From Verrucomicrobiota bacterium (lineage in GTDB: Bacteria > Verrucomicrobiota > Verrucomicrobiia > Opitutales > Opitutaceae), in the NCBI GenBank assembly GCA_016222805.1, contig JACRQG010000008.1:461253-525252 (forward strand): 64,000 bases of DNA. Direction: 5' to 3'. This document shows, in pieces, positions 1-64,000 of the stretch; within the stretch, counting starts at the first letter, position 1; every line of letters begins with the position of its first letter. The notes beneath the pieces were generated by a model that made no database searches, was not told where the DNA came from, and saw only the letters and a program-made list of their open reading frames with translations. The position numbers were made by a program, and so were the translations under genes.

Positions 1-842
1 CCGCGGCCATGGTGGTCGAGACGCTCGGTCCGGACTCCTTTCTCCGCTTTCCTTCGCAGCCGCCGGCGGCCGGTCCGCGCGAACTGCCCCACGCCGTCGC
101 GCTGCGCACGGGCTGGTCCGCCACGGATCGCGCCGCGGTCGTCAGTGCCGTGCGCAATCCGATGGGTCACCTTCAAGCGGATGCCGGCCAGGTCGTCCTC
201 GGCTGGCACGGTCGCTTCTGGATCACGGACCCCGGCTACCAGCAGTACCGCGCCGGCGAGGAGCGGGAGTACACGCTCGGAGTGCAGGCGCACAACGTCC
301 CGGTGATCAACGGCACGATCCAGAAACCGCGAGCCGCCGTCGTTGACCTGGTCGAGACCGACCCCAGCGGCCGACAGCACACCCGCCTGCAACTGGCCGG
401 ATGTTATCCCGGGTTGCCGAAGGACGCCGTCATCGCCCGCGAGATCTGGTTTGCCGCCCAGGGGCCCGCCACGCTGGTGGTGCGCGACACCTTCGGTGGT
501 TTGCCGGCCGGCGCGGAGATCATCCACCACTGGCTGGGCGGACACCATCTCGCCTGGGCGTTTGTCGGCGGCTGGGCGCGCCTCAGCGACGGCCGGCGCG
601 CCGTCTGGATCGGGCACGCCGGCGCGCCGATCGCCCCGGCCTCGCTCGTCCGCCACCCCGGCAGCCGGGGACCAATCGCCCTCGCCCATCCGACGCGCCT
701 ATCCGGCGCCGGCGGGACCTCGTGGTGGGTCTTCTGGTGCGATGACCGCGGTGGGTGGACGCCGCCGCAGCTCCGCCTCCAGGGAACATCCCTGGAGGTT
801 GCCTCCGGAAATTCGGCCGCGGCGCCCGTCCGCTTCGAGTAG
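1..842 (+). CDS. Heparinase II/III-like protein, C-terminal part (5' truncated by window)
   Basis: The reading frame is open to the first base of the window and ends at a TAG at 840-842, so only the C-terminal ~280 residues are seen. An early segment (HLQADAGQVVLGWHGRFWI, then DPGYQQY and HNVPVING) matches the pattern of the beta-sheet C-terminal domain of heparinase II/III-type lyases, in which a His/Asp-containing strand precedes a D-x-G-x-x-x-Y loop and an HN turn. These enzymes cleave uronic-acid-containing polysaccharides by beta-elimination, usually outside the cytoplasm. The N-terminal alpha/alpha-toroid and signal peptide lie upstream of the window. A second, full-length heparinase-type gene lies at 19912-21951 but is not closely similar. 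The family call is inferred from the motif pattern only, and the substrate is unknown. Confidence 0.7.
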   Translation, partial: AAMVVETLGPDSFLRFPSQPPAAGPRELPHAVALRTGWSATDRAAVVSAVRNPMGHLQADAGQVVLGWHGRFWITDPGYQQYRAGEEREYTLGVQAHNVPVINGTIQKPRAAVVDLVETDPSGRQHTRLQLAGCYPGLPKDAVIAREIWFAAQGPATLVVRDTFGGLPAGAEIIHHWLGGHHLAWAFVGGWARLSDGRRAVWIGHAGAPIAPASLVRHPGSRGPIALAHPTRLSGAGGTSWWVFWCDDRGGWTPPQLRLQGTSLEVASGNSAAAPVRFE

Positions 843-852
843 GCCGCCCGCG

Positions 853-1458
853 CTACTTCTTCTGCGGGGTCGCCTGCGCGTCGTGCTTCTGCGCGCGGAT
901 TCGCCGGCTGATCTGGTCGAGTTCCGTGTTGATCTGGGCGCGCTGCTCCGCGGTCAACCGCCCGCCGTTTGCCCCGCGGTCCTCGGCAATCTGCCGCCGC
1001 AACTCCGCCGCGCGGGCCTCCAACCGCGCCGCCTCCGCCGGGGTCAGTTCCCCCGATTGCACCCCCTCGGCAATCCGCTGCTGTTGCCGCTGCTCCCGCC
1101 GGCCCACCTGGGACTTCGGTTCGGCCTTCGTCCGCTGACCATCGTGCTTGTTGCGAGCGATCTTGCGGGAAATCTCGTCGAGCTCCTTCTCGATGGCCTT
1201 GCGTTGCGCCGCCGTGAGCTTGCCGCCGTTGGCGGCGCGATCCGCCGCAATCTGCTTTCGCAGTTCCGCTTCGCGGGCCTCGAGCCGCGCCGCCTCCGCC
1301 GGCGTGAGTTCCCCGGAGGCGATGCCCTCCGCAATGCGATCCTGCTGCCGGCCCTCCCGCTCCTTGATCGAAGCGGCGGCTTCCAGATTCTGCACCAAGG
1401 TCAACAGGACGAGGGACGCCAGTCCCGGCACCATCACGCGAGCGGTGGTCGTATTCAT
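853..1458 (-). CDS. Small secreted protein with two tandem ~70-residue helical repeats
   Basis: About 201 residues from the ATG at 1458. The next ATG upstream (1476) is preceded by a G-rich stretch and could instead be the start. A hydrophobic N-terminus (VMVPGLASLVLLTLV) suggests a signal peptide. The rest is two near-identical units, each running through RIAEG..SGELTPAEAARLEAR, a helix, an NGG.LTA.QR turn, then ELD.ISR.I...KHD. Such units occur in uncharacterised secreted proteins of many bacteria; the loop between the helices resembles a degenerate EF-hand loop but lacks the full set of acidic ligands. It is convergent with the heparinase-like gene, with only a few bases between the stops. 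No function can be assigned. Confidence 0.65.
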   Translation of the reverse strand: MNTTTARVMVPGLASLVLLTLVQNLEAAASIKEREGRQQDRIAEGIASGELTPAEAARLEAREAELRKQIAADRAANGGKLTAAQRKAIEKELDEISRKIARNKHDGQRTKAEPKSQVGRREQRQQQRIAEGVQSGELTPAEAARLEARAAELRRQIAEDRGANGGRLTAEQRAQINTELDQISRRIRAQKHDAQATPQKK

Positions 1459-1726
1459 GTCGGAGACGGTGATCATGCGTCCCCGGACCACCCCCTCAAG
1501 GGTGGAGACCACGTAAGGCCGGGCCCCGGGTTTTACTCCCGATTCCCCGATCGGGGAGGATTCTGCGTCGTCGGCCTGGTCGCGCCTCGACCGGCCCCGC
1601 CAATCGGAAGAGACACCCCCGTTTCACCGCAGAGCCTCCGGCGCGTTGACGCGCCCGCCGGAGTTCGGTTTGCTGCTTCCTGCCGTGCTGTCTTCCCAGG
1701 TCGAGTTCATCTCCAGGGTCGGGAGG

Positions 1727-2626
1727 GTGAGGAATTTGGCGGTCGTCCTGGCCGCGATCGCAATGCTGTCCGGTCTGGCCGTACCTGGCGCCGCTGCGAC
1801 GCCACCCGCAGCCGTCGACCGGACGGCCGGACTCCGCGGGTGCCTCGCGACCTACAACGCGCCACCGCGGACGGCCGACCATCGCGTCGACACCGCGCGC
1901 TTGCTGGCGGAGCTCGGCGAACTCGGCGCCAACACCTACAACTGGCTCATCTGGCATCAGCCCACCGACTGGGAGGACTTGCAGGCGTTTCTACCCCAGG
2001 CCCGCGCCCGCGGCCTCCGCGTCTGGGTCACCCTGGTGCCGCCCTCGGAGTCGCCGCCGAAGCAGAAGTGGTACTCCGAACCCTTCCGCCTCGATTACGA
2101 ACGCTGGGCGCAGGAAATCGCGCGGTTGAGCGTCGCCGAGCCCGCACTGATCGCATGGAGCATCGACGACTTCGCCCACAACCTCACCACGTTCACCCCC
2201 GAGAAGCTGCGCGCCATGCTCGCGGCGGCCCGCGCGATCAATCCGCGTCTCGCCTTCGCCCCGTGTCTCTACTTCCGCCAGATCACCCCGGCCTTCGCCT
2301 CCCGCTATGGCGAACTGATCGACGGCATCCTCTTCCCGTATCGCAATGAGTCGGTGAAGGCCAACCTCACCGATCCCGGCCAGGTCGCCGCCGAAGTGGC
2401 CAAGGTCCGCGCGCTCTTCCGCCCCGGGCTGCCCGTCATCGTCGACGTCTACGCCACGCGGCACAGCAGCCTGGGCGACTCGACGCCCGAATACGTCGCC
2501 ACCGCGCTCGCCGCCGGTCGCGCGTCCGCCGACGGAATCATGGTTTACTGCCACCAAAACCCGAAGTCCCAACCGGCCAAGTACGCGGCCGTCCGCCGCG
2601 CCTTTGCCCCAACCACCACCCCATGA
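1727..2626 (+). CDS. Secreted TIM-barrel-like protein (putative glycoside hydrolase), function unknown
   Basis: The frame opens at a TTG at 1646, but a signal peptide (AVVLAAIAMLSGLAVPGAAA) fits better with the GTG at 1727 or the TTG at 1736; GGGAGG at 1721-1726 would suit the latter. The mature part (~275 residues) alternates beta strands and helices as in (beta/alpha)8 hydrolases: GANTYNWLIW near the start, GLRVWVTLVPP in the middle, ALIAWSIDDF, then GLPVIVDVYATRH. I see no residue pair that fixes a glycoside hydrolase family. The stop overlaps the ATG of the following aminotransferase gene (ATGA), so the two are probably translationally coupled. A related layout is seen in the larger barrel protein at 54317-56593. 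Confidence 0.6.
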   Translation: MRNLAVVLAAIAMLSGLAVPGAAATPPAAVDRTAGLRGCLATYNAPPRTADHRVDTARLLAELGELGANTYNWLIWHQPTDWEDLQAFLPQARARGLRVWVTLVPPSESPPKQKWYSEPFRLDYERWAQEIARLSVAEPALIAWSIDDFAHNLTTFTPEKLRAMLAAARAINPRLAFAPCLYFRQITPAFASRYGELIDGILFPYRNESVKANLTDPGQVAAEVAKVRALFRPGLPVIVDVYATRHSSLGDSTPEYVATALAAGRASADGIMVYCHQNPKSQPAKYAAVRRAFAPTTTP

Positions 2627-4002
2627 AGACATCCCGCCGCCAGTTCCTCGCCACCTCCACGCTCGCCGGCGCGGGCGTTTCCGCCGGCGTCACGCGCCTC
2701 GCCCCGGTCGTTGCTGTCGCCGCCTCCCCCACGATCGTCTCCGCCGCGGCATCCGCCCAACCCGCTCTCCTCGGCGGCACCCCGGTGCACACCGGCGGCT
2801 GGCAGAAATGGCCGGTGTGGAAACCGGAATGGGAGGAGACCATGCTCAAGGTCTGCCGCAGTGGAAAATGGTACCGCCCCTCCGGGCCGTATGTCACCGA
2901 CTTCGAGGCGGCCTACGCCAAGCTGATTGGCGCCCGGCGCTGCCTCGCCACCGCCAGCGGCACGACCGCCCTCATCGTGAGCCTGCACGTGCTCGACGTC
3001 GACGCCGGCGACGAGGTGATTGTCTCCCCGTTCACCTTCGTCGCCTCGTACAACGCGATTCTCGCCCACAAGGCCCTGCCGGTCTTCGCCGACACCGATC
3101 CCGCCACGCTGACGATGGATCCCAAGTCGATCGCCAGCCGCCTGACGGACCGCACCCGCGCGATCATGCCGGTGCACATCTACGGTCTGCCCTGCGACAT
3201 GGACGCGATCAACGCTATCGCCCGCCCCCGCGGCCTCAAGGTGGTGGAAGACGCCTGCCAGGCCTGGCTCGCCGAATACAAGGGCCGCAAGTGCGGCACT
3301 CTCGGTGACCTCGGCTGTTTCAGCTTCCAGGAGTCAAAGCACATTCCCTCCGGCGAAGGCGGCGCGATCACGGGTGACAGCGAGGATCTGATCGACCGGT
3401 GCAATTCCTTCCACAACTGCGGCCGCTCGGTCGGCAACTTCAAGGGCAACGGCTGCTTCACGCGCGGCGCCAACTACCGCATGACGCAGTTCCAGGGTGC
3501 GCTCCTGATCCAGCAGATCGACAAGCTGGTGAAGGAGACGGCGCATCGCCGCGGCAATGCGGACTACCTGAACGCCGAACTCGCGAAGATCCCCGGCATC
3601 ACGCCGCCCCGCCTGCCGGCCGACAGCCGGGGCGTGTACCACCTCTATCCGTTCCGCTACGATCCCAGCCGCTTCCACGGGCTCAGCCGCGACGGTTTTG
3701 TGCGCGCGCTCAACGCCGAGGGCATCGCCGGCCACGCCGTCTACAAGGAGCAGTATTTCGAGGGTCTGCTCGACGAGACCATCGCCTCGCGCGGCTACAA
3801 GCGCCTCTTCAGCGCCCAGCGACTCAAGGCCTACCGCGACAGTTTCCACGAGCTGAAGGGCAACCGCGAAACGTGCGCCAACACCGTCGGCCTCTCCCAG
3901 ACCACGCTGCTCGGCGACCGCACGGCGACCGGCCACATCGTCGAGGCGGTGGCGAGAATCCAGGCCCACAGCGCCGCGATCGCCGCGAAGCTCAAGGCCT
4001 GA
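2623..4002 (+). CDS. DegT/DnrJ/EryC1/StrS-family PLP aminotransferase with Tat signal
   Basis: 459 residues. The N-terminus (TSRRQFLATSTLAGAG) is a twin-arginine signal followed by a hydrophobic stretch, so the protein is predicted to leave the cytoplasm folded with its cofactor. The rest is a full-length fold-type I sugar aminotransferase: the cofactor-binding segment SGTTALIVSLHVLDVDAGDE, D210 in VVEDACQA for the pyridine nitrogen, and K239 in SFQESKHIPSGEGG as the likely Schiff-base lysine. Family members usually transaminate nucleotide keto-sugars in the cytoplasm, so export is odd, though Tat-tagged versions are known in Planctomycetes and Verrucomicrobia. The start is set by the ATGA overlap with the preceding secreted barrel protein. 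The substrate is unknown; the neighbour suggests a carbohydrate role. Confidence 0.85.
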   Translation: MKTSRRQFLATSTLAGAGVSAGVTRLAPVVAVAASPTIVSAAASAQPALLGGTPVHTGGWQKWPVWKPEWEETMLKVCRSGKWYRPSGPYVTDFEAAYAKLIGARRCLATASGTTALIVSLHVLDVDAGDEVIVSPFTFVASYNAILAHKALPVFADTDPATLTMDPKSIASRLTDRTRAIMPVHIYGLPCDMDAINAIARPRGLKVVEDACQAWLAEYKGRKCGTLGDLGCFSFQESKHIPSGEGGAITGDSEDLIDRCNSFHNCGRSVGNFKGNGCFTRGANYRMTQFQGALLIQQIDKLVKETAHRRGNADYLNAELAKIPGITPPRLPADSRGVYHLYPFRYDPSRFHGLSRDGFVRALNAEGIAGHAVYKEQYFEGLLDETIASRGYKRLFSAQRLKAYRDSFHELKGNRETCANTVGLSQTTLLGDRTATGHIVEAVARIQAHSAAIAAKLKA

Positions 4003-4025
4003 GCCCGGAGAAGCGCGGCACCCCC

Positions 4026-4790
4026 TCAGGTGATCGACTTCAACCGCTCCTGCAGTTCGCGCAGGCCGCGGGTGAGGAGGACGCGCGTGCCATCCTGCAA
4101 CACGATGGTGTGCTCGCCGGCCCCCGCGGCCTCCACCTCGCGGACGAGCGAGAGATTCACGATCGCGGATCGGCTGGCCCGGAAGAAACGCGCCGCATCG
4201 AGCTCCGCTTCCAGCGCACCGATCGCCCGGCGCAGGATGTGGTTTCCCGCCGCCGTGTGCAGGACGACGTAATTCGCCGCCGCCTCGACCCAGGTGATGT
4301 CGACCGCCCGGACCACGACGTACCGCTCGTGGGCTTTCACCAGGAACCGCTCCACCGGCGTCACCGCCACCGCCGGATCCGCCACCAGCGCGGACACCCG
4401 CGGATCCTCAGCCGGGGCCGCTGCGCCCCGCAGTTGCTGGCGCGCCCGTGCCACCGCCGCCTGGAGCCGCTCCGCGGAGTACGGTTTCAGCAGGTAGTCG
4501 AGCGCATGCAGCTCGAAGGCGGCGACGGCGTGCTCCGCAAACGCCGTGGTGAAGATTGTGCACGGCAGCCACTCGTCGCGCACCGCCCGCAGCACCGCCA
4601 GGCCGTTGGGCGCCGGCATCTGCACATCGAGAAACAGGAGGTCGGGCCGCTCCTCGCCAATCAGCCGGATGGCGTCGTCGCCATTGCCCGCCTCCGCGAC
4701 GATTTCGAGATCCTCCTCGGGCGCGAGCAACCGCCGCAGCCGGCTGCGGGCCGGGGCCTCATCATCAACGATCAGGGTGCGAATCTTCAT
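4026..4790 (-). CDS. LytTR-family response regulator
   Basis: 254 residues. The receiver domain covers residues 1-120, with acidic pocket D9/D10/E11, phospho-acceptor D55 in LLFLDVQMP, and K102 in LDYLLKPYS. The C-terminal ~105 residues form a LytTR DNA-binding domain (ERFLVKAHERYVVV, WVEAAANYVVLHT, FFRASRSAIVNL). Such regulators bind direct repeats upstream of target promoters. The ATG lies two bases after the stop of the sensor kinase gene, so the pair is certain to be cotranscribed. Being last in the efflux unit, it probably controls that unit or cell-envelope genes. The long open frame upstream of the ATG on this strand is a shadow of the kinase gene. Confidence 0.93.
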   Translation of the reverse strand: MKIRTLIVDDEAPARSRLRRLLAPEEDLEIVAEAGNGDDAIRLIGEERPDLLFLDVQMPAPNGLAVLRAVRDEWLPCTIFTTAFAEHAVAAFELHALDYLLKPYSAERLQAAVARARQQLRGAAAPAEDPRVSALVADPAVAVTPVERFLVKAHERYVVVRAVDITWVEAAANYVVLHTAAGNHILRRAIGALEAELDAARFFRASRSAIVNLSLVREVEAAGAGEHTIVLQDGTRVLLTRGLRELQERLKSIT

Positions 4791-4792
4791 GG

Positions 4793-6076
4793 TCAGGTCG
4801 CGACGCGCCGCGGAATTTCCAGCCGGACCGACACCCCGCCCTCGACGGCCCGCGCCACGCTGAAGCGGTGGCGATCGCCATACAGGGTCTCGAGCCGGGC
4901 CCGCGTGTTGCCCAGTCCCACACCCTCGCGGAACTGCAGGCCTGCACCGGCCGTGGTCGCCTCCGCATTGCCGGTGTCGGCCACCTCGAGTTGCAGCCTC
5001 TCCGCCGTGAGCCGCGCGCGGATCCAGACGCGGCCGGCGCCCCGGGCCGGCGCCACCCCATGGATCACGGCGTTCTCCACCAGCGGCTGGAGCAGGAGCG
5101 TGGGCACCGCGGCCGACCGCGCCGCGGGGTCGATCTCGTACTCGAAGCGCAGCCGGTCGGCAAAACGCACCTGCTGGATCGCGCAGTACTGCTCGATGAG
5201 CTGCAGCTCTTCGGCCAGCGGCACCTCGCGACGATGCTGTGCCGCCAGCGCCGCCCGGAGCAACCCGCCGAGGGCCGTGATGCTGGACTCTGCTGCGGGC
5301 GGGTTGTCGTAGATGAGCTGCGCGATGGTGTTGAGGGTATTGAAGAGAAAGTGCGGATTGAGCTGGGCCTGCAACGCCGCCAACCGCGCCTCCGCCAGCC
5401 GCGCTTCCGCCCGCAGGGCCCGAAGCTCCCGCTCCGCCACCCGGCGTTGCTGAGCCACGGCCGTCGCAGCGGCCACCAGCATCCAATAAACCGGCACGGC
5501 GATGCGCGCCCGGTCGAAGAACCGGAACGAGGCGGCCGGCGCCGGCGGCGGGCGACGGGGCTCGCGGCGCCCGCCCCCTTTGTCGAAACCCTCGGGCAGC
5601 GGTCGCCTTCCCTCCGGAGGCGGCATCAGCAACTCCTTGCGCAGCGACAACGCCGACATGGTCACCTCGATGGTCCCGACCATCAGGACACTCGCCACGA
5701 GGTGCGCCGGGAGGGCCCAGCGCCACGTTCCCGGACCGAGCGGCATCCGGCGCGCCAGCCAGAGAACCAGCGGGGTGAGGATGCACCACGGACCCCAATC
5801 CAGCAGCGAGAGACCAAACGCGGTGGTCCACGGCATCAGCCCCGCCGCGGAGATCTGCAGGGCAAAGACCGCGCTCACCACGAGCCAGAGCAGGCTGAAG
5901 CCCACCGGGAGCAGCACCTGCGATCCAGGGCGGGCGGTGGACGACGCGGCGTCGGAGTGGTTGGAAGCGTCAGTCGTCACGGGCGGTCTGAGACCCAAAC
6001 GCCACGACCGGGGAACCGCAAACCCGATACCGCGGGCAGGGAAGCTAACGGCGTCCGCCTGGCTCGCATGGCTCAT
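4793..6076 (-). CDS. LytS/YehU-type sensor histidine kinase
   Basis: 427 residues. Membrane segments lie at about 53-75, 84-107 and 121-142, and again near 192-208; between the last two is a Pro/Arg/Gly-rich loop (about 150-190). A coiled-coil linker rich in Ala/Glu/Arg (210-238) leads to the His_kinase domain with H242 in QLNPHFLFNTLN, followed by the ATP-binding N box around N335 (LVENAVIHG) and a GLGNTRARL G box. This is the histidine kinase architecture that pairs with LytTR regulators. The ATG overlaps the stop of the upstream permease gene (ATGA), which ties sensing to the MacB-like transporter. The signal sensed is unknown, but coupling to the efflux pump suggests envelope stress or a transported compound. 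Confidence 0.92.
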   Translation of the reverse strand: MSHASQADAVSFPARGIGFAVPRSWRLGLRPPVTTDASNHSDAASSTARPGSQVLLPVGFSLLWLVVSAVFALQISAAGLMPWTTAFGLSLLDWGPWCILTPLVLWLARRMPLGPGTWRWALPAHLVASVLMVGTIEVTMSALSLRKELLMPPPEGRRPLPEGFDKGGGRREPRRPPPAPAASFRFFDRARIAVPVYWMLVAAATAVAQQRRVAERELRALRAEARLAEARLAALQAQLNPHFLFNTLNTIAQLIYDNPPAAESSITALGGLLRAALAAQHRREVPLAEELQLIEQYCAIQQVRFADRLRFEYEIDPAARSAAVPTLLLQPLVENAVIHGVAPARGAGRVWIRARLTAERLQLEVADTGNAEATTAGAGLQFREGVGLGNTRARLETLYGDRHRFSVARAVEGGVSVRLEIPRRVAT

Positions 6077-7293
6077 TCGTACCTCAGGGCCTCGATGGGA
6101 TCGAGCTGCGCCGCTTTGCGCGCCGGGTAGTAACCGAAGAAGACCCCCACCGCGGCGCTGAAGAGGAAGGCTCCCCCGATGGCATAGCCGGGAGTGAGGG
6201 TCGGCCAGTTGAACTGCGCCGCCAGCCCGGCCGAAACCCCGACGCCGGTGGCGATGCCGATCAGCCCGCCGACCACGCTGAGCACCACCGCCTCGGTGAG
6301 AAACTGGCGGAGGATGTCCCGGCGGCGCGCGCCGACCGCGAGGCGAATGCCGATCTCGCGGGTGCGCTCCGTGACGGACACAAGCATGATGTTCATGATG
6401 CCGATGCCACCCACGAGGAGCGACACCCCGGCGATGGCGCCCAGCAGGCCCGTCATCGTCTTGGCGGTGGACGTCGCGAACTCGGTGATCTCCTGCTGCG
6501 TGCGCACCATGAAGTCGTCGTCCCTTCCCGGCTGGATCCGGTGGCGCTGCCGCAACAGGTCGGCGATCTGGGTGGAGACGTCCTTGATTTGTTCCGGCGA
6601 GGCGGCACTGACGTTGATCGAACGGAGGAAGTTCTGGCCGAAGAGCCGCCGCATGGCGGTCGAGTACGGCACGAAGACGACGTCATCCTGATCCTGGCCC
6701 ATCATGTTCGAACCCTTGGCCGCCAGGAGGCCAATCACGGTGAACGGAATGCCGCGGACGCGGATGGTGGCGCCGATCGGGTTGGCGTCCTCGAAGAGCT
6801 TCTTCGCCGTGGTCTGCCCGAGCACGGCGCTGCGGGTGGTGCCCCGGATATCCTGCTCGGTGAAGAAATCACCGTCCGCCAGCGGCCAGGCCCGCAGGTC
6901 GAGGTATTCCGGGCTGACCCCCATGACCGAGGTGTTCCAGTTCAGGTTGCCGGCGACGATCTGCACGTTGCCGCGCACCTCCGGGCTCATGTAGGCCACG
7001 CCGTCGACCTCGTGGCGCAGGGCCAGCGCGTCCTCGAGGGTGAGCGTCGGCGCGCCGCCCATGCCGGAGAACATGCCCCCGCGGCTCATGTTGCCCGCCA
7101 TGATCATAATCACGTTCTGGCCCAGCGCGGCGATTTGCTGCTCCACCTGCACGCGGGCGCCGGTGCCGATGCTCACCATCCCAATCACGGCGGCGACGCC
7201 GATGATGATGCCGAGCATGGTGAGGAAGGTGCGAAGGACGTTGCGGCGGAGGGCCCGCAGCGCGACACGCAGGATGGCCAGGAGGCGTTTCAT
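6073..7293 (-). CDS. MacB-type ABC transporter permease
   Basis: 406 residues with the MacB topology: one N-terminal membrane helix (about 22-43, MLGIIIGVAAVIGMVSIGTG), a ~230-residue periplasmic core domain (MacB_PCD), then three C-terminal helices near 282-305, 330-355 and 370-392. The conserved ...TREIGIRLAVGARRRDIL... segment sits between helices 2 and 3, as in FtsX/MacB permeases, and the C-terminus ends in the usual P.EALRYE. It acts as a mechanotransmitter rather than a true substrate channel in this family, working with a periplasmic adaptor and an outer-membrane duct. It overlaps both neighbours by ATGA-type junctions. No TolC gene is in this unit; the one at 60082-61383 belongs to another cluster but could serve. 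Confidence 0.93.
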   Translation of the reverse strand: MKRLLAILRVALRALRRNVLRTFLTMLGIIIGVAAVIGMVSIGTGARVQVEQQIAALGQNVIMIMAGNMSRGGMFSGMGGAPTLTLEDALALRHEVDGVAYMSPEVRGNVQIVAGNLNWNTSVMGVSPEYLDLRAWPLADGDFFTEQDIRGTTRSAVLGQTTAKKLFEDANPIGATIRVRGIPFTVIGLLAAKGSNMMGQDQDDVVFVPYSTAMRRLFGQNFLRSINVSAASPEQIKDVSTQIADLLRQRHRIQPGRDDDFMVRTQQEITEFATSTAKTMTGLLGAIAGVSLLVGGIGIMNIMLVSVTERTREIGIRLAVGARRRDILRQFLTEAVVLSVVGGLIGIATGVGVSAGLAAQFNWPTLTPGYAIGGAFLFSAAVGVFFGYYPARKAAQLDPIEALRYE

Positions 7294-8060
7294 GGGGCGA
7301 GATCGACGGCTTTTTCCTCGGCCTCGAGGCGGGCCACTTCGGGACCGGCGAACAGGCGGGCGGTCACCGGTTCGTCCCGCCGGATGCGGCCGTCGCGCAT
7401 CACAATCGTGCGGCGGGCAAACCGGGCGACGTCGAGCTCGTGCGTGACCATCACCACCGTCATCCCGCTGTCGTTGAGCCCCTGGAACACCCCCATGATC
7501 TCCATGCTCGTACGGGTGTCGAGGTTGCCCGTGGGTTCGTCGGCGAGGAGGAGCGAAGGGCCGAGCACGAGGGCGCGCGCGATGGCCACACGCTGCTGCT
7601 GCCCGCCCGACAACTGGCTGGGCACATGGTCACCGCGATCGCTGAGCCCGACCTGCGCCAGCGCGCGCTCCGCCCGGGCCCGCAGCTCCTCGCTGGCCAG
7701 CGGCGGATGTGAGTAGAGCATCGGCAGCTCGACGTTCTCGAGCGCCGTGGTGCGGGCGAGGAGGTTGAAGCCCTGGAAGACAAAGCCGATCTTGCGGTTG
7801 CGGATCGCCGCGAGCGCATCGGAGTCGAGCGAGGAGACATCGGTCCCATCGATCCGGTACGTGCCGCGGGTCGGACGATCGAGGCAGCCAAGCATGTTCA
7901 TCAGCGTCGACTTGCCCGATCCGCTCGCCCCCATGACCGCCACGAACTCGCCGGGCTGCACGCGCAGCGAGAGCCCGCGTACGGCGTGCACCGGAGTCGC
8001 CCCGGTTTGGTAGATCCGATGCAGATCGGCGATTTCGATAACGGGGGTCATGGCGGTCAC
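7290..8060 (-). CDS. MacB/LolD-type ABC transporter ATPase
   Basis: 256 residues. Walker A is GASGSGKST (44-52), the Q loop is in FVFQGFNLL, the signature is LSGGQQQR (150-157), Walker B is LLLADEPTG (170-178), and the switch His is H207 in VMVTHELD. The LNMLGCLDRPTRG-like segment after Walker A (MNMLGCLDRPTRG) is typical of the LolD/MacB/FtsE group that partners with FtsX-like permeases. I chose the GTG at 8060 because it forms a GTGA overlap with the adaptor stop; the ATG at 8051 is the alternative. It supplies ATP hydrolysis to the permease encoded next. Confidence 0.94.
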   Translation of the reverse strand: MTAMTPVIEIADLHRIYQTGATPVHAVRGLSLRVQPGEFVAVMGASGSGKSTLMNMLGCLDRPTRGTYRIDGTDVSSLDSDALAAIRNRKIGFVFQGFNLLARTTALENVELPMLYSHPPLASEELRARAERALAQVGLSDRGDHVPSQLSGGQQQRVAIARALVLGPSLLLADEPTGNLDTRTSMEIMGVFQGLNDSGMTVVMVTHELDVARFARRTIVMRDGRIRRDEPVTARLFAGPEVARLEAEEKAVDLAP

Positions 8061-9550
8061 TTCTTCGCGGCGCCAGGCGGCCGGGGCGGGCTGAAGAGGT
8101 TGTTGGTTCCGCTGGTCGAGGCCGCGGCCGCTTGCGCGGACACCGTCCCCGTGGCCACGATGGCGCCTTCGGCGAGGCCCGAGAGAATCTCCGTGTTGGC
8201 ACTGTCGCTCACTCCCAGGAAGACCCGGGTCGCCTGCAGGGTACCGGTGACGAGACCGGTGGCGTTGGGCTGGCCCGTGGGCACATACACCGTAACCGGC
8301 TGGGTGGCCGCCCCGCCACCGCCACTGCTGGCAGCCGTCCGCGGACCTCCGCCCTGCCCGCCCCCGCCGGCTCCTGGGCCGCGTCCGCCACCCCCGGGAG
8401 GCGGACCGCCCATGCCGCCGTCAGGCGGTCCGAAGCCACCGCCACCCCCGGCGCTCATCGCCGCCCGCCGGTTGCGCATCGTCGTCTCCATCGTCTTGCG
8501 CTCATCGGCGTCGAGCTTGCCGTCGCCGTTCTTGTCGAAGTCCGCGAGGAGCCGTTGCCGGATCTCCGCCGGCATCTTGTCAATGTCAGGCGCCCCGCCG
8601 CCGGCGTCCGCCGCAGGCAGCACCGTCGCGCCTTCCGGCGCCTTGAACCGCAGCGCAGCGTTCGGCACCCGCAGGACACCCGTCCGCCGCGCGGTCGCGA
8701 TCACGAGGTTGGCCGTCATCCCGGGACGCAGCTTCAGGTCGGCGTTCTCGACCGAGATGATCGTCGGGTAGGTCACGACGTTGTTCTGGATCGTTGAGTT
8801 GTTGCGGATCTGCCGGACCTTGCCCTGGAACGACCGGCCGGGGAACGCATCGACCGTAAACGTGACGGCCTGACCCGCCTCGACGCCCCCGATGTCGGCC
8901 TCGGAAACCGCCGCCTCGATCTCCATCTGCCGCAGGTCGCGCGCGATCGTGAAGAGGGTCGCGACGTTGTAGTTGGACTGCACCGTCTGCCCGACGGACA
9001 CCGCCCGCTTCAGCACGACGCCGTCGACCGGGGAGTAGATTTTGCAGCGCTCGAGGTCGGTGCGGGCGCTCTTGACCGCCGCCTCAGCCTTTTTCGCGGA
9101 GGCCTCCTGTTGCCGCAACGACACCGCCGCCTCGTCGTACTCCGACTGCGACACGAGCTTCTGCTCCAGGAGACCCTTCGCCCGCCGCACGGCGAGCTGC
9201 CGCAACTCGAGCGTGGCCTGCGCGGACAGCAGGTCGGCCTCCGCCTGAAACAGGCGCGCCTCGTAGGTCGTCGGCTCGATTTCCACGAGCAACTGGCCCT
9301 TCTTCACGACATCGTTGAAGTCGGCGTACAACGCGAGGATGTTGCCGGACACCTGGCTCCCGACGTCGACATTGGTCAGCGCCGCCAGGGTGCCGCTGCC
9401 GGTCACCGTCTGCGTCACGTCGCCGCGTTGCACGGTGGTCGTGCGAAATGTCGGCGCTGCGACGGCGTTTCCGCCGGAACGGCGCCACCACCCCACGGCC
9501 GCGACCGCGATCACCGCCAACACGATCCAGGAGAGAAGGCGCGTGATCAT
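8057..9550 (-). CDS. MacA/HlyD-family periplasmic adaptor with inserted EF-hand
   Basis: 497 residues from the ATG at 9550. One membrane anchor (7-21) precedes the adaptor: TVQRGDVTQTVTGSGTL, a lipoyl half-motif (VGSQVSGNILALYADFNDVVKKGQLL), an alpha-helical hairpin (about 95-170), the second lipoyl half (CKIYSPVDGVVLKR), and beta-barrel/membrane-proximal domains. Between the barrel and the C-terminal domain (about 315-420) there is an insertion not found in standard MacA. It contains a perfect EF-hand loop (D339-x-N341-x-D343-G-x-L-x-x-x-E350) flanked by helices, then a Gly/Pro-rich low-complexity stretch. It heads the five-gene minus-strand unit and would link the MacB-like permease to an outer-membrane channel. 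The start has no strong ribosome-binding site. Confidence 0.9.
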   Translation of the reverse strand: MITRLLSWIVLAVIAVAAVGWWRRSGGNAVAAPTFRTTTVQRGDVTQTVTGSGTLAALTNVDVGSQVSGNILALYADFNDVVKKGQLLVEIEPTTYEARLFQAEADLLSAQATLELRQLAVRRAKGLLEQKLVSQSEYDEAAVSLRQQEASAKKAEAAVKSARTDLERCKIYSPVDGVVLKRAVSVGQTVQSNYNVATLFTIARDLRQMEIEAAVSEADIGGVEAGQAVTFTVDAFPGRSFQGKVRQIRNNSTIQNNVVTYPTIISVENADLKLRPGMTANLVIATARRTGVLRVPNAALRFKAPEGATVLPAADAGGGAPDIDKMPAEIRQRLLADFDKNGDGKLDADERKTMETTMRNRRAAMSAGGGGGFGPPDGGMGGPPPGGGGRGPGAGGGGQGGGPRTAASSGGGGAATQPVTVYVPTGQPNATGLVTGTLQATRVFLGVSDSANTEILSGLAEGAIVATGTVSAQAAAASTSGTNNLFSPPRPPGAAKK

Positions 9551-9849
9551 GGGAAGAGGGGCTTGGGCTCCGGCGTCACCGTCCGCACGGGGGAATTCGG
9601 TTTCATGACGCCAGGGTGGTCCCGGTCCTCCGTTCCGACGACACCTCTGCCACCAACCGGCCGGCAAATGGTACGAACCGGTCCAAAGTCCGGACGGACC
9701 GCGCCGCGCTCCGGTCGCAGCGACGCGCCGCCGTGCTTCCGCCGCCGGAGCATCGTCTGCCGCGCACTCCCTCCCGCGTGCCCGGAGGCTCGACCTGGCG
9801 CCGACTGGACGCGATGCTCCCCGGTGAAGGCCCAACCCCGTTTCGCTCC

Positions 9850-11211
9850 ATGAAATCCCGCCTGCTTCTCTCCGTCCTGGTGTTCGCCCTCGCCGGCCCC
9901 GTGATCGCCGCCGAGCTGCCCTGGAAAATCGGCCTCGCCGCGGTGAAGATCACGCCGGAACAACCCGTGCTCATGTATGGCTACGCGAGCCGCATCGAGC
10001 CGCACCAAGGGGTCGCGAGCGACCTGTTCGCCAAGGCCCTGGCGCTCGAAGACGGCCAGGGGGCCAAGGCGGTGCTGGTCACGTGCGACCTGGGAGGCGT
10101 CCACGGCGCGATGATCGATCGCCTCGCCACCCGCCTGCGGGAAAGGCACGGGCTGCCGCGGGCCGCCGTGATCTACAACGCCTCCCACACCCACGCCGGG
10201 CCGCAGGCCTGGCTCTCGCGCGACGAGATCGAGGGCGTCAGTCCGGCGACCCTCCAGCAAACGCGCGCCTACATCGCGGAGCTGGAACGGAAGCTGGAGC
10301 GTGTGGCGCTCGATGCCCTCGACCGCCTCGAGCCGGCTGCACTCTCGTGGGGCCTGGGCATGGCGCCGTTTGTGATGAACCGCCGCGAGTTCACCGATCG
10401 CGGCATCGTCCTCGGCTTCAATCCCAAGGGCCCGGTCGACCGCAGCGTGCTCGTGCTGCGCGCCCACAACGCCCAGGGGCATCTCCGCGCCGTCCTGATG
10501 GGAGTCGCGTGTCATTGCACCTGCTCCGGCCCGAAGAACCAGCAGATTGACGGCGACTATGCCGGCCACGCCCAGCGGCTGGTGGAGGAGCAGTTCCCCG
10601 GCGTGCAGGCGATGTTCCTCACCGGCTGCGGCGGCGACGCCAATCCCTGGCCGCGCGGAGAACTCATCCATGCCCGGCAACACGGCGCCACCCTCGCGGC
10701 CGAAGTGGCCCGAGTGCTGGCGGAAAAACCCGCGCCCCTGCGGCCCCCGCTGCGGATGGCCTTCGCTCCGGCGGCGCTCCCCATCACCCCGCCGGAGTCG
10801 CGCGAGAAGCTGGAGGCCATGGCCAAGTCCTCCTCGAGCTGGCTGAAGTACATCGGCACCCGGCAGCTCGCGCTGCTGAACAAGGGCCAGGCCCCGGCGG
10901 CGAGCTACCCGATGCCGATTTCCCTCTGGCATTTTGGCTCCGACCTCGCGCTCGTCGGCCTGAGCGGCGAACCCGTCAACGACTACGTGCACCTCATCGA
11001 GAACGCGCTCGGCCCAACGCGCCTTTGGGTCGCGGGGTACTGCCACGACGTCTTCGGGTATGTGCCCAGTGCCCGGGTGCTGGCCGAGGGTGGCTACGAG
11101 ACGCGCGGCATCGACCGCGGCGATGCCGTCGGGCAGTTCACTCCGGCCGCCCAGGAGGCGGTGGTCGGCGTGGTGACCGCCCTGGCCCGCGAAACCGGAC
11201 GGCTGAAGTAG
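9850..11211 (+). CDS. Neutral/alkaline ceramidase-like secreted hydrolase
   Basis: 453 residues from the ATG at 9850, the first start giving a signal peptide (MKSRLLLSVLVFALAGPVIAA). The mature N-terminus (IGLAAVKITPEQPVLMYGYASR) and the NASHTHAGP motif with H113/H115 match the N-terminal catalytic domain of neutral/alkaline non-lysosomal ceramidases, which use a zinc ion to cleave N-acyl amides. GCGGDANPWPRG provides a later conserved segment of the family. At ~450 residues it is shorter than the ~650-residue Pseudomonas ceramidase and lacks the C-terminal Ig-like domain, as many Verrucomicrobia/Planctomycetes homologues do, so true ceramide hydrolysis is not assured. It is divergent from the adaptor gene, with 299 bases between. 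Confidence 0.82.
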   Translation: MKSRLLLSVLVFALAGPVIAAELPWKIGLAAVKITPEQPVLMYGYASRIEPHQGVASDLFAKALALEDGQGAKAVLVTCDLGGVHGAMIDRLATRLRERHGLPRAAVIYNASHTHAGPQAWLSRDEIEGVSPATLQQTRAYIAELERKLERVALDALDRLEPAALSWGLGMAPFVMNRREFTDRGIVLGFNPKGPVDRSVLVLRAHNAQGHLRAVLMGVACHCTCSGPKNQQIDGDYAGHAQRLVEEQFPGVQAMFLTGCGGDANPWPRGELIHARQHGATLAAEVARVLAEKPAPLRPPLRMAFAPAALPITPPESREKLEAMAKSSSSWLKYIGTRQLALLNKGQAPAASYPMPISLWHFGSDLALVGLSGEPVNDYVHLIENALGPTRLWVAGYCHDVFGYVPSARVLAEGGYETRGIDRGDAVGQFTPAAQEAVVGVVTALARETGRLK

Positions 11212-11244
11212 GTCCAACTCCCGCCGGTCGCCGTCACGTCCGTC

Positions 11245-11787
11245 ATGCCCCCGTCCACCCCCGAGGAAAGCCGCTGGTTCGAAACGCGCCTCCAGGCGCA
11301 CGAACCGATGCTGCGCGCGTGGCTGCACAGCCGCTTTCCCCAAGGGGTGGAGATCGACGATCTCGTGCAGGAGGCCTATGCGCGGGTGCTCCGGGCGCGG
11401 GCAGCCGGAGCCACGATGCAGTCGCCCAAGGCGTTCCTGTTTGCCACGGCCCGCAACCTCGCCCTCGACCTGCTGCGCCACCGCCAGGCGCGGGGCGAAG
11501 TTCATTTAGTGCCAATCGACACCCTGGACGTCTTGGATGAGGCGGACGGCATCCCCGAGATCGCCGACCGCAACGAGAAACTCGAACTCTTGACCGCCGC
11601 CATCCAGTCGCTGCCCGATCGCTGCCGCCAAGTGATGACCCTGCGGAAGATCTACGGCTTGTCCCAGAAGGAAATCGCTTCCCGGCTCGGCATCTCCGAA
11701 CACACCGTCTCGGCGCAACTCACCATCGGCGTGCGCAAGTGCACCGAGCATTTCGCGCTGCTGCGCCGGGAGGAAGGCCGCCCATGA
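11245..11787 (+). CDS. ECF-type RNA polymerase sigma factor (FecI-like)
   Basis: 180 residues. Region 2 carries the -10-recognition helix preceded by VEIDDLVQEAYARVL and the SPKAFLFATARNLALDLLRH stretch; region 4 has a helix-turn-helix in YGLSQKEIASRLGISEHTVSAQL. There is no sigma region 1 or 3, as expected for ECF factors. The stop overlaps the FecR gene start (ATGA), and a TonB receptor with a signalling domain follows, the standard FecI-FecR-FecA order. It would direct RNA polymerase to its own receptor operon when the receptor is loaded with ligand. Confidence 0.95.
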   Translation: MPPSTPEESRWFETRLQAHEPMLRAWLHSRFPQGVEIDDLVQEAYARVLRARAAGATMQSPKAFLFATARNLALDLLRHRQARGEVHLVPIDTLDVLDEADGIPEIADRNEKLELLTAAIQSLPDRCRQVMTLRKIYGLSQKEIASRLGISEHTVSAQLTIGVRKCTEHFALLRREEGRP

Positions 11788-12776
11788 CCGCGCCCCGCTC
11801 CCTGGCCGACCAGGCGGCCGACTGGCTGGTGCGACGCGACCGGGGACTCACTCCCGCGGAGCAGGATGAGTTCCTGCAGTGGCTTGCCGCCGACCCTCGT
11901 CATGGGGACGCCCTGGCCCGCGAACAGCAGACCTGGCGCGAGCTTGACCTGCTCGCCGACTGGCGCCCGGAACATGCCGCCGAACCCAATCCAGATCTGC
12001 TGGCCCGACCGGTGGCAATCCGCCGAGCCGCTCCCCGCCCTTGGCTCGTCCCCGTCGGCCTTGCGGCCGCCGCCGTGCTGGCGGTGATCGGATACGTCGC
12101 CTTCCGGGCGGATCCCGTTCGCTCTCCCGCTCCGGTGGCCGCCAGCGGTTACGAGCAACGCGTGCTCGAGGACGGTTCGATCGCGGAGCTCAATCGTGGC
12201 GCGGCCATCTCCGCCACGTTCACCGCCGGCGAGCGCCGCGTGATCCTCGCCCAGGGAGAGGCCCACTTCACCGTGAAGCAGGAGCCGGCCAGGCCGTTCG
12301 TGGTGTTGGCGGGCGGGGTCGAGGCCCGCGCGGTCGGAACCGCCTTTCACGTCCGGCTGGGGGCCGCCAGCGTCGAAGTGCTGGTGACGGAAGGCCGGGT
12401 GCAGGTTGCATCGGCCGACGGCAGCCTGCCGCCGGTCGTCGGCGCCGGGGAGCGGATCACGGTGCCTCTGGCTTCCGCCCGTCCATTGCCGAAGGTGGAT
12501 CGGGTTTCCGCCGAGGAAATCGCCCGCACCCTGGCCTGGCAGCCGCGGCTCCTGGAGTTTGCCTCGACCCCGCTGGCGGAGGTCGTCGCCGAATTCAACC
12601 GGCGCAATGCCGTGCAACTCATCCTCGAGGATCCCGCGTTGGGCGCGTTGCCCATCGTGGCGTCGTTCCGCTCCGACAATGTCGAGGGCTTCGTCCGCCT
12701 GCTCGAGGTGACGGCCGGCGTGCACGCCACCCGTGAGGGCGAGACGATCCGGCTCCGGCCCAAGAAGTCGCCTTAG
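11784..12776 (+). CDS. FecR-family anti-sigma / signal-transducing membrane protein
   Basis: 330 residues from the ATG at 11784, preceded by GGGAGGAAGG inside the sigma gene. The cytoplasmic N-terminus (ADWLVRRDRGLTPAEQDEFLQWL) is the FecR anti-sigma segment with its conserved Trp residues. One membrane helix spans about 88-106. The periplasmic part has a FecR domain (about 120-230; EQRVLEDGSIAELNRGAAI, QGEAHFTVKQ..RPFVV) and a C-terminal STN-like fold (about 250-325; AEVVAEFNRRNAVQLILEDP) that would contact the receptor's signalling domain. It transmits ligand binding at the outer membrane to the sigma factor encoded just upstream. Confidence 0.94.
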   Translation: MTAPRSLADQAADWLVRRDRGLTPAEQDEFLQWLAADPRHGDALAREQQTWRELDLLADWRPEHAAEPNPDLLARPVAIRRAAPRPWLVPVGLAAAAVLAVIGYVAFRADPVRSPAPVAASGYEQRVLEDGSIAELNRGAAISATFTAGERRVILAQGEAHFTVKQEPARPFVVLAGGVEARAVGTAFHVRLGAASVEVLVTEGRVQVASADGSLPPVVGAGERITVPLASARPLPKVDRVSAEEIARTLAWQPRLLEFASTPLAEVVAEFNRRNAVQLILEDPALGALPIVASFRSDNVEGFVRLLEVTAGVHATREGETIRLRPKKSP

Positions 12777-12824
12777 TGTGTTTTTCTCCCGGGTACGTCT
12801 TGGGAACACCAACCCTGCCCAAGC

Positions 12825-15800
12825 ATGCCCCCCTTGTTCCTCCCGTTTCGCTCCCTTCGGCGCGTCGCCTGTGGCGCCCTGCTGCTCGCCAGCGTCCTCG
12901 CCGCCACCCCGGCCACCCGCACCTTTGACATCCCGGCGGGCGATGCCGCCCAGTCGCTCCGACTCGCCGCGCAGCAGGCTGGCCGCGAAATCATGTTTCT
13001 CGCCGAAACCGTGCGGGGCACCCGCACCACCGCGGTCCGGGGCGACTTCACGGCCGAGGAGGCGCTCCGGCGGATGCTCGCGGGCACCGATCTCCAGCTC
13101 GTACAGGATGAGAAGTCCGGCGCCCTGGCGGTGAAGCGGGCCGCGGCCCCGGCGCCCGCCCCTGCCGTGCCCGGCCCGCGCTCCACCACCGGCCAGCGGC
13201 AGGCAGCCGAGTTGTTGTCCGCCGACACGATCGTGATGACACCCTTCACCGTCGCGACCGAGAAAGACGAGGGCTTCGTCGCCGCTGCCTCCCTCGCCGG
13301 CGGACGCCTCGCCACGGACCTGCGCGACACTCCGGTCGCCTACTCGGTGCTCACCCGCGACTTCCTCGACACCCTGGCGCTCTTCGATCAGGAGCAGGCG
13401 CTCACCTGGTCGGTCGGTTCCTACATGCCGCTCCAGGACACCAGCACCTACCGCTACAACGACAACGAGGCCGGCTCGAGCGTGATGTCGCGCGGCGTGC
13501 GCATTGCCGGCGCCGCCCAGCGGAACTTCTTTCAACTCGGCCTCAACGCCGACACCTACAGCCAGGAGCGCATCGACTTCGCCCGGGGTCCCAACGCGCT
13601 GCTGATCGGCACCGGCGGCCTGGGTGGCGTGGTCGTCGGCATGACCAAGCAGGCCCGCCTCGACAAGGCCTTCGACAAGGCCGGGCTCACGCTCGGCTCG
13701 TGGAACCGCTTCCGCACAACGTACGACGTCAACCGGCCACTCACCGACAAACTCGCCCTGCGCGCCAACCTCCTTTGGCAGGATGCCGACACCTGGCGCA
13801 ACCTCGAGTTCGATAACCGCCGCGGCAACCACTACACCGTCACCTACCGGCCGTTCCGGCGCACGCAGGTCCGGGCGGAGTTCGAATACTACAAGCAGAG
13901 CACGATCATGGGTCGTGAAACCATGAGCGAATCGCTGTCCGGCTGGGATGGCCGCACCACGGTGCCCGTCCCGGGAACGGTGGCGGTGGCAAACTCGGAT
14001 GCCGTCGGCCTCGCCCGCTTCGGCTCCAGCACCGCGCCGCAACTGATCTACATCCCGGGCTCGGATGGCTCCACCGTGATGAACTGGGCCAACTCCTGGC
14101 GGACCCAGGGCGGCGCGGCCACCGCCGCCGTGCCGGTGGGCGGACGGTTCCCGCTCTCCACCGCCAACCTCGGCATCAACAACGGCCCGATGATCGACAG
14201 CATCTACGCCGGCGAACTGCTGTTCGGCCTGGCCGAGTCCGGCTCGTTTTTCCGCCGGCCCACGCGCGAAAGCGTCCTCCAGCCGGACGCGCCCACGCTA
14301 TCCTACCAGTTTCGCGATGCCGCGGTGTTCCTCGAACACCAGCAGGGGGAGCACCTCTTCTTCGAGGCCGCCGCCAACTGGGCCCGGACGAAGAAGCACG
14401 TCGAGGCCGTGGCCTCGCGGATGGGCAGCGTCTTCATCGACGTCAACGCCACGCTGCCCGACGGCCGGCCCAACCCCAACTTCAGGCAACCGTACAGCGA
14501 GGCGATCAGCGGCACCTACTACTACCTGAACAACATCAAGGAGGCCCGCGCCGCCGCCGCCCTGGTCTTCGACCGCACGCGCTGGGGCGACTTTCGCGCC
14601 AACCTGATTGCCGGCGGACGCAGCGTGCACAACGACGTGCGCGGCTACGGCTACGTGATGAACCGCAGTGCCGACATCCGCACGCGGTCGCGGGATGATC
14701 TGTTCAACTACCGCTATTACCTCAACGACCCGGTGAAGCCCTTCACCATTCCGGCCAGCGTGCGACTGATCGACCCCGTTACGGGCACCAACACCACCTA
14801 CGGCATCACCAAGATCCTCGATATCCGCAGTGCCGGAAACTTCCGCGCCTCCGACACAACCTTCACGTACCTGCAGGGCGCCCTCAACGCCAAGCTGTTC
14901 AACGGCCGCCTCAACCTCATCGGCGGGGCTCGCCGCGACACCCTCGAGCGCGACCTCTACACCCTCAACGGCAACGCCAATGCCGTGATTTCCGATTACC
15001 CGGCAAACTGGGACGGTCAAACCCCGATCTACCGCGCGCTGCCTCCGGCGGACTACTGGAATCTCACCTACAAGGCGAAAGACACGAACGGTGCGATCAG
15101 CGGCAACGGCGCCACGCTGCCCGCCCTGTCGCGGCCGCGCGATGGCTCCGGGCGGGCGCTGCCGCAGTACGCCAACGATCGATTCCGCGACGACTATTCT
15201 TCTCCCCCGGTCGAATTTGATGTCAGCACGATCACCTACGGCGGCGTGCTGCACGTGCTGCCCTGGGTGAGCACCTACGCCAACTTCGCGGAGTCGTTCA
15301 ACCCGCCCGGCGCCGGCATCACCATCAACGGCGCGGCCCTGCCGCCAGGACTCAGCGAAGGCTGGGACTATGGCGTGCGCTTCACCCTGTTGCAGGGACG
15401 GGTCAGCGCCTCGTTGGGCCGCTACGGCTCCACCCAGCGCAACAACTCCTTCGACAACACCGGCGCCACGCGCAAGTACGCCAACATCGCCGCCGCCAAC
15501 CGCGTCGGCGATCTTTCCGCCGACGGCCAGAACACGCGCGGCCTGCCGCTCGTCCCAACCCCGACCTTTGACTTCCAGGACACGAAGGGCCGCGGCTACG
15601 AGATCGACATTGTCGCCAACCTCACCCGCAACTGGCGCCTGACCGCCAACGCCGGGATCCCCAAGAATCTCACGACCAATGCGAACCAGGAACAGTGGGC
15701 CTACCTCAACGCCAACGAGGCGGTCCTGAAGCAGATCGTGCAGGATGCCGGCGTGACGATCGGCGCCAACAACGTGGCCACGGTCGATCTCTCGGTGCCG

Positions 15801-16343
15801 GTCGCCAACCGATCACCCGATGCGGCGGCGGCCGCAACCGCCTGGAACGACATCCAGACCTTCAAGGCCACCAGTGATCCCAAGGTGGCGACCTTCAGCG
15901 ATCAACCGAAGTTCACCGCCAACTTCTTCACCGACTACCGCTTTTCGCAGGGGATGTGGCAGAACCTCCGTGTCGGGGGCGGCGTGCAGTACATCGGCAA
16001 GAAGGCCATCGGCAACCGCGGCGGAGACACCATCGTCAATCCCGCCAATCCGGCTCTCGCCATCGACAACCCGGACGTCGACGCCACGACCCGCATCTAC
16101 ATGCCCGGGTACTACACGGTCACCGCCACGGTTGGGTACCAGTACAAGCTGCGCCGCGGCATGACCCTCGATCTGAATCTCAAGGTCGGCAACCTGCTCG
16201 ACAACGACGACTTGGTCTACATCGGTGCCGGCCTCCGCGCGCCGAAGGGCGACATTTCGCGGCCTGATCGCGTGACGGTCCCGACCACCTTCCTTTACCT
16301 GCCGCCGCGGTCCTTCACCTTGAGCGCCACCCTCGGCTTCTGA
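12825..16343 (+). CDS. TonB-dependent receptor with N-terminal STN signalling domain
   Basis: 1172 residues, long for a receptor. After the signal peptide (about 1-30) comes a secretin/TonB N-terminal (STN) domain at about 32-105 (FDIPAGDAAQSLRLAAQQAG, FTAEEALRRMLAGTDLQL), which in FecA-type receptors touches the FecR protein. An Ala/Pro linker leads to a plug (about 130-290; SSVMSRGVRIAGAAQRNFF, RIDFARGPNALLIGTGGLGG) and a long 22-strand-type barrel rich in aromatic and Asn residues, ending in ...TLSATLGF with the terminal Phe needed for outer-membrane insertion. It follows sigma and FecR genes by 48 bases, so expression is probably self-induced. The ligand is unknown; a siderophore or carbohydrate are both possible. 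Confidence 0.94.
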   Translation: MPPLFLPFRSLRRVACGALLLASVLAATPATRTFDIPAGDAAQSLRLAAQQAGREIMFLAETVRGTRTTAVRGDFTAEEALRRMLAGTDLQLVQDEKSGALAVKRAAAPAPAPAVPGPRSTTGQRQAAELLSADTIVMTPFTVATEKDEGFVAAASLAGGRLATDLRDTPVAYSVLTRDFLDTLALFDQEQALTWSVGSYMPLQDTSTYRYNDNEAGSSVMSRGVRIAGAAQRNFFQLGLNADTYSQERIDFARGPNALLIGTGGLGGVVVGMTKQARLDKAFDKAGLTLGSWNRFRTTYDVNRPLTDKLALRANLLWQDADTWRNLEFDNRRGNHYTVTYRPFRRTQVRAEFEYYKQSTIMGRETMSESLSGWDGRTTVPVPGTVAVANSDAVGLARFGSSTAPQLIYIPGSDGSTVMNWANSWRTQGGAATAAVPVGGRFPLSTANLGINNGPMIDSIYAGELLFGLAESGSFFRRPTRESVLQPDAPTLSYQFRDAAVFLEHQQGEHLFFEAAANWARTKKHVEAVASRMGSVFIDVNATLPDGRPNPNFRQPYSEAISGTYYYLNNIKEARAAAALVFDRTRWGDFRANLIAGGRSVHNDVRGYGYVMNRSADIRTRSRDDLFNYRYYLNDPVKPFTIPASVRLIDPVTGTNTTYGITKILDIRSAGNFRASDTTFTYLQGALNAKLFNGRLNLIGGARRDTLERDLYTLNGNANAVISDYPANWDGQTPIYRALPPADYWNLTYKAKDTNGAISGNGATLPALSRPRDGSGRALPQYANDRFRDDYSSPPVEFDVSTITYGGVLHVLPWVSTYANFAESFNPPGAGITINGAALPPGLSEGWDYGVRFTLLQGRVSASLGRYGSTQRNNSFDNTGATRKYANIAAANRVGDLSADGQNTRGLPLVPTPTFDFQDTKGRGYEIDIVANLTRNWRLTANAGIPKNLTTNANQEQWAYLNANEAVLKQIVQDAGVTIGANNVATVDLSVPVANRSPDAAAAATAWNDIQTFKATSDPKVATFSDQPKFTANFFTDYRFSQGMWQNLRVGGGVQYIGKKAIGNRGGDTIVNPANPALAIDNPDVDATTRIYMPGYYTVTATVGYQYKLRRGMTLDLNLKVGNLLDNDDLVYIGAGLRAPKGDISRPDRVTVPTTFLYLPPRSFTLSATLGF

Positions 16344-16446
16344 GCCAGGCGCGCCCAAGGGGCATCGCGCCAGCGAGTTTGGAAATCCCGTCGCTGCGGC
16401 TTGGCCGCCGGCGGGGTGACGGGGACACTCCTGGCCCGGCGCACCG

Positions 16447-16463
16447 CGACCGACAGTCGGTCG
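16447..16463. promoter_or_regulatory. Perfect 8+1+8 palindrome between TonB receptor and next gene
   Basis: CGACCGAC-A-GTCGGTCG lies 56 bases upstream of the ATG at 16519 and is followed by a second small inverted repeat (AGACGC-AGGC-GCGTCT, about 16473-16488). The first could be an operator or the stem of a hairpin; there is no T-tract to make a clear terminator. Function is a guess. Confidence 0.3.
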
Positions 16464-16518
16464 TAACGCTTGAGACGCAGGCGCGTCTTGCGGCAAGCTC
16501 ACATTCCTCACGCTCCCC

Positions 16519-17151
16519 ATGCCGTCCTCGTTCCCAATCCGCCGCCTCTGCCTCCAGCGCTGGGCCTGGTGGGGAGCGGCCTTTGCCGCCGGCCTGATTC
16601 CTCTGGGGCTCGCCCAGGTCAAGCCCGAGCGGCCCGACAAGGAGGAAATGCGGGAGTTGAAACGCGAGATGCAGGCGGACCCGCTCGCGGGAAAACCCAA
16701 GAAGCAAGCCAAGCAGGAGGCTAAGGGAAAGGAAGGGCGGGCGACCGCAGAGGCCGAGGGCGAATCACGCACCCTGACCCGCCTGCGCGAGTACCTGGAG
16801 GTCACGGACGACGCCGAGTGGGCAGTCATCGCGGAACGAATTCAAGCCGTGGTCGAGTCCCGGACGGCGCTGGGAGTCGGAGTCCCGGGGTTCAAGGGTC
16901 CGGCGCCCATCGCCGAGAAGGGCAAGCGGAGTCCCCGCACCAGCGGACCTGGCCGGGCGGAACAGGAGGCTTTGCGCTCCGCGGTCCGCGATCGTCTGCC
17001 GGATGCCGAACTCAAGGTGCGTCTCGCGCGCGCCCATGAGGTCTTCGAGCAGAACCAGGCCCGGATGAACAAGGCCCACGCCGAACTCCGCGCTGTCCTT
17101 TCGGTGCGCCAGGAGGCGGTCGCAGTGCTGGCGGGCCTGCTGCCGCCCTGA
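16519..17151 (+). CDS. Hypothetical secreted, Lys/Glu/Ala-rich protein
   Basis: 210 residues. A Trp-rich hydrophobic N-terminus (about 14-32, WAWWGAAFAAGLIPLGLAQ) looks like a signal peptide or anchor. A charged low-complexity linker (KPERPDKEEMRELKREMQ through KKQAKQEAKGKEG) follows. The C-terminal half is helical (LTRLREYLEVTDDAEWAVIAERI, then LPDAELKVRLARAHEVFEQN) and resembles uncharacterised helical proteins of Opitutaceae. It is convergent with the phosphoesterase gene, with 15 bases between stops. No enzymatic motif is visible. Confidence 0.65.
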   Translation: MPSSFPIRRLCLQRWAWWGAAFAAGLIPLGLAQVKPERPDKEEMRELKREMQADPLAGKPKKQAKQEAKGKEGRATAEAEGESRTLTRLREYLEVTDDAEWAVIAERIQAVVESRTALGVGVPGFKGPAPIAEKGKRSPRTSGPGRAEQEALRSAVRDRLPDAELKVRLARAHEVFEQNQARMNKAHAELRAVLSVRQEAVAVLAGLLPP

Positions 17152-17166
17152 ACCGCCGCCCGGTGG

Positions 17167-19833
17167 TCACCGGGGATCGGGTGCGGCCTGCCGTTCGTCG
17201 TCGGCAAGATCCACCGACAGCGGGGCGAAGACCCCGTGCTTGACGCCGGGATACGGCACCTCCCAGCCGCGCACCTGGTGCCACACGATTTGGTTGAGGC
17301 GATCCGTCGGGGCCGCGTCGGGAACGTCGAAACGCATGCGCGCCGAATCCAGCGCCGCCTGGCGCGCCTTCCCGCGCAAGGCCCGCGCATCGGGGTTGAT
17401 TTCCTCCAGGGACTGGGCCGGGGTCACGGCGACATACGGCGTGAAATCCGCGGTGTCGTGGAAACTCGCCCGCATGTCGTTCGCGATCAGGTCAAACAGC
17501 GACATGGTCGGGAGCCCAAGGATGAGCTCGATGGTCTTGGCGATGCTTGGATGGGCGTAGAACGTCGAATCGACGTGGCCGCGGCGCACATAGGGGCTGA
17601 TGGCCAGCGCCACCGTGCGATGCCCGTCCACATGATCGACTCCGTTCTGGGCGTCATCCTCCACGACGAAGATCGCCATCTTCTTCCAGAAAGTGGAACG
17701 GGAGAGGGCTTCGACGACCTGGCCCAGCGCGAGATCGTTGTCCGCCACCATCGCCTTAGGGGAGTGTCCGCCGGGTGAGGTGCCGTTGGTGTGATCGCTG
17801 GGCAGTTGGAGGAAGACGAGGTTGGGCATGCGGCCCGCCGCCTCCCATTGCTTCAGCTCCGCGAGGAAGAGGCGGGCGCGAACCACGTCCGGGATATTCG
17901 TCGAGTAGCCCGGGAAGTCCCGCACCAGCAGGGCGTCCAGCGGGGGAATCGGCGAGCGCGTGTCCCAGCGGCCGGAGAACGTCTCCCCGGCGCGCCACTG
18001 GGCCAGCAGTTCGGGCCGCCCGGGATCTCCCTTGCCCCGCGTCACCCGCGGGGCGAACTCGCCGAAGACCTGGACGGTCTTGCGGGCGCGCAGGGCGTAG
18101 TCCCACAGAAATCCGCCAGAGGCATAAGCCACGGGATCCGTGCCATCGAAGGGGTAACTCCTCCCCGCCCAGCCGGGCCACATCGCGTAGTCAGTCTCGT
18201 TGGCCTGCGTGATCCACTGGTGGCCGTCGCCGCTGTTGCCCCCGGAGGCGTAGAAGTTGTCCAGCAACACGAATTGATCCGCGAGGCGGTGATGGTTGGG
18301 GGTCACGTCCTCTCCGAACATGACCAGCGAAGGATCCCCGTTGCCTTTCTTCATGTCGCCGAGGACCTGGTCGTAGGTGCGGTTCTCCTTCACGACGTAG
18401 ACCACATGTTCGATGAGCGAAGGTTCGCCGGCGCGGGCGGGAATCGCCTTGGGCGGAACGCGGCGGCCGGCCGTGATCGCGGCCTTGGCGGGCTTGGCGG
18501 CCCCGGCCAGAGCCAGGTGGTTGTTTTCCGCCACGGCAGTGCTGTAGCTCGCCAACTGGGCCTCGTCCGGCAGCGGGACGATGCTCACCGTTCCGCGGTA
18601 GGCCTTGACGAAGCGCTTGCCCGCCTCGCCGCGCTGGGCGCCGGACCCGACCCCCAGCATGGTGGACACCGCGAGATGGCGACCATCGGCGCTCAAGGCG
18701 AGTCCGTTGGGATACCAGGCCGTGGGAATCATCCCGAGGGTCTGTCGCGTGGAGGTGTCGACCACCACGACGGCGTTGATGCCCCCGGCGGCGACATACA
18801 ACCGATCCCCGGAAGCGGACAGGGCGAGAGCGGTCGGCGCGACCCCGGGAGTTGGAACCGCGAAGGGCTGCAGGACGATGGGCTCGAGCGCCCGATCGGT
18901 CCGCGTGTCCAGGACCGACACCGAATCGCTGTTGCCGTTGGCCACATAGAGCCGCCCCTGCGCCTCGTCCCAGGCCAGGGCGGTCGGGTGCAGGCCGACA
19001 CCGCTGATGGAGAGGGGTTGGAAGGTCTTGAGGTCGATCCGGGTCAGGCTCCCCGTGGCGGCGATGCCCCGCTCATCGATCACCACCCGATCCGCGTCCT
19101 TGGCGAGACCCGTCGGGGCCGTGCGGTCGCCGGGCTGCGCCAGGCGACCCGCCCAGTTGCTGACGTAGGCGATCGTACCCGCCGCGTTCACAACCGCGCC
19201 CACCGGAGCGATTCCGGTTGGGACCGAAGCCAGGAGCCGGCCGGCTTCCAGGTCGATCACCGCCGCGGTGTTCCGCGCCAGGATTGGCACGACGGCAATG
19301 CGCTGTCCGCTTGGATTCGGCTGCCGGGCCAGTGCCACCGTTCCGGTGACCTGGGCTCCAAGTTGACCGACGACGGTTCGCAACGCTCCCTGCTCGACCG
19401 TGAGTAACCGGACGTCGCTGCTGGTCGCCGCACTCAGGTAAGGACTCCCCCGCCCATCGACAGCCAGGCCCTGGATTCCGGGCTTGCCGGAAAAAGCGGG
19501 TGCCGCGTTGACCTCTGGATCGTCCGGACGTGTCGGCGCCGCCGCCTTCGCGCGCATGGCCAGCGGCAGAGCGGACACCACGCGATTGGCCCGCCAGTCC
19601 AGGGCGAACAGATGGGTCTCGGTCAGGGCCCACACCTCGCCCGGGCTTCCACCGAAGGCCACGCCGTGCACTCGTCCGTCGAAGACGCTCTGCACGCCCG
19701 CGGGGGTGATGTTCTGCCGAGTGACCACCGCCCCGGGATCCACGACATTGCGGACCGGCTCGAGTGGCGATTGCGCCTGGACGGCCATCAGAACGCAGCA
19801 GGGGAAAAGACCGCGCAAGAAACGGGGTTTCAT
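17167..19833 (-). CDS. YncE-like beta-propeller fused to phosphoesterase/alkaline phosphatase-family domain
   Basis: 888 residues with a signal peptide (about 1-20). Residues ~50-430 form a seven-bladed YncE-type propeller: repeated RLYVANGNSDSVSVLDTRTD-, RLYVAAGGINAVVVVDTSTR- and HLAVSTML-like blades. Residues ~480-860 form a metal-dependent phosphoesterase domain of the phospholipase C/acid phosphatase type, with HVVYVVKENRTYDQVLGDM at its start, NFYASGGNSGDGHQW, LPSDHTNGT, and IFVVEDDAQNGVDHVDGHR as metal-binding and catalytic segments. This fusion is a recognised secreted architecture in Bacteroidetes, Acidobacteria and Verrucomicrobia. The substrate is unknown; phosphate or phospholipid release outside the cell is a reasonable guess. 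Confidence 0.88.
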   Translation of the reverse strand: MKPRFLRGLFPCCVLMAVQAQSPLEPVRNVVDPGAVVTRQNITPAGVQSVFDGRVHGVAFGGSPGEVWALTETHLFALDWRANRVVSALPLAMRAKAAAPTRPDDPEVNAAPAFSGKPGIQGLAVDGRGSPYLSAATSSDVRLLTVEQGALRTVVGQLGAQVTGTVALARQPNPSGQRIAVVPILARNTAAVIDLEAGRLLASVPTGIAPVGAVVNAAGTIAYVSNWAGRLAQPGDRTAPTGLAKDADRVVIDERGIAATGSLTRIDLKTFQPLSISGVGLHPTALAWDEAQGRLYVANGNSDSVSVLDTRTDRALEPIVLQPFAVPTPGVAPTALALSASGDRLYVAAGGINAVVVVDTSTRQTLGMIPTAWYPNGLALSADGRHLAVSTMLGVGSGAQRGEAGKRFVKAYRGTVSIVPLPDEAQLASYSTAVAENNHLALAGAAKPAKAAITAGRRVPPKAIPARAGEPSLIEHVVYVVKENRTYDQVLGDMKKGNGDPSLVMFGEDVTPNHHRLADQFVLLDNFYASGGNSGDGHQWITQANETDYAMWPGWAGRSYPFDGTDPVAYASGGFLWDYALRARKTVQVFGEFAPRVTRGKGDPGRPELLAQWRAGETFSGRWDTRSPIPPLDALLVRDFPGYSTNIPDVVRARLFLAELKQWEAAGRMPNLVFLQLPSDHTNGTSPGGHSPKAMVADNDLALGQVVEALSRSTFWKKMAIFVVEDDAQNGVDHVDGHRTVALAISPYVRRGHVDSTFYAHPSIAKTIELILGLPTMSLFDLIANDMRASFHDTADFTPYVAVTPAQSLEEINPDARALRGKARQAALDSARMRFDVPDAAPTDRLNQIVWHQVRGWEVPYPGVKHGVFAPLSVDLADDERQAAPDPR

Positions 19834-19911
19834 CGCCCCAGCCTACGCATGGTCGGACCCTTGCCAAGACCAGGCGGGAACGGTCCATCGAGGGGAACTC
19901 GCGTTCGGTGA

Positions 19912-21951
19912 TTACCGCAAGGAGGACGTCGTTTCCGCCGCCGCCGAGGGAAGGTCGCTCGGGAATGGCACGCGTCGCTCGCCCTGCCGGATTTCACCCC
20001 CGAGGGCATCCGTGCGAAATTCGAGCTGCCAACCGCCAAGCTCCAGTTGGACCCGCGTACCCCGCACGGTCACGCGGCCCCGTGGCACCGCCGGGGTCGC
20101 GGCATCCGCGGTGGTGAGAACATGCAGGAAGAGATCTTCCTCGGCGGGAACCGTCGGGGAGATTTCAACCCGGCATTCCGGAGCCGGCCCGGTGAGTTTC
20201 TCCGGGGGAAACGCCTGGCCGTCGTAGCGGTAGAGATCCGCGCCGGTGGCGAGGCGGAGGTCGGCCCGGGCCGGGAGCAGGGTCTGCACGAAGAGCCGGC
20301 CGTCGCCATTCGTGATCACCAGGTCGTCGCCCCGGCGCTCCGGTTGCTTCATGGCCTGGAGGAGCCAGGTCTTGCGGAACTCCGGCCGGGTCGCGACGAC
20401 CCGATCGAAGATGACGAACGTCTCCGGTCGCAGGTAGACAATTTGCCGCGTGAAGTGCCGGAGCTTCGCCGGCGCGTAAGCCCGCGTGGCGTCGGCGGCC
20501 ACGTAGAGGTGATCGCCGTGATCCGCGAAGGCCGGCAGGTCGGAAATATCGTGGCGCGCGCGTTCGCGTTCCCACTCCGCCGGATCGGCCACGCCGCCAT
20601 TGTGGTGCGGCCAGGCGTGATGCTGGCCGCCGTCATTGCCGGTCACGCGCCCTGCGCGGATGCCGGGCCAGCGCTCCGCCGGGTCGTGAATGAGCAGCGT
20701 GCTGTGTGCGATGGTGCGCAGGTGGTAGTTCACGTCGTGGGGCGAGCCGAAGCCGTCGTAGTGGCCGCCATCGCCGGCGAGCTCCGTGCGCCGGTACAGG
20801 TTGAAGTGCCCCGCATCGAGATGCTGGTGGGCCGTGAACCGATCGCTGCACTTGAAGAAGAAGTACGTGGCCTCCTCGTCCCAGGAGCTGCGGGCATAGA
20901 CATGCCCCGGGCCCGGACTGAGGTGCGAACGCCGGAACCCCGCCAGGTCGCCGCGCGGCACCGACGGGTCCCGCCAGAGGAAGTCCAGGTAGGCGAGGTT
21001 CCCGACCGCGGAGCGCGGCGTGCGTTCGTTGAACGCATGCACCGCCTGGTGGGCGGGATCGTCGCGGTAGCGGTTCACCAGGATGCGCCGGGCCGCGAGG
21101 GCCTTGTCCCGGTCCCCGCCGAAGGTGCGCCCGCCACCGTCGCCCATCGGCACCGGCCGCCGCGACCGGTAGTCGCCGAATCCAGGATACATTTCGAACA
21201 TCGAGGCCACGGCCCGCGTGGAGAAGAAACGGGGCGCGAGCGCCAGGTAGTCGACACCCTCGCACCTTCGCGCCACCTCGCAGAACCAGAGCCACTCATG
21301 GAGCCAGTAGTGGAGATAGTAGCCTTCCGCCCAGCCGCCGCCGGCGCCGGCCAGTTCGAGTGCGGGAGCCGCCCGCTCCCGATAATCGCGTTCCAGCGCC
21401 GCCAGGATGGCGGGGGCGCGCGGGTTCTCATGGTAGCAGGCGTAGCCGGCGAGGCCGATGCCCCAGTTCTTGTAGCCGTACCAGCCGTTGTGAAAAACGT
21501 GCGTCTCGGATCGGAGGTTGGCGTCGACGGTGCGGTTGAAATAGACATGAAACCGCGCGCGCTCCGCCTCGGTCCAGGCATCAAAGCACAGGTCGTAGGC
21601 GAGGGCGCACTGCGCGAGATCATGGCCGAACGTGGCGTGGCCGGCGCGGATGGGCCCGTCAATCAGTGGTAGCACGCGTTCGATCGCCTGGCGGGCGAGG
21701 GCCCGATCGCCTTCGATGGCGGCCACGAGCGCCTGCGAAACCACGGCCGCCAGGGCCTCGACCCGGGGCTGCCGCGCCACGGCCGCGACCCGGCGGTAGT
21801 CCTCCGCCCGCTCGCGGGCCAGGGTCTGAAGTTCCGCCCGCGTGCCCAGCAACCGTGGGTGTTCGGAGGAAACCGGGTGGCGCTGGGCCACGGCCACCAG
21901 CGGCAGCCATCCCGCCAGGAACAGGGCCGAAACTCGCAGGGGCCAGGGCAT
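19912..21951 (-). CDS. Heparinase II/III-family polysaccharide lyase
   Basis: 679 residues with a signal peptide (about 1-22, ALFLAGWLPLVAVAQ). The N-terminal two-fifths form an alpha/alpha toroid (HPRLLGTRAEL, FHNGWYGYKNWGIGLAGYAC, GGWAEGYYLHYWLHEWLWF). The C-terminal part is the heparinase II/III beta-sheet domain, with FTAHQHLDAGHFNLYRRTELAGDGGHYD supplying the conserved His/Asp/Tyr region and HSTLLIHDPAERW the next strand. The enzyme should depolymerise a uronic-acid polysaccharide extracellularly or in the periplasm. It is divergent from the TPR gene (104 bases between) and lies upstream, in the same direction, of the YncE/phosphoesterase gene. Confidence 0.87.
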   Translation of the reverse strand: MPWPLRVSALFLAGWLPLVAVAQRHPVSSEHPRLLGTRAELQTLARERAEDYRRVAAVARQPRVEALAAVVSQALVAAIEGDRALARQAIERVLPLIDGPIRAGHATFGHDLAQCALAYDLCFDAWTEAERARFHVYFNRTVDANLRSETHVFHNGWYGYKNWGIGLAGYACYHENPRAPAILAALERDYRERAAPALELAGAGGGWAEGYYLHYWLHEWLWFCEVARRCEGVDYLALAPRFFSTRAVASMFEMYPGFGDYRSRRPVPMGDGGGRTFGGDRDKALAARRILVNRYRDDPAHQAVHAFNERTPRSAVGNLAYLDFLWRDPSVPRGDLAGFRRSHLSPGPGHVYARSSWDEEATYFFFKCSDRFTAHQHLDAGHFNLYRRTELAGDGGHYDGFGSPHDVNYHLRTIAHSTLLIHDPAERWPGIRAGRVTGNDGGQHHAWPHHNGGVADPAEWERERARHDISDLPAFADHGDHLYVAADATRAYAPAKLRHFTRQIVYLRPETFVIFDRVVATRPEFRKTWLLQAMKQPERRGDDLVITNGDGRLFVQTLLPARADLRLATGADLYRYDGQAFPPEKLTGPAPECRVEISPTVPAEEDLFLHVLTTADAATPAVPRGRVTVRGTRVQLELGGWQLEFRTDALGGEIRQGERRVPFPSDLPSAAAETTSSLR

Positions 21952-22055
21952 GCGCCGCCAGACGACGCGAGCGGCGTGCCGGCGTCAATGCAGGCGTCGG
22001 GCCGCCGCCACGCGGGAGCGTTGCCGTCCGCGGAAATCTGTTCCTGATCACCTCC

Positions 22056-22553
22056 ATGTCGTCGGTGTCGAAAACCTCCCAGCGCCGGCTGCGCCACGCC
22101 TCCGGTTACATTGGCCTCGGCATGTGGGCCGAGGCGGATCGGGAACTCGCGACGATCCCCGCGGAGGAACAGGGCGCCGAGGCGGTGCTCGCCGTGCGGA
22201 CGGACCGGCATCTCGAGGCGAAGGAGTGGGAGCGGCTGGTCGCCGTCGCCGAGGAGCTCACCCGGTGCCACCCGACGTGCGAGCAGGGCTGGATTCACCG
22301 GGCGTTCGCACTGCGCGAACTCCAACGCATCGCCGAGGCGAAGGCGGTCCTGCTGGAGGCCGAACCGCTCCATGGCCGGACCTCCGGCGTCCTGCACTAC
22401 AACCTCGCCTGCTACCACTGCCTGCTGGGGGAGCGCCCCGAGGCGCGCCGGCGCTTCCGCCGCGCCTGCCAGATGAACCCCGAGTGGAAGGAGTCCGCTC
22501 TCCAGGACTCCGACCTCGCGGCCCTGCACGCGGAAATCCGGCGGATGGAGTGA
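22056..22553 (+). CDS. TPR-like repeat protein
   Basis: 165 residues from the ATG at 22056; the frame is open well upstream but that part overlaps the heparinase gene and has no coding character. Helical repeats with TPR-like spacing are visible: LRHASGYIGLGMWAEADREL, WIHRAFALRELQRIAEAKAVL and LHYNLACYHCLLGERPEARRRF. The last has the canonical W/Y-A-G-A-P spacing (YNLACYHCLLGERPEA..). No signal peptide, so probably a cytoplasmic protein-interaction scaffold. Partners are unknown. Confidence 0.75.
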   Translation: MSSVSKTSQRRLRHASGYIGLGMWAEADRELATIPAEEQGAEAVLAVRTDRHLEAKEWERLVAVAEELTRCHPTCEQGWIHRAFALRELQRIAEAKAVLLEAEPLHGRTSGVLHYNLACYHCLLGERPEARRRFRRACQMNPEWKESALQDSDLAALHAEIRRME

Positions 22554-22590
22554 GGCGCCGTCCGCCCCTTCAAGCCGTATCCATGCCATT

Positions 22591-22717
22591 GAACCACGAA
22601 TAGACACGAACAAACGCGAATGGAAACACCCTGCGAAACCGGAGGCTGCCGTCCACCGAACGGTCAACGCGGTGCGCACGGCAATGCTTCGTGTCGATTC
22701 GTGTCCCTTCGTGGTTG
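22591..22717 (+). repeat. Dispersed inverted-repeat element, copy 1
   Basis: The left arm (AACCACGAATAGACACGAAC... from 22592) is an imperfect reverse complement of the right arm (CTTCGTGTCGATTCGTGTCC..., ending CTTCGTGGTTG at 22717), with ~28-base arms and a ~65-base core. A second copy at 32558-32691 matches it in the arms and, more loosely, along the whole core, in the same orientation. Both copies are strictly intergenic. It carries no open frame of its own, so it is a non-autonomous element or a structured intergenic repeat; no transposase is nearby. Confidence 0.75.
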
Positions 22718-22795
22718 TCCCCTGAATTGCTCCGGCTCAAGGGCGTCGTTGCAGCCAGAGACTCGTGGTGATCCGGTCAGGTTTCCCAAACCTGA

Positions 22796-22869
22796 GAACC
22801 ACGGAGGGTCCCGCATGCATTCGGATGAAGATCACCCAAATGATATCCCTCCGTGTTTATCCGTGGTTC
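22796..22869. repeat. Inverted-repeat unit with GAACCACGGAGGG ends
   Basis: GAACCACGGAGGG at 22796-22808 is mirrored by CCCTCCGTG(TTTAT)CCGTGGTTC at 22847-22869. The ends share the AACCACG core with the larger element just upstream, suggesting one repeat family with variants. Confidence 0.55.
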
Positions 22870-22892
22870 AGGTCGCCTGAGGCTCGGCTTCG

Positions 22893-23840
22893 TCAGACGT
22901 CGATCACCGGCGCGTCGCCGGGACGCGGAGCCCGCGCCAGGCCCCAGCGGGCCACGCTGTGCTCGGTGCCGCAGTGCGCACACGGGATTGAGACGCGCGC
23001 GGTCGCACAGTGCGGGCAGACCCCCACGGTCGAGAACGGATCGTAGCGGTTGCCGCAGGCCGGGCAGAGCCAGAGCGGACCGCCCGGAGGCGACTGCTCG
23101 CACACCGGACAGCGAAAGCTGCCGTGCCGCGGCATCTGCTCCAGTACGCGGATCAGCTTCGCATGCCGGAAGCCGAGGAGGCACTGCTGGCCGAGGAAGC
23201 CGGCCATCAACAGCGTGATCAGCCAGCGTTCGGGCTGCAGCCAGAGGAGGGTGGCAGCGAGCCCGACGATGCCGGCGGCACCCAGCACCGTCGCCACCTG
23301 GAGGCTGCGGGCGCGGCCGAGAAAGAACCACAGCACCGAGCGCAGGATCTGTCCGCCGTCGAGAGGATAGACCGGCAGGAGGTTGAAGACCAGCAAGCCG
23401 AAGTTGATCCAGAACACATCCCGCAGGAAGCGGCCGTAGTCCGCAAACTCGAGACCCCAACCGAGATGCACCCGCGCCCAGCTCAGCCCGTACAGCACCG
23501 GCACCAGCACCACGTTGACCAGTGGCCCCGCGGCGATGCTCCACAGCTCCGCTCCGGGCCGCGGCGGCGGGCGGACGAAGGCGATGCCCCCCAGCGGCCA
23601 GAGTACGATCTGATCGGCCTGCCCACCGGTCTGCCGGCAGGCCAGCGAGTGCCCGAACTCGTGCAGGAGCACGATGACGAAGAGCGCGAGGTACTCGGCC
23701 ACATTCCAAAAAAAGGAGGAGTACACGCGGCTGCGCATGGTCACTTCCACCGCGGCAAAGACGAACCACCACCAGTGCAGGTACACCTGGATGCCGGCGA
23801 AACGAAACAGCGGTATCGACCCGGAGCGGGAAGGCAGCAT
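22893..23840 (-). CDS. M50-family (site-2-protease-like) membrane metalloprotease with C-terminal zinc ribbons
   Basis: 315 residues from the ATG at 23840. The zinc site is HEFGH (H60, E61, H64) in a membrane helix, with the third ligand D161 in NLLPVYPLDGG, the paired S2P motif. Six or so membrane helices fill residues 20-225. The cytoplasmic tail carries four Cys-x-x-Cys knuckles (C244/C247, C259/C262, C275/C278, C287/C290), enough for two zinc ribbons. M50 proteases cleave membrane-embedded substrates such as anti-sigma factors; the tail may recruit a substrate or partner. Open frame upstream of the ATG overlaps greB and is not part of the gene. Confidence 0.88.
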   Translation of the reverse strand: MLPSRSGSIPLFRFAGIQVYLHWWWFVFAAVEVTMRSRVYSSFFWNVAEYLALFVIVLLHEFGHSLACRQTGGQADQIVLWPLGGIAFVRPPPRPGAELWSIAAGPLVNVVLVPVLYGLSWARVHLGWGLEFADYGRFLRDVFWINFGLLVFNLLPVYPLDGGQILRSVLWFFLGRARSLQVATVLGAAGIVGLAATLLWLQPERWLITLLMAGFLGQQCLLGFRHAKLIRVLEQMPRHGSFRCPVCEQSPPGGPLWLCPACGNRYDPFSTVGVCPHCATARVSIPCAHCGTEHSVARWGLARAPRPGDAPVIDV

Positions 23841-23969
23841 CCGGCGTTGATGGGGGCAATCCGCGGCTTTGTGAAGCCGGGGAATCGAAAATCCGCCCTG
23901 CCGCCGTCCCTTCCGGCATCCCCCGTTTCCGACTTTCCCTGCCCAGGCCACCGCCCATGCTCTTCCGCC

Positions 23970-24485
23970 ATGAGTCGAGCCTTCGTCCGCGAATCCGACG
24001 AGTCTTCGCTCCCCGAACTCCCGCCACTGCCGTCCCCGCTGCCTCCCGGGACGAAAAACTACCTCACCGCCGGCGGGGCGCACCGGCTGCGCGAGGAACT
24101 CGCCCGTCGTCTCGAAACCGAGCGTCCGCGGCTCGCCGCCGCCGCCCCCGAGGATCTCGATGCCAAGCGCGAGTTGCAGCTGCTCGATCAGCGCATCCGC
24201 TACCTGCAGGAGAGCCTGCGCACCGCGGAAGTGGTCGCGCCTCCTCCCGGGCCAGCCGACGTTGTGCGCTTCGGCGCCACGGTCACGGTCCGCGAACCCG
24301 AAGGGACCGAAACCCGCTACCGGATCGTCGGGGTCGATGAGATCGATCTCGATCGCCAGTGGGTAAGCTGGCTCTCCCCTCTCGCCCGCGCCCTCCTCAA
24401 CGCCCGCATCGGCGATCGCGTCGTGCACCGCACTCCCCGCGGACCTCGCGAACTGACGGTGCTGCAGATCGAGTTCGAATCCTGA
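23970..24485 (+). CDS. greB: GreA/GreB-family transcription elongation factor
   Basis: 171 residues from the ATG at 23970. After a Pro-rich extension (about 1-30) comes the N-terminal coiled coil (LTAGGAHRLREELARRLETERP, AKRELQLLDQRIRYLQESL) and a C-terminal FKBP-like domain (VRFGATVTVREPEGTETRYRIVG, SWLSPLARALLNARIGDRV). The conserved SP(L/I)ARAL..A..GD element is the family signature. Gre factors enter the RNA polymerase secondary channel and trigger cleavage of backtracked RNA. Assignment to GreB rather than GreA rests on the SWLSPLARALL sequence and is moderate. The Tat-exported phosphoesterase gene begins 11 bases downstream. Confidence 0.85.
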   Translation: MSRAFVRESDESSLPELPPLPSPLPPGTKNYLTAGGAHRLREELARRLETERPRLAAAAPEDLDAKRELQLLDQRIRYLQESLRTAEVVAPPPGPADVVRFGATVTVREPEGTETRYRIVGVDEIDLDRQWVSWLSPLARALLNARIGDRVVHRTPRGPRELTVLQIEFES

Positions 24486-24496
24486 GCCTCCCTCCG

Positions 24497-25675
24497 ATGC
24501 CCCTCCTTACCCGCCGCCGTTTCCTGCGCCACTCCGCGGCCCTGACGCTCGCCGCCAGCCTGCCCCCCGGCCGCCCAACCGCCTCCGCCGCCACCTCCCC
24601 GGCGGCTTCGCCCGATCGGAACTTCTCGTTTCTTCTGCTCGGTGATCTCCATTTCGACCGGCCCGAACACCATGACCTGGCCTGGGTGCAACGGGACAAG
24701 CCCAACGACGTGCGCCAGATCGAGGGCTACTGCCGCAATACCCGCGAAGTGACCCCGCAGCTGCTGGCGACCCTGCGCCGTACCTGGGATGAACTGCACC
24801 GCCAGCCCGCCGCCCGGCCGGCCTTCGTGCTGCAGGTCGGCGACCTGGTCGAAGGTCTTTGCGGCAGCGAGGAACTCGCCGCCCGGCAGAACCGCGAGGC
24901 CGTCGAATTCGTCGAAGGCGCGCTGCCCGGCCGGCCGTTTCTTTTCACCAAGGGCAACCACGACATCACCGGTCCCGGTGCCGGGCCGGCGTTCGGCCAG
25001 GTGTTTCATCCCTACCTGACCACGCAGGTGCGCCGCCTGACCCCGGGGGCCGCGGAGGTGACCAGCGCGCGCTTCACGGTCGACTGCGGCCGCGCGCAAT
25101 TCGTGTTCTTCGATGCGTACGAGGCCGCGAAGAGCCTGGAGTGGCTGGAAGCCGTGGCCGCCCGCCGCACGGCCGAGCATTGGTTCGTGGTGATTCATCC
25201 GCCGGTGGTGCCCTATGGCGCGCGCTCAACCTGGCACGTGTTTGCCTCCCCCAAGGAGCAGGCCCGCCGCGAGAAACTCCTGGCGCTGCTCGGCGATCAG
25301 CAGGCGATCGTGCTCGGAGGACACATCCACCGCTACAACCGCATCACCCGCCGGGCCGGCCGGGGGCGTTTCACGCAGTTTGCGCTGAGCAGCGTGCTCA
25401 CCGCGCCCGAGGTTCGCCCGCAGACCGTTCTCGAAGGCATCGATCGGTACACGCCGGACCAGATTTCGGTCGAACCCTCGTTCTCCCCGACGAACGAGGC
25501 GGAGCGCCGCGCGGTCTATGTCGCGGAGCGCCCGGCGGTCACGGCCTTCGAATATGCCGACTTGCCGGGCTACGCCGTCGTGACCGTCGACGGGCCGCAG
25601 GTCCTCGTCCGGATGTGCGCCGGCACCGGCACCACCGTGTGGCGCACGGCGCGGCTCGACGCCGGCGCGGCCTGA
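24497..25675 (+). CDS. Tat-exported calcineurin-like metallophosphoesterase
   Basis: 392 residues from the ATG at 24497. A twin-arginine signal (TRRRFLRHSAALTLAASL) precedes the phosphoesterase core: GDLHFD (D50, H52), QVGDLVE (D116), KGNHDI (N154, H155), a VIHPP His, and GGHIHRYNR near residue 280. These are the five metal-ligand motifs in order, so the dinuclear site is complete. A ~100-residue beta-rich C-terminus follows. The substrate could be a phosphomonoester or diester; a secreted calcineurin-like phosphatase is all that can be said. Confidence 0.88.
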   Translation: MPLLTRRRFLRHSAALTLAASLPPGRPTASAATSPAASPDRNFSFLLLGDLHFDRPEHHDLAWVQRDKPNDVRQIEGYCRNTREVTPQLLATLRRTWDELHRQPAARPAFVLQVGDLVEGLCGSEELAARQNREAVEFVEGALPGRPFLFTKGNHDITGPGAGPAFGQVFHPYLTTQVRRLTPGAAEVTSARFTVDCGRAQFVFFDAYEAAKSLEWLEAVAARRTAEHWFVVIHPPVVPYGARSTWHVFASPKEQARREKLLALLGDQQAIVLGGHIHRYNRITRRAGRGRFTQFALSSVLTAPEVRPQTVLEGIDRYTPDQISVEPSFSPTNEAERRAVYVAERPAVTAFEYADLPGYAVVTVDGPQVLVRMCAGTGTTVWRTARLDAGAA

Positions 25676-25898
25676 GAAACCCCGTTTCCACGCCGCGCCG
25701 GCCCGGGTCGTACTCGCTGGCATGTCGCGGGTTGCTTTCCGATCGGCAGGGAGGCAGAATGCGCCCGTTCCGGCGAGCCATTGCCGCATGCCACCGCACT
25801 CTCCGCCCCTGCTTTCGCGGACCACCCCCCGCGTGCTCCTCTTGCCCTGATCGTTTCGAACGGGCCGTGCGCCCCTCGGAGATTTCCTGCACCGTCAC

Positions 25899-28784
25899 AT
25901 GAACCCGACCCCGACCAACCAAACCCCGCGCCGCCCCGCCTGGGTGGCTGTGCTCCTGTTCCTCGGTTGCCTGCCTTCCCTGCTCCTCGCCCAGACAACC
26001 GGCACCGGCACCATCTCCGGTCGCGTCTTCGAAGGGGCGACTGGACGCTCCCTCCAGGGAGCGGTCGTGCGGGCCGTAGGCACCAGCGCCTCCGACTTCA
26101 CGGATGCCGAGGGACGCTTCTCCCTCACCGGCGTGCCCGCCGGCACCGTCTCCGTCGAGGTCGAGTATGTGGGTCTGGACCTGTCCCGGCAACCGGTGCT
26201 GGTCGGCGCCGGCGGCACCGTGGAGATCAGCATCGAGATGAAAAGCGAGGTCCTGAAGATGGCGGCCTTCGAGGTGGCCGAGGCGGCCCGCGGCCAGGCG
26301 CTCGCGATCAACCAGCAGAAGACCGCCCGGGGCATCGTGAACATCGTCTCCGAGGAGGTCTTCGGCGCGATGAACGAGGGCAACATCGGCTATGCCCTGC
26401 AGCGCCTGCCCGGCCTGACGGTCAACGAAGGCGAGGACGGCGCACCCGAAAACGTGAACATCCGCGGGCTCGCCGGGGAGTTCAACTCGTTCCAGGTCGA
26501 CGGCAACCGCCTCGGCATGCGTGGATTCAGCACCCGCAATCTCGTGGCCGACGGCATCGCCAACATCGAGGTGATCAAGGCCAACACGCCCGACAAGGAC
26601 GGCGATGCCCTCGGCGGGACCATCAACGTGATCTCCCGCTCCGCCTTCCAGCGCGACGGGCGCGAAATCCGCCTCAGCGCCAGCGCCAACTATCTCGGGC
26701 TGGCCGAGAAATGGGGCCACAACTTCCGCGCCACCTACAGCGACCTCTACGGGATTTTCGGGCAGGAGAAGAACCTCGGCGTCAGCGTCACGCTCTCCCA
26801 GTACCACACCAACCGCTATTACGAGAACAACGACTCCGACTGGACTCTGATCAACCCTGCGACCAACCCCACCTACAACCTCCCCGGGTTCCCCTTCTAC
26901 TACAATCCGAACCTCACCGAGCAGTTCAACCTGCGGGACACCCAGGCCTACGCGGCCCAGGCCTCGATCGACTTCCGTATCGACAAACACAACACCTTTT
27001 ACTTTCGGCCGCTGCACAGCCACCAGGACATCGACGCCTCGCGCTATCTCAGCCGGCCGTATGTCGACACACGGTTCCAGGACGCCATCAACGGCCGGAA
27101 AACCTTTGAGTGGCTGCGCTACGGCGAAGGCCGCGGCACGGCCGGCACCAATGGCAGCCGCGGGGAGATCCGGTACAGCGCCGAGGAGTCCAACACCGAC
27201 TTCAACATCTACTCGTTCGCCACCGGAGGCCGGCACGAGGTCGGCTCCTCCACCCTCAACTACGACTATTTCTACCGGTACCAGCACAGCTATCGCGACC
27301 TCGACTCCGATTTCATCGTCCGCAGCAACCTCGCCTCGCGCGGCTACTTCCAGTGGCAGTACGACACGCGCAATCCCCTCAAGCCGAAGGTGTGGGTGGT
27401 GAACGGACTCGATCCGCGCGATCTGAGCGGCGCCTACCAGGGCAACCTCAGCATCGAGCCGGAAGATCGCCACGAGACGTTTTATCAGGCGAAAGTCGAC
27501 TACGAGAGGAAGTTCACCGGCGAGCGCCTAGCCGGATCGCTCAAGGTCGGCGGGAAATACGCCGAGACCCAGGCCAAGTTCCAGCAGGACCAGTTCGAAC
27601 TCCGGACCGACGCCACCTTCCCGTATGCCTCCGTGATGAAGGTCAGCAACCGCTCGATCAACGGACGCGAGATGTGGATGGAGGTCGAGCCGCAGAAGGT
27701 CCGCGCGCTCCTCGCCAGCAATCCGGCCCTTTTCCGGTTGCTGCCTTTCGAGTCCGCCCGCGGCTCCGCCGAGGAAGACTACGACGCCACCGAGGGCACC
27801 GCGGCCGCCTACGGGATGGGCACAGTCCAAATCGGGCGGACCACCGTCGTCGGCGGCCTGCGCGTGGAGCGCAACACCTGGGAGGCCATCACCAAGGAGG
27901 TGGACGCCCGCACCGTGCGGGTCCACGACGTGAAGAACAGCCGCAACTACACGACGTGGCTCCCCGGCCTGCACCTGCGGCACGCGCTACAGCCCAACCT
28001 GATCCTGCGCGAAAGTTACAATCGCAGCTACGCCCGCCCCACCCTCAGCCGCCTGACGCTCGGACGGGCCGAGGACGCCAACGGCAACATCACCGTCGGC
28101 AACCCCTACCTCAACCCGACCACCTCGGACAATGTCGACGTGCAGCTGGAAAAATACACCGCCAAGGGCGGACTCTATTCGGTGGGAATCTTCTACAAGA
28201 AGATGAAGGGTTTTTATTACCAGACCGACCTGAAGTTCAACGAACTCGACGCGAATGGTGATCCGGTTCCGCTCGCGAGCGGGGCCCGGCGCTGGCGCCG
28301 CTGGGAAAACGCCAACGGGGCGGTCAACGCCGGCGTGGAGTTGATCGTGCAACAGAAGCTCCATTTCCTGCCCGCGCTGCTGCAGGGGTTCACCGTCAAC
28401 CTCAGCACCACGTTCAGCGACAGCGACGCCAAGTACCCCACCCGACCGGATGAGAAGATGCCGACGTTTGGATTCTCCAAGTACATGTTCAACGGCGCCC
28501 TCGATTACGCACGCGGGAGTTTCCGGGCGAATATCCGCTACTCCTATCGCTCGGAGTACCTCACCGGCCTGGGCGAAAATCGCTACATCGACGACACCTT
28601 CGCCGCGAGGGAGCAAGTGGATCTCGAGCTCGGCTACCGGCTCACCCGCCGAATTCGCCTCAACGCCAACGTCATCAACCTCACCTCGCGCCCGCAGGTG
28701 TCGTACCAGTCGTATCCGGCTTACGTGGAGGACAACAGCAACTCCGGCTGGCGGGCCACGATGGGGGTCGACTACACGTTCTAA
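25899..28784 (+). CDS. TonB-dependent receptor with carboxypeptidase-regulatory-like N-terminal domain
   Basis: 961 residues. Signal peptide about 1-32 (AVLLFLGCLPSLLLAQ), then a CarboxypepD_reg-like beta-sandwich at about 35-115 (ISGRVFEGATGRSLQGAVV, DAEGRFSLTGVPAG). The plug starts near 118 (ALAINQQKTARGIVNIVSEE, LQRLPGLTV, NIRGLAGEFNSFQVDG, ANTPDKDGDALGGTINVI). The barrel ends in ...MGVDYTF with a terminal Phe. The plug type, with QK.A..I.N.VS near its start, is that of Caulobacter/Opitutus carbohydrate receptors related to maltodextrin receptors. There is no STN domain, so it does not signal to a sigma/FecR pair. A membrane GT-C gene follows 60 bases downstream. Confidence 0.93.
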   Translation: MNPTPTNQTPRRPAWVAVLLFLGCLPSLLLAQTTGTGTISGRVFEGATGRSLQGAVVRAVGTSASDFTDAEGRFSLTGVPAGTVSVEVEYVGLDLSRQPVLVGAGGTVEISIEMKSEVLKMAAFEVAEAARGQALAINQQKTARGIVNIVSEEVFGAMNEGNIGYALQRLPGLTVNEGEDGAPENVNIRGLAGEFNSFQVDGNRLGMRGFSTRNLVADGIANIEVIKANTPDKDGDALGGTINVISRSAFQRDGREIRLSASANYLGLAEKWGHNFRATYSDLYGIFGQEKNLGVSVTLSQYHTNRYYENNDSDWTLINPATNPTYNLPGFPFYYNPNLTEQFNLRDTQAYAAQASIDFRIDKHNTFYFRPLHSHQDIDASRYLSRPYVDTRFQDAINGRKTFEWLRYGEGRGTAGTNGSRGEIRYSAEESNTDFNIYSFATGGRHEVGSSTLNYDYFYRYQHSYRDLDSDFIVRSNLASRGYFQWQYDTRNPLKPKVWVVNGLDPRDLSGAYQGNLSIEPEDRHETFYQAKVDYERKFTGERLAGSLKVGGKYAETQAKFQQDQFELRTDATFPYASVMKVSNRSINGREMWMEVEPQKVRALLASNPALFRLLPFESARGSAEEDYDATEGTAAAYGMGTVQIGRTTVVGGLRVERNTWEAITKEVDARTVRVHDVKNSRNYTTWLPGLHLRHALQPNLILRESYNRSYARPTLSRLTLGRAEDANGNITVGNPYLNPTTSDNVDVQLEKYTAKGGLYSVGIFYKKMKGFYYQTDLKFNELDANGDPVPLASGARRWRRWENANGAVNAGVELIVQQKLHFLPALLQGFTVNLSTTFSDSDAKYPTRPDEKMPTFGFSKYMFNGALDYARGSFRANIRYSYRSEYLTGLGENRYIDDTFAAREQVDLELGYRLTRRIRLNANVINLTSRPQVSYQSYPAYVEDNSNSGWRATMGVDYTF

Positions 28785-28844
28785 GCCGCGCGGCCGCCCG
28801 GTGACACCCACCACGAAAGCGAGTGCCGGGAGGCAACCCCGCGC

Positions 28845-31406
28845 ATGAGGAAGGGGCCCGCGCCACGCACGCGCCCCACCCAACCGCCCCCGGAATCGAC
28901 TCCCGGGGCCGGTCCCGCACCGCGATCTTCCGGTTGGCGCTCCTGGGCACTGCTCGGCGCGGTCTGGGTGGGGTGCGCGGCGCTGGCCTGGTTCCACGCC
29001 GTAGCGGAATGGGAGTACCTCGATCTCCTGAATGGTCTCGGCCTGCGGGAGGCTCCCGCAGCCGCAACTCCCTTGCGGCAGGTCATTCCCGCCCGCCACG
29101 CGGATGCCCAGATGTGGGTGCGGCACGCCCTCGTCCAGCAGCAGACCGGAGCGCTGCGCCTGCGTTTCACCCCGGTGGACAATGCTCCGACGGGCCGGGA
29201 GGTGCACTGGAGTTCGGGATTTCTCTGGCTCCTCCGCGGCGCGGCCGCGCTGCCACCGGCAACCTCCTCCCCACCGGCCGCCCTCGAACAAGCGCTCCGG
29301 TGGTTCAACCTTCCCCTCCTACTCGTCCTGCTCGCGGGCTTCTCCGCGTGGGTGACGACCCACGCCGGAGCAAGGGCCGGCGTCATCGTGGCGGCGGGCC
29401 TGATCGGGCACAATCGGTTCTACGAGGGATTCGCGCCCACCAACGTCGACCATCACGGGTTGATCAACGCCGCCCTGCTGGGCCTCCTGCTCGGGGTGGT
29501 CTTCATGGGGGCCGGTTGGTGGCGCAACCGTCCGGACGATGCGCCCGGCTGGCTGCCCGCTTCCCCGCGCGCGGCACGGCGGGCGGCGGCGGTCGCCGGT
29601 CTGTGCGGCGGAATCGGCCTCGGCCTGAGTGCTGCCGCGGTCATTCCCCTTCTCACTGTCGTCGGCCTCTCCGGAGGGATCGTCGCTTGGTGCTTCGGAC
29701 CGGAAGCGCGGCGGCAGGGAGCCGAGTTTGATCCGACGATCTGGCGGATCTGGGGCCGCGTCGGCGCCGGAACCTCGCTGCTGATCTACCTGCTGGAGTA
29801 TGCCCCGGCCCACCTCGGGCTGCGCCTCGAGGTCAATCACCCGTTCCACGCCCTGGCGTGGTGGGGAGGTGCGGAGTGGATTGCTCAAGTCGCGGCGTGG
29901 CGCATCGCCCGAGCCACGGGTGCCGAGGCCCGCCTCCAGCCCGGGCCACTTGTGGCCGGCGTGTTCGCCCTGGCTGCGGCTCCGGCGACCGTCACGGTCG
30001 CCGGGCCTTCCGCCTTCCTCGTGCTGGACCCGTTTGTCGGGGCGCTGCGCCATTTTGTTGCCGAGGGTCGTTCCCTGCCGGCCTTCGTGAGCCAAAGCGG
30101 AATTCGCCCCGTGCTGTTCGAACTCGGTTTCGCGCTCCTGATCGTGCCGGCAGTCCTCGTCATCGCGCGACGGCGGGGACCGACCGCGATCGCGCTGGGC
30201 TGGCTGGTGCTGGTCAACGCCGCGCTGCTGGCGTTGATGGTATTTGAGGTGCGCTGGAGCCGCACCGCGAGTGTCGCGCAACTCGCGTTGTTGCTGCTGC
30301 TGGCCACTTGCGCGGCCCGGGAGTTTTTTCCGCACCGGCACGCCTGGATCGCGGTGGGAGTCACCCTGTTGCTCCTCGTGCCCGCGGGGCAGCGGATTGC
30401 CATCGCCCGCACCGAGAATCGCCTGGGGCGCGTGACCGCCGGCGACTTGCTCCCGCCGCTTTACCGGGATCTCGCCGCCGCCCTCCGCGCCAGCCAACCC
30501 GAGGGCGACATCACCCTCCTGTCCAGCCCCAACGCCTCCGCCGGCATCGCCTATTTCGGGCAGTTTCGATCGCTCGGCACCCTGTTCTGGGAAAACGTCC
30601 CGGGCCTGCGCGACGCCGCCGCGATCTTCTCCGCCGGGAGCGACGACGAGGCGCTTCGCCTCCTCCGCGAGCGAAATGTCACCCACATCGCCCTGCTCGC
30701 CCAGGCCAACTTTCTCGGGGAATACCACCGCTTGCTCCATCCCGCGGCGCCGGCGGAAGCAGCCCGCGAGACCTTCGGGTATCGCCTCCTCACGACGCCG
30801 GAACCACCTCTCTGGCTGCAGCCGATTCCCTACCGCCCTCCTCCCGATTTGCAGGAAAACGTCGGCCGCGTGCGGCTCTTCCGCCTCGCTCCCACCCAGG
30901 ACGAAGCCGACTGGGCGTTTCACACCGCGGTGGCCCACGCCGCCGCCGGCGAGGCGGCCGTCGGCGAACGCACGCTGGACTCCGCCCTCGATCGCCTCCC
31001 TTCCTCCCGGCGGCCCGACCTGCTCGCGGCGGCGGGCACGGCGTTTTACGACTTTGGCGCCGATGCGATCGCCGCCCGGCTGCTCCAGCGCTCGCTCCGC
31101 CTGCAGTTTCATCCACCCGTCGCGGTTACCGCCGCCTGGATTCTCGCGACGAGTCGCGACGCGGCCGTGCGGGATGGCCTCGGGGCTCTCCTTCTCGCGG
31201 AACGGGCCCTGCAAACCGCACCCGTCGATCCCACCGCCCTCAGCGCCCTCGCCGCGTCGCACGCAGAACTCGGACGGTTTCCGGCCGCCGTCGCCGCAGC
31301 GGAACGCGCCTTGGCCGCGGTCCGGGCGGCGGGAGACGGCACCGCGGTCAACCCGTTGCAACGCCGGCTCGACTCCTACCGCCGCGGCCAGCCCTGGCGG
31401 CAGTAG
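28845..31406 (+). CDS. STT3/AglB-like GT-C membrane glycosyltransferase with C-terminal TPR-like region
   Basis: 853 residues. About 12 membrane helices lie between 30 and 525. The first periplasmic loop reads DAQMWVRHALVQQQTGALRL ... NAPTGREVHWSSGFLWLL (D87 on), following the order seen in archaeal AglB and eukaryotic STT3: an acidic residue, a long helix, then P.G..V.W. The second landmark, NVDHHGLINAALLG (D202-H-H), matches the conserved DHH loop of AglB-type oligosaccharyltransferases. I do not see a WWDYG motif; the soluble part (about 530-690) has a Rossmann-like ITLLSSPNASAGIAYFG instead. Residues ~690-850 are helical and TPR-like. It could transfer a lipid-linked glycan to protein or another acceptor. 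Assignment rests on motif order, so it is tentative. Confidence 0.6.
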   Translation: MRKGPAPRTRPTQPPPESTPGAGPAPRSSGWRSWALLGAVWVGCAALAWFHAVAEWEYLDLLNGLGLREAPAAATPLRQVIPARHADAQMWVRHALVQQQTGALRLRFTPVDNAPTGREVHWSSGFLWLLRGAAALPPATSSPPAALEQALRWFNLPLLLVLLAGFSAWVTTHAGARAGVIVAAGLIGHNRFYEGFAPTNVDHHGLINAALLGLLLGVVFMGAGWWRNRPDDAPGWLPASPRAARRAAAVAGLCGGIGLGLSAAAVIPLLTVVGLSGGIVAWCFGPEARRQGAEFDPTIWRIWGRVGAGTSLLIYLLEYAPAHLGLRLEVNHPFHALAWWGGAEWIAQVAAWRIARATGAEARLQPGPLVAGVFALAAAPATVTVAGPSAFLVLDPFVGALRHFVAEGRSLPAFVSQSGIRPVLFELGFALLIVPAVLVIARRRGPTAIALGWLVLVNAALLALMVFEVRWSRTASVAQLALLLLLATCAAREFFPHRHAWIAVGVTLLLLVPAGQRIAIARTENRLGRVTAGDLLPPLYRDLAAALRASQPEGDITLLSSPNASAGIAYFGQFRSLGTLFWENVPGLRDAAAIFSAGSDDEALRLLRERNVTHIALLAQANFLGEYHRLLHPAAPAEAARETFGYRLLTTPEPPLWLQPIPYRPPPDLQENVGRVRLFRLAPTQDEADWAFHTAVAHAAAGEAAVGERTLDSALDRLPSSRRPDLLAAAGTAFYDFGADAIAARLLQRSLRLQFHPPVAVTAAWILATSRDAAVRDGLGALLLAERALQTAPVDPTALSALAASHAELGRFPAAVAAAERALAAVRAAGDGTAVNPLQRRLDSYRRGQPWRQ

Positions 31407-31465
31407 GACCAAGCACCAAGCCGGGCCGAACGCGCCCGGCTCCCGAGGCTTGAAACCCCCGCGGC

Positions 31466-31485
31466 GGCGGCGAATTGTCGCCGCC
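31466..31485 (+). promoter_or_regulatory. 8-bp hairpin just before a start codon
   Basis: GGCGGCGA-ATTG-TCGCCGCC ends one base before the ATG at 31487, occupying the place of a ribosome-binding site, and none is otherwise visible. A second hairpin (AGCCGGGC/GCCCGGCT, 31419-31441) lies just after the previous stop. It may damp translation or only mark a termination region; neither is proven. Confidence 0.3.
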
Positions 31486-31486
31486 C

Positions 31487-32485
31487 ATGCCCCCCCACAT
31501 GCGCCCCGCCTGCCAGGCCGGTCTCCTCCTGCTTCTGGCCGTCACTTCCCTGCCGGCCGCCGAACCGTTCAAGTTCGCCGCCCTGGGCTGCATGCCCTAC
31601 GCCCGCAACCCGGGTGCGGCCGCCGCGTTCACCCGCACTCTCGCGGAGATCGACCGGCAGAAGCCCGCGTTTGCGGTCCATCTCGGCGACACCCTGGGCA
31701 GTGACGAGAAGTGCACCGATGATCTCCTCCAGCAGCGTCTCCGGGATTTTAATTCGGTCGCCGGCGCCCTGATCTACACTCCGGGCGACAACGAGTGGAC
31801 CGACACTCACCACGAAAAGGCCGGGAGCTACAATCCGCTCGAGCGACTCGCAAAGATCCGCGCGTGGTACTTTGCCGTGGAGCGCAGCCTGGGGCGCTCG
31901 CCGATTCCGCTGGTGACGCAGCGGCGCGATCCGAAGTTCGCCCGCTTCGTGGAAAATGCGCGCTGGACGCACGGCGGTGTGGTTTTCGCCACCGTGCATG
32001 TGGTGGGCAGCCACAACAACCACCAGCCCCAGTTCCCCGGTGCGATGGAGGAATGGGCCGAGCGCGACGCCGCCAACGAGGCGTGGGTGCGGGCGGCCTT
32101 CGCCGAGGCCCGGGCCACTTCCGCCCCCGGCCTGGCGCTTTTCTTCCAAGCGGCCCCCTTTGGCGTCGACCGGGGGCGCCCCGACGCTGATCCCGGGTTC
32201 GCGCGCTTCCTTCGCACCGTCGAAACGGAAGCGCGCGCCTTGGCGAAACCGGTGCTGCTCGTGCATGCGGACGAACACCGGTACCGGCTCGATGTGGGGA
32301 TGAGGTTCACCGCCGGCGCGGAGCCCGTGCCGAACGTCACGCGGTTGGAGACCTTCGGCGCCCAAAATTTTCACGCCGTGCTGGTGACGGTGGATCCAGA
32401 TTCGATCGCCGTCTTTTCCGCGGGTCCTCTGATCGTACCGGGCAATCCGGTGCCCGTGCTGCCAAGGCCGAAGACCGCGAAATAA
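31487..32485 (+). CDS. Secreted metallophosphoesterase-like protein
   Basis: About 332 residues from the ATG at 31487; an ATG at 31499 gives a cleaner signal peptide (MRPACQAGLLLLLAVTSLPA). The mature part begins FKFAALGCMPY and continues AFAVHLGDTLGSDEKCTDD and YTPGDNEWTD. This order resembles calcineurin-like phosphoesterases in which GD and GDNE replace GD and GNHD, with VHVVGSHNNHQP and VLLVHADEHRYR as the later His segments. The first Asp-x-His motif is replaced by GCMPY, so the usual dimetal site is altered. Such proteins are common but uncharacterised in Gram-negative bacteria. Function uncertain. Confidence 0.72.
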   Translation: MPPHMRPACQAGLLLLLAVTSLPAAEPFKFAALGCMPYARNPGAAAAFTRTLAEIDRQKPAFAVHLGDTLGSDEKCTDDLLQQRLRDFNSVAGALIYTPGDNEWTDTHHEKAGSYNPLERLAKIRAWYFAVERSLGRSPIPLVTQRRDPKFARFVENARWTHGGVVFATVHVVGSHNNHQPQFPGAMEEWAERDAANEAWVRAAFAEARATSAPGLALFFQAAPFGVDRGRPDADPGFARFLRTVETEARALAKPVLLVHADEHRYRLDVGMRFTAGAEPVPNVTRLETFGAQNFHAVLVTVDPDSIAVFSAGPLIVPGNPVPVLPRPKTAK

Positions 32486-32807
32486 CGTCCCAATGCGAGT
32501 CGTCGCGGCGGTCCCGGGATATCGAACTTCCCCGTGTGAATACCGGGTCCAGGCAATGGAACCACCGATGGACACGAACGAATACGAATGGAAATACTCT
32601 GCCTAAGTGGATGCCTTGCCGCCCATCGAAAGGGCAACACGACACCGACCGGGTGATGCTTCGTGTCGATTCGTGTCCCTTCCTGGTCAACTTCTAAACT
32701 CCTCCACCTGAATACCGGCTTCGACTCCGCGGTATCCGCGCTCCGAAACCGGTTTTGGAAATTTGCGCTTCCCCGGGTCTGCGGCGATCCGGCATGCTAG
32801 GGCTCCT
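32486..32807. other. 322-base intergenic region with dispersed repeat copy 2
   Basis: Apart from the repeat element at 32558-32691 I see no gene or clear terminator. The last ~115 bases before the GTG at 32808 should hold the promoter of the O-antigen-ligase-like gene, but no convincing -35/-10 pair stands out. Confidence 0.6.
32558..32691 (+). repeat. Dispersed inverted-repeat element, copy 2
   Basis: GGAACCACCGATGGACACGA... at the left end and ATGCTTCGTGTCGATTCGTG... with CCTGGTCAAC at the right end correspond to copy 1 at 22591-22717. The right-hand CTTCGTGTCGATTCGTGTCC is identical in both copies, and the core aligns with scattered substitutions, which argues for an old, diverged family rather than a recent duplication. 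Same orientation as copy 1, again intergenic. Confidence 0.75.
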
Positions 32808-34310
32808 GTGGACGCCTCCCAGCCTGCACGTAATCTTTCCGACCTGCAGAAGCCGCTTGAACACTTCCGCGCGAAGACCAAGCGGCTCAAGGTTCATTCG
32901 GCGGAAATCACTGTGCTCTGGGTCGTGGGGATTCACCTGGTCTTCCTGCCCTGGGCGCTCGGCACGATGCGACCGTGGGCCCAAGTCATCAGCCTCGGTT
33001 TCGCCATCCTCGCCTTTATCCTGAGCCTGCTGCCCCGCAACTACACCGCGGAGCATACCGGAGCCGCCAGTTTCCGCCTGTTCACCTTTCCGAAGCTCCT
33101 CAAGTTTCCCCCCTTTTGGATTGGCCTGGCGCTGCTCGGGCTCGTCACCGTCCAAGGCTTCAACCCGGCGTGGAACTACCACAACACCGGGAAGCTCTGG
33201 TGGATCACGCCCCGGCCGCACATCGAATGGCTGCCCTCCGGCGTGGCGGTGAAGTTCGAAGAGTGGGGAGCCTGGCGCATGCTCGCGATCTACACCTCCG
33301 CCTGGCTGACGATGTGCACCGTCTGGGTGGCCTTTACCCGCCGTCGCACGGTGCAACTGCTGCTGGTCACCCTGGCCTTCAACGGCCTGCTGCTCGCTCT
33401 CTTCGGAATCGCGCAGCGCCTGTTCGGCAACGGGAAGATTTTCTGGTTCGTGGATTCTCCCAATCCCCAGTTCTTCTCGAGCTTCATCTACAAGAATCAC
33501 AGCGGTGCCTACCTCGACCTCACGCTCGCGGTCAGTTGCGGCCTCGCCGCGTGGTATTACCTGCGCGGCCTGCGGCGCCTGGAGAAATCCAACCCCAGCG
33601 GTGTGATCGCCTTCTTCTCGACCTGCATCGCGGTCGGCATCCTCACCAGCTATGCCCGCGGCGCCACGTTGGTGATGCTGGTCTTCCTGCTCGCCACCAT
33701 CGGCGCTTTTCTCGTTCACCAGATCCGGATGCCGGCTGAGAACCGCAAACCCATCGTCCTGATCGTGCTGGTGCTCGTGTTCGGCTACTTCCTCAAGACA
33801 GGTCTCGAGGCCCTGCGCTCGCAGGAAGCCTGGGACCGCCTGAAGGCGGGAGTGACCCGCGAGGATCTCTCCCTCGAGTTTCGGGATCGCGTTACCCGGG
33901 CCTCGTGGGAAATGCTGCAGGAACGTTGGAAGTTGGGTATCGGCGCCGGCTCGTATCGGTTTGTCTTTCCCCTCTACCAGCATCGCCACCCGGAACTGGT
34001 TTCCTTCCAAGGCCGCAGAATCTTCTTCGAGCACGCCCACAACGACATCCTGGAAATCCCCATCGAGTTGGGAATCACCGGGGTGCTGCTCCTCCTCGCC
34101 GGGCTCGGTTGGTTTCTCTTCGCCCTGGTGCGCAGTTATTTTTGGGAGAACGCCCTCAGCGCCTCGGTGGTGCTCGGGCTCCTTCTGCTACTCGGCTACG
34201 GCTGGTGGGACTTCCCGTTTCAATGCCCCGCCATCCTGATCACGTGGCTCACCCTGTGGACCATCATCACGATGTGGACGCAGTTTGAGGAGATGAACGT
34301 GAAGGGCTAG
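32808..34310 (+). CDS. O-antigen ligase/polymerase-family (Wzy/WaaL-like) membrane protein
   Basis: 500 residues from the GTG at 32808; the frame opens a little earlier at a TTG. Roughly 11 membrane helices. After a short cytoplasmic N-terminus, two helices (EITVLWVVGIHLVFLPWALG, AQVISLGFAILAFILSLLP) precede a periplasmic loop, then a block of helices and the Wzy_C region: LLALFGIAQRLFGN, FSSFIYKNHSGAYLDLTLAV, TSYARGATLVMLVFLLA and FEHAHNDILEIPIELG. The last has the conserved HNDILE, where H is essential in the family. Such proteins polymerise or ligate surface polysaccharides from undecaprenyl carriers. No other polysaccharide-assembly genes adjoin it. Confidence 0.85.
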   Translation: MDASQPARNLSDLQKPLEHFRAKTKRLKVHSAEITVLWVVGIHLVFLPWALGTMRPWAQVISLGFAILAFILSLLPRNYTAEHTGAASFRLFTFPKLLKFPPFWIGLALLGLVTVQGFNPAWNYHNTGKLWWITPRPHIEWLPSGVAVKFEEWGAWRMLAIYTSAWLTMCTVWVAFTRRRTVQLLLVTLAFNGLLLALFGIAQRLFGNGKIFWFVDSPNPQFFSSFIYKNHSGAYLDLTLAVSCGLAAWYYLRGLRRLEKSNPSGVIAFFSTCIAVGILTSYARGATLVMLVFLLATIGAFLVHQIRMPAENRKPIVLIVLVLVFGYFLKTGLEALRSQEAWDRLKAGVTREDLSLEFRDRVTRASWEMLQERWKLGIGAGSYRFVFPLYQHRHPELVSFQGRRIFFEHAHNDILEIPIELGITGVLLLLAGLGWFLFALVRSYFWENALSASVVLGLLLLLGYGWWDFPFQCPAILITWLTLWTIITMWTQFEEMNVKG

Positions 34311-34374
34311 CCCGGCAGTCGTTGGCAGTTTCCGTTTTTGACTCAGCGTGCCGTCCGCCTACGTTCCGCCCCCT

Positions 34375-35226
34375 ATGGTCGGCCCCGCCCCGCTCACTGA
34401 CGTCCTGGAGGCGAAACTCCAAGCCCTCCGCTCCGCCTTGCGCGGACGCCTGCGCGACGGCCTGATCGTTGCCTATTCCGGCGGCGTCGACAGCTCATTC
34501 CTTCTCTGGGCCGCCGAAAACGAGCGCCGCACCCACGGTGGCCGCCTGCTGGCCGTCACCGCCGTCAGCGCCAGCCTGGCGCAGGTCGAGCGGGAGGATG
34601 CCGCCACGTTCGCCCGGAACCTCGGGGTCGATCATCGCTGGGAGGAAAGCGGCGAAGTCTCGAACCCCGACTACGCCCGCAACGACCTCAGTCGCTGCTA
34701 TCACTGCAAGACCGAGCTGTTCCGGCTCAGTCACTCCCTGGCCGAACGTCTCGGCTTCGCCGCCATCGCCTATGGCTACAATGCCTCGGACCGCGGCGAC
34801 TTTCGCCCCGGGCACAAGGCGGCCCTGGAAAACGGCATTCTCGCCCCCTTGGATGAAGCCAATCTGACCAAGGATGACATCCGCGCGCTCCTGCGGGCCT
34901 TCGAGCTTCCCCTTTCGGAAAAACCCTCCAGCCCGTGCCTGAGTTCTCGCCTGATGACCGGTGTGGCGGTGACCCCGCAGAAACTCCGGGATGTCGAAGA
35001 CCTCGAAGCGATCCTGCGCCAGGGCGGCCTGCAGGTATTCCGCGTGCGCCTGCACGAGACGCCGGGCGCCCGCTGGCTGCGCGTGGAAGTGGACCCCGGC
35101 GAGATGCCGGCCGTGCTCACCGTGCGCGACGCCCTCCATCGTGCCGCCCGCGACCGCGGGTACCAGTGGGTAACGCTCGATCTCGGCGGCTACCGAACCG
35201 GCGGGGGAACCAACCGCCCTGGTTGA
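34375..35226 (+). CDS. larE: LarE, sulfur transferase for nickel-pincer nucleotide cofactor
   Basis: 283 residues from the ATG at 34375 (a GTG at 34348 is upstream). The PP-loop is AYSGGVDSS (35-40), which adenylates the carboxylate of the pyridinium biscarboxylic acid mononucleotide. C188 in PSSPCLSSRL sits where the sacrificial Cys of Lactiplantibacillus LarE lies. Two further Cys (C108 and C111, SRCYHCKTELF) form a C-x-x-C ahead of it. LarE inserts sulfur to give the thiocarboxylates that bind nickel. The larB gene begins 28 bases downstream and larC overlaps larB, so the three form one unit. Family identity is strong; whether sulfur comes from the Cys or from an iron-sulfur cluster is open. 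Confidence 0.92.
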   Translation: MVGPAPLTDVLEAKLQALRSALRGRLRDGLIVAYSGGVDSSFLLWAAENERRTHGGRLLAVTAVSASLAQVEREDAATFARNLGVDHRWEESGEVSNPDYARNDLSRCYHCKTELFRLSHSLAERLGFAAIAYGYNASDRGDFRPGHKAALENGILAPLDEANLTKDDIRALLRAFELPLSEKPSSPCLSSRLMTGVAVTPQKLRDVEDLEAILRQGGLQVFRVRLHETPGARWLRVEVDPGEMPAVLTVRDALHRAARDRGYQWVTLDLGGYRTGGGTNRPG

Positions 35227-35254
35227 CCAGCCCGACGACCGCGCCCAGCCCTTC

Positions 35255-36043
35255 ATGACCGAATCCGATCTTCGCCAGCTTCTCGAAGGTGTGCGCACGG
35301 GTGCCGTGAGTGCCACCGACGCCCTGCAACGCCTCAAGAGTGGACCGTTCCGCACCGCGGACCTGGGCTTTGCCCAGGTCGATCACCACCGCCGTCTGCG
35401 CCAGGGTCTGGGAGAGGTGATTTACGGCGAGAGCAAGACGATCGACCAAATCCTCGCCATCGTCGCCGAGGCCGGAGCCGCGGGCAAACCGGTCCTGATC
35501 ACTCGCCTCCAACCCGAGAAGCTCGCGCGCCTTCAAGCCGAACATCCCGCCGGACGCGCCCATCCTGCCGCCCGCACGTTCATCCTGCACGCGCCGGCTC
35601 CTGCGGAAGGTGGACCGGGCGTCCACCACGTCGCGATTGTCGCCGCCGGCACCAGCGATCTTCCCGTCGCGGAAGAGGCCGCGGAGGTGTGCGTCGCCAT
35701 GGGAGTGCCGCACCTGCGCCACTATGATGTCGGGGTAGCCGGGATTCACCGGCTCCTGGCGCGCGTCGAGGTGCTGCAGTCCGCGACGGCGTTGGTCGTG
35801 GTGGCCGGCATGGAAGGGGCGCTACCCAGCGTAGTGGCCGGCCTGCTGGGCCGCCCGGTGTTCGCGGTGCCAACCAGCGTCGGCTATGGAGCCAGCTTCC
35901 ATGGCCTCAGTGCCCTCCTCGCCATGTTGAGTTCGTGCGCTCCCGGCGTGACGGTGACGAACATCGACAACGGCTTCTCCGCCGGCTTTGCCGCCTGCCA
36001 GGTGGTGCGCGCCGTGCAGGCGGCGGCAGGCCGTTCCGCATGA
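35255..36043 (+). CDS. larB: LarB, nicotinic acid adenine dinucleotide carboxylase/hydrolase
   Basis: 262 residues. The C-terminal two-thirds is an AIR-carboxylase (PurE)-like domain: VAIVAAGTSDLPVAEEAAEV, HYDVGVAGIHRLL, LVVVAGMEGALPSVVAGL and FAVPTSVGYGASFHGLSALL, all matching LarB. The N-terminal region starts LRQLLEGVRTGAVSATDALQRL and has LGFAQVDHHRRLRQGLGEVIYGE, the family's N-terminal motif. LarB carboxylates the pyridinium ring of NaAD and hydrolyses the phosphoanhydride, the first step of the nickel-pincer pathway. The stop overlaps larC (ATGA). Confidence 0.95.
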   Translation: MTESDLRQLLEGVRTGAVSATDALQRLKSGPFRTADLGFAQVDHHRRLRQGLGEVIYGESKTIDQILAIVAEAGAAGKPVLITRLQPEKLARLQAEHPAGRAHPAARTFILHAPAPAEGGPGVHHVAIVAAGTSDLPVAEEAAEVCVAMGVPHLRHYDVGVAGIHRLLARVEVLQSATALVVVAGMEGALPSVVAGLLGRPVFAVPTSVGYGASFHGLSALLAMLSSCAPGVTVTNIDNGFSAGFAACQVVRAVQAAAGRSA

Positions 36044-37296
36044 GCCGCACGCTCTATCTGGAAAGCGTCTCCGGCGTCGCGGGCGACATGTTTGCCGCGG
36101 CCTTCGTCCATGCCGGCCTGGTCTCCTCCGCGGAACTCGCCGCACTCCCGGCGAAACTCGGCTTTGCTGGCGTGCGTGTCGAAGTCCGGCCAGTGATCCG
36201 CGCCGCGATGAGTGCGACGCACCTGGCGGTGCGCGGAGCGCCCGCGGGACGCTCGCCGGAGGTGCCTCCGCCGCCCGCGCCAGACCCGGGCGAGGAGGAA
36301 ACCCACCTCATCGTCGATGCTCCCGCTGGCCACACCCACACGCGCCACGCCGAGATCGACGAGCGCATTGCCGGGTCGGATCTTCCGGCCGGGGTGCGCG
36401 AACGGGCGCGCCGGATTTTCCGCCTGCTAGCCGAGGCGGAAGCCGCCGCTCACGGCACGCCGCTCGAGGAGGTGGCCTTTCACGAGGTCGGTTCGGTGGA
36501 TTCGATCGTCGACGTGGTCCTGGCCGCGTGGTGCCTCGAACAGGTGAAACCCGACCGCATTTGCGCCACTCCTCTCCGGCCCGGGCGCGGCTTCGTGCGG
36601 ATGCAGCACGGGCATCAACCCGTGCCACCCCCGGCCAGCGCGCGGCTGCTGACGGATCTGCCCGTCGCGCCGACACCGGCCGCGATCACGCGCGCCAACA
36701 TCGAACTCTCCACGCCGACCGGCATCGCCATCGTGAAATCGCTCGCGCCGGAGTTTGTGCGCGAAATGCCCGCCGGCACGGTCCGGGCGCAGGGCATGGG
36801 CGCCGGGACGCTTGATTTCGGAGAGTTTCCCAACGTCTTTCGCGTCACGCTGCTGGAGGCGGATCCGTCTGACGCCGCGCCCGCCCTGCCCTACGAAACG
36901 GATCAAGTGGTGGAAGTCGCCGCCAACATCGATGACGACACCGGGGAGCACCTCGCGTGGATCACGCAGCGCCTTCTCGCACTCGGGGCGCTCGACGTGT
37001 GGATCAGCCCCGGTACCGGCAAGAAGGGCCGCCCGCTCCATTGCCTGCAGTTTCTAGCCGCCGAACCAGATTGGGCCCGTCTCGCCGACTGGTTCCTGCG
37101 CCACAGCACCTCCTTCGGGATCCGCCATCGTCGCTGGGATCGCCTGAAGCTGGCGCGGCGGTTCGAGTCGCGCGAAACCCCTGCCGGCCCGCTCACCTTC
37201 AAGATCGGTCTGACCACGACGGGCGAAGTCCTGAAGGAGAAACCGGAATTCGAGGAACAACGCCGGCACTGGGAACGCGAGGAACAAGGAGGCTGA
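36040..37296 (+). CDS. larC: LarC, nickel insertion cyclometallase
   Basis: 418 residues in one uninterrupted frame, unlike the frameshift-split larC of Lactiplantibacillus. The N-terminus (ESVSGVAGDMFAAAFVHAG) and FHEVGSVDSIVDVVLAAWCLE are LarC signatures. A His-bearing linker (HTHTRH, residues 98-103) could hold nickel. The C-terminal domain (VAANIDDDTGEHLAWITQRL, SPGTGKKGRP) is the CTP-binding part. LarC uses CTP to insert Ni into the thiolated nucleotide and completes the cofactor made by LarB and LarE. No LarA-type client enzyme is encoded next to it. Confidence 0.95.
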   Translation: MSRTLYLESVSGVAGDMFAAAFVHAGLVSSAELAALPAKLGFAGVRVEVRPVIRAAMSATHLAVRGAPAGRSPEVPPPPAPDPGEEETHLIVDAPAGHTHTRHAEIDERIAGSDLPAGVRERARRIFRLLAEAEAAAHGTPLEEVAFHEVGSVDSIVDVVLAAWCLEQVKPDRICATPLRPGRGFVRMQHGHQPVPPPASARLLTDLPVAPTPAAITRANIELSTPTGIAIVKSLAPEFVREMPAGTVRAQGMGAGTLDFGEFPNVFRVTLLEADPSDAAPALPYETDQVVEVAANIDDDTGEHLAWITQRLLALGALDVWISPGTGKKGRPLHCLQFLAAEPDWARLADWFLRHSTSFGIRHRRWDRLKLARRFESRETPAGPLTFKIGLTTTGEVLKEKPEFEEQRRHWEREEQGG

Positions 37297-37393
37297 ACAG
37301 GCGGCGGGGCCACCGCCGGTCGCGCCACCAACGCCGCCGCTGCTTCCGAGCGCCTTACCGTGCCGCCCTCTCGCAAAGCAGGAGACTTCCGGC

Positions 37394-38467
37394 CTACGGC
37401 TTCCTCTTTCCGTCCGCGGGTGGCGGGGCGCCCGGCGGCAGCTTCCGGCCCAACGCGTGATCCGCCGGGGTCAGCCCACGGCGGTATCCCTTGAAGGCAT
37501 ACGGAGAGGGCTCGTAGGGGTCGACGTAACGCACGTCGGTCTGCGCCGGGATCTCGACGTCGAACGCGAAGAGCACGGCGTTGACCACCAGCCGGCGCAG
37601 GCCCTCGTTGGCCAGATCGGTGGCGGCACCCATGGTGGTGCAGAACACCCGGTTGGTGGTGCCGTTGGCGTTGTGGTTCAGGCGCATCCAGGCGACCGGC
37701 ATCATCGGTTCGTTGATGCCCTGTTCCACTCCGTCCGCCTTGCGGACCTTTCGCTGCTCGGTGTCCGGCGGATCGGAGGGGCTCATGCCCTTCAGGACCT
37801 GGCCGCGGACGAGAATGCGCGCGTCGGGCACCGGATGGGTTTCGTAGACGCCGGAATCGCCAAAGATCCCCGTCACGCCACGCAGCACAGGATCGTTCTC
37901 GCGGTTGGGCTCGATGACGCCGCGGGTGGCGCCCCGGCGGTTGGCCCCCCAATGGCTCACCCAGTTTTCGCCGAGGACCTTGCGGCCGAAATCGTTGAAG
38001 TGCTTGTACGAACCGGGGTGGTTCGCGGGAAACCGGAACGCATGGGTGCTGGTGCGCAGGGCGACGATCGGCACTCCGCGCTCCACGGCCTCGGCGAATT
38101 TCCGCATCGCGGAGTCAGGCCACTGGCGGAAACGCAGGGCCATGACGATGCCGTCGGCCTCCTGCAGGATCTCGGCGCCGGGCACGCTCGCGTTGTTGTC
38201 CGGGTTGATCGTCCCGTCGGGATCGAGGGCGAACAGGACCGTGCACTTGAAGCCGTGCCGCTGGCTGAGGATCTTCGCCAGCATGGGCAGGCCCTCCTCT
38301 CCGCGATACTCCTCGTCACCGGTGAGGAAGACCAGGTGCCGTCCTGCCCCCGGACCGGGCTGGGCAGGGTAGGTGATCGACGGCGCGGCGGCCAACGCGG
38401 CCGGTGCCAGGATTCCAGCGGCGAGGGCGCAACCGGCCGCCACGAACAAGGTGCGGGATGGGGTCAT
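37394..38467 (-). CDS. Secreted ThuA-domain protein (trehalose-utilisation-like)
   Basis: 357 residues with a signal peptide (about 1-27, VAAGCALAAGILAPAALAAA). The ThuA/glutamine-amidotransferase-like fold is visible in HLVFLTGDEEYRGEEGLPML, QEADGIVMALRFRQWPDSAM, GVPIVALRTSTHAF and FGDSGVYETHP, with a later MPVAWMRLNHNANG. ThuA proteins bind sugars and accompany Gfo/Idh/MocA oxidoreductases in planctomycetal and verrucomicrobial sugar pathways; two such oxidoreductases are at 51-54 kb. Divergent from the Dus gene, with about 100 bases between. Confidence 0.85.
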   Translation of the reverse strand: MTPSRTLFVAAGCALAAGILAPAALAAAPSITYPAQPGPGAGRHLVFLTGDEEYRGEEGLPMLAKILSQRHGFKCTVLFALDPDGTINPDNNASVPGAEILQEADGIVMALRFRQWPDSAMRKFAEAVERGVPIVALRTSTHAFRFPANHPGSYKHFNDFGRKVLGENWVSHWGANRRGATRGVIEPNRENDPVLRGVTGIFGDSGVYETHPVPDARILVRGQVLKGMSPSDPPDTEQRKVRKADGVEQGINEPMMPVAWMRLNHNANGTTNRVFCTTMGAATDLANEGLRRLVVNAVLFAFDVEIPAQTDVRYVDPYEPSPYAFKGYRRGLTPADHALGRKLPPGAPPPADGKRKP

Positions 38468-38567
38468 GCCGACTTGGTGGGCTCGGGCCGGTGGCGCGTC
38501 AATCCCCGGTGCATCCGACCGGCGGGATGCTTGCAGGACGCGGGCAAGGCGGCTTCGCTGCCCGCGC

Positions 38568-39680
38568 GTGCGCCTCGGACCCTACGAACTTCCGTCCAAC
38601 CTCTTCCTCTCCCCGCTGGCCGGCTACACCAACCTGCCGATGCGGCTCACCCTGCGGGAACTCGGCGGACTCGCATGGGCGACCACGGATCTCGTCAACG
38701 CCCGCTCCCTGCTGGAGCGCAACCGCACCGCCCTGAAACTCATCGCGTCCGCCCCGCAGGATCGGCCGTTTGCCATCCAGCTCTTTGGCAGTGTGCCGGA
38801 GGAAATGCGCGACGCCGCGGTGCGATGCCAGGAACTCGGCGCCGACTCCGTGGACATCAACATGGGCTGCCCGGTGCGCAAGGTGGTGCGGATCGGCGGC
38901 GGCTCCGCCATGATGACGGAACTCGACCGCACGGCGGCGCTGGTTCGCGGCATGGTCGCCGCGGTGAAGATCCCGGTCACCGCGAAAATGCGGCTCGGCT
39001 GGGATGACGAGAACCTCACCGCGCCCGACCTGGCCCGCGTCCTCGAAGACGCCGGCGTGGCCGCGGTCTTCGTGCATGGCCGCACGCGGGCGCAGGGATT
39101 TTCCGGAACCGTGAACCTCGCCGGCATCCGGGCGGTCGTCGACGCGGTGCGCCGGATCCCGGTCATTGGCAACGGCGATGTCACCACGCCCGAGGCCGCC
39201 CGGCACATGCTTCAGGAGACCGGTTGCGCCGGGGTCAGCATCGGCCGCGGAGCCTTTTACGACCCGTGGATCTTCCGTCGCACCGCCCACCTGTTGCGCA
39301 CCGGGGAGTTGCTTCCCGAACCGGATCTCGCGGAGCGCCTTCGCGTGATGCGGCGGCATTTCGAGCGCTACCTCGAGTTCTATGGCGAGGAACACGGCGT
39401 GCGCCTGTTCCGCCGCGTGGCCCCGTGGTACGCGCGGCGCTTCGGGCCGGCGAAGCCGTTCAAACGGGCCATCCTCACGATCCGGACGCGGGCCGACTTC
39501 GATGCGGCCGTCGCCGACTTTCTCACCTGGCGCCGCCAGTTCTGCGACGAACGCGGCGAGTTGCTGCCCCGTTTCGCCCCGGCGCCGCTGGTGGCGTCCT
39601 TCCTGCGCGATCCGGAAGATCCCTCCTCCGGGGAACGCGACGCCATTCCCGTGCCGAAAGGTCCGGTCGACGTCTGGTAG
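38568..39680 (+). CDS. dusB: tRNA-dihydrouridine synthase
   Basis: 370 residues from the GTG at 38568; the open frame extends further upstream across the ThuA promoter region without family similarity. Family motifs appear in order: SPLAGYTNLPMRL (FMN), VDINMGCPVRKV with the catalytic Cys, VTAKMRLGWDDENL, VFVHGRTRAQGFSG, IPVIGNGDVTTPEAARHML and GVSIGRGAFYDPWIF. The C-terminal ~110 residues form the tRNA-binding helical domain. It reduces uridines in tRNA D-loops using FMN and NADPH. The dusB label follows overall likeness to the DusB subfamily. Confidence 0.92.
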   Translation: MRLGPYELPSNLFLSPLAGYTNLPMRLTLRELGGLAWATTDLVNARSLLERNRTALKLIASAPQDRPFAIQLFGSVPEEMRDAAVRCQELGADSVDINMGCPVRKVVRIGGGSAMMTELDRTAALVRGMVAAVKIPVTAKMRLGWDDENLTAPDLARVLEDAGVAAVFVHGRTRAQGFSGTVNLAGIRAVVDAVRRIPVIGNGDVTTPEAARHMLQETGCAGVSIGRGAFYDPWIFRRTAHLLRTGELLPEPDLAERLRVMRRHFERYLEFYGEEHGVRLFRRVAPWYARRFGPAKPFKRAILTIRTRADFDAAVADFLTWRRQFCDERGELLPRFAPAPLVASFLRDPEDPSSGERDAIPVPKGPVDVW

Positions 39681-39780
39681 CGCGGGCGCCGGCGCGCCGT
39701 CCTCTTTCCGCTTTCGCTCCGGCTTCCACCCCGAAAGAGTAGGGGCGCCGGCTCCGCCCCAAGTGGGCGCCGGGCACCTC

Positions 39781-40461
39781 ATGCACAACGTCAGTCATTT
39801 CTGGGAACTCATCTTCGGCACGGTCGTGGCCCTGCTGCCGATGATCAACCCCCTCGCTTCCGCCCCGACCTTCCTCGCCATCACCGAGGGCGACTCCCGC
39901 GAGCGCCGCCTCGAGCAGCTGCGCCTGGCCTGCCTCTACATGATTGGCATCCTCGTGAGTTTCCTCATCGGCGGCACCTTCATCATGAATTTCTTCGGCA
40001 TCTCCATCCCCGGGCTGCGCATCGCCGGCGGCCTCCTGGTGGCCGGGATCGGATCAACGATGCTGGTCGGTCCCACCCGGCAACCCAAGGCCGACGACCC
40101 CGCCGAGGCGGAGGCCCGGGCCAAGCGGGACATTTCCTTTTCGCCCCTGGCGATGCCGATGCTCAGCGGACCGGGCTCGATCGCCGTCACCATCGGCTTC
40201 ACCTCGCTCGCCACCCACTGGCTCGACTACGCGGCGATCATCCTCGGCATCAGCGTCGTGGCCGGAATCACCTACGTCACCCTCCGGCTCTCGGAGCGGA
40301 TCGTGCTCGTCGTCGGGGTCAACGGCATGAACGCGCTCTCGAAGGTGATGGGCTTCCTGATTCTCTGCATCGGGATCCAGTTCGTCGTGAACGGCGTGCT
40401 CGGGATCGTCACCGACCCGGCCGTCGTCCGCGCGATCCGCGATGCTGCGCTGGTGAAGTAA
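39781..40461 (+). CDS. MarC-family integral membrane protein
   Basis: 226 residues, six membrane helices in two repeated halves of three. The MarC/UPF0056 landmarks are LLPMINPLASAPTFLAIT near the start, GIRIAGGLL-like (GLRIAGGLLVAGIGSTML), and FSPLAMPMLSGPGSIAVTIG opening the second half. A NAAT-type amino-acid transport role has been proposed for some members, but the function remains poorly defined, and the original antibiotic-resistance label is not supported. Convergent with the methyltransferase gene, with 16 bases between. Confidence 0.9.
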   Translation: MHNVSHFWELIFGTVVALLPMINPLASAPTFLAITEGDSRERRLEQLRLACLYMIGILVSFLIGGTFIMNFFGISIPGLRIAGGLLVAGIGSTMLVGPTRQPKADDPAEAEARAKRDISFSPLAMPMLSGPGSIAVTIGFTSLATHWLDYAAIILGISVVAGITYVTLRLSERIVLVVGVNGMNALSKVMGFLILCIGIQFVVNGVLGIVTDPAVVRAIRDAALVK

Positions 40462-40477
40462 GGCGTCGTCGCCGCGC

Positions 40478-41470
40478 TCAACCCGGCCCCGGCCGAAGAT
40501 CCGGCAGCTCCGATTGTACGGGGCGCGGTCGCAGCGCCTCCGCCAGGCGGTGGCAGGCGAGTTCCGCGTGTGCCGCGTCGCTCTCGACGCCGACGCACTT
40601 CCGGCCGGCCCGGACTGCCGCGATGGCGGTGGTGCCGCTGCCGAGAAAGGGATCGAGGATCAGATCGCCTTCCCGGCTCGCCGCACGCACGATTCGATCG
40701 AGCAAGGCGAGCGGCTTCTGCGTCGGGTGCCGGCCGTGCGCCTTCTCCTCCCCTTTCGGGGCGGTGAAACTCCAGACGTCCTTCATCTGCTTGCCGCCGT
40801 TGCTCCGCTTCATCTCGGCGTAGTTGAAGCAGTGCCGGCTTTTCGCATCGCGGGCCGCCCACAGCACTGTCTCGGTCGAGTGGGTGAAATACCGGCAGGC
40901 GAGGTTGGGCGGGGGGTTGGGCTTCTGCCACGTGATTTGATTCAGGACCTTCATCCCCAGTTCCTGCATCGCGTACCCGACGGAAAAGATCACGTGGTGC
41001 GTGCCACTCACCCAAAGGGTGCCATGCGGCTTGAGCAGCGCCTGGCACCGCCGCAGCCACTCCCGGTTGAAGTGGTGATTCTCCTCCGCGCCGCGGGATT
41101 TGTCCCAGGTTCCCTTGTCCACCTTCACCCTCCGGCCGGCCTGGCAGGTGACGCCCCCGTTGGACAGGAAGTAGGGCGGGTCGGCGAAGATCAGGTCGAA
41201 GACTCCGCCGGGGTGCCGGGCAGCCAGCACGTCCAACACCGCCAGGCAGTCTCCATGATAGAGATACACCCCGCGCGCATCGTCGCGATGGACCAGCCGA
41301 CTGGGCTGCTGGACTCCGGGGCCGGCTTCGATCACGCCCTCCTCGGGCCGAAACTCCCTCACTTCCGGGTCGGAGGGCGGACGACGGGAACGAGTCGGAC
41401 GGGGGGAATTCGGCACGGCGCAAGCCGATCCCCCGGGGATCCCGGCGGCAAGCCAATTGTACGAGGGCAC
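40478..41470 (-). CDS. Solitary DpnA-like DNA adenine N6-methyltransferase
   Basis: 330 residues from a GTG at 41470; the first ~65 residues are Pro/Arg-rich and not conserved, so a later start (for example the GTG at 41335) is possible. The core follows the beta-class order: catalytic IFADPPYFLSNGG, then CRYFTHSTETVLWA, HPTQKPLALLDRI and SAM-binding LDPFLGSGTTA. VDKGTWDKSRG and LNQITWQKPNPPPNLACRYF closely resemble the single-strand-capable DpnA (M2.DpnII) group, many of which modify GATC. No endonuclease or specificity gene adjoins it, so it is probably an orphan methylase acting in regulation or replication. The target sequence is not readable from the protein alone. Confidence 0.88.
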   Translation of the reverse strand: MPSYNWLAAGIPGGSACAVPNSPRPTRSRRPPSDPEVREFRPEEGVIEAGPGVQQPSRLVHRDDARGVYLYHGDCLAVLDVLAARHPGGVFDLIFADPPYFLSNGGVTCQAGRRVKVDKGTWDKSRGAEENHHFNREWLRRCQALLKPHGTLWVSGTHHVIFSVGYAMQELGMKVLNQITWQKPNPPPNLACRYFTHSTETVLWAARDAKSRHCFNYAEMKRSNGGKQMKDVWSFTAPKGEEKAHGRHPTQKPLALLDRIVRAASREGDLILDPFLGSGTTAIAAVRAGRKCVGVESDAAHAELACHRLAEALRPRPVQSELPDLRPGPG

Positions 41471-41507
41471 CGCGACGGGGTGCGCTGCCCCACGCAGCCT
41501 CGAGGAC

Positions 41508-42812
41508 TCACCGGCGCCGGGGTTTCAGCACCCGATCCGCATGTTCCAGGTACTGCGCCCAGTCATAGGGGGTGATGGCGTGCTTGCCGGTCCGGAGGTG
41601 GTAGGCCACGCCGTCGCCGATCACGGGTTGGTTGACCGGGGGCTGGCTTTCGACCCCGAGCCCCTTTCGTCCGAACAAGGCATAGACGGGCCCGGCGTGC
41701 TTCGCCGCCAGGAACTCCCCCAGCGGATCGGCCCACTTGTCCTCCTGCGCGCTGGCCACATGTACCGGCCGGGGCGCGATCAGGGCGATCAGCTCATGTT
41801 GATCGAAGGGCAATTCCGCCTCACGCCGATTGTAGGCGCGAAAGTTCTTCGCAAACCAGAAGGGGAACGACGTGTTGATGCGTTCCACGTTCTCGCCATA
41901 GACGCGCTTGCTCAGCGCGGCCCCGCCGCAACCGGAGTTGTTCGAGATCACCAGGGCAAAGCGCTCGTCCTGGGCGCCCGCCCAGAGGGCGGTCTTGCCG
42001 AGCCGGGAATGTCCGTGCACGGCGACCCGCCCGGCGTCGATCTCCCGATCGCTTTCCAGGTAGTCGAGGGCCCGGCTGAGGCCCCACGCCCAGATTCCGA
42101 TCGCCCCCCATTCGTCCGCCCGCCGCTGTTCCACTGCGGGCGTGCCGAAGAGCGCCCCCACGGCCAACGTCAGTCCTTCCGCGCGGTCCTCGCAGAGATC
42201 GCCGTAGTAGGCGGTCACCGTGGCATAGCCCCGGGCGAGCACCGCTTCGATGTCCCAGGCGGACGCCGACACCCCGCGCGTGCCCTCGGTGGCGCGGTTG
42301 TTCACAATCTTGTTCTCGGCATTGGTGCGCATCCACGCTGTCGAAAGGGTGATCCCGGGATCCGCGTGGACGCACTGATTGCCGTAGAAATTGTAGCCGA
42401 GGAACGCCGGGAAAGGCCCCGGGCCGGTGGCGGGCTGGTAAACCAACAGGTGCATCTTGGGGCCGGTTTTTCCGGCGGTGAACCACAGGGTGATTTCCTT
42501 GCGCACCGCCTTGCCGCCAAGGGCCGCGCGCTCCACGGATGTGACTTCCGCATGCATGCCGGGCGGCTTACCGGCCGGCGTGCGACCAAACATCTCGCTA
42601 GCGAACACCTCGAGCAGTTCCGGCCGGCGTTTCGCCCGCCACGTCGCCGCATCGCGCACCGGGGAACCGTCGTTGGCGACCAGCGGATCCGGCAGGGTGT
42701 ACTTCGGCACCTTCGCCTCATCGTAGTTGATCGGAATCTCCACCTTCTGGGCGGCGGAAACCGCGAGCACCGTGGCAAAGAACAGTCCTGGGGCGAAGAC
42801 GAAGCGCTTCAT
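41508..42812 (-). CDS. CE15-family glucuronoyl esterase-like protein
   Basis: 434 residues with a signal peptide (about 1-21). An alpha/beta hydrolase with the CE15 nucleophile elbow VHGHSRLGKTALW (S269) and catalytic His H411 in RTGKHAITPYDW; E357/D358 in SAQEDKWADP is the likely acid. LGYNFYGNQCVHADP and SNNSGCGGAALSKR are further family segments. CE15 enzymes cleave ester bonds between lignin and glucuronoxylan; several characterised bacterial members come from Opitutus terrae, in line with the likely host. It would act outside the cell or in the periplasm on plant biomass. Confidence 0.9.
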   Translation of the reverse strand: MKRFVFAPGLFFATVLAVSAAQKVEIPINYDEAKVPKYTLPDPLVANDGSPVRDAATWRAKRRPELLEVFASEMFGRTPAGKPPGMHAEVTSVERAALGGKAVRKEITLWFTAGKTGPKMHLLVYQPATGPGPFPAFLGYNFYGNQCVHADPGITLSTAWMRTNAENKIVNNRATEGTRGVSASAWDIEAVLARGYATVTAYYGDLCEDRAEGLTLAVGALFGTPAVEQRRADEWGAIGIWAWGLSRALDYLESDREIDAGRVAVHGHSRLGKTALWAGAQDERFALVISNNSGCGGAALSKRVYGENVERINTSFPFWFAKNFRAYNRREAELPFDQHELIALIAPRPVHVASAQEDKWADPLGEFLAAKHAGPVYALFGRKGLGVESQPPVNQPVIGDGVAYHLRTGKHAITPYDWAQYLEHADRVLKPRRR

Positions 42813-42963
42813 GCCGCGAGCTTGTCGCGGCAGAAGCCAGGGAGCAAGACACCGCGCCGCCTACCGGACCCGCGCGTGGGCCCCCGGAAAAGCGCGCCCG
42901 GAGGACCGAATCCATCCATCTCCGGGCCCTCCTGCCCCGGCAGCTCCGGCGACAGGGCAGGGC

Positions 42964-45900
42964 TTACGGCACCTCGTAGATTTCGAGCAGGGCGGTGGCG
43001 GCGTTCGCCGTACCTCCGCTGACCTGGAGGGTGTAGACACCGGCCGGCAAAGTCGCGAGCACCGCGGCATCCTTGCTGCCCGCGGTCAACGGAAACGCGC
43101 CGGACCGTGCCGCGGCCGAGGCGATGTCCGGCACGCTGGAAACCCAGTTGTCGTTCGCGCCGAGGGCGGAACCGGTGCCGTCGTAGAGCGCGACGACCGG
43201 GTCGGCCACCGTTCGCGTGGCGCCAAAGGGCGCGAGTCCGGGACCGACGCCGCGCAGGAGCACGCGCGCGGAGAGGCCGCCCTCGAGCACGAACCCGCTG
43301 ATCAAGGCATCCGCCCCGGCACCCGCCGCGCCGCGGCTCGACACGTTGACCAGGTGGGCTCCGGAGCCCGTCCCGGCATCATAGATTTCCGCCAGCGCCA
43401 CGCCGCCCGCCCCGCGGGGATCGTCGATCTGCAGCGTATAGTTGCCGGGAGTGAGATTCAGTACGACGGCACTGTCCGCACTCCCCGAGGCCAGGGGAAA
43501 CGCACCGGTCCGCGCGGCGACCTGCGCCACTTCAGCCGCATTGTTCCATCCCTGGTTCACCGCCAGCACCGCCCCCGTCGCGTCCGCGACCTGCAGCCGC
43601 GGGGTCGCAATCGCTCCCGCGACTCCAAAGCCACCGAGGCCGGGTCCGACGCCACGCACCAGCACGCGCCGGGTTTCCTGACCGGAAAGCGCGAAGCCAA
43701 GCACCAACGGATCCGCGGTGGACACCCGGCCGCGCGTCGAAAGGTTGGTGAGGCGGGCGACCCGGGCACCGGAGGCCTGCAAGGCGCCGTTGACGATGAT
43801 CTCGACCGTGCCTTCGCCCGGCACGGTGGTGAGGACGGACCGCGGAATGATCCCCGTGGCCTCGTCGATCGGCAGCTGCGCCGCCGCCTGCACCGGCACC
43901 GACGTGGCGGCGGCCGGGAGACCAAGCCCGGGCACGGGGCTGGTGTAGTTGAATTCGCGCACCGTCTCGTAGAGACCGGACGCCGTGCCGGCGGTCGTCA
44001 CCGCGAGGCTCCGGGCCCGGAGGTAGAAGATCCCGCTCGCAGGCAGATTCAACCCTGCGATCTGCCAGTTGGCGGTACCCGGGGCGCGAATACCTTCGCC
44101 CAGCCGCGTCCAAGTCGCGCGATCCGCGGACTGCTCGAAGATGACCGCGGAGACCTCGCCGAGGGCGCCGGTGCGGTTAAGCACCACCGAGCCGCGGTTG
44201 GCCGCGACCCCAAGAGCCTGCGCGGCCGGGGCCGCCGCCGAGAGCCGCGCGATGGAGGGCCGCGCCACGCCGCCAATCCGCCGGAAGCCGCCCCCCACCA
44301 TCAACCGCCCATCCGGCTGCAGGGCCAGGGCGGAAACCGCACCGTCAATCGCCGGCGCATACGCGGGGTCGATCGCCCCATTGGGCCGGAGCAGGGCGAG
44401 GAACGGCCGCGTCGCGCCGCCACCCCCGCTCGCCAGCGTGCCGGCGGCGCCCACCAGAATGGCACCGTCCGCCTGAAGGCTGAGCGTATGGATCACCGCC
44501 GAGCCGGCGTTGACCGCGGTGAAGGTCGCATCGGCCGAGCCATTGGCATTGATCCGGGAAAGGACGCTCCGCACGCCGCTGCCATCGCTGACCACCAGAA
44601 TCCTGCCGTCCGCCTGGACCGCGAGCGCGGTGACCTGGCCGGTCACGCTGGAGGAAAACGTGGCGTCCGGCGTGCCGTTGGCGTTGAGGCGGATTATCCC
44701 GGTGCCGCCGACCAGCACCCGCCCGTCGGCCTGCAGCGCGAGGGCCCGCACCGGACCAGGCGCGCTGGCGTTATAGGCGCTGTCAAACGAGCCGTCGGCG
44801 TTGAAGCGCGCCAGGCGGCTTCGGGCGACGCCGGCGATGTTGCCAAACGCGCCGCCGACGATGGCCCGGCCGTCCGGCAACGCGAGCAGCGCGAACACCG
44901 CCCCATCGGGGCGCGGCTGGAACGAGGTCGTCACCGAGCCGTTGTTGTTCAGCATCGCGAGATTCCGGGCCCCGACGCCGCCGACCGAGGCGAAACTGCC
45001 GCCGACCAGGATCGAGCCATTGAGTTGCAGGTCGGTGAAATTGCCGCCGACCAGGAGGGTGCCGTCGGATTGCACCGCCACCACATTGACTGTGCCGCGG
45101 ATATCCGGATTGAAGTCCAGGTCGAGGGTGCCGTCGCTCCGGATCCGGGCGAAGCGGTTGCGGGCGATCGCGCTCCCCGCCGCATTGGGCTGGAGGGTCG
45201 TGAACGAGCCGCCGATCAGCACGGAGCCGTCGGACTGCCGGGCGATGCTGGTGACGACACCGTTGGGATTCGGGTTGAAGGCCTGATCGAGGGCCCCGTC
45301 GCTGTTGATGCGAGCGAGGTTGTTGCGCGTGTAGATCGTGCCCGTGGCGTTGGCCTGCAGGGTCGTAAACGAGCCGCCAAGGTAGAATTGGCCGTTGCTC
45401 AACGCCGCGATGACATTGACCGTGGAGTTGGCGTTGGGGTTGAAGTTCTGGTCGAGCGTGCCGTCGGTATTGAACCGGGCCAGATAGTTGCGGGTGGTCG
45501 CCGTGGTGGCCCCATTGGGCGAGACACTGGTGAACGAGCCGCCGGCGACGATCTTGCCGTCGCCCTGCACGGTGAGCGCGTTGACAAAGTAGTTGGGCGA
45601 CGGGTTGTAGTTGGCGTCGATCGTCCCGTCGACATTCACGCGCGCGAGGTAATTGCGGGTGACGGCGGTGCTGGCGAGATTGGGCGTGAAGCTCGTGAAT
45701 TCGCCGCCGACCACCATCCGGCCGTCGTCCTGCACGGCGATCGCGGCGATCCGGGCGTTGGCGTTGGGATCGTAGGTGACGTCAAGCGAGCCATTATCGT
45801 CGATTCGCGCGATGCGGTTGCGGGTCGTGTCCGCCACCGTGGTGAAGCTGCCGACGACGACGATGCGCGTATCGGACTGCACGATGATGCCGGTCACGGC

Positions 45901-48810
45901 GCCGTTGGGGCGCGGGTTGAAGCCGGTATCGAGGGACCCATCGGCATTGAATCGCACGAGGTTGCCGCCGGTCGCGCCGCTGAGATTCGAGAAGGAGCCA
46001 CCGAGCAGGAGCCGGCCGCGACCATCCACCGCGATGGCGCTGATCTCACCGCTCAACTGGGTGGTCGCCGCAAAGGATGTCCGCAGGGTGCCGTTGGCGT
46101 TGAGCCAGGCAAAGCCGCCCAACTGGGTGGACGTCGGGGCGCCGACCGGGCGGACGATCACGGCATTCACGGCGCCATCGGTCGACAACTGCGGCGAGAA
46201 CTCCGGGTCGGGCGTGCCTTCGGCGCGGAACCGGGCAATGTTCACCGACTTGGCGCCTCCCAAATCCGAGAAGCTGCCCACTGCGATCACCCGGCCGTCG
46301 GACTGCAGCGCGAGCGCATTGACGACGGCCCCGGTGGCGCCACCGGCCGCCGCGTCGAAGGCCGTGTCAACCTGCCCGTTGCTCAGCAGCCGGGCGAAAT
46401 TGGCCCGCGCCACCCGCGAGGCACCGCCCAGCGGATGCAGCGACGTGAAGGCTCCGCCAATGACCAACCGGCCGTCGGACTGCAACCGCAGGGAGTCGAC
46501 GCGGTTGCCCGGCAATTCGCTCAAATCAAGGTTGAAGGTCGCGTCGACCGACCCGTCGGTATTCAGGCGCGCCGCGTATTTGCGCAGCGTCCAGTCGGAC
46601 GCGCCGTTGGGCTGCAGGGTGGTAAAGGCACCGCCGATGACCAACTTGCCGTCGGACTGGAGGACCGAGGCGAGGACGTTGCCGTTGGCGTTGGGATCGT
46701 AGGCGGAGTCGAGGTTGCCGCTGCTGTCGAGCCGGGCGATGCGGTTGCGGGTCGGTGCGGCACTGCTGGTCGTGCCATTCTCATTCTTCGTCTCGATCAG
46801 CTTCCCATCGCTTCCCACGATCGTGGTGAAGGCTCCTCCCAGGATGACCTTGCCGTCGGACTGGAGGGCCAGCGTGCTGACCTGCCCGTTGAGGGTCGGG
46901 GTAAACGCGGTGTCGAGGGTGCCGTCGCTGTTGAGGCGCGCGAGGAAGTTGCGCGTCACGAATGAAGCGGAGGTGTTGCTGGTGGCGCCGGGACGCACCG
47001 CGCTGAACAAGCCGCCGATGATGATCTTGCCGTCGGACTGAACCACCGCCGCCGACACGGTGGAATTCGGGTTCGGGTCGAAGGCTGAATCGAGCGTGCC
47101 ATCGGCGTTCAGGCGCACGAAGTTGGTCCGGGCCTGCGACTCGGTGGCCCGGGCCGGCGTCACGTTCCCAAAGGTTCCCCCGACCAGGATCTTGCCGTCC
47201 GACAGCAGCACGAGGGTGCCAATCTGACCGTCGAAGTGCGGGTTGAACTCGGAATCGATCGTGCCGGAGGGATTGAGGCGCGCGAGGCGCTCGCGGCGCT
47301 CGCCCCCCACGGTGGTGAAAGCCCCACCGATGATCACCTTGCCGTCGGCTTGCACCGCCATGGCGTACACCCGGTCGTTGCAGTCAGGATTATAAGCGGT
47401 GTCGAGGGAACCGTCGGCGTTCAGGCGCGCGACGTAGTTGCGCGATACGCCGGCGACACTCGAGAAGGACCCACCGATCACCACCTTGCCGTCGGCCTGC
47501 GTGACGGAGACCAGGGGTCGTCCGCCGGCCTGGAGTTCGAACGTCGTGTCGAACGAACCGTCGGTATTCAGACGAGCGACATGGTTGAGCAGGATGGCGT
47601 TGGCCGCTCCGGGAGGCGTGGCCCGCGTGAATAGGCCACCGATGATCACCTTGCCATCCGGCTGGAAGGCGAAGGCATTAACTGCTCCGTTGACTGCCGG
47701 GGCAAAGTTGTTGTCGAGGGAGCCGTCGGGATTGAAGCGCGCCACGTAACTGCGGCTGACGGACGAAGCGCCGCGACCCCACACCGAGGTGAAGGAACCG
47801 CCGACGAGAATCGCACCGTCCGGCTGCACCACGACGCTGGTCACGCTGCCATCGGCCCGGGGATAGAATTCGGAGTCGAGAGTGCCGTCGACATTGAGGC
47901 GCGCGAGGCGGGCACGGTTGGAATCGGCCGAATCGTTGGGCGGATGCAGCGTCGTGAAGAAGCCGCCGAGGAGAATCTTGCCATCGCGCTGCACGGCGAG
48001 GGTCGTCACGCCGTTGTTGGCGTTGGGATTGAATTCGGAGTCGAGCGAACCGTTGGGGTTGAACCGCGCCAGCCGGTTGCGCCCCGAGGCCGTCGCGTCA
48101 CCCGCGGGCCAGACCGTAGTAAATCCACCCGCCACCACGATCTTGTTGTCCACATGAAGGGCGAGGGCGAGGACGATGCCGTTCGGATTCGGATTGAAGG
48201 CGGTGTCGAGCGTGCCGTCCGCATTGAACCGCGCGAGGTAGTTGCGGGTCGTGGCCGCAGGGGCGCCGTTGGGCTGCACGGTGGTGAAGGTGCCGCCGGC
48301 GACAATCCGGCCATCCGCCTGCAGCAGGAGTGCGTGCACCTGGGGCTGCAGTTGGCCGCCCAGATTCGGATTAAAGGTGGCATCGACGGTTCCATCCGCG
48401 TTGAGGCGGGCGAGGCGGTTGCGGGTGACGGCGGCTCCGGAGGCACCCGGTCGCACCTCCGTGAAGTCGCCGCCGATGACGATGCGCCCGTCACGCTGGA
48501 GGACCAGGGCCCGGACCGGACCATTGGCGTTCGGGTTGAACGACTGGTCCACCGAGCCGTCGAGGTTCAGCCGCGCCACGTTGGCGCGGGCCGATCCGCC
48601 GACCATGCTGAACTGCCCGCCCACGAGGATCCGCCCGTCGGGCTGGGTCACGAGCACGTTCACGGTGCCGTCGACGTCCGGGACGAAGCCGTCCGACGCG
48701 GAAATTGACTGCGCCGCAGTCGGCACGAGCGACAGTCCACTGACTGCCAGAACAAGACAAAGAACGCGGACCAACGGCAGGGAAGGCCGGGAAAACAGGG
48801 CGAGGGACAT
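42964..48810 (-). CDS. Giant secreted delta-60 repeat protein with twin C-terminal modules
   Basis: 1948 residues from the ATG at 48810, with a signal peptide (about 1-34, LVRVLCLVLAVSGLSLVP). Residues ~40-1535 contain about 27 delta-60 repeats of 40-68 residues, each patterned as LQ.DGKI.IGG.FT....R..LARLN.DG..D..F.P; these likely form beta-propeller-like or beta-solenoid blades. One repeat (AVIVRPVGAPTSTQLGG) is degenerate. A ~150-residue linker with an Ig-like portion follows. The last ~262 residues are two tandem ~130-residue modules (S.RG..., VLVRGVGPGL..FG..., GAFPL..GS.D.A, L.PG.YTLQ). The architecture points to a surface or extracellular matrix or adhesion protein. No catalytic motif is seen. 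Confidence 0.92.
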   Translation of the reverse strand: MSLALFSRPSLPLVRVLCLVLAVSGLSLVPTAAQSISASDGFVPDVDGTVNVLVTQPDGRILVGGQFSMVGGSARANVARLNLDGSVDQSFNPNANGPVRALVLQRDGRIVIGGDFTEVRPGASGAAVTRNRLARLNADGTVDATFNPNLGGQLQPQVHALLLQADGRIVAGGTFTTVQPNGAPAATTRNYLARFNADGTLDTAFNPNPNGIVLALALHVDNKIVVAGGFTTVWPAGDATASGRNRLARFNPNGSLDSEFNPNANNGVTTLAVQRDGKILLGGFFTTLHPPNDSADSNRARLARLNVDGTLDSEFYPRADGSVTSVVVQPDGAILVGGSFTSVWGRGASSVSRSYVARFNPDGSLDNNFAPAVNGAVNAFAFQPDGKVIIGGLFTRATPPGAANAILLNHVARLNTDGSFDTTFELQAGGRPLVSVTQADGKVVIGGSFSSVAGVSRNYVARLNADGSLDTAYNPDCNDRVYAMAVQADGKVIIGGAFTTVGGERRERLARLNPSGTIDSEFNPHFDGQIGTLVLLSDGKILVGGTFGNVTPARATESQARTNFVRLNADGTLDSAFDPNPNSTVSAAVVQSDGKIIIGGLFSAVRPGATSNTSASFVTRNFLARLNSDGTLDTAFTPTLNGQVSTLALQSDGKVILGGAFTTIVGSDGKLIETKNENGTTSSAAPTRNRIARLDSSGNLDSAYDPNANGNVLASVLQSDGKLVIGGAFTTLQPNGASDWTLRKYAARLNTDGSVDATFNLDLSELPGNRVDSLRLQSDGRLVIGGAFTSLHPLGGASRVARANFARLLSNGQVDTAFDAAAGGATGAVVNALALQSDGRVIAVGSFSDLGGAKSVNIARFRAEGTPDPEFSPQLSTDGAVNAVIVRPVGAPTSTQLGGFAWLNANGTLRTSFAATTQLSGEISAIAVDGRGRLLLGGSFSNLSGATGGNLVRFNADGSLDTGFNPRPNGAVTGIIVQSDTRIVVVGSFTTVADTTRNRIARIDDNGSLDVTYDPNANARIAAIAVQDDGRMVVGGEFTSFTPNLASTAVTRNYLARVNVDGTIDANYNPSPNYFVNALTVQGDGKIVAGGSFTSVSPNGATTATTRNYLARFNTDGTLDQNFNPNANSTVNVIAALSNGQFYLGGSFTTLQANATGTIYTRNNLARINSDGALDQAFNPNPNGVVTSIARQSDGSVLIGGSFTTLQPNAAGSAIARNRFARIRSDGTLDLDFNPDIRGTVNVVAVQSDGTLLVGGNFTDLQLNGSILVGGSFASVGGVGARNLAMLNNNGSVTTSFQPRPDGAVFALLALPDGRAIVGGAFGNIAGVARSRLARFNADGSFDSAYNASAPGPVRALALQADGRVLVGGTGIIRLNANGTPDATFSSSVTGQVTALAVQADGRILVVSDGSGVRSVLSRINANGSADATFTAVNAGSAVIHTLSLQADGAILVGAAGTLASGGGGATRPFLALLRPNGAIDPAYAPAIDGAVSALALQPDGRLMVGGGFRRIGGVARPSIARLSAAAPAAQALGVAANRGSVVLNRTGALGEVSAVIFEQSADRATWTRLGEGIRAPGTANWQIAGLNLPASGIFYLRARSLAVTTAGTASGLYETVREFNYTSPVPGLGLPAAATSVPVQAAAQLPIDEATGIIPRSVLTTVPGEGTVEIIVNGALQASGARVARLTNLSTRGRVSTADPLVLGFALSGQETRRVLVRGVGPGLGGFGVAGAIATPRLQVADATGAVLAVNQGWNNAAEVAQVAARTGAFPLASGSADSAVVLNLTPGNYTLQIDDPRGAGGVALAEIYDAGTGSGAHLVNVSSRGAAGAGADALISGFVLEGGLSARVLLRGVGPGLAPFGATRTVADPVVALYDGTGSALGANDNWVSSVPDIASAAARSGAFPLTAGSKDAAVLATLPAGVYTLQVSGGTANAATALLEIYEVP
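42967..43752 (-). repeat. Tandem C-terminal modules of the delta-60 protein
   Basis: Two homologous ~130-residue units: the first from about 43752 to 43357, the second from 43356 to the stop. Shared landmarks are N.S.RG, a GF..(S/E)G....VL.RGVGPGL..FG segment, N..W, GAFPL..GS.D.AV and L..G.YTLQ. Modules of this type close many large secreted proteins of Opitutaceae. Confidence 0.75.
44206..48693 (-). repeat. Array of about 27 delta-60 repeats
   Basis: The coding DNA is internally repetitive: phrases encoding SDGK(V/I)(I/V)GGAFT and RLN.DG.(L/V)D recur every ~150-200 bases. Repeats differ mainly in the insert between the FT and the RN..AR segments, which ranges from none to ~25 residues. The counts come from reading the protein by eye. 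Confidence 0.8.
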
Positions 48811-49117
48811 GGAAAAAGGGAGCCGGGCGGTCGGGTTGGCTGGTGGGAACTTGGAAGAGAAGATCAAGGTTGGGACCCGCCGCGGCGCAAGGCAAGCGAT
48901 GCCTCACCCGGGCTGCAATGGCGGTCTGGTGCGGCCAGCCTCGCGGTGGCAATCCGGATCTGCCGCCTTCCGGCGAAAATGAGAGAGCTGGGGATAACCC
49001 CGGTTCCGGAAAATTCCGTGATTACCACTGCCGCCCGGTTCCATCGGCGGGGCACGCCGAGAAAATCCATCAACCGCCGCTTGCGAAGCCGCCTTCTCCT
49101 CCTACGGTCCCATCGCC
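48811..49117. other. Divergent intergenic region, delta-60 gene / peroxiredoxin gene
   Basis: 307 bases between two outward-facing starts; both promoters should lie here. No repeat, RNA or ORF with coding character is seen, and neither start has a strong ribosome-binding site. Confidence 0.5.
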
Positions 49118-49633
49118 ATGATCCCACCCCGCACCCTCATCCTCATGTCCCTCTTCTCGCTCCTTTTTGGTTTCGCTCGTGCCGAAGCCCTCAAAGTGGG
49201 TGACGCCGCCCCCGCCGTCAGCGCCGTGACCGACGCGGGCACCACCCTCAACCTCGCGGAGGTCTACAAGTCCAACAACTACACCCTCGTGTGGTTCTAT
49301 CCCAAGGCTCTCACGGGTGGCTGCACCAAGCAGGGCTGCTCGCTGCGCGACGCCAGCGCCGAACTCAAGAAGCACGGGGTGGCCGTCGTCGGCGTGAGCA
49401 ACGACACGGTCGAGCTCCAGAAGAAGTTCAAGGAAACCAACAACTTCCCCTTCCCTCTCCTGGCCGACACAGACAAGAAAGTCGTCAAGGCCTTCGGACA
49501 GAGCGGAGTCGCCTTTCCCAGCCGCGAGGCCTACCTGATCGATCGCAACGGGAAGGTCGTTTACCACGACGAGAAACAGACCGACAAGCAGGCCGAGAAG
49601 GTGCTTGCGTTCCTAAACAACAAGAAAGGCTAG
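49118..49633 (+). CDS. Exported peroxiredoxin of the BCP/PrxQ type
   Basis: 171 residues with a hydrophobic signal (about 6-22, TLILMSLFSLLFGFARA). The catalytic segment is WFYPKALTGGCTKQGCSLRD: C69 is the peroxidatic Cys, and C74, five residues later, the resolving Cys as in BCP proteins. VVGVSNDTVELQKKFKE, FPLLADTDKKVVKAFG and YLIDRNGKVVY complete the thioredoxin fold. It reduces peroxides, here in the periplasm, and must be recycled by an exported thiol reductant not encoded nearby. Confidence 0.9.
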   Translation: MIPPRTLILMSLFSLLFGFARAEALKVGDAAPAVSAVTDAGTTLNLAEVYKSNNYTLVWFYPKALTGGCTKQGCSLRDASAELKKHGVAVVGVSNDTVELQKKFKETNNFPFPLLADTDKKVVKAFGQSGVAFPSREAYLIDRNGKVVYHDEKQTDKQAEKVLAFLNNKKG

Positions 49634-50260
49634 TCGGCCCCGCCGCCGCTGATGGCACGGGCTATTTTGCCCTGCCCTCGGCGCTGAGGCACTACCAGGA
49701 GACTGTAGCCTCGGGTGTCTTGCCCTAAACGGGCAAGGGTGAGCGTTCATGCTCGGGTTGATGCCAACCTGAGCCGCTGGCGAAGAGAACTGCATGCCAT
49801 GCTTGGCGCTGTTCTGCGCTGGAGAGCGGGAGACGGAAGACCCCCGCGGTCTCGGTGTTCGCACAATAGGAGACCCTCCGCCGCCCCCCACCAAACCCGC
49901 TTTCCACGCAAGTGCTCCCGACCGGCAACGGCCCCGACCCAGCCCTATCGCTCCTGAGCCGGGCCCCAAAGGTCGGACAGAAGCCGCACCCTGCATTTCC
50001 TCCGTTCCGAAACGTCGGAACGCCTTACAAATCTACGAGAGGAGTGACTCCCGATCCGATGCCTATTCTGTGGGAATGACCACATTAAGCACTGTTAAAT
50101 AAAGCCTTAGAACTTAAACTAGAAGAGCCATCCACTGTGGCACGTGGTCAGCTTACGTAGTTTCCATCCCTCCGGTCTTTGCCTCTCGCGCTTTCGAAGT
50201 TACTCCCGGCGTTTGGGGTTCTGGCGAAGGAAGAAATCCAACCTCAACCCAAAGGTATCT
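49634..50260. other. 627-base intergenic region upstream of the VPDSG-CTERM gene
   Basis: No gene is supported. It contains a perfect 7-bp hairpin (CTTGCCC-TAAAC-GGGCAAG, 49719-49737), an inverted repeat GTTCCG-AAACGT-CGGAAC near 50003-50020, and a stretch richer in A/T around 50080-50125 that contrasts with the GC-rich surroundings and precedes a sigma54-like motif. Its length and composition suggest a regulated promoter region. Confidence 0.55.
50138..50153 (+). promoter_or_regulatory. Candidate sigma54 (-24/-12) promoter
   Basis: TGGCACG-TGGT-CAGCT has a perfect -24 element (TGGCACG) and the obligatory GG-N10-GC spacing, though the -12 half is CAGCT rather than TTGCA/T. It lies ~110 bases before the ATG at 50261. 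Regulation of PEP-CTERM proteins by RpoN with PrsK/PrsR is known in other bacteria, which makes the match plausible. Confidence 0.45.
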
Positions 50261-50899
50261 ATGAACAAACTAACCAAACTGGCACTTGGCGCCTGCGTCG
50301 CCGGATCGCTGTCCCTCAGTTCGGCCTTGGCCGTCGTGATTGACTTCACGGGCGGTACCGTCACCACTGTTGGCTCTTCCAACTACTACGAAGAAAACGG
50401 TTTCCGAGTTACCTCTGTCGGCGGCCTCTCGTCGTTCGGGGCCTACTATGGCGGGGGCAACAATGTCATCCATACCCACTGGGGCTTGGGTGACTACGGA
50501 AACGTCACCGCGGTTGAAATCACCAAGATCGGCGGCGGCACGTTCGACCTGAACTACTTCATTCTTACCTCCAACACCATGACCGGTGGCGGAGCGGCAA
50601 GCGGCACGGAACAGACGTATATCCGCGCCTTGGACGGCTCCAATGCCCAGATCGGCGCCGCGGTGCTGCTGCCCCCGGAGAATTGGGGCCTGGGAACGAC
50701 GACGCAGATCTTCCTCGGCTCCCAGTTTGACGCCGCTACCACGGTCCAGTTCTACGTCACCAACGCCGTCGACTGCTTCGGCATGGATGAGTTCTACATC
50801 AACGAAGCGGCCCCTGGCGTCCCGGACAGTGCCAGCACCTCCCTCCTCATGCTGCTCGGTGTAGCCGGCTTGGTCGTGGGACTGCGCCGCCGGAACTGA
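50261..50899 (+). CDS. VPDSG-CTERM (PEP-CTERM variant) sorted surface protein
   Basis: 212 residues from the ATG at 50261, preceded by AAAGG at a good distance. Signal peptide about 1-24 (ALGACVAGSLSLSSALA). The mature part is beta-rich and Gly/Thr/Asn-rich (DFTGGTVTTVGSSNYYEENG, FRVTSVGG), with no known catalytic motif. The C-terminus is VPDSASTS, a hydrophobic helix and a GLRRRN basic tail: the tripartite sorting signal recognised by exosortase-type enzymes in Verrucomicrobia and Lentisphaerae (VPDSG-CTERM). The protein is presumably processed at VPDS and released to or anchored at the surface. No exosortase gene is in the window. Confidence 0.9.
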   Translation: MNKLTKLALGACVAGSLSLSSALAVVIDFTGGTVTTVGSSNYYEENGFRVTSVGGLSSFGAYYGGGNNVIHTHWGLGDYGNVTAVEITKIGGGTFDLNYFILTSNTMTGGGAASGTEQTYIRALDGSNAQIGAAVLLPPENWGLGTTTQIFLGSQFDAATTVQFYVTNAVDCFGMDEFYINEAAPGVPDSASTSLLMLLGVAGLVVGLRRRN

Positions 50900-50925
50900 C
50901 GGTCCACGCGACTTTCGCGGTCTTC

Positions 50926-50961
50926 GAGGCAACTCACCCGGTGAGTTGCCTCTTTCTTTTT
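50926..50961 (+). terminator. Rho-independent terminator of the VPDSG-CTERM gene
   Basis: GAGGCAACTCACC (50926-50938) pairs perfectly with GGTGAGTTGCCTC (50940-50952), followed by a T-rich run (TTTCTTTTT). It lies 27 bases after the stop codon. Confidence 0.9.
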
Positions 50962-51077
50962 CCGGGCACGGACGAGACGAACCCTGCCGCGATGACGTTC
51001 TGCTTGTTCACCCCGCTCCCGCGCAGAAAGTGATTGCCGCCGGTTTTTGGCGGCGGCGATAGTGGGTCTTCCCCTCC

Positions 51078-52241
51078 ATGAAAAACGTACGCCTCGGCAT
51101 CGTTGGTTTGGGCAACATCGGCCGGTTTCACACTGGCTACCTGCTTGAGAACAAGATCTCGCGTTGCACGCTGACGGCGGTCAGCGACGCTTTCGCGCCG
51201 AGCCTAGAGGCCTTCAAGAACAAACCCGGCCTCAAGACGTACGCCGACGCGGACGAGATGATCCGCTCGGGAGAGATCGACGCCATCGTCATCGCCACGC
51301 CCCACTTTCTGCACACCACGCTCGGCATCGCCGCCCTCAAGGCCGGGCTGCACGTGATGGTCGAGAAACCGATCTCCGCGCACAAGGCCGACGCCGAACG
51401 GCTCATCGCCTGTGCGACCGAGCGGCCCAAGCAGGTCTTCGCGGGCATGTTCCAGATGCGGGTCGAACCCCGCTACCAGAAGATCCGGAAGCTCATCCTG
51501 AGCGGCGAGTTGGGTGAGCTCGTGCGGGTGAATTGGATCATCACCGACTGGTTCCGCACCGAAGCCTACTATGCGAGCGGCGGCTGGCGCGCGACCTGGA
51601 AGGGCGAAGGCGGAGGCGTCCTGCTCAACCAGTGCCTGCACCAACTCGACATGCTGCAATGGCTGTGCGGCATGCCCGCCAGCGTGCGCGGCTTCTGCCA
51701 GCTCGGGCGTTTCCACAACATCGAGGTCGAGGACAACATCACCACCTACCTCGAATGGAAGAACGGCGCGACCGGCGTCTTCATCTCCTCGACCGGTGAA
51801 GCTCCCGGAACCAACCGCTTCGAACTGTGCGGCACGCGCGGCAAGCTTGTGCTTGAAAACAACAAGCTCAGCTTCACCCGGAACGACGCGGACATGATCG
51901 AGTTCAGCAAGTCCTCAAAGAGCGGCTTCGCAAAACCCGAGGTCTGGAACGTCGAGATTCCCATCGAAAACGCCGGCAATCCCCATGGCACGCTGATGCA
52001 GAACTTCGTCGACGCCATCCTGGACGGCACGCCGCTGATCGCGCCCGGCGCCGAAGGCATGGGATCGGTGGAACTGGCCAATGTGCTGCTCTACTCCTCG
52101 CTGATCAACCAAAGCATCCAGCTCCCGATGGACAGCGCAGCCTGGGAGAAGAAGTTGAACCAGCTCATCGCCGAATCGAAGCACGAGAAGAAGGTCGTGC
52201 AGACGGTGGCGGAGGACTTCACCAAGTCGTTCCGTCGGTAG
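51078..52241 (+). CDS. Gfo/Idh/MocA-family oxidoreductase (cytoplasmic)
   Basis: 387 residues with no signal peptide. The Rossmann domain starts VRLGIVGLGNIGRFHTGYL (GxGxxG), with IDAIVIATPHFLH and HVMVEKPIS carrying the conserved EKP Lys. The C-terminal substrate domain has GGGVLLNQCLHQLDMLQWLCG, including the conserved His, and VEDNITTYLEWKNGATGVF. Such enzymes oxidise or isomerise sugars and inositols with NAD(P). It stands after a strong terminator, so it has its own promoter. The substrate is unknown. Confidence 0.92.
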   Translation: MKNVRLGIVGLGNIGRFHTGYLLENKISRCTLTAVSDAFAPSLEAFKNKPGLKTYADADEMIRSGEIDAIVIATPHFLHTTLGIAALKAGLHVMVEKPISAHKADAERLIACATERPKQVFAGMFQMRVEPRYQKIRKLILSGELGELVRVNWIITDWFRTEAYYASGGWRATWKGEGGGVLLNQCLHQLDMLQWLCGMPASVRGFCQLGRFHNIEVEDNITTYLEWKNGATGVFISSTGEAPGTNRFELCGTRGKLVLENNKLSFTRNDADMIEFSKSSKSGFAKPEVWNVEIPIENAGNPHGTLMQNFVDAILDGTPLIAPGAEGMGSVELANVLLYSSLINQSIQLPMDSAAWEKKLNQLIAESKHEKKVVQTVAEDFTKSFRR

Positions 52242-52266
52242 GCGGGAAACCGGCCGCGCCAGAGGA

Positions 52267-52515
52267 TCAGGCCTTGGAGGCGGGGCGCCCCCACCCGGCG
52301 TGGTTGTCGGGCGCCTTGGGCTCGAAGAGTCGATCCGGCCGCGGCCTGATGGCGACGAGCAGGTACGGCAACCAGACTAAGCCAAGGGCGATGCTCTTCC
52401 ACACCACCGCCCGATGCGTGGACTCGTTGCCGGGGTCCCCTTCCTCAACGAGGTAATTCAACGCCCCGACGCCCACGCCGGGGAGGAGGTAGAGGAGGAT
52501 CGCGGTCAGAATCAT
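52267..52515 (-). CDS. Small two-helix membrane protein
   Basis: 82 residues from the ATG at 52515. Two hydrophobic segments (TAILLYLLPGVGVGALNYL, about 3-22, and SIALGLVWLPYLLVAI, about 41-56) flank a short charged loop (EEGDPGNESTHR). It lies between the two oxidoreductase genes on the opposite strand. Upstream open frame beyond the ATG overlaps the next gene and is discounted. No family recognised. Confidence 0.5.
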   Translation of the reverse strand: MILTAILLYLLPGVGVGALNYLVEEGDPGNESTHRAVVWKSIALGLVWLPYLLVAIRPRPDRLFEPKAPDNHAGWGRPASKA

Positions 52516-52690
52516 GGTCCGCGATCCCCTGATCGGATCACGACACCTCCTTCTGAAGAGGAATCGCAACTGGCGGGCAGGCCGGCCCTGACTTTCCTTG
52601 CCCCGGTTTTCCCGCTGCGCACACTCGGCGGCGCCCGGACGCCGTTGCCCGGGACCCGGCTGCCGGCCGGGCACAGATATTATCCTCCCC

Positions 52691-54100
52691 ATGAGATCGA
52701 CCTCATCCCCTGCGCGCTCGCGGCGCGAATTCCTGAAAAACACGGGGCAATTTGCCACGGTGTCCGCCCTCGCGGGTGTTGCCCTGCCCCACGTGCATGC
52801 CGCCGGCAGCGATCTGATCCAGGTCGCGCTGATTGGGTGTGGCGGACGGGGAACCGGGGCCGCCGGCCAGGCGCTTTCGACGACCAGCGGGCCCATCAAG
52901 CTCGTGGCCATGGCCGACGTTTTCCCGGCCAAGCTGAAGGCTTCGCTCGAGCGGCTCACCAAGCAGTACCCGCAGCGGGCGGCGCAGATCGAGGTGCCGC
53001 CGGAACGGCAGTTCATCGGCTTTGACGCCGGCGAGAAGGCGATGGAGTGCCTGAAACCGGGAGACGTGGCGATCCTGGCGACGCCGCCGGCGTTCCGCTG
53101 GCCGATGTTCCAACGCGCCATCGCCAAAGGTCTCCACGTCTTCATGGAGAAGCCGGTTTCCGTGGACGGCCCGACTACCCGGCGGATGATCGCACTCGGG
53201 GAACAGGCCACCGCCAAGAACCTCAAGGTGGGCGTCGGCCTGATGGTCCGCCACTGCGAAGGCCGGAAGGAGCTGTACCAGCGCATCCGCGACGGACAGA
53301 TCGGCGAGATTGTCTCGATGCGCGCCTACCGGATGGGGTCCGGCGGCGGCACGGCCCCGCCGAAGCCGGCGGACGTCTCGGAACTGATGTATCAGATTTC
53401 CAAGTTCCATGCGTTCCTTTGGCTGAGCGGGGGCGTGTTCTCAGACTACTACATCCACCAGATCGACGAGTGCTCCTGGATGAAGGACGCCTGGCCGGTC
53501 GAGGCGATGGCGATCGGGGGGCGGCACTACCGGGGCGACTCGCTCGATCAGAACTTCGACACGTATTCGGTCCAGTACACCTACCCCGACGGCACCAAGC
53601 TCTTCTACGAAGGCCGCAACATGCCCGGCGTGCACAACGAGTTCGCCAGCTACGCGCACGGCTCGAAAGGGTCCGCCGTGATCACGACCCGGTCGCATCA
53701 TCCCGGCCAGGTGCGGATTTACCGCGGGCACAATGTCCCGCGGATCCTCACGCCCAAAGACAAGATCGACCTCGCGGATCCCAATCTGCAGTGGGCCTTC
53801 CCCCAGCCGGAAAAGAACCCGCAGCAACTGGAGTGGGACAACCTCATCGCCGCGATCCGCCAGGACCGACCCTACAACGAGGTCCGCCGCGGCGCCGAGG
53901 CGAGCCTGGTTGCCTGCATGGGACGGATGGCGGCCCACACGGGGCAGATCATCACCTTCGACCAGATGCTGAACCACGACCACGAGTTCGCGCCAGACGT
54001 GGACAAGCTGACGATGGACAGCCCGTCTCCGTTGCCCCTGGGTGCCGACGGTCGCTATCCGGTACCCCGGCCGGGCATCGAAACCAAGCGGGAGTACTGA
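52691..54100 (+). CDS. Tat-exported Gfo/Idh/MocA-family oxidoreductase
   Basis: 469 residues from the ATG at 52691. The twin-arginine signal (ARSRREFLKNTGQFATV) precedes a Rossmann domain (VALIGCGGRGTGAAGQAL), VAILATPPAFRW and HVFMEKPVSVDGPT with the EKP Lys. The C-terminal domain includes FSDYYIHQIDECSWMKDAWP with its His-x-x-Asp. Export of such enzymes with pre-bound nicotinamide cofactor is a known verrucomicrobial/planctomycetal trait. The partner is perhaps the secreted barrel protein that follows ~215 bases downstream. The substrate is unknown. Confidence 0.92.
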   Translation: MRSTSSPARSRREFLKNTGQFATVSALAGVALPHVHAAGSDLIQVALIGCGGRGTGAAGQALSTTSGPIKLVAMADVFPAKLKASLERLTKQYPQRAAQIEVPPERQFIGFDAGEKAMECLKPGDVAILATPPAFRWPMFQRAIAKGLHVFMEKPVSVDGPTTRRMIALGEQATAKNLKVGVGLMVRHCEGRKELYQRIRDGQIGEIVSMRAYRMGSGGGTAPPKPADVSELMYQISKFHAFLWLSGGVFSDYYIHQIDECSWMKDAWPVEAMAIGGRHYRGDSLDQNFDTYSVQYTYPDGTKLFYEGRNMPGVHNEFASYAHGSKGSAVITTRSHHPGQVRIYRGHNVPRILTPKDKIDLADPNLQWAFPQPEKNPQQLEWDNLIAAIRQDRPYNEVRRGAEASLVACMGRMAAHTGQIITFDQMLNHDHEFAPDVDKLTMDSPSPLPLGADGRYPVPRPGIETKREY

Positions 54101-54316
54101 GCCGCTTGATTGCCGGTACGGAGTGCCGCGCCGACGTCGATCGCCGGACGGGATTCCGTACCGGCGGCGCGGCCCGGCCCGGGAGTCAAACCCGCCCCTC
54201 ACCGATTCGCCTTGCTCATCCGCGACAGCTGGCACGACCGCATGAGATCGGCTGAGCGCAACCCGGCCACCGGAAGCAGTCGTCGTCCGCCCGGAAGACT
54301 TCCGTCCGCCAGGGTG

Positions 54317-56593
54317 ATGCCGGCAGGGATGCGCGGGTTTCTTTTCGCCGTCGCGGCGAGTGCGCTCGCTGTGGGCGCGGAGATCGGAGTTCGTTTCACG
54401 GACGGACCGGATCTGAACCTGGGATTCGACGCGGTCGCTCCCACGGGACTCCCGGCAGGATGGCGACCCCGCAGCATCGGTGCCGAAGCGGAGTATGGCG
54501 TCGACACCACCATCGTGCGCGACGGCCGGTACAGCGCGCGCATCAATGCGCGGGAGGACACCCGTTCCTATTTCTGCAGCGGGCTCATCCCGGTGACCCC
54601 GGGTGAACGGATCCGCGCGTCTGCCTGGGTGCGCACTGCCGAGGTTCCGGCGGGAAAGGGTACGGTCATCCTGATTGCCGACTTCCTCGTGGCCGATCAT
54701 GCCCCGGTGGGAGGTCCGACGAAGGTAGCCGTGGCCAGCCAGACGGGCGATTGGGAGCAGATCCAGGGAACCGTCACCGTCCCGCCCCGGGCCAACTTCC
54801 TGCAGGTGCGCTGCGGGTTCAGCTATTCCCGAGGGATCTGCTGGTGGGACGACCTCCGTCTCGAAGCCGAACAGGGCCTCACGGCCCGCGTGCTCCTCCG
54901 CGACGGAAGGCTCGTGCCCGACCGCACCGGGGTGCCGGTCGAGATCATCAACCGTCGCGGACTGCGGGATTCCGTGACCGTGCGCCTTGCCCACGGTCGC
55001 GAGGTCGCTGCGATGACCGTCGCCTTGTCGGGCGCGTTTCGCCAGCGGCTCCAACTCCCGCTGAGCGGCCTTTCCCCGGGTCGGCAGAAGCTCTCCCTGG
55101 AGATCCGAGACTCCGCGTCACTTCCAGTCTGGACCACCGGTGAGCAGACGTTGTTGGTGCCGCCAGGACTCACGCTCGCTCCGCTGATCCCCACGCACTG
55201 GGTCGCCGAGGATGGCCCGCCGCGATTCGAAGCCGAAGTTTGGCCGGCGCTTTCCACCGCCGGGCCCGCGGCGCGCCTGGTCCTGCGTGTCCTGGATTCC
55301 AGCGGAAGGGAACTGGCCGTCTCGCGGCAGACCTTTCCTCCCCCGGGAGGAACCGACCCCGCTCGTTTCGCGGTGCAGATGCCAGGAGCAGATCCGGGCG
55401 ACTACCGGGTAGTCCTTTCAACCGAAGGGATCGCCGGAGAGACACCGACCGTGGAGCAACCCTGGAGCGTCGTTACCCGCGGGCAGGCGCGGACGATTTT
55501 GCGCAGCGACGGGTTCCCGGAGGTGGGAGGCCGGCCGGTGTTTCCGCTGGGCATGTTCAACAACACCGCGCGACTCGAGGAATCCGCGGCGGCGGGTTTC
55601 AACCTCGTGCACATGTACAACGCCGCGCGGGTTGAGGCCGGCAGCCGACCGGATGACCAGCGCTTGAAGAACGAACTCGACCGCGCGGCCCGTCTTGGCC
55701 TGCGCGTCCTGCTGCTCGTGCCGATGGAGTTTGCCGCCGCGGGCCAGTGGGATGCCTTTACCCGGCGAATCCGCATGTTTCGCAACCACCCGGCGCTGCT
55801 CGCCTGGGACGAGGAAGAGGGTCTCGCGCGGGGCGACCTGAAGCGGGAAGACCTCCGCAGGATCCGCCGCATCCTGCAGGAAGAGGATCCTCATCATCCC
55901 TTCATGGTGGGTGATGCCAGGGACGTGATCGGCAGGATCACCGATCGCAGCCGCCTGTTTCCCGAGGAGGAAATGGACCTGGGCATGTGGTGGTGGTATC
56001 CGTTTCCCTTGAAGTCACGGGCCGCGGATGCCCTCGAAGGCATCGAGGCAGCCGGGCCGGTGTTGGAGGCTCCGACGTTTTTGACCCAGCGCGCCACGCG
56101 CAAGCCGGTCTGGGTGGGAATCCAGGCCTACCGCAAACCGGGCGCAACCGAACGCTATCCGACACCGACCGAATACCGCGCGCAGGCTTACCTGGCCCTG
56201 ATCAGCGGGGCGCAAGGACTGATGTGGTATGGAGGTTCCGTCACGGGCGGACTCTTCCTCAATCCCCGGGACGGACATTGGGAGGAGTTGCGAATGCTCG
56301 TGCGCGAATTGTACGGGCTTGAACCGCTGCTCCTCGCGCCGGCCGCCCCACCCCCGGTCGCGGAGCCCGCTACCCTGACGATTTCGGCCGGAATGCGACG
56401 CGCCGCGGGGCGGGGTCTGCTCATGGTCGTCAACCGCGGCCCACAACCCTGGCAGGGCCAGATCCGCTCGCCCGCCCTGCCGGATGGCACCGTGACCCCG
56501 CTGGTCGGGGGCGCGCCCTTCAAGGCCAAGTCTGGAGCCGTTTCCCTGAGCCTGGGCGCCTACGAAACCTGCGTCCTGACCTGGCACGACTAA
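54317..56593 (+). CDS. Large secreted glycoside-hydrolase-like protein with N-terminal carbohydrate-binding-like domain
   Basis: About 758 residues from the ATG at 54317 (54329 is the alternative), giving a signal peptide (RGFLFAVAASALAVGAE). The first ~160 residues look like a CBM4/9-type sandwich: NLGFDAVAPTGLPAGW, YGVDTTIVRDGRYSARI, ITPGERIRASAWVRT-like, and ICWWDDLRLEAE. Two beta-rich Ig-like segments follow, then a TIM-barrel-like domain (about 395-670): FPLGMFNNTARLEESAAAGF, GLRVLLLVPMEFAA, LLAWDEEEGL and RKPVWVGIQAYR. D-E-E in AWDEEE is a plausible acid/base region. A C-terminal beta domain ends the protein. No family number can be fixed. Confidence 0.7.
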   Translation: MPAGMRGFLFAVAASALAVGAEIGVRFTDGPDLNLGFDAVAPTGLPAGWRPRSIGAEAEYGVDTTIVRDGRYSARINAREDTRSYFCSGLIPVTPGERIRASAWVRTAEVPAGKGTVILIADFLVADHAPVGGPTKVAVASQTGDWEQIQGTVTVPPRANFLQVRCGFSYSRGICWWDDLRLEAEQGLTARVLLRDGRLVPDRTGVPVEIINRRGLRDSVTVRLAHGREVAAMTVALSGAFRQRLQLPLSGLSPGRQKLSLEIRDSASLPVWTTGEQTLLVPPGLTLAPLIPTHWVAEDGPPRFEAEVWPALSTAGPAARLVLRVLDSSGRELAVSRQTFPPPGGTDPARFAVQMPGADPGDYRVVLSTEGIAGETPTVEQPWSVVTRGQARTILRSDGFPEVGGRPVFPLGMFNNTARLEESAAAGFNLVHMYNAARVEAGSRPDDQRLKNELDRAARLGLRVLLLVPMEFAAAGQWDAFTRRIRMFRNHPALLAWDEEEGLARGDLKREDLRRIRRILQEEDPHHPFMVGDARDVIGRITDRSRLFPEEEMDLGMWWWYPFPLKSRAADALEGIEAAGPVLEAPTFLTQRATRKPVWVGIQAYRKPGATERYPTPTEYRAQAYLALISGAQGLMWYGGSVTGGLFLNPRDGHWEELRMLVRELYGLEPLLLAPAAPPPVAEPATLTISAGMRRAAGRGLLMVVNRGPQPWQGQIRSPALPDGTVTPLVGGAPFKAKSGAVSLSLGAYETCVLTWHD

Positions 56594-56804
56594 GGCCGCA
56601 ATCGGCGGGTGCAGCGCCGTTCCGCGGCGTTGAGCGTCGAAATTTCCCGACTGGGACGACCCACTGCGCGTCGGATTTTCCCACAGCGGCGGCGGCGAAA
56701 GAAACAACCCGCGATGCCATCGCAACTTGGTGCGGTCGGACCGCTGGCCCGCGACGTGCGTAAGGGGTGCAACGTAACAACCCTCCCAACTGGAGAACCA
56801 TCCC

Positions 56805-57278
56805 ATGAGACTCGTTCGTTATTCCTATCCTGCCTTCCGTTCACTGGCGCCGTCGTTCGGCGGCTTCCCCCGTTCGCCGTGGTCCGGACTCGAGTCGGAA
56901 ATCGACCGGCTCTTCGAGTCCACGCTGAGCGGCTTCTCCACCCCGTCGCGCTTCGCCGTCGACCTCTACGAGGACAAGGCCAACACCTACGTCCGCGCCG
57001 AGCTGCCGGGCCTTAGCCGCGACGAGATCAACGTCGAGATGACCGACGGCTACCTCACGATCACGGCGGCGCACCAGGCGCAGGCCAAGGCCGGCAAGGC
57101 CACGGGCAAGCCCGAAGCCGCGCCGGAGGAGTCGTTCTCGTTCAGCCGCGCCATCAGCATCGCGGAGGACGTGCAGACCGACAAGGTCACCGCCTCCTAC
57201 GAGAACGGAGTCCTGACCGTGACGCTGCCCAAGCGCGAGAGCGCGCAGCCGAAGAAGATCGCCGTGACGGTGAAGTAA
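56805..57278 (+). CDS. Hsp20/alpha-crystallin-family small heat-shock protein (first of two)
   Basis: 157 residues; GGAG lies nine bases before the ATG. The alpha-crystallin domain (about 48-150) has FAVDLYEDKANTYVRAELPG, INVEMTDGYLTI and the C-terminal A.YENGVLTVTLPK signature. The N-terminal arm is Ser/Phe/Pro-rich, and the domain contains a Lys/Ala/Glu insertion (AKAGKATGKPEAAPEE). It holds unfolding proteins in the cytoplasm. A second, divergent member follows 48 bases downstream. Confidence 0.93.
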   Translation: MRLVRYSYPAFRSLAPSFGGFPRSPWSGLESEIDRLFESTLSGFSTPSRFAVDLYEDKANTYVRAELPGLSRDEINVEMTDGYLTITAAHQAQAKAGKATGKPEAAPEESFSFSRAISIAEDVQTDKVTASYENGVLTVTLPKRESAQPKKIAVTVK

Positions 57279-57326
57279 ACCGGGGCGAGCCCTCAACCAA
57301 CCGCAACCTTCAAAGCCACCCTTCCC

Positions 57327-57731
57327 ATGTCTCTCATCAACACCCTCATTCCCTCCCTCGCCCGCACGCCCGCCACCGTGGCGGCCGGCCGGCCAGCGGA
57401 CCTCGCCAACTCGGTGAAGCCGGTCTACGAAATCTCGGAGACAACCGATGCCTTCGGTGTGACCGTGCAACTTCCCGGCGTCGCCAAGGAGGACCTCGAA
57501 ATCATGGTCGAGGAGTCTGAGGTGCGCATCGTCGGGCGCCGCAGCTGGAAGCGACCCGAAGGCTGGACCGCCCTGCACCGGGAGACCACCGATGCCCCGT
57601 ACGAGCTGGTGCTCGCCCACGAGAATGCCATCGACACGGAAAAGATCGTCGCCGAGCTGCGCGATGGCGTGCTTCGCGTTTCCCTTCCCAAGCACGAGGC
57701 GATCAAGCCGCGCAAGATCACTGTGAGTTGA
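57327..57731 (+). CDS. Hsp20/alpha-crystallin-family small heat-shock protein (second of two)
   Basis: 134 residues. The alpha-crystallin domain (about 32-132) reads YEISETTDAFGVTVQLPGV, LEIMVEESEVRIVGRR and AELRDGVLRVSLPK. It differs strongly from its neighbour, having a short N-terminal arm and no Lys-rich insertion, so the pair is old or was assembled rather than freshly duplicated. They may form mixed oligomers. A strong terminator follows. Confidence 0.92.
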   Translation: MSLINTLIPSLARTPATVAAGRPADLANSVKPVYEISETTDAFGVTVQLPGVAKEDLEIMVEESEVRIVGRRSWKRPEGWTALHRETTDAPYELVLAHENAIDTEKIVAELRDGVLRVSLPKHEAIKPRKITVS

Positions 57732-57741
57732 TCTCCTTCGC

Positions 57742-57770
57742 CCGGCCCGCCGTTTGAACCAGCGGGCCGG
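57742..57770 (+). other. 9-bp stem-loop after the Hsp20 pair
   Basis: CCGGCCCGC (57742-57750) and GCGGGCCGG (57762-57770) pair perfectly around an 11-base loop. It lies just downstream of the second hsp20 stop and just before the terminator hairpin, so it may protect the mRNA end. Confidence 0.5.
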
Positions 57771-57780
57771 CGCCGCAACC

Positions 57781-57816
57781 GCCGGGCGGTGCTTCCGCAC
57801 CCCCGGCGTTTTCTTT
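57781..57816 (+). terminator. Rho-independent terminator of the Hsp20 unit
   Basis: GCCGGG-C-GGTGC-TTCC-GCACC-C-CCCGGC (57781-57807) is a stem with one internal mismatch and a stable TTCC loop, followed by GTTTTCTTT. Confidence 0.85.
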
Positions 57817-57906
57817 GGCCGAAATTGGGATGGCTGAGGGGGCACGCGCTCACGCAGATTTGCCGTTGACGCCAGCTGGACCCCGAAATGCAGTGCGGCC
57901 CCACCC

Positions 57907-58671
57907 ATGCTGTTCGCCGCTGCCCTTGTGACTGAACCCCAGACTGCCTGGCAGTGGTTTGTCGCAATCTTCAACATCGTCTGGATCGACATCGTCCTGG
58001 CGGGCGACAATGCGGTGGTGATTGCGCTGGCAGTGCGCAACCTGCCCCCGCGACAGCGGATGCTCGGCATCGTGCTCGGGGCCGGCGCCGCGGTCCTGCT
58101 GCGGGTGGGCCTGACGTTCGTGGCGACGCAGTTGCTGACGGTGCGTTTCGTGCAACTGGTCGGAGGTGCCCTCATTCTCTGGATCGCGATCAAGCTCCTG
58201 AAACAGAACGAAAGCGCGGCGGACGAGGGAGGAAACGGCGCCGCCGGCCTCTGGCAGGCGGTGTGGATGATCCTGGTGGCGGATGTGACGATGTCGCTCG
58301 ACAACGTCCTCGCGGTGGCGGGAGCCGCGCGCGGGCATTTCGGGCTGCTGATGTTCGGGCTCGCCCTCAGCATTCCGCTCGTAGTGTTCGCCAGCAATCT
58401 CATCTCGAAACTGATGGCGAAGTACCAGATCGTGGTCTTCGTCGGCGCGGCTATCCTCGGCAAGGTGGGGGGCGAGATGATGCTCACGGACAAGGTGGTA
58501 TCCTCCTGGCTGCTGCCGTGGTGGGGAGAAGTGACCCGGGCAACCGATGCCTCGCAGGCCTATGTGTACCTGGGCTGGTCCGTCGAAGCCCTGCTGTGCG
58601 CGGGCATCTTCCTCCTGGGCTGGCTGCGCCGGAAGCGCCCGGAAGCGCCGGAGGAAGCCCGTTCCGCATGA
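57907..58671 (+). CDS. TerC-family integral membrane protein (probable metal exporter)
   Basis: 254 residues, about seven membrane helices. The two TerC repeats each carry an acidic-Asn motif: VWIDIVLAGDNAVVIALAV near residue 30 and VADVTMSLDNVLAVAGAA near 130. These D-N pairs line the transport path in the family, several members of which export manganese or calcium. I looked upstream (57817-57906) for a yybP-ykoY manganese riboswitch and do not see one. The MscS gene follows 63 bases downstream on the same strand. Confidence 0.92.
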   Translation: MLFAAALVTEPQTAWQWFVAIFNIVWIDIVLAGDNAVVIALAVRNLPPRQRMLGIVLGAGAAVLLRVGLTFVATQLLTVRFVQLVGGALILWIAIKLLKQNESAADEGGNGAAGLWQAVWMILVADVTMSLDNVLAVAGAARGHFGLLMFGLALSIPLVVFASNLISKLMAKYQIVVFVGAAILGKVGGEMMLTDKVVSSWLLPWWGEVTRATDASQAYVYLGWSVEALLCAGIFLLGWLRRKRPEAPEEARSA

Positions 58672-58734
58672 GGGCGGATCCCCGGTCCTAAGCCTTTGAC
58701 ATGGCAGGGGGCAGGCCTTGAGTCCTCGCCCCTG

Positions 58735-60048
58735 ATGAAAAGCCTCTACCGCCGACTGCTGCTGGTGCTGGTCCTTGCCGGCATGGGATGGCCGAGCCTC
58801 GGCGCGGCCGAGGCGGCCGCCGATGCCGCCCCGGCCAGCGAACCGAGCGAGGAACTCCTGAAGACCGCCGCGGCAGCCGCCACCCTGCTGAAAAACGAGA
58901 AGGAGGCGCCCGATTTCCTCGAGCACGTGGTCGATTCGATCCTGCGGCTGTTCAATGTCAGCACGAGCGGCAACACCGTCACCCACTACGCCATCAGTGC
59001 GCTCCTGTTTGTGGTGGCCCTGCTCGCGCGGCGGATTGTGACCCGCGTCTTCTTCCCGATCCTGCGGAGGCTCGCGGCCAAGACCGAGACGACCCTGGAC
59101 GACAAGCTGTTCCCCGCGCTGGAAGGACCGGCTGCCGCCTTCGTGATGATGGTGGGCCTGTTTTCGTCCCTGCGCGTGCTGAAGCTCTCCTCCGACGCGG
59201 ACTTTTATATCAGCCGCGGCTCGCAGGTGGGTTTTTCCCTGGTGATTTTCTGGGGCCTTTGGCGGGCGCTGGCGGCCCTGCTCGAACATGGCAACGAGGT
59301 GGCGCAGGAGCGCGGACTCGGCATCGCCGCGTTCATGCCGTGGATCCGCAAGTCGCTACTGACGGTCTTCGCGATCCTGGCGGTCCTGCTCACGATCCAG
59401 AGCCTTGGTTTCGATGTGAAGGCCATCCTCGCCGGCCTCGGCATCGGCGGCCTCGCCTTCGCCCTCGCGGCGCAGGATACCATCGCCAACATCTTCGGCG
59501 CGATCGTCGTGGCGGTGGACCAGCCGTTCAAGATCGGCGAGACGGTCCGCATCGGCGCCAATGTCGGGACGATCGAGGACATCGGCCTGCGGTCGACGCG
59601 CATCCGGCTGGTCGACAAGTCGCTGATGGTGATCCCGAACAAGACGGTCGCTTCGGACACGATCACCAACCTCTCCCGGTTCACCCGGCGGAGGTTCGAA
59701 CAGGTGCTGGGCCTCACCTATGCCAGTCGACCGGAACAGCTGCAGGAGTTGATCGAGGCGATCCGAGAAATCGTCCAGGCCCGACCCGAGGTCGATCGCG
59801 ACGGGGTGATGGTGTATTTCCGCGATTTCTCCGCGTCCTCGCTCGACCTGTGGCTGGTTTACGAAGTGCTCGACGCGGACTTCAAGAAGGCGATGAAGGT
59901 GAAACAGGAGGTGAACCTCGCCCTCATGCAGGCGGTGGCGGCGCGCGGCCTGGCCTTCGCCTATCCCACCCAGACGGTGGAACTCACCGGGGCGGCGCTC
60001 GATCGCATCGCGGCCGCGCCGGCCTCCAACCGGGCGGCGCCCCGATAG
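58735..60048 (+). CDS. MscS-family mechanosensitive channel
   Basis: 437 residues from the ATG at 58735. A signal-like N-terminus (about 7-21) and an Ala/Glu-rich helical region (about 25-75) precede four membrane helices near 83-100, 130-150, 162-180 and 204-225. The pore helix TM3 is VKAILAGLGIGGLAFALAAQDTIANIFG, with the MscS AxxGAxGxA-like Gly/Ala packing, and the beta domain follows (VDQPFKIGETVRIGANVGTIEDIGLRSTRIR, VIPNKTVASDTITNLSR). The C-terminal alpha/beta domain is complete. The channel opens on membrane tension to release osmolytes. Confidence 0.93.
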   Translation: MKSLYRRLLLVLVLAGMGWPSLGAAEAAADAAPASEPSEELLKTAAAAATLLKNEKEAPDFLEHVVDSILRLFNVSTSGNTVTHYAISALLFVVALLARRIVTRVFFPILRRLAAKTETTLDDKLFPALEGPAAAFVMMVGLFSSLRVLKLSSDADFYISRGSQVGFSLVIFWGLWRALAALLEHGNEVAQERGLGIAAFMPWIRKSLLTVFAILAVLLTIQSLGFDVKAILAGLGIGGLAFALAAQDTIANIFGAIVVAVDQPFKIGETVRIGANVGTIEDIGLRSTRIRLVDKSLMVIPNKTVASDTITNLSRFTRRRFEQVLGLTYASRPEQLQELIEAIREIVQARPEVDRDGVMVYFRDFSASSLDLWLVYEVLDADFKKAMKVKQEVNLALMQAVAARGLAFAYPTQTVELTGAALDRIAAAPASNRAAPR

Positions 60049-60081
60049 AGCGGCCCGCGCCGTCTCGGGGCCACTTTCGCC

Positions 60082-61383
60082 TCAACGTTCGGCCCCCACG
60101 GCCCGTTCCAGCGAGGCGCGGGCCGCCAGGTAGCCCCATCGCGCCTCGGCCAGCGCCGCCTCGGCGCGGGCGAGCGTTGTCTGGGTTTCGAGCAAGTCGG
60201 TGATCACGGCCGCCCCCCGCTCGTAACGCTCGCGAGTGACGCGGAGTCCTTCCTCGCCGGCCCGCACGCCGGCCGTGCTCGCGCCAATCGAAGCCCAGGT
60301 GCGGTCCACTTCGGTGGCCGCGGACCAGACCTCGTCCCGCACCTGCAACCGGCGGCCTTCCAGCAACGCTTCCTCCCGGGCCAAATCGGCCCGCGTGCGG
60401 GCGGCCCGCCGCGTGCGGCTGCCGGCGTCGAAGACCGGAATCTCCAGGGACAGTCCGGCCTGCCAGTCACGCGTATCCGGCAGTAGCACGGTGTCGCGCC
60501 AACCGAAGGCCGCATCGGCCCGGATTCGCGGCGCGCGGGCGGCCCGGGCGGCGGCGACCGCGGCCCGGGCGGCGTCCGCCCGGCGCTCGCCCGCCGCCAG
60601 CTCCGGCCTTTGCGCGAGGGCACGTTGCAGCAAGGCGGCAACGTCCCCGCTGGCCGGCGGAGTCAGCGGCTCACGGGACGGGGCGATTTCCAGGGGAGTC
60701 TCCGCCGGTCGACCCATGGCAGTGTTCAATCGACCCCGGGCGAGGCGCACCCGACTCTCGGCACTGATGACCTGCAGGCGAGCGGACGCGACTTCCGCTT
60801 CCAGGCGGATCACGTCGGCGCGGGGCACGGCCCCGGCGGCCTGGCGGGCGGCAGCCAGGCGCTGGTGGGCCTCCGCCCGAGAGAGATTCTGGTCGGCCGC
60901 GGCCCGCACGTCAGAGGCGGCGGCCAGCGTGTAGAAGGCGACGCGCACGGCATGGCGAAGATCGGTGGCTGTCGCGGTCGAATCAGCTTCGGCGGCCCCA
61001 CGCCGGGCTTGGGCGGCCTCGATGGCAGCCCGGCGTTCGCCCGCATCATAGAGCAGCACGCGGGAGGTGAGCCCTCCGTTCCAATCATCCAACGGACCGA
61101 CCACCTCGGGCAGGGAGCGTCCGGGCAGGCTGAGACCGGCGGGAAGAAATGCCCGGTGTTGCCACCGATGGTAGCCGGCAGCGACATCCACTTGGGGATA
61201 CAGCGGAGCACGAGACTCCGCCACCGCCTCCTGGGCCGCTGTGACGCCGGCGCGCGCGGCAACCAGGGCCGGATGCCGGGAAGCGCTGAGTTGCAGACAG
61301 TCGTCCAGGGAGAGTGGGCTGGCGGTCTGTGCCGCCAGCGGGCCGGCAACGACAGTGGCGAGAGACAGGACCAGACGTTTCAT
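60082..61383 (-). CDS. TolC-family outer-membrane efflux protein
   Basis: 433 residues with a signal peptide (about 1-18). Two Ala/Arg-rich coiled-coil outer-membrane-efflux repeats are visible: LTLDDCL-like start (SPLSLDDCLQLSASRHPALVAAR), DWNGGLTSRVLLYDAGERRAAI, then RPELAAGERRADAARAAVAAARA and DWQAGLSLEIPVFDAGSRTR. TolC proteins form a trimeric tunnel across the outer membrane and periplasm. It lies downstream of two ABC-2 permeases on the same strand, with 94 bases before it, so it is probably their outlet. It may also serve the MacB-type pump at 6-9.5 kb. Confidence 0.93.
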   Translation of the reverse strand: MKRLVLSLATVVAGPLAAQTASPLSLDDCLQLSASRHPALVAARAGVTAAQEAVAESRAPLYPQVDVAAGYHRWQHRAFLPAGLSLPGRSLPEVVGPLDDWNGGLTSRVLLYDAGERRAAIEAAQARRGAAEADSTATATDLRHAVRVAFYTLAAASDVRAAADQNLSRAEAHQRLAAARQAAGAVPRADVIRLEAEVASARLQVISAESRVRLARGRLNTAMGRPAETPLEIAPSREPLTPPASGDVAALLQRALAQRPELAAGERRADAARAAVAAARAARAPRIRADAAFGWRDTVLLPDTRDWQAGLSLEIPVFDAGSRTRRAARTRADLAREEALLEGRRLQVRDEVWSAATEVDRTWASIGASTAGVRAGEEGLRVTRERYERGAAVITDLLETQTTLARAEAALAEARWGYLAARASLERAVGAER

Positions 61384-61477
61384 AAGAGGAGGACCGCAGT
61401 GGGGCGGAGGAAGGTTGGCCGCCGGCGAACGGCAGGACGCCCCGGAAAGGAACTGCAGGCTTCGAGTGGCATCCGGG

Positions 61478-62605
61478 TTAGAGCGTCTTGTGGAAACGGG
61501 ACACAGCGAAGGTCATGACGACGACCCCGAGGCCCAGCAGGGCGGCGAACTGCGGCCAGAGCACTTCCATGCCCGCCCCCTTCAGGAACACGCTGCGGAT
61601 GATCACGAGGATGTAGCGCAGGGGATCCAGCAGGCTGAGCCACTGGATGACCTCGGGCATGTTGGAAATCGGAAAGATGAATCCGGAAAACAGCATCGCC
61701 GGAAAGAAGAAGAAGAACGTCGTCATCATCGCCTGCTGCTGGGTCTGGCTCACCGTCGAGATGAACAAGCCAATGCCAAGGGTACTGAGGAGGAAGAGCG
61801 CAGTGCCGAGCAGCAGGAGACCGAAGCTGCCGCGCAGGGGAATCTGGAACCAGAACAGGCCCACCACCGACACCAGCGCCGTGTTGAGGAAACCGATCGC
61901 GACAAAGGGGGCGCACTTGCCGAGGATGAACTCCACCGGGCGGATCGGCGTGACCATGATCTGCTCGATCGTGCCCGCCTCCTTCTCACGGACGATCGCC
62001 ATGCTGGTGAGCATGAGCCCGATCAACATCACCAGCAGGGCGATGATCCCGGGGACAAAGTAGTTCCGGCTCTCGAGATCGGCGTTGAACCAGGCGCGCG
62101 GCTGCAGGTCGACGGTTCCCAGGCTGACCGGCCGGCCCGCGCGGCGCTGGGTTTGCTCCAGCAGCACCGCGGCGTTGGCGGCCGCGGCGATCTGCGTGCC
62201 GTAGTTCACGACAAATCGGGCCGTGTTGGAATCGGACCCATCGACAATCAGCTGTACCGGCGTCGTCCGGCCCGCCCGGAGGTTCTCCTGGTAGCCGGCG
62301 TTGATCTGGAGGATCGCCGAAGCCCGGGCCGCGTCGATCCAGCGGCGGGCCGTTTCGTCATTGTCGGTGTGGGCGACCGCATCGAAATAGGCCGAGCCCG
62401 TGAAACGGGCGACGAGCGCGCGGCTTGCCGGCGTGCCATCGTGGTCGGTGATCACCAGCTGCACATGACGCACATCGAGCGTCACGGCGTAGCCGAAGAT
62501 CATCGTCTGGATGATCGGCACGCCGATGATGACCATGCGCATCCGCGGGTCCCGGAAGACGGAACGGAACTCCTTGCGCAGGATGGTGAGGATGCGTTCC
62601 CACAT
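61478..62605 (-). CDS. ABC-2-type transporter permease (second of pair)
   Basis: 375 residues. One N-terminal helix (about 22-44) precedes a ~140-residue periplasmic loop (DGTPASRALVARFTG, VQLIVDGSDSNTARFVVNYG). Five C-terminal helices follow, with GTIEQIMVTPIRPVEFILGK as the coupling segment. LDPLRYILVIIRSVFLKGAG near the end is typical of YhhJ/YbhS-type permeases. It is two bases after the first permease and probably forms a heterodimer with it. Confidence 0.93.
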   Translation of the reverse strand: MWERILTILRKEFRSVFRDPRMRMVIIGVPIIQTMIFGYAVTLDVRHVQLVITDHDGTPASRALVARFTGSAYFDAVAHTDNDETARRWIDAARASAILQINAGYQENLRAGRTTPVQLIVDGSDSNTARFVVNYGTQIAAAANAAVLLEQTQRRAGRPVSLGTVDLQPRAWFNADLESRNYFVPGIIALLVMLIGLMLTSMAIVREKEAGTIEQIMVTPIRPVEFILGKCAPFVAIGFLNTALVSVVGLFWFQIPLRGSFGLLLLGTALFLLSTLGIGLFISTVSQTQQQAMMTTFFFFFPAMLFSGFIFPISNMPEVIQWLSLLDPLRYILVIIRSVFLKGAGMEVLWPQFAALLGLGVVVMTFAVSRFHKTL

Positions 62606-62607
62606 GG

Positions 62608-63744
62608 TCAGCCCAGGCGTTTGCGGGTCTTGCGGATGGCGATCGCGGTCACGATGACCGCAAAGCCGGCGAGCAGGAGGGCGTCGCGCCAGAGAGTCTC
62701 GAGCCCGACCCCGCGAAGGAAGATCCCCTTGACCAGCGCCACGAAATACCGCGCCGGCACGACGACGTACGTCAGCACCTGGACCGGCAGCGGCATGTTG
62801 GCGATCGCGAACGCAAAGCCGGAGAGCAGGAAGGCCGGCAGGAAGGTGGAGATCATCGCAAACTGGCTCGCGAGCAGCTGCTGCTTCGCCAGCGTGCTGA
62901 TGAGGATGCCCTGCGCCAGCGTGCCGACGACAAAGACCATCCCAACACCAAAGAGCAGACCGACGCTGCCGCGCAGCGGCACGTCAAAGAGGAACACGGC
63001 CAGGAGCACGGCGATGACCATGTTGGCGAGCCCGATGACCGAATAGGGCAGGAGCTTGCCGAGAATAAGCTCCGCCGGCTTCACCGGCGTCGAAACGAGC
63101 TGTTCCATGGTGCCGCGTTCCCACTCCCGGGCGATGGTGAGAGACGTGAGCAGGGCGGCGATCAAGCCCATGATCACGGCCATGATGCCCGGCACGATGA
63201 AATTGCGGCTCTCGAGATCCGCGTTGAACCAGACGCGCGTGCGCAAATCCAGCGCGGGAGCCGGGGTCGTCCCGGTGATTCGTCGCACCTGCTCCAGCGC
63301 CAGCTGCTGGTTGTAGGAGCTGGCGATGGCGGTGGTGTAGCCGAGGACGATGCCGGCCGTGTTCGAGTCGGAACCGTCGACAATCGCCTGGAGCCCGGCC
63401 GGGCGGCCCGCTTCCAGGCGCGCGGCAAAGTCGGGCGGCACCACGAGCGCCAGCATGGCGTCGCGCGCATCGAGCGCCCGCTCGACTTCCGCATAGGCGC
63501 CGACGCTCCCGCGAAAATCAAAGTAGCGGGTCGACTCGAAGCGGGCCAGCAACTCCCGGCTCGCCGGCGTATGACTCTGGTCCCAGACGACGAACGGGAC
63601 GCGTTCCACGTCGAGCGTGAGCGCATAGCCGAACATCAGCAGCATCAGCATCGGGATCCCGACGGCCAGGATCAGGCTGCGGGGATCCCGCCGGATATGG
63701 ATCGACTCCTTGCGGGCGACCGCCCGAAGACGGCGGAAGTTCAT
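62608..63744 (-). CDS. ABC-2-type transporter permease (first of pair)
   Basis: 378 residues with the same layout as its downstream partner. The N-terminal helix is at about 24-44, the periplasmic loop includes FESTRYFDFRGSVGAYAEVE and LQAIVDGSDSNTAGIVLGYT, and the C-terminal helices carry GTMEQLVSTPVKPAELILGK. The two permeases are clear paralogues. The ATG overlaps the stop of the ATPase gene (ATGA), giving the order ATPase, permease, permease, TolC, as in YbhFSR-like exporters. An adaptor gene, if there is one, must lie upstream, beyond the window. Confidence 0.93.
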   Translation of the reverse strand: MNFRRLRAVARKESIHIRRDPRSLILAVGIPMLMLLMFGYALTLDVERVPFVVWDQSHTPASRELLARFESTRYFDFRGSVGAYAEVERALDARDAMLALVVPPDFAARLEAGRPAGLQAIVDGSDSNTAGIVLGYTTAIASSYNQQLALEQVRRITGTTPAPALDLRTRVWFNADLESRNFIVPGIMAVIMGLIAALLTSLTIAREWERGTMEQLVSTPVKPAELILGKLLPYSVIGLANMVIAVLLAVFLFDVPLRGSVGLLFGVGMVFVVGTLAQGILISTLAKQQLLASQFAMISTFLPAFLLSGFAFAIANMPLPVQVLTYVVVPARYFVALVKGIFLRGVGLETLWRDALLLAGFAVIVTAIAIRKTRKRLG

Positions 63745-64000
63745 CGCCGACCCTCCCGGGAAGTGCCGGCGGCGCGGTCGCGGGCCTCGATCAGCGCCAC
63801 AAACACATCCTCCAGCGTCGGCGTGATGCGTTCGAGGCGCTCGAGCGCGAAACCCTCGGCGGCCAGCGCCGCGCGAATCGCCCGCTCGGCGGCGCCGGGA
63901 TCGGCGGCCACGGCGTGCAGTCCCTTGCCGAAGAGCGCGACCTCCTTGATTTCCGGCAGCCGCTCCAGCACCGCCATCGCCTCGGCGGGGCGGGCGCAGT
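63741..64000 (-). CDS. ABC transporter ATPase, C-terminal fragment (truncated by window)
   Basis: Only the last ~85 residues are inside the window; the frame is open to base 64000. The visible part has LPEIKEVALFGKGLHAVA and LERITPTLEDVFVALIEA, the C-terminal regulatory-domain pattern of drug-exporter ATPases of the YbhF/CcmA type. Walker motifs are upstream of the fragment. The stop overlaps the first permease start by ATGA, which ties it to that unit. Confidence 0.85.
   Translation of the reverse strand, partial: CARPAEAMAVLERLPEIKEVALFGKGLHAVAADPGAAERAIRAALAAEGFALERLERITPTLEDVFVALIEARDRAAGTSREGRR

Follow-up and report, generated by a model that had tools for sequence, protein, structure and literature searches.

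In Escherichia coli, MacA is the adaptor of the MacAB-TolC pump (PDB 5nik, 9qgy, 3fpp) and forms a hexamer, in which one periplasmic domain of MacB is touched by three protomers through their barrel and membrane-proximal domains, according to the available part of PMC10094684. Some other adaptors respond to metals: the available part of PMC13328181 reports a response of CusB to Ag+/Cu+ and of AcrA to pH and Mg2+, and a title in its reference list indicates a Zn2+ response of ZneB. These are all metals other than Ca2+, and in the same part of this review a calcium response of adaptors is not mentioned. The term "EF-hand" is likewise absent from the available text of three reviews (PMC8277102, PMC10094684 and PMC13328181), and no report of an EF-hand in a periplasmic adaptor, HlyD or MacA was found in the open-licence literature. 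A Ca2+-binding, EF-hand-like motif is described in a loop of other periplasmic proteins, the lytic transglycosylases Slt35 and SltB1-3 (PMC12547810, available part).

The adaptor analysed here shares its predicted fold with E. coli MacA, and its gene is followed by those of a MacB-type ATPase and a MacB-type permease. There are differences, too: MacB is a single chain of 648 positions in the NCBIfam model, whereas two genes are present here, and the adaptor, unlike E. coli MacA, bears an insertion of about 90 residues with an EF-hand. The loop of this EF-hand has the canonical 12 residues and lies in a pump adaptor, whereas that of SltB2 has 17 residues and its host is an enzyme (PMC12547810, available part). 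The EF-hand is a conserved motif, common in proteins of the host family and rare among adaptors.

The pump genes and the EF-hand loop

The adaptor gene occupies positions 8057..9550, minus strand, of the window (the whole stretch of 64,000 nucleotides that was analysed), with its ATG at 9550 and its stop at 8057, and encodes a MacA-type periplasmic adaptor, or membrane fusion protein, of 497 residues. Residues 3-25 form an N-terminal helix resembling a transmembrane anchor. The protein passes the cut-off of TIGR01730 (RND_mfp; 179.9 bits, cut-off 94.9) and is also matched by HlyD_D23 and HlyD_3. Its score against the MacA equivalog model NF008606 is below the cut-off (159.9 bits, cut-off 342), so that we class it as MacA-like and not as MacA itself. 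The best Foldseek matches of its AlphaFold model (40-sequence alignment, mean pLDDT 84.6, pTM 0.62) are the MacA chains 9qgy_G (E 7.3e-25) and 5nik_D.

Downstream on the same strand come the MacB-type ABC ATPase gene (7290..8051, ABC_tran 121.1 bits), the permease gene (6073..7293, MacB_PCD and FtsX), a gene for a LytS-type histidine kinase (PF06580, 4793..6076) that overlaps the permease gene, and a gene for a response regulator with a LytTR DNA-binding domain (4026..4790). Homologues of the ATPase and the permease are also present at the loci of the three other close orthologues and at that of a more distant EF-bearing adaptor, in genome G446. The kinase and regulator genes follow macB in only two of the four close orthologue loci, our own and L068 (genome G009), and tblastn did not find them in the 13-15 kb examined at L069 (G023), L203 (G006) and L204 (G446). 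It follows that the pump unit does not always include the kinase, which weakens the earlier proposal that it would give the pump a second input.

Candidates for the outer-membrane partner of the pump are available in this genome, where twenty-nine matches to the outer-membrane efflux family OEP (PF02321) score over the cut-off, none of them beside the adaptor, while in G446 an OEP gene (134.1 bits) lies directly upstream of the adaptor gene. Towards the far end of the window there is one OEP gene, some 51 kb distant from that of the adaptor (approximately 60094-61308, minus strand; G000:C51:521346-522560; two PF02321 matches of 100.2 and 93.1 bits). Immediately upstream of the adaptor gene and divergent from it is a neutral ceramidase-like gene (9616-11211, plus strand; PF04734, 49.7 bits). 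The product of a further gene of the window (853-1473, minus strand) contains two copies of a unit that looks helical, LTPAEAARLEAREAELRKQIAxDRxANGGxLTAxQR; the only Pfam match of this protein is SHOCT-like and sub-threshold.

The original prediction had placed an EF-hand loop inside this MacA-like adaptor, and DKNGDGKLDADE was indeed read exactly at residues 339-350 (8501..8536, minus strand). It is a canonical 12-residue EF-hand loop, with ligands at positions 1, 3, 5 and 12, Gly at position 6 and a hydrophobic residue at position 8, and is predicted to bind calcium. As all side-chain ligand positions are present, we infer with good confidence that the adaptor module binds Ca2+ in the periplasm. 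When the 111-residue insert was shuffled 200,000 times, an EF-type loop arose 69 times; for the whole protein, shuffled 50,000 times, the figure was 60. On these figures, the conservation and the predicted fold reported below, we reject a chance match. The loop is the sole EF-type pattern match in the 81,027 residues of the window's open reading frames of at least 100 aa in six frames; the same scan found no second EF-type loop in the adaptor chain or in any other of these frames.

In a Pfam search of the EF-bearing adaptors, a kind of check proposed at the outset, EF-hand_5 matched our adaptor (17.1 bits, E 0.0038), but below its curated cut-off of 25.9 bits, and the scores of the three close orthologues (16.5, 19.6 and 14.7 bits) are under this cut-off as well. 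For the fifth EF-bearing adaptor, L164, no Pfam EF-hand family was returned at E 0.1, and one match was returned at E up to 1. Position 13, which is hydrophobic in many EF-hands, is occupied by Arg in the exit helix of the adaptor EF-hand.

Binding of another metal at this loop, for example a lanthanide, we consider scarcely credible. The suggestion comes from the Asp at loop position 9, since lanmodulin loops also have Asp there and EF-hand loops bind lanthanides generally; lanmodulin loops carry in addition a Pro at position 2, which the adaptor loop lacks. A lanthanide system in the host was tried as a candidate and rejected, no PQQ alcohol dehydrogenase of its genome scoring over the TIGR03075 cut-off (best 175.9 against 480.05 bits), a weak argument because none of 14 control genomes passed either.

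Predicted fold of the module and site of the insertion

The flanks of the loop had been described as helix-forming, and structure prediction gave a helix-loop-helix both in the whole adaptor and in the module alone. In the AlphaFold model of the full adaptor, the EF-hand module (residues 328-368, 41 residues; 8447..8569, minus strand) consists of a helix at 328-338, the loop, and a helix at 348-368, with a pLDDT of 68-86 over the block. Predicted alone from three sequences, the module yielded matching helices with a mean pLDDT of 82.4. Of the structural neighbours listed for the isolated module, almost every one carries the name of an EF-hand protein (S100B, calmodulin and ALG-2 among them), the best being S100B with a Z of 4.8 and an rmsd of 2.3 over 49 residues, a Z in the range (below 8) where, as the tool warns, a match may reflect merely a common arrangement. 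The neighbours also include 1cta, a synthetic two-site homodimer, which may be taken as a precedent for the pairing of single EF-hands. Foldseek returned no significant match for the isolated module (best E 0.76), as expected for a chain of 51 residues.

The module is followed by a tether (residues 369-416; 8303..8446, minus strand) of which 69% is Gly and Pro, in line with the Gly/Pro-rich linker seen in the insert at the outset. From its composition and from AlphaFold it is predicted to be mostly disordered, pLDDT being mostly below 50 at residues 370-412 of the adaptor model. The insertion links the beta-barrel with the membrane-proximal domain, at the C-terminal strands of the latter, and so lies where it had been placed, between the barrel and the C-terminal part. 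Over 40 adaptors the length at this site varies from 10 to 117 residues with a median of 25.5, and the corresponding segment of our adaptor, residues 303-417, has 115, so that the insertion amounts to about 90 residues.

Since the barrel and membrane-proximal domains of MacA contact the periplasmic domain of MacB (PMC10094684, available part), the module is likely to be held near MacB. Six tethered EF-hands would then be positioned there in each pump. Upon binding Ca2+ the modules would fold and probably pair between protomers, and the paired modules would make the ring of adaptors stiffer or more stable. At the Ca2+ usual outside the inner membrane, such a role would be structural, or one in assembly, rather than that of an on/off gate. 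We have less confidence in this role through module pairing in the hexamer than in Ca2+ binding itself. In the adaptor model, the disordered tether of about 43 residues would also allow the module to float free of the pump.

Through an EF-hand at this loop, a tripartite pump could receive a direct input from periplasmic Ca2+. On one reading, periplasmic Ca2+ would gate the MacA-MacB-OMF assembly or the ATPase activity of MacB, as had been suggested for the pump assembly at first. The metal responses of other adaptors, that of CusB to Ag+/Cu+ and that of AcrA to pH and Mg2+ (PMC13328181, available part), make such a calcium gate conceivable, but here the module is suspended from a tether predicted to be disordered and the kinase accompanies the pump at some loci only, and we find the idea improbable. 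Single EF-hands seldom act as steep switches on their own.

Distribution and history among adaptors

A full-length orthologue of the adaptor was found in four of 252 genomes of the family (Opitutaceae): our own, G006 of the same genus (74% identical), and G023 and G009 of other genera (68-69%). Among these close homologues the loop is neither absent nor degenerate, being intact in all three orthologues. A sample of 387 genomes of the phylum, where 20 of 33 rows were read, added one more EF-bearing adaptor, that of G446, which belongs to another class and is 51% identical to ours. When 288 genomes of the class of G446 were searched, 26 had a match, and of the 26 loci, all of which were read, only that of G446 has an EF loop.

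Altogether 172 loci were read, all with a core and none dropped, giving 149 distinct cores. The loci are the best matches returned by the searches: the best 30 in the family (154 genomes matched out of 200 searched), then 20 of 28, 20 of 33, 26 of 26, and 80 of 361 matched stretches. An EF loop is present in five of the 149 cores. That an EF-hand is unusual for MacA/HlyD-type adaptors was thus borne out, none being found in the other 144 (at four loci, L073, L112, L192 and L195, the frame ends less than 60 residues past the core and the insert site is cut off). An ancient EF-hand common to all MacA-type proteins is unsupported by this count. No degenerate remnant of an EF-hand was detected in the other adaptors of the 172 loci with the module profile and filters off, the best row without an EF-hand having an E of 1.5.

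The loops read DKNGDGKLDADE in our adaptor and in G023, DKNGDGRLDADE in G006, DANGDGKLDDDE in G009 and DRNGDGQLDDAE in G446. Ligand positions 1, 3, 5 and 12 are invariant across the five adaptors, as are Gly6, Leu8 and Asp9. In pairwise comparison of the four close orthologues (six pairs), identity is 75-100% in the EF loop and 39-58% in the Gly linker, and pN is 0.145-0.275 for the module against 0.307-0.535 for the Gly linker. The first linker (residues 306-325), with a pN of 0.221-0.391 and an identity of 42-61%, has diverged little more than the module. Among the same four proteins, identity is 62-76% in the module, 56-72% in the membrane-proximal domain and 75-84% in the core.

The insertion site accommodates unrelated modules in different adaptors. 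The own-genome paralogue L002 has an unrelated Gly-rich insert at this site; together with the adaptors of 150 other family genomes (200 searched), which are 39-58% identical, it belongs to the same adaptor family. The 25 inserts read in L002, L013-L022 and L024-L037 are long and located at the same site, but without EF-hand. They recur among these relatives and are mostly helical-looking, as in TPEQRQKMREIMxEIGF..GPPSPEQREQMRKLMxERG, and represent a second kind of module.

Trees of the cores, without the insert, were built from 86 of the 149 (most Bacteroidales rows excluded), and then from 73 after removal of 13 long or odd rows. The five EF adaptors fall into one subclade (support 100/97) with two members that have no EF-hand, L012 and L153, the latter being the same gene as L023. 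The core tree requires two changes in the presence of the EF-hand. The five EF adaptors formed a clade of their own in 0% of 200 bootstrap trees, and the AU test did not reject such a clade (p 0.162); the EF-hand may have been gained once, with losses, or twice. L012 and L023 are still flanked by MacB-type genes while having no module, which means that the EF module is dispensable for such pumps.

Given a hypervariable site and a paralogue with a different insert there, the EF-hand looks like a module captured by an insertion-tolerant loop. We propose that an EF-hand repeat-like module was taken up by the hypervariable loop between the barrel and the C-terminal half of the membrane-proximal domain. 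The whole reading, in which a subfamily of MacA-type adaptors would have captured a single Ca2+-binding EF-hand cassette in a tolerant loop near MacB and would use it for structure or assembly, has in our estimate about an even chance of being correct. Two subclade members without the module, and a site that accepts unrelated inserts, even in the paralogue L002, make a serious rival of a neutral, local passenger: an EF repeat would have landed in the tolerant loop, where Ca2+ only folds the module and the pump is unaffected. The similar modules of unrelated envelope proteins (see below) also fit such a passenger, but the loop has stayed canonical across orthologues of 68-74% identity in three genera and in the adaptor of G446 (51% identical, from another class), unlike the Gly linker, which has diverged, and we judge a mere passenger to be rather unlikely.

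Kin of the module in other envelope proteins

A profile made from the five modules matched L215, a protein with three EF-hands, at an E of 1.4e-12. L215 itself passes the Pfam cut-off (EF-hand_5, 50.5 bits), and this ties the adaptor module to accepted EF-hands. At E 0.001 or below, the profile has matches in 105 of 150 family genomes. Thirty of these loci were taken, four of which are adaptors, and the remaining 26 were read. Of these 26 loci, 22 encode small proteins in which between one and five EF-type loops follow a shared consensus; one of the small proteins also has Pfam support.

The EF-hands of such proteins are very similar to the module of the adaptor. However, almost all of the mature protein consists of EF-hands there, whereas the adaptor has one EF-hand inside a pump part. 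The small multi-EF proteins, of which L215, L216 and L221 are examples, have in many cases an apparent signal peptide; their consensus is approximately FDxNGDGxLDxxERAAMR, and they are frequent in the host family. Their abundance among the loci read would suit a docking site, where the adaptor EF-hand binds another envelope protein, such as one of these, or a secreted substrate. A contact between the EF-hand of SltB1 and PBP2, proposed by its authors from a model, offers a precedent (PMC12547810, available part). The window encodes no EF-type loop besides that of the adaptor, which argues against docking, and we regard such docking as very unlikely.

Three of the 26 loci encode PQQ-type propellers, with the module beside Gly-rich stretches, and one encodes a TonB-dependent receptor, supported by Pfam, in which the module lies close to the N terminus. 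Single EF modules with flexible flanks might be a portable Ca2+ cassette of the host family, inserted into loops or termini of envelope proteins that are otherwise unrelated, the Ca2+-dependent pairing of six of them tuning pump assembly in the present case. We would not expect this to hold, but if it did, it would mean a calcium-responsive tripartite pump and a cassette hosted by pump adaptors, TonB-dependent receptors and PQQ-type propellers.

The propellers L218, L224 and L231 come from one genus (genomes G137, G048 and G101), and their EF module lies beside Gly/Arg-rich stretches, in an adaptor-like manner. Pfam PQQ_2 was confirmed in L218 and L224, L231 being assigned from its sequence only. 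In the TonB-dependent receptor L222 (G013), a single EF-type loop precedes a Pfam-confirmed plug. Our own genome also encodes four proteins, L047, L049, L053 and L063, with an N-terminal EF-type loop ahead of a plug domain, which Pfam confirms as that of TonB-dependent receptors. The EF loops of the receptors may possibly form a Ca2+-binding extension of these outer-membrane proteins. A fifth protein of the same genome, L054, has an EF-type loop and resembles a TonB-dependent receptor, as judged by sequence alone.
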